NCBI GenBank assembly: GCA_016928525.1
Contig: JAFGKO010000314.1
Coordinates: 1 to 8,652 of the forward strand
Source: Anaerolineales bacterium
Lineage (GTDB): Bacteria > Chloroflexota > Anaerolineae > Anaerolineales > Villigracilaceae
DNA length: 8,652 nucleotides
Direction: 5' to 3'
The notes under the pieces are model-generated. The model was not told the DNA's origin. It was given only the letters and a program-made list of their open reading frames with translations, and did not search any database. A program made the position numbers and the translations under genes. Positions within the stretch are counted from its first letter, which is position 1; each line of letters opens with the position of its first letter. Shown piece by piece: positions 1 through 8,652 of this stretch.

Positions 1-999
1 GCAATTGTGTACGGAAAATATGGGTTGCCAGATGTGCTTGAACTCAAGGATATAGAAAATCCCACTCCTCTCGACGATGAAGTTTTGGTAGAAGTTCATG
101 CGGCTTCCGTCAATGCGTATGATTGGCACTTCCTGACAGCAGACGTATTCCTAATCCGTTTGATGGGCGGCGGGTTGCTCAGACCGAAAAAGAAGACTCT
201 TGGAGCTGACATTGCTGGGAGGGTTGTTGCTGTCGGTAAAAACATCACCCGATTTCATCTAGGCGATGAAGTGTTCGGGAAGGCAAAAGGTGGCAGTGGC
301 GGTTTTGCTGAATATGTTTGTGCGCCTGAAAAGTCTCTAGAATTGAAACCAACGAATGTTTCTTTTGAGGAAGCGTCGACGGCCTCAATGGCAGCATTGA
401 CTGCGCTTCAGGGACTTCGTGACGAAGGACAAATTCAATCAGGTAACAAGGTTTTGATTCATGGCGCATCGGGGGGCGTAGGTACATTTGCCGTCCAAAT
501 TGCCAAATCATTCGAAGCAGAAGTGACTGCTGTATGTAGTTCAAGGAATGTGGACATAGCACGCTCAATTGGGGCTAACCATGTAATCGACTACACCCAT
601 GAAGACTTTACCCTAAATGGGGAGCTTTACGACCTGATTCTGGTTGCAAACGGAAATCGTTCGATTGATGAGTACAAGCAAGCATTAAAGCCAAACGGTA
701 TTTGTGTTTTGGCTGGTGGTGGAGGCGGTTCTATCCTCGAACTCATTGTAGGCATGTTCCAAGAGTGGTGGATTTCAAAAACCGAGAACAAGAAAATCGG
801 CTCCTTTCTTGCAAATATCAATCAAAAAGATTTAGCGTTTATGAAAGAACTTCTTGCATCTGGCAAAGTAAAGCCAGTCATCGATCGGTGCTATCCGTTG
901 CGTGACACAGCAGAAGCCCTTCGCTATATTGGCGCAGGACATGCCCAAGGAAAAATCGTTATAACTATGGAGCATGCCAGCAAAACCTACCCACGCTAA
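1..999 (+). CDS. MDR-family NAD(P)-dependent oxidoreductase (quinone oxidoreductase/alcohol dehydrogenase-like), 5' partial
   Basis: Probable cytoplasmic NAD(P)H-dependent reductase of the zinc-independent medium-chain dehydrogenase/reductase superfamily. The substrate cannot be read from the sequence. The frame is open from base 1 (Ala-Ile-Val-Tyr-Gly), matching the usual MKAIVY-type N-terminus, so only a few residues are missing at the window edge. GTG at 7 is therefore probably internal. 332 codons are visible, close to the full family length. The N-terminal GroES-like domain shows PDVLEL, ASVNAYDWH and GADIAGRVVAVG. The Rossmann nucleotide-binding loop HGASGGVG is at about 460-483, followed by FAVQIAK. 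No structural-zinc Cys cluster is seen, which fits the quinone-oxidoreductase branch. The C-terminus runs about ten residues past the usual GKIVIT end. The next gene begins 28 bases downstream on the same strand, suggesting an operon with the selenoprotein. Confidence 0.9.
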   Translation, partial: AIVYGKYGLPDVLELKDIENPTPLDDEVLVEVHAASVNAYDWHFLTADVFLIRLMGGGLLRPKKKTLGADIAGRVVAVGKNITRFHLGDEVFGKAKGGSGGFAEYVCAPEKSLELKPTNVSFEEASTASMAALTALQGLRDEGQIQSGNKVLIHGASGGVGTFAVQIAKSFEAEVTAVCSSRNVDIARSIGANHVIDYTHEDFTLNGELYDLILVANGNRSIDEYKQALKPNGICVLAGGGGGSILELIVGMFQEWWISKTENKKIGSFLANINQKDLAFMKELLASGKVKPVIDRCYPLRDTAEALRYIGAGHAQGKIVITMEHASKTYPR

Positions 1000-1027
1000 C
1001 ACCGGGTTGAAGAAAAGGATTAATGAA

Positions 1028-1921
1028 ATGGAAACACAACTTCAATACCAAGTAGATTCGTACCGCTTTCTGGACCGTGCGGTCAAAAAAATGGTGCGCT
1101 CGTGGATCAGAAGGGATACGCCGCGTGAGATTCCCTGGACGCCTTTGAAAAAATCATTGTCAGAAAGCACGGTGGCACTGGTCAGTTCTGCTGGGCTGGC
1201 CCTGAAAACAGATCAGCCTTTTGATCAGGAAGGCGAAAGGCGAAATCCCTGGTGGGGTGATCCGTCGTTCAGGGTGATACCACGTACGGCGAATGCAGAT
1301 GAATTGGAACTCTATCACCTGCATGTTGATCCCAGTCTCGTAGACCAGGATATCAACACCTTCTTCCCTTTGCAGCGGTTGCTAGAGCTTGAACAGCGCG
1401 GCGAAATTGGACGGTCGGCTGCAAATCATTACTCTTATATGGGGTACATTCTCCAGCCGCGGGAACTGTTGGAAAATAGTGTGCCGAACATGATCCAGCA
1501 CATGCAACAGGATGGCGTAGATGTTGCCCTGCTTGTACCCGTCTGACCGGTCTGCTGCTGGTCCGTAGGACTGGTTCAAAGAGCAATCGAAGCATCAGGG
1601 ATAAGCACCATCACGCTCTCCAGCATTCCCGACCTGATGCATGCCGTCAGTGTGCCGCGCCTGGCAGCCATCGAATATCCGCTGGGGTTTGTGCTGGGGC
1701 AACCAGGGGATCGGGATGGACAACTGGACGTTTTGCGTTCGACGCTCGCAGCGCTGGTTGAGATGACCTGGCCGGGCGAGGTCGCGCATCTTCCTTATGA
1801 GTGGCCTGCTTCCGCGCGAAGACTGAATGCCAATCCCCCTGTTCCACCACCAATAGGGAAGTATTTGCTAAAACACCCGTGGCAGATTCCGAATCTTCTC
1901 TCACGAAAGATTCCTGGATAA
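1028..1921 (+). CDS. GrdB/PrdB-like selenoprotein (glycine/sarcosine/betaine/D-proline reductase selenoprotein B family) with in-frame UGA (Sec)
   Basis: Probable cytoplasmic thiol/selenol redox protein of the GrdB/PrdB family; the substrate is unknown. The N-terminal part ends in ...VDVALLVPV just before TGA (1544-1546). The same frame continues without a stop to TAA at 1919-1921, giving PVCCWSVGLVQRAIEASGIS and then the family C-terminal half with PLGFVLGQPGD. The TGA falls on the first position of the UxxC motif, as known for GrdB and PrdB, so residue 173 of 297 is read as selenocysteine, with Cys176 and Cys177 following. A SECIS-like hairpin lies 18 nt downstream. I chose ATG 1028 because an AAAAGGAT sequence sits upstream and the ATG at 974 lies inside the previous gene. 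Starting at 974 would add 18 residues. At about 297 aa it is shorter than GrdB and closer to PrdB in type. The alternative is a nonsense pseudogene. No sel genes or GrdA/E partners are in the window. Confidence 0.82.
1547..1581 (+). promoter_or_regulatory. Candidate bacterial SECIS element directly downstream of the UGA codon
   Basis: Bases 1558-1564 (CTGGTCC) pair with 1568-1574 (GGACTGG) as a 7-bp stem with two G-U pairs, closing a three-base GTA loop at 1565-1567. The loop starts 18 nt after the UGA and its first base is G. This fits the published general model for bacterial SECIS elements: a small hairpin inside the coding region, a G among the first two loop bases, and a loop about 16-37 nt after the UGA. 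The stem also has to encode Cys-Trp-Ser-Val-Gly-Leu-Val. The fold was made by eye, without energy calculation. Confidence 0.6.
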
Positions 1922-1979
1922 GAATTCAGAAACCTTTGAGCTATGCGTTCAACCGAATGAAATACAAAAGGATAAGAAA

Positions 1980-3386
1980 ATGAAAAGAAAGAAAAGTGGA
2001 TTTTGGATCCTCCTGAGCATAATCATCATTGTCAACTTTGCGGTTGTCGGACTCAACTTGCTCGATCCTATGCCTGAAGGCGGGGAATACGAGGATGGGG
2101 TACTGCGGGTGTGGGTCACCTGGGGAGATAACCGCGATCAGATACAGCCCCTTTTCGATCGCTACACCCAGGAGACAGGTCAACCGGTCAAAGTAGCATC
2201 AAGGGTGAAACTTAACCAACTGGAGGAAGCTTTAGCCAGTGACACACTACCAGATGTTGTCATCTTTAGCAATAACATCCCAGTCGCATCCTATTACCAA
2301 CAAGGTTGGATCGAACCACTCGATCAATGGATTGAAGGAACTGGCATTGACATGGCTGACATTTACCCAGCACCCTTATCACAATGCAAATTGTATGATG
2401 GAAGCTACGCTTGTCTGCCCTGGGGGGCAGATGCATATGCCTTGTATTGGAACAAGGATTTGTTCGCCGCTGTCGGTCTCGATCCAGAGCAGCCTCCATC
2501 ATCGATGGAGGAACTGCTCGAGTACGCCGGGCAATTGAATGTCCGGGATGAAGCGGGGAGATTCAGTCAGGTTGGATTTATTCCTGATTACCCACGTTCA
2601 CGATTTGGTCTGTATGCGCACATGTTTGGCGGATCCTGGTTCGCTGAAGATAATAACAAGTTGATGGTCGACTCCCAGCCAATGATCGATGCCCTGAACT
2701 GGCAGTTACAGCCATACAAACAGATGGGAATCGCCGAAGCCGATCAATTTATCTCTTCCATTTATCCTTACAGTAATTCCAAACATGCAGTCTTTGGTGG
2801 AATCCGGATGAATTGCCAACAGTGTCATCGTTATGCGCCACCCAAGAAGAATATGCCCGAAAACGGTTTCTATGATGGAAAGATAGCCATGCTGGTAGAT
2901 GGTGAGTGGCAGTTGGATGCAAATTACATCTCTAACTTCAAGCCCGATCTGAATTATGGCGTAGCCCCATTTCCGGCCTCTGCTATTCATCCGGAACTGG
3001 CTAACAGCTCAATCATCCGGGGGCCAGTAGTTGTCATATCCACAAATACACAGGATAAAGTTGCCTCTGCAAACCTGTTAGCCTGGATGATGACACCGGA
3101 AACAATTGCTGAGTTGGCTTACTCCACCAATCTCCTTCCAACCAGTCACACGGCTGCGCAAGATTTGCGCTTCGAACAAATCCCGAACTTCCAGATGTTT
3201 ATGGATTTAGTGGCATCCCCTAATTCAAGTTCGGTCATTTCGACACAGAATAGCACTGAAGCCAATCAAGCACTGGCACAGGCTGAAAGGGATTTGTTGC
3301 ATGAAACTGGTGGCGATCCAGCGTTGTTATTCACTAGAATACAGACTGATTTTATGTCAGGATCAGAAATATCTTTCGGCAATTAA
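1980..3386 (+). CDS. ABC-type extracellular solute-binding protein (family 1, sugar/polyol-type), membrane anchored
   Basis: Extracytoplasmic substrate-capture protein of the family-1 (MalE/UgpB-type) ABC importers; the ligand is unknown but probably a carbohydrate. Residues 1-6 are basic (MKRKKS) and residues 8-28 are a hydrophobic helix. There is no lipobox Cys, so this is a signal peptide or uncleaved anchor. Fold landmarks are VLRVWVTWGD at 41-50, DTLPDVVIFSNN at 88-99, LPWGADAYALYWNKDLF at 146-162, GKIAMLVDGEWQL at 300-312 and RGPVVVIS at 347-354. At 468 aa the length is normal. Cys136/Cys145 may form a disulfide, and Cys279-x-x-Cys282-His283 is unusual for the family. ATG 1980 is preceded by AAAAGGATAAG. 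It lies 58 bases after the selenoprotein gene. No permease or ATPase genes are adjacent on either side, so its partners must be elsewhere or lost. Confidence 0.88.
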   Translation: MKRKKSGFWILLSIIIIVNFAVVGLNLLDPMPEGGEYEDGVLRVWVTWGDNRDQIQPLFDRYTQETGQPVKVASRVKLNQLEEALASDTLPDVVIFSNNIPVASYYQQGWIEPLDQWIEGTGIDMADIYPAPLSQCKLYDGSYACLPWGADAYALYWNKDLFAAVGLDPEQPPSSMEELLEYAGQLNVRDEAGRFSQVGFIPDYPRSRFGLYAHMFGGSWFAEDNNKLMVDSQPMIDALNWQLQPYKQMGIAEADQFISSIYPYSNSKHAVFGGIRMNCQQCHRYAPPKKNMPENGFYDGKIAMLVDGEWQLDANYISNFKPDLNYGVAPFPASAIHPELANSSIIRGPVVVISTNTQDKVASANLLAWMMTPETIAELAYSTNLLPTSHTAAQDLRFEQIPNFQMFMDLVASPNSSSVISTQNSTEANQALAQAERDLLHETGGDPALLFTRIQTDFMSGSEISFGN

Positions 3387-3478
3387 GGCGTGCCATAATT
3401 ACCATTAATAAAAAGTAATTCTTTCTGCCATAAGGCAGTACATTACAATTCTATGAAGGTTTTCCACTAGGTGAATCG
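3387..3478 (+). promoter_or_regulatory. Intergenic leader of the GNAT gene: small hairpin, possible -10, good RBS
   Basis: CTGCC (3425-3429) and GGCAG (3434-3438) form a perfect 5-bp stem with an ATAA loop. AATTAC (3397-3402) and GTAATT (3415-3420) form a second, weaker inverted repeat. TGCCATAA occurs twice (3391-3398 and 3426-3433). TACAAT at 3444-3449 could be a -10 box, but no convincing -35 is seen. AGGTGA at 3469-3474 is a well-spaced ribosome binding site for ATG 3479. No T-run follows either hairpin, so I do not call a terminator. Confidence 0.3.
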
Positions 3479-3958
3479 ATGAACACAAATATTCGGAAAG
3501 CATCTGCGGAAGATTACGACTCCTTGTGTACCCTATTTGATAAGGTTGATGCGTTGCATCGTAACAATCTCCCTCATATTTTCATAAAACCAGATGGACC
3601 TGTTCGGGAATGTGATTACTATTTGGGGTTGATATCCGATGAAAATATTGGCCTGTTTGTTGCAGAATTAGATGGGAACGTTGTTGGTTTTGTCCATGTG
3701 ATCATCAAGGAAGCACCCGACATTCCTGTTTTTATCCAACGCCGGTATGCCGTTGTTGATAGCATACTTGTAGAATCGGCATTTCAAAAGCATGGGATTG
3801 GAAAATCGCTGATGGACAAGATGCAAGAATGGTCATTTTCAAAAGGCGCCGAATCAATTGAGTTAAACGTTTACGAATTTAACTCTAATGCAATCTCTTT
3901 CTATAAAAGACGTGGCTATAGAACTCTTAGCAGGAAAATGAGCAAAGAACTGAAATAA
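3479..3958 (+). CDS. GNAT-family N-acetyltransferase
   Basis: Cytoplasmic acetyl-CoA-dependent acyltransferase of the GNAT superfamily; the acceptor substrate cannot be predicted. At 159 aa the length is typical for a single domain. Acetyl-CoA-binding motif A is present as VDSILVESAFQKHGIGKSLM, where QKHGIG matches the Q/RxxGxG/A pyrophosphate loop. Motif B follows as LNVYEFNSNAISFYKRRGY, with the usual N...A..FY...GY pattern. The N-terminus (NIRKASAEDYDSLCTLF) is the normal first strand and helix. ATG 3479 has AGGTGA six bases upstream (counted from 3474 leaves four bases). The gene is monocistronic by spacing, 92 bases after the solute-binding protein and 74 bases from the converging recombinase gene. 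Confidence 0.9.
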   Translation: MNTNIRKASAEDYDSLCTLFDKVDALHRNNLPHIFIKPDGPVRECDYYLGLISDENIGLFVAELDGNVVGFVHVIIKEAPDIPVFIQRRYAVVDSILVESAFQKHGIGKSLMDKMQEWSFSKGAESIELNVYEFNSNAISFYKRRGYRTLSRKMSKELK

Positions 3959-3980
3959 TACCAGTTTGATGAATTCAAGA

Positions 3981-3992
3981 TATAACGTTATA
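3981..3992. repeat. Perfect 12-bp palindrome TATAACGTTATA
   Basis: TATAACGTTATA is identical to its reverse complement. It lies between the converging GNAT and recombinase genes, about 40 bases outside the recombinase stop codon. It could be a protein-binding site or an end-proximal site of the mobile element, but there is nothing else to assign it a role. Confidence 0.35.
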
Positions 3993-4021
3993 ATTCCGAT
4001 AGATACTTCATTTATCGAACG

Positions 4022-4065
4022 CCCCCGATTTGTTACGCTCCGCGAGCCCTATTCCCGTCGGGGCC
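4022..4065. other. Dyad-symmetric, tRNA-3'-end-like sequence at the recombinase 3' end; candidate attachment site
   Basis: CCCCGA (4023-4028) is the reverse complement of TCGGGG (4058-4063). Nested inside are GCTC (4037-4040) and GAGC (4044-4047). The two dyads have nearly the same centre, about 4042-4043, giving an imperfect palindrome of about 41 bp, the general form of serine-recombinase att sites. ATTCCCGTCGGGGCC (4051-4065) also reads like the T-arm and acceptor 3' strand of a tRNA. The rest of a tRNA is absent: no GGCCCCG 5' acceptor strand is found upstream. The stretch overlaps the last codons of the recombinase gene, giving its SGPDGNRARGA tail. Confidence 0.35.
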
Positions 4066-5604
4066 GCTGTTACTACTCTCTTGACAGAGAGTTCTCAATA
4101 CAGGCAGAAACGCAAAAGAAGGCTGCAGGGCCACAATTGCGGTTTCTCGCACAAAGATTGCTTCGATCGTGAGTCGGAGCAATCTTTTTTGTTCGATTGT
4201 CGTCACCTTGCTCCAGTTGGCTAACGCCGGCTGGAGTTTTTTGATGAGCGGTAGTGTAGCAGTGAAATTGAGTTCTTGCAAGGGTTGGACGAGATTTTCA
4301 ACCCTTTCTTTCTCACGCTCTACCACATCCTTCGTGACTTCGCCTCGGATGTAAAGCTCCTGCGCTCTTTGAAGCTGCGCTTCTGCTTCTTCCACACTCA
4401 AGGCGACAGCATCCGGGTTCACAGATTTTTCCCAGCGTCGAATAGCTTTCAACAGCAAACCAGCCACTTCCTTCTCCAAAGGGATCGCCTTTGGGCTGGG
4501 CTGCGAGCACATATCTCTGCGTTCGATCCGACCCGAATCTTTGTAAACGTGCGTGTTCCTCGGGTTCTGCGTCGAACCACGCATTGGGTATCCGCAGTTA
4601 CCGCAGAAGATCCTGCCGGTCAGCGGATAAATGCGCTGAGGTGTGCTGCCTCTCATCAAAGCGATCCCGGCAATCGCCCTGCGGATTTCCTGTGTCTCCT
4701 GGAAGACATCCTCAGAGATCAAGGCCGGGTGTCTCCCTGGATAGAGCGCCTGCAACCAGCGCGGCTTAGCATTGCCAAAGTAAGGGACCTTACCGGTGTA
4801 GAACACCTGGTTCAAGATACCGCGCACGAAATCTTTTGTGAAAGGACCAGGTTCCTTACGACCGCGGATACTTCTCTGCCGGTACGGCTGCTCGGTTCCA
4901 TCCGGTCCGATGAAGGTGGTCTGATTGAGCTGCTCGGCGATCACCACATCGTTCGGCGTATCGTTCATGTACAGGGCGAACGCCATCTGGACCGCCTTGC
5001 TATCAATGGGATGTGGCACCAGGATCTTCCCATCGCTCTTGTCAGGCTTGCCTACATCCGGACAGTAGCCTGGACCATTTGGATCGTCGTACCTGGAACA
5101 TTGCCCGCGGCAATACCCAAGCGGGATATTCCCGTTCCAGAAGCCATCCTTTGCCCGCTGGAGCTTGCCCTTGCGGGTTTCCTGGCGGAGATTGTCGATG
5201 TAGATCTCGGCCAACATTCCCAGCATGGTCAGGGTTAGCTTACCCCAGGGGGTGGTAAAGTCAAGCCGCTCCTGAACCGAGACGAAGGTCACTTTGCGGT
5301 TGTTCAACTGGTCCAGGGCGTTGAGCAACCCACTCAGGTGACGGTAGAAGCGGCCGATCTTGTCCACCACGACAACATCGAACTTGCCTTCCCTGGCATC
5401 TTCCATCAACCGGATCAGTTCAGGTCTTTGGCTATCCTTCTTGGCCAAGATGCCGGCATCTGTGTAGATGTGGACCAGTTTCCAGTCTCGCTCAGATGCA
5501 TACTTGCGGATGTTGTTTTCCTGGGCATCCAGGCTGAAACCATCCACCTGCTCTCGCATCGACACGCGCCGATAGCCGACAGCGCGCATTGAAAATGTTG
5601 TCAT
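4033..5604 (-). CDS. Large serine recombinase (resolvase/invertase N-terminal, recombinase and zinc-ribbon domains)
   Basis: Site-specific DNA recombinase that would cut and rejoin DNA through a phosphoserine link to move an element. At 523 aa it has the full large-serine-recombinase layout. The catalytic domain is about 1-140, with YRRVS and nucleophile Ser15, Arg13, Asp49 and Arg60. VVVDKIGRFYRH at 78-89 carries Arg85 and Arg88. The long helix E runs into a Cys-bearing linker (Cys165, Cys169, Cys181). The recombinase domain is about 195-325, with PGRHPALIS at 289-297. The zinc ribbon has FCGNCGYPM (Cys334, Cys337) and Cys366. A charged coiled-coil segment spans about 400-445. Gly84 stands where the family has Asp (D67 of Tn3/gamma-delta resolvase), so activity is uncertain. 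ATG 5604 is preceded by AAAGGAGA (5613-5620 on the minus strand). The C-terminal tail is encoded by an att-like sequence. It is divergent from the XRE fragment. Confidence 0.92.
   Translation of the reverse strand: MTTFSMRAVGYRRVSMREQVDGFSLDAQENNIRKYASERDWKLVHIYTDAGILAKKDSQRPELIRLMEDAREGKFDVVVVDKIGRFYRHLSGLLNALDQLNNRKVTFVSVQERLDFTTPWGKLTLTMLGMLAEIYIDNLRQETRKGKLQRAKDGFWNGNIPLGYCRGQCSRYDDPNGPGYCPDVGKPDKSDGKILVPHPIDSKAVQMAFALYMNDTPNDVVIAEQLNQTTFIGPDGTEQPYRQRSIRGRKEPGPFTKDFVRGILNQVFYTGKVPYFGNAKPRWLQALYPGRHPALISEDVFQETQEIRRAIAGIALMRGSTPQRIYPLTGRIFCGNCGYPMRGSTQNPRNTHVYKDSGRIERRDMCSQPSPKAIPLEKEVAGLLLKAIRRWEKSVNPDAVALSVEEAEAQLQRAQELYIRGEVTKDVVEREKERVENLVQPLQELNFTATLPLIKKLQPALANWSKVTTIEQKRLLRLTIEAIFVRETAIVALQPSFAFLPVLRTLCQESSNSGPDGNRARGA
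4153..4190 (+). terminator. Terminator-like inverted repeat with T-run, inside the recombinase 3' coding region
   Basis: AAAGATTGCT (4153-4162) is the perfect reverse complement of AGCAATCTTT (4178-4187). Pairing continues inward with T-G, C-G, G-C, A-T and T-G, giving about 15 pairs around a five-base loop (4168-4172). Six Ts (4185-4190) end the plus-strand copy, as in a Rho-independent terminator. It would stop plus-strand transcription from the GNAT side running antisense into the recombinase gene. It encodes recombinase residues about 473-484 on the other strand, so it may also be chance. Confidence 0.4.
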
Positions 5605-5631
5605 ACAATTTTTCTCCTTTCTATGCGGGGC

Positions 5632-5667
5632 TATAATTCGGTAAAACCATTCTATCGCACGAAGGAG
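5632..5667 (+). promoter_or_regulatory. Candidate -10 box and RBS for the XRE fragment
   Basis: TATAAT at 5632-5637 is a consensus -10 hexamer. The -35 position (about 5609-5614) is a poor, T-rich match and lies next to the recombinase ribosome binding site (5613-5620) on the opposite strand. AAGGAG at 5662-5667 sits six bases before ATG 5674. The 69-base space between the recombinase and the XRE fragment therefore holds divergent start signals. Confidence 0.45.
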
Positions 5668-5673
5668 ACGTAC

Positions 5674-5820
5674 ATGTCAGAATCGATGGGCAAACGAGTT
5701 AATTATGCCCGCAGGCAGAAGGTTGATCTGTTTGCATTCGCCGAAAGGATCAATGAATTGCTGGCCGAAAGGAACCTGTCGATGCGTGCTGCTGCGCTGA
5801 ACGCCGGGCTCGATCACTAG
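5674..5820 (+). pseudogene. Truncated XRE-type helix-turn-helix regulator (N-terminal 48 residues)
   Basis: Probably the start of a small DNA-binding repressor that once controlled the neighbouring recombinase region. ATG 5674 has a strong AAGGAG site. The product, MSESMGKRVN...FAERINELLAERNLSMRAAALNAGLDH, contains the first helices of an XRE/Cro-type HTH and then stops at TAG 5818-5820. Intact proteins of this type continue through the recognition helix for tens more residues. Reading past the TAG gives Ala-Val-Arg, which resembles the expected Gln-Ala-Val-Arg continuation. I therefore infer a CAG-to-TAG change next to a rearrangement breakpoint at about 5829. Beyond that the DNA belongs to the second recombinase on the other strand. 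It is divergent from the intact recombinase gene. Confidence 0.6.
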
Positions 5821-5821
5821 G

Positions 5822-6846
5822 CCGTTCGGGTTGAATTTCGATCATCCGGCGCGTGTTGATCCGCCTCCACTTCCTGACTCTTTTTTCTGGATTCTCGGGG
5901 TCATCTTCCATGTCCAACTCAGGGCGCTCATAGCAAGCCACCAGACCGGCGAAGAAGGGATTCTCCATAATGGCCCGGATGCTCTCGCAAGAGAACATAG
6001 ATTCGGGGTTGCTGGCGGTTTGTCCCTTGGTTTTGAAGCGGATCATCTGTCCATCCGGTAGGGTGAAGTCGTTTGAATTCAACCAATCAGCAATCTCCCG
6101 ATAGCTGTGCCCTTGCAGGTACAGGCGAAGATCAGGGGAATAGCATGTTTTGTAACTGGATGTGGAACAGCCACGCGTCCACGCTGGCTTTCAGTACGAT
6201 CCTTTCGCCCGAACATTGGACAGTACCCTTCGCCGTGGACGTCATTGCAGGTCGCGCACAGCCCATTGCAATATCCCAGGGGGATATATCCATTGGGCAA
6301 GCCGCTGCGCGCCCGGTGCACTTTGGCTTAGCGAGTGCGTTCACTGGTCTGGTGAACGTAGGTTTCCGCCATCATCCCCAGCATGACCAGCATGAAGCGT
6401 CCCATGATGTTGTCCGTATCGGTCTGCTCGGTGACGCTTACCAGGCGCACCCGGTATCGTTTGAGAAAACGCACAAACTTAAGCAAGGATTCCAGATTGC
6501 GGTACAAACGGTCCAAACGATGGACTACCACGATCTGAACCCGGCCAGCACGGATATCTTTCATCATGCGCTGTAGTTCCTTTCGCCGGCTGTTGCGGCC
6601 GGTCCGATCCGGATCGCTATATACTTCGATCTTTGCGGCGCCGTGCGAGCGGGCGTATTCCTCAGCCCGGTCAGGCTGGATCTCCAGCGAGTAGCCATGA
6701 TGGTTTGGATCCACGCGTGACAGGCGTGAGTAGACTGCCCAGGTTGCGTTGTCAGTTTCGTCGTTCAGGTAACTGTATTCCCTGCTGATGAACAGATCCA
6801 ACTCATTCAGCGAAGTGGGCATGGTGTGATTAGTGGTTGGCTGCAT
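5822..6846 (-). pseudogene. Second large serine recombinase, decayed: in-frame stop, 1-nt deletion, 3' truncation
   Basis: ATG 6846 follows AGGAGGAAGG on the minus strand (6852-6861) and opens a catalytic domain. It has VYSRLS with Ser43 as nucleophile, then SLEIQPDRAEEYA, the intact HRLDRLYRN active-site segment and MLGMMAETYVHQ. TAA at 6328-6330 replaces a codon that aligns with a Lys of the first recombinase (ETRKGKLQRAK versus ERTR-stop-AKVHRAR). The same frame then continues through NGYIPLGYCNGLC and GYCPMFGRKD. At 6124-6127 one base is missing: restoring it gives IFALYLQGHSYREIADWLN, matching MAFALYMNDT of the first copy. A third segment runs to IEIQPER at about 5829, where the recombinase domain is cut before the PGRHPALIS equivalent. 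The zinc ribbon is absent. As it stands the gene yields a 172-aa catalytic domain without a DNA-binding region. Confidence 0.85.
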
Positions 6847-6976
6847 TGTGACCTTCCTCCTGTTGTTTGGATTTCTGTTTACTTCGATGGCTCTCGCGTT
6901 CTTTGTCCAGGCGGCGTAAGATAGCCGCGACAAGGCGGGCAAACTCATCGATCCGTTCGTCAGCTGCGTATGTCAA
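6830..6976 (-). CDS. Small TTG-initiated protein overlapping the start of the second recombinase
   Basis: Unrecognised 48-residue product, too short for most gene callers. TTG 6976 has AAAGGAG a few bases upstream (minus strand, about 6984-6990). The frame reads TYAADERIDEFARLVAAILRR, then a Lys/Arg/Gln/Glu-rich tail ending GHNAANH, with TAA at 6830-6832. It looks like one amphipathic helix followed by a charged tail. The stop lies 17 bases inside the second recombinase gene, and that gene's RBS is within this frame, so the two would be translationally coupled. A possible -10 (GATAAT) lies at 6997-7002 on the minus strand. I cannot assign a function. A recombination accessory or regulatory peptide is only a guess from position. 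Confidence 0.55.
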   Translation of the reverse strand: MTYAADERIDEFARLVAAILRRLDKERESHRSKQKSKQQEEGHNAANH

Positions 6977-7374
6977 ATCATTTCTCCTTTTGGTTTATTA
7001 TCGCTCTTATGATCATTGCCTGGATTTTATGGCATCGCTCATGGGGGGTGTTTTAGCACTGTCGCTAAGCAAATTGTTGTACGAATAACGGAAGGCAGTT
7101 TAAGAGCACCGTTGAGGATTGTCAACGCACGTAGGCGGCAAGAGATTTAGCGATAATTTGCAAAAATCAAATGGCATATGTAGGTGATATTGTCGGAATC
7201 ATTGACTTTATTCCAGATATGGTAAGTGAACATTGCAATATGCAAACGTAGACGGCAAACATACGCCTTACAAAACGGTAAGGTTTGTTATATATCGGAA
7301 TTTCCTTGAAGAAACTGCAAATGCAGCCAATACAGTAATGCGATCAAAAAATGGTAACAATCCATTCAACAAAG
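6977..7374. other. AT-rich intergenic stretch without a convincing gene
   Basis: This lies between the divergent small minus-strand gene and the toxin-antitoxin operon. It holds the minus-strand RBS and a possible -10 near 6997-7002, ATGATCAT (about 7009-7016, palindromic), TTAGC/GCTAA (7053-7057 and 7064-7068), and CCTTAC/GTAAGG (7266-7271 and 7278-7283), the last followed by a T-rich run. CGTAGGCGGCAA (7130-7141) and CGTAGACGGCAA (7247-7258) are an 11/12 direct repeat 117 bases apart. Short open frames at 7018-7088 and 7171-7251 have no RBS and look like chance or remnants. Confidence 0.5.
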
Positions 7375-7407
7375 TGATATACTTACACTGTAATTACATT
7401 TATGGAG
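7375..7407 (+). promoter_or_regulatory. Toxin-antitoxin leader: extended -10, overlapping palindromes (candidate operator), RBS
   Basis: TGATATACT at 7375-7383 is an extended -10 (TGn plus TATACT); no good -35 is seen. TTACA-C-TGTAA (7383-7393) is a perfect 11-bp inverted repeat. TGTAATTACA (7389-7398) is a perfect 10-bp palindrome sharing the TGTAA half-site. This gives three alternating half-sites across the likely transcription start. GGAG at 7404-7407 lies six bases before ATG 7414. The arrangement suits autorepression by the antitoxin, which is usual for type II systems. Confidence 0.5.
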
Positions 7408-7413
7408 AAAATT

Positions 7414-7656
7414 ATGCTCAGAAAAATATTCAAAACAGGCAATAGTATTGTAGTATCCATCCCCAAAGATATCCTGGAACAACTTGAATTATCGGAAGGT
7501 GAGGATGTCTCTGTAGAACTGGATCGCGAACAGCGTCAGATCGTTATCTCCCCTGTTGAAAAGCCCCTTGCTGTTAGTGTGAACGAAGAATTTACCAGAC
7601 AGATCAACGATTTCATCGAAGAATACCGACCAGCGATGGAAGCCCTGGCAAAGTAA
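7414..7656 (+). CDS. AbrB/MazE/SpoVT-family antitoxin
   Basis: Antitoxin and autorepressor of the two-gene type II system. At 80 aa it has the swapped-hairpin AbrB/MazE DNA-binding domain at about 1-47 (MLRKIFKTGNSIVVSIPKDI, then LELSEGEDVSVELD). A C-terminal tail of about 30 residues (VNEEFTRQINDFIEEYRPAMEALAK) probably wraps the toxin. I prefer ATG 7414 to ATG 7402 because GGAG (7404-7407) is correctly spaced for 7414 and falls inside the longer reading. Its stop codon overlaps the toxin start by one base (TAATG), so the two are translationally coupled. Confidence 0.88.
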   Translation: MLRKIFKTGNSIVVSIPKDILEQLELSEGEDVSVELDREQRQIVISPVEKPLAVSVNEEFTRQINDFIEEYRPAMEALAK

Positions 7657-8036
7657 TGGTTTATCTGACGGCCGAACAGGTTCTTTTCATCCACTATCGC
7701 CTTATCAGTGAAACAGGTGGTGAGCATGGCATTCGCGATGTTGGATTACTCGAATCGGCTGTCGCACGGCCTAAAGCTACCTTTGATGATAAGGAGTTGC
7801 ACACGGACATCTTTGTAAAAGCAGCCGCGTTGATGGAATCCCTGGTCAACAATCATCCATTTATGGATGGCAACAAACGCACCGGGATTGCTTGTGCCGT
7901 ACTCTTTTTGAAGCAAAATGGCGTGACCTTTACCGCACAAAATTCAGAACTGGAAAAGTTTACACTGCAAGTTGCAAAATCCGAATTGGATACAGGGGGA
8001 ATAGCTGAATGGTTCAAAGATCACTGCAACACCTAA
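7656..8036 (+). CDS. doc: Death-on-curing (Doc/Fic-fold) toxin of a type II toxin-antitoxin system
   Basis: Growth-inhibiting toxin of the Doc branch of the Fic superfamily. The well-studied P1 Doc phosphorylates elongation factor EF-Tu and halts translation; the same reaction is inferred here, not shown. At 126 aa it has the usual Doc length. The complete Fic-type motif HPFMDGNKRTG spans residues 67-77, with His67, Asp71, Asn73, Lys74 and Arg75. The N-terminus (YLTAEQVLFIHYRLISETGG) and GIRDVGLLESAVARP are typical Doc landmarks. All key residues appear intact, so the toxin should be active. The start ATG overlaps the antitoxin stop. Confidence 0.92.
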   Translation: MVYLTAEQVLFIHYRLISETGGEHGIRDVGLLESAVARPKATFDDKELHTDIFVKAAALMESLVNNHPFMDGNKRTGIACAVLFLKQNGVTFTAQNSELEKFTLQVAKSELDTGGIAEWFKDHCNT

Positions 8037-8390
8037 AAATATGATTTTTTTGAGCAGAGTATCATCCATTTTTGGGATCGATTCTTCGTTCTTCAACACC
8101 ATAAATATCTTTGTGTAATAACCATTTCTATGCAAAATTATGCCGCGCTCCCCACGTTTTCTTAACACGGGAAGCGTTTTCGGAGGTGAGTAAATAAATT
8201 TTGACGAGTCATCTGCTACCTTTCGCCAGCGGATCCACTTTGACGAGACAAGCAATGTCTGCAATTCCAATGCGAGTGGAGGAAGGGTATCAATTCCGTA
8301 AAATGTGTGAAGCCGGGGACACTCAGGGTTGAAATTTTGACCGTCATTCGTGTGGTATATTGAATCAATTGGAAAAAGTACGCTGATCAA
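8037..8390 (-). pseudogene. Possible remnant of an unidentified gene
   Basis: A minus-strand frame is open from TTG 8390 through this region and on into the antisense of the toxin gene. The toxin overlap shows that any real 3' end is missing. Residues such as LPPLALELQTLLVSSKWIRWRKVAD, PPKTLPVLRKRGERGIIL and NGYYTKIFMVLKNEES have a natural composition, but I do not recognise a family. TTG 8390 has no proper RBS and is only five bases from the divergent methyltransferase start. A chance open frame is an equally fair reading. Apart from the methyltransferase promoter, I see nothing else in this 359-base gap. Confidence 0.25.
8353..8361 (+). promoter_or_regulatory. Candidate extended -10 promoter for the methyltransferase gene
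   Basis: TGGTATATT at 8353-8361 fits an extended -10 (TGn plus TATATT). TTGACC (8337-8342) is too close and TTGAAA (8329-8334) too far to be an ideal -35. ATTGA-A-TCAAT (8359-8369) is an inverted repeat overlapping the -10 that could bind a regulator. The start codon follows at 8396. Confidence 0.3.
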
Positions 8391-8395
8391 TTGCT

Positions 8396-8652
8396 ATGCC
8401 TGAAAATGATGCCTTTTGGGATTTTTACTGGGAAAACCGTCTGCTGCCTATGGAAAACCTGGGCAAGCGGGTTGCCATTTTGGCGGCTTCAAGACTTATT
8501 CGACTCCTGGCACAACAGGCCAACCACCCCATACGACTGCTTGAATTAGGCTGTGGTGAGGGACAGGTTATCGGTACACTCTTGGATGCCCACTTCCGGT
8601 TATGCCCCAATCAAACCTCAGTGGGAGTGGATTACAACGCACAATCACTGGC
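8396..8652 (+). CDS. Class I SAM-dependent methyltransferase, 3' partial
   Basis: Start of a Rossmann-fold methyltransferase; the acceptor is unknown. The frame runs from ATG 8396 off the end of the window (85 complete codons), so no stop is visible. SAM-binding motif I is clear as LLELGCGEGQ at residues 48-57, and VGVDYN at 76-81 has the acidic residue (Asp79) at the end of strand 2. The N-terminal helix region FWDFYWENRLLPMENLGKR precedes the core domain. An in-frame stop at 8384-8386 makes ATG 8396 the first ATG. There is no good Shine-Dalgarno sequence; ATG 8453 is a less likely alternative start. It is separated from the toxin operon by 359 bases and probably belongs to the chromosomal backbone. 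Confidence 0.78.
   Translation, partial: MPENDAFWDFYWENRLLPMENLGKRVAILAASRLIRLLAQQANHPIRLLELGCGEGQVIGTLLDAHFRLCPNQTSVGVDYNAQSL

Follow-up and report, generated by a model that had tools for sequence, protein, structure and literature searches.

Selenoproteins of the PrdB family with a UxxC motif were reported as abundant in the Sargasso Sea metagenome in 2005 (42 sequences; PMC1088965), and in the GOS study of 2008 the PrdB family, filed under pfam07355, comprised 235 Sec and 110 Cys forms (PMC2398784). PrdB selenoproteins are also listed in two reviews (PMC13188914 and PMC9312934), 'proline reductase' selenoproteins are listed for Anaeromyxobacter and Geobacter (PMC1794560), and a paper on monofluoroacetate dehalorespiration (PMC10838667) came up for GrdB-like proteins. 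The word 'PrdA' does not occur in PMC2398784, PMC13188914 and PMC9312934. Among open-licence PMC papers, we found none on PrdB with Chloroflexi, on PrdB-like proteins or on proline reductase with Anaerolineae, and none treating the U-P-x-C clade described below. The metagenomic PrdB sets (Sargasso Sea and GOS) resemble the protein studied here in family name, UxxC motif and richness in Sec, a likeness drawn from their description and not from their sequences. PrdB selenoproteins with UxxC and their Sec decoding are already known, and what is added here is evidence that the family name misfits one clade.

The window, i.e. the whole stretch of 8,652 nucleotides of an Anaerolineales bacterium (contig JAFGKO010000314.1) analysed here, contains a frame that runs from ATG 1028 for 172 residues ending in LLVPV, meets an in-frame TGA at 1544-1546 and continues with PVCCWSVGLV to a TAA at 1919-1921 (Table 1). 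The read-through translation gives the motif U173-P-V-C176. The initial annotation had described this arrangement, with VPV before and PVCC after the TGA, as is directly visible in the sequence. The mechanically called ORF begins further upstream at ATG 974. The start at ATG 1028 is more likely, because this is where the listed proteins P0003 (which belongs to the window itself), P0006 and P0009 start; P0007 begins at an upstream ATG. In profile searches, the read-through protein matched TIGR04483 (PrdB) with an E-value of 1.2e-47 and 162.4 bits, and the parts before the TGA (given from ATG 974) and after it matched the same profile separately with E-values of 2e-24 and 2.2e-16, respectively, which is well outside what chance would give and indicates one family and one gene. 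The score against Pfam GRDB (PF07355) was 28.5 bits, above the gathering score of 22. An AlphaFold2 model of the read-through protein, with Cys standing for Sec, had a mean pLDDT of 96.2 and a pTM of 0.94, and no match in a PDB fold search with this model reached an E-value of 0.001.

Table 1. Features located in the window.
Feature	Position	Strand	Basis or remark
MDR-type zinc-binding dehydrogenase gene, cut at window start	1..999	+	Pfam ADH_N, ADH_zinc_N
Whole predicted selenoprotein gene, 297 residues with Sec173 (UPVC), TAA stop	1028..1921	+	Family match, relatives, AlphaFold2
TGA codon predicted to be read as selenocysteine	1544..1546	+	TGA at the aligned codon in 67/69 relatives
Cys176 codon, second residue of UxxC	1553..1555	+	Cys in 64/65 compared sequences
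SECIS-like hairpin with apical loop GUA (1565-1567) on a stem of 1558-1564 paired with 1568-1574	1558..1574	+	11 nt after TGA
Large serine recombinase gene, intact	4033-5604	-	Resolvase, Recombinase and zinc-ribbon domains
Three successive ORFs (6328-6948, 6079-6321, 5750-6082)	5750-6948	-	By eye like another recombinase gene, broken into pieces
MazE-type antitoxin gene overlapping a Fic/Doc-family gene by one base	7402-8036	+	Pfam

The protein search yielded 2413 proteins out of 5960 candidates. Among the best 120 of them, 116, including the window's own fragment, had as their last residue the one aligned immediately ahead of the TGA, a count that concerns protein records only. The four longer proteins carried Gly (P0002, P0004 and P0005) or Cys (P0008) at the site. 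To this was added an alignment scan of genomes, which gave 69 loci and is biased by its use of the motifs E[RK]xNPWWGD and AxxHYS[YF]MGY; two earlier scans for loci with a single sequence returned no relatives, and the alignment scan of viral contigs gave no loci. The aligned codon was TGA in 67 of the 69 genome loci, GGG in one (L017, whose codon at 6400 lies in the gene of P0005) and TGC in one (L061), a distant locus in which the second Cys was also absent. Homologues with U or Cys at residue 173, which the initial annotation had named as support, are thus the rule in this set, which includes some near copies (L036/L037 and L060/L062/L063) and two loci from one genome (L001 and L019). An ordinary residue at this position, which had been named as counter-evidence, was absent from most close relatives and present in a minority, as Gly in P0002, P0004 and P0005 (L017) and as Ser in L122. 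The TGA loci span several phyla, Chloroflexota included, and comprise copies in Pseudalkalibacillus or Alkalihalobacillus (L047, L048, L051, L053, L054, L057 and L058). Their frame was open for 101-740 codons before the TGA and 59-131 codons after it, the shortest running into the end of a contig; that no other in-frame stops were counted in these genes is a consequence of the way the frames were delimited and carries no weight.

The coding sequence is under purifying selection before as well as after the TGA. Between the window and L001, dN/dS values were 0.245/2.0 before and 0.192/2.1 after the TGA, with dS saturated as in the other pairs with the window. The corresponding values were 0.215/0.929 and 0.156/0.743 for the pair L001-L023, and 0.057/0.733 and 0.031/0.511 for L004-L009. 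A second set consisted of 199 genomes from the class to which the Anaerolineales MAG G002 belongs, and contained matches in 26 genomes (22 at E < 1e-40 and four weak). The 30 loci taken from this set included three genes already in the first set (L093, L094 and L096), two GrdB-like ones (L115 and L116) and two that gave no alignment (L117 and L118); the 28 alignable loci had 27 TGA and one TCC (Ser, L122) at the site. After the TGA, the GrdB-like L115 and L116 continue with G-T-G and apparently have Gly where UxxC normally has its second Cys. A protein alignment was made of the window and 55 of the 69 loci. In a tree that omitted L030, L052 and L059 and whose root was placed for drawing only, the window grouped with L001, L002 and L023 (MAGs of Chloroflexota, Anaerolineales in two cases) with support of 100/99. 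The selenoprotein was 66.8% identical to that of L002.

Downstream of the TGA, the 17-nt sequence CUGGUCC-GUA-GGACUGG can form a hairpin. The bacterial SECIS model, as given in section 5 of PMC13188914, requires a loop of 3-9 nt with a G among its first two positions, a stem of 4-16 bp, a TGA-to-loop distance of 16-37 nt and an MFE of -7.5 or lower. The window hairpin agrees with all of these rules, having a 3-nt loop beginning with G-U, a stem of 7-8 bp, a TGA-to-loop distance of 18 nt and an MFE of -13.8 kcal/mol for the 42 nt folded. It resembles the fdhF SECIS of E. coli K-12 in the 11-nt spacing from the TGA, the 17-nt length and the G-U in the apical loop, but differs from it in sequence and in having a 3-nt loop. 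The folding energy was only mildly unusual (z = -1.76, with 13 of 200 shuffles equally good) and is weak evidence alone, the evolutionary evidence being the stronger.

This evidence came from codon counts in the window and 30 of the 69 loci (L001-L016, L018-L030 and L033), which make up the nearest clade once the Gly form is set aside. The stem codons were frozen, with TGC for Cys177 in 28/28, TCC for Ser179 in 29/31, GGA for Gly181 in 31/31 and CTG for Leu182 in 29/31 sequences, whereas the loop codon of Val180 varied freely in the same 31 sequences; GGA accounts for 15.5% of the Gly codons elsewhere in these genes. Codon entropy was 0-0.41 in the stem, whereas the lowest value was 0.59 among the 67 conserved degenerate columns used for comparison, all of which lie beyond residues 173-190, so that the non-stem columns of that segment did not enter. 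In an alignment of 36 sequences, made up of the window and 35 of the 67 TGA loci, 97.6% of the cells were paired against at most 66% in slid controls, a value that is favourable by choice as the rows were picked for a common hairpin register. Three of the seven pairs were altered on both sides in this alignment, i.e. by compensatory changes. The remaining 32 of the 67 TGA loci had no hairpin in the window's register, and many of them showed other hairpins in single-sequence folds.

The machinery for Sec was searched for in 49 genomes of relatives, of which 47 had a TGA locus and one each the Gly and the Cys form, and in a control set of 14 well-known genomes. Matches over the cut-off were found for selA in 47/49 genomes of relatives versus 1/14 controls (missing in G018 and G038), for selB in 46/49 versus 2/14 (missing in G010, G022 and G029) and for tRNA-Sec in 44/49 versus 5/14 (missing in G004, G007, G013, G021 and G049). 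As five controls exceeded it, the tRNA-Sec cut-off of 47 bits is not strict alone; 43 of the 44 scored at least 55 bits. Each of the 49 genomes had at least two of the three components over the cut-off. With a full SelB query, a 42-residue piece (76% identity) was detected in G022, which carries a close relative of the gene with selB below the cut-off, as well as a 118-residue piece (58%) in G029 and a 36% match only in G010. For selD, 12 of the 14 Chloroflexota genomes tried had matches over the cut-off versus 2/14 controls, the match in G002 covering half of the model. One in-frame TGA lay inside selD in ten of these twelve matches (G001, G003, G004, G007, G009, G011, G012, G013, G020 and G022), which suggests that SelD itself may contain Sec in these genomes.

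In the class of G002, selA was over the cut-off in 167 of the 199 genomes, and a Sec-decoding host is therefore the default there. All 22 genomes with a strong match to the gene (E < 1e-40) carried selA, an association that is weak evidence because selA is so common in the class anyway. In the window itself, neither Rfam at its gathering thresholds nor a search for tRNAs gave any match, and 8.6 kb need not contain selC; from its relatives, the host would be expected to possess the Sec machinery.

On the sequence evidence, the TGA at 1544-1546 is almost certainly a Sec codon, and the proposal of the initial annotation that Sec occupies the UxxC site of a GrdB/PrdB-family protein gains support from the conservation of the TGA, the SECIS-like hairpin and the Sec machinery of the relatives. 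Three other readings of the codon had to be weighed. Single-base errors make TGA from TGC, TGT or TGG, and if a Cys or Trp codon had been turned into TGA by nonsense mutation or by faulty sequencing, the gene here would be broken or mis-assembled; but the TGA recurs in 67 of the 69 records, which come from several phyla, selection downstream of it is purifying and the hairpin is kept at the synonymous level, findings that refute an error for the family and make it extremely unlikely in the window. Gly at the site in a few relatives could point to a host that reads TGA as an ordinary amino acid, e.g. Trp or Gly (NCBI tables 4 and 25). Such recoding is hardly credible, as translation of the other window genes with the standard code yields complete Pfam domains, 22 of the 69 related genes end in TGA and the nearest relatives are Chloroflexota with selA. 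The possibility that the TGA is a true stop separating two proteins, with the second from ATG 1637, fits the presence of the first piece alone in 116 of the best 120 listed relatives. The conserved PVCCWSVGL (1547-1573) however precedes the earliest start in that frame, ATG 1637, and would never be translated, and the joined chain folds into one confident model; we regard two proteins as very improbable.

As for the surroundings of the gene, the MDR dehydrogenase gene ends 28 nt upstream of it, and co-transcription of the two is possible. An MDR dehydrogenase gene is also next upstream in L002 (6875-7870), with 82.8% identity over 326 residues. Upstream of the gene, the three nearest relatives (L001, L002 and L023) share a small ORF of 115-140 aa, of which the L001 copy had no Pfam match, and also a LuxR regulator resembling MalT. 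Across clades, no neighbouring family was widely common, the largest groups reaching 9-10 of 70 regions with ORFs of our own calling (at least 80 aa), and ten selected neighbours out of the 807 ORFs belonged to mixed families. The Bacillaceae loci have neighbours in common among themselves. Elsewhere in the window, the MazE-type and Fic/Doc genes likely constitute a toxin-antitoxin pair, and the Fic gene gave weak PADLOC matches.

We then considered whether the protein is a true PrdB, i.e. the subunit of D-proline reductase that opens D-proline together with the pyruvoyl subunit PrdA. TIGR04483 is its best family and several of the listed relatives are named PrdB by a source. PrdB, as defined by the TIGR04483 equivalog, and the window protein are homologous over most of their length, have a Sec codon at the aligned site and have H97, D108, H134, R185, E188 and R211 in common. 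The reference consisted of four PrdB genes (L083-L086) that share a stretch of DNA with PrdA and came from a search of the class of G035. Their pieces of 210-217 residues scored 351.6-398.5 bits against TIGR04483, over the curated cut-off of 300 bits, whereas the window protein stayed far below it, as did the clade members L001 (154 bits), L047 (162 bits) and L036 (139 bits). All four reference proteins have U-G-T-C where the window protein has U-P-V-C, and Gly at 99 and 140 and Ala at 171 where it has His99, Tyr140 and Pro171. Resemblance to GrdB (PF07355) of glycine/sarcosine/betaine reductase lies in UxxC at the aligned site and in a score above the Pfam gathering threshold, and the differences are that the GrdB profiles are 431-435 positions long and that the one GrdB compared has U-G-T-C.

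PrdA over the cut-off was found in none of the 49 genomes of relatives, G035 having sub-threshold matches only, while a positive control in the class of G035 detected it in 4 of 59 genomes at 860-1009 bits. GrdE (PF09338) exceeded its cut-off in one of the 49 (G035, Halanaerobiales), and neither PrdA nor GrdE was present among the window genes scanned with Pfam. In the tree, the clade, including the Cys form, was set apart from PrdB with support of 98/82, the PrdB and GrdB branches being long. A true PrdB is consequently an unlikely identity for the window protein. Of the earlier assignment as GrdB/PrdB-like, the membership in the broad family holds, through the PF07355 and TIGR04483 matches, but the protein is not a typical PrdB, and the 'D-proline reductase' label is probably wrong for it and for the clade. 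The TIGR04483 score, the U-P-V-C motif, the scarcity of GrdE and lack of PrdA over the cut-off in the 49 genomes of relatives, the tree and the lack of a widely common neighbour led us to infer a stand-alone selenol oxidoreductase rather than a proline reductase.

The clade is mostly U-P-x-C and is found in Chloroflexota and several other phyla. Pro followed U in 65/65 sequences of the first set, and Cys176 was present in all of these except L021, which has U-P-I-W-C. Leaving the GrdB-like loci aside, the second set had 25 loci with TGA, of which 20 had U-P (one as U-P-I-W-C), four had U-G-L-C (L100, L105, L106 and L107) and one had U-L-V-C (L104). U-P-x-C is accordingly a looser mark of the clade than first supposed, since it holds for 65/65 in the first set and 20/25 in the second. 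The U-G-L-C and U-L-V-C loci perhaps represent a sister subfamily.

We propose that, when the ribosome reaches the TGA, SelB with Sec-tRNA(Sec) would bind the hairpin at 1558-1574, and Sec would be inserted instead of termination, yielding a 297-residue protein with the redox motif Sec173-Pro-Val-Cys176. The Sec selenolate would attack the substrate, Cys176 would resolve the intermediate by forming a selenylsulfide, and the enzyme would be recycled by thioredoxin or by thiols of the cell. The explanation as a whole, comprising the Sec codon, hairpin-directed insertion and a PrdB-like UPVC protein that is most likely a stand-alone oxidoreductase, is given a probability of about 0.93.

In a few paralogues, Sec is replaced not by Cys but by Gly (P0002, P0004 and P0005, the last being L017) or by Ser (L122), and some paralogues therefore do without the Sec site. 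In the tree L017 is nested among Sec-bearing members of the clade, which marks its Gly as derived. Gly and Ser are each one base away from TGA; the present codons are GGG in L017 and TCC in L122, in what are few cases. In L017 the hairpin lacks its closing pair, wobbles replace two of the Watson-Crick pairs and a different best fold is predicted. We had considered the hairpin to be cleanly gone in the Gly form, but dropped this view as six of the seven positions in L017 can still pair through G-U wobbles. In the Ser form L122, three of the seven pairs remain. The fold of the Sec-less paralogues may thus keep a second role that is independent of Sec, as these replacements suggest.

Most of the relatives in the databases are cut at the Sec codon, the front piece being all that is recorded for 116 of the best 120 listed. 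As D-proline reductase, a common label, is very likely wrong for the clade, taking it as a sign of proline (Stickland) fermentation would lead metabolic reconstructions astray. We lean, with some reserve, towards regarding the clade as a distinct and widespread selenoenzyme family that has gone under the name of D-proline reductase PrdB but would act without a pyruvoyl subunit, and in which the losses of Sec to Gly or Ser in some Chloroflexota paralogues, together with erosion of the SECIS element, suggest a second, Sec-independent role.
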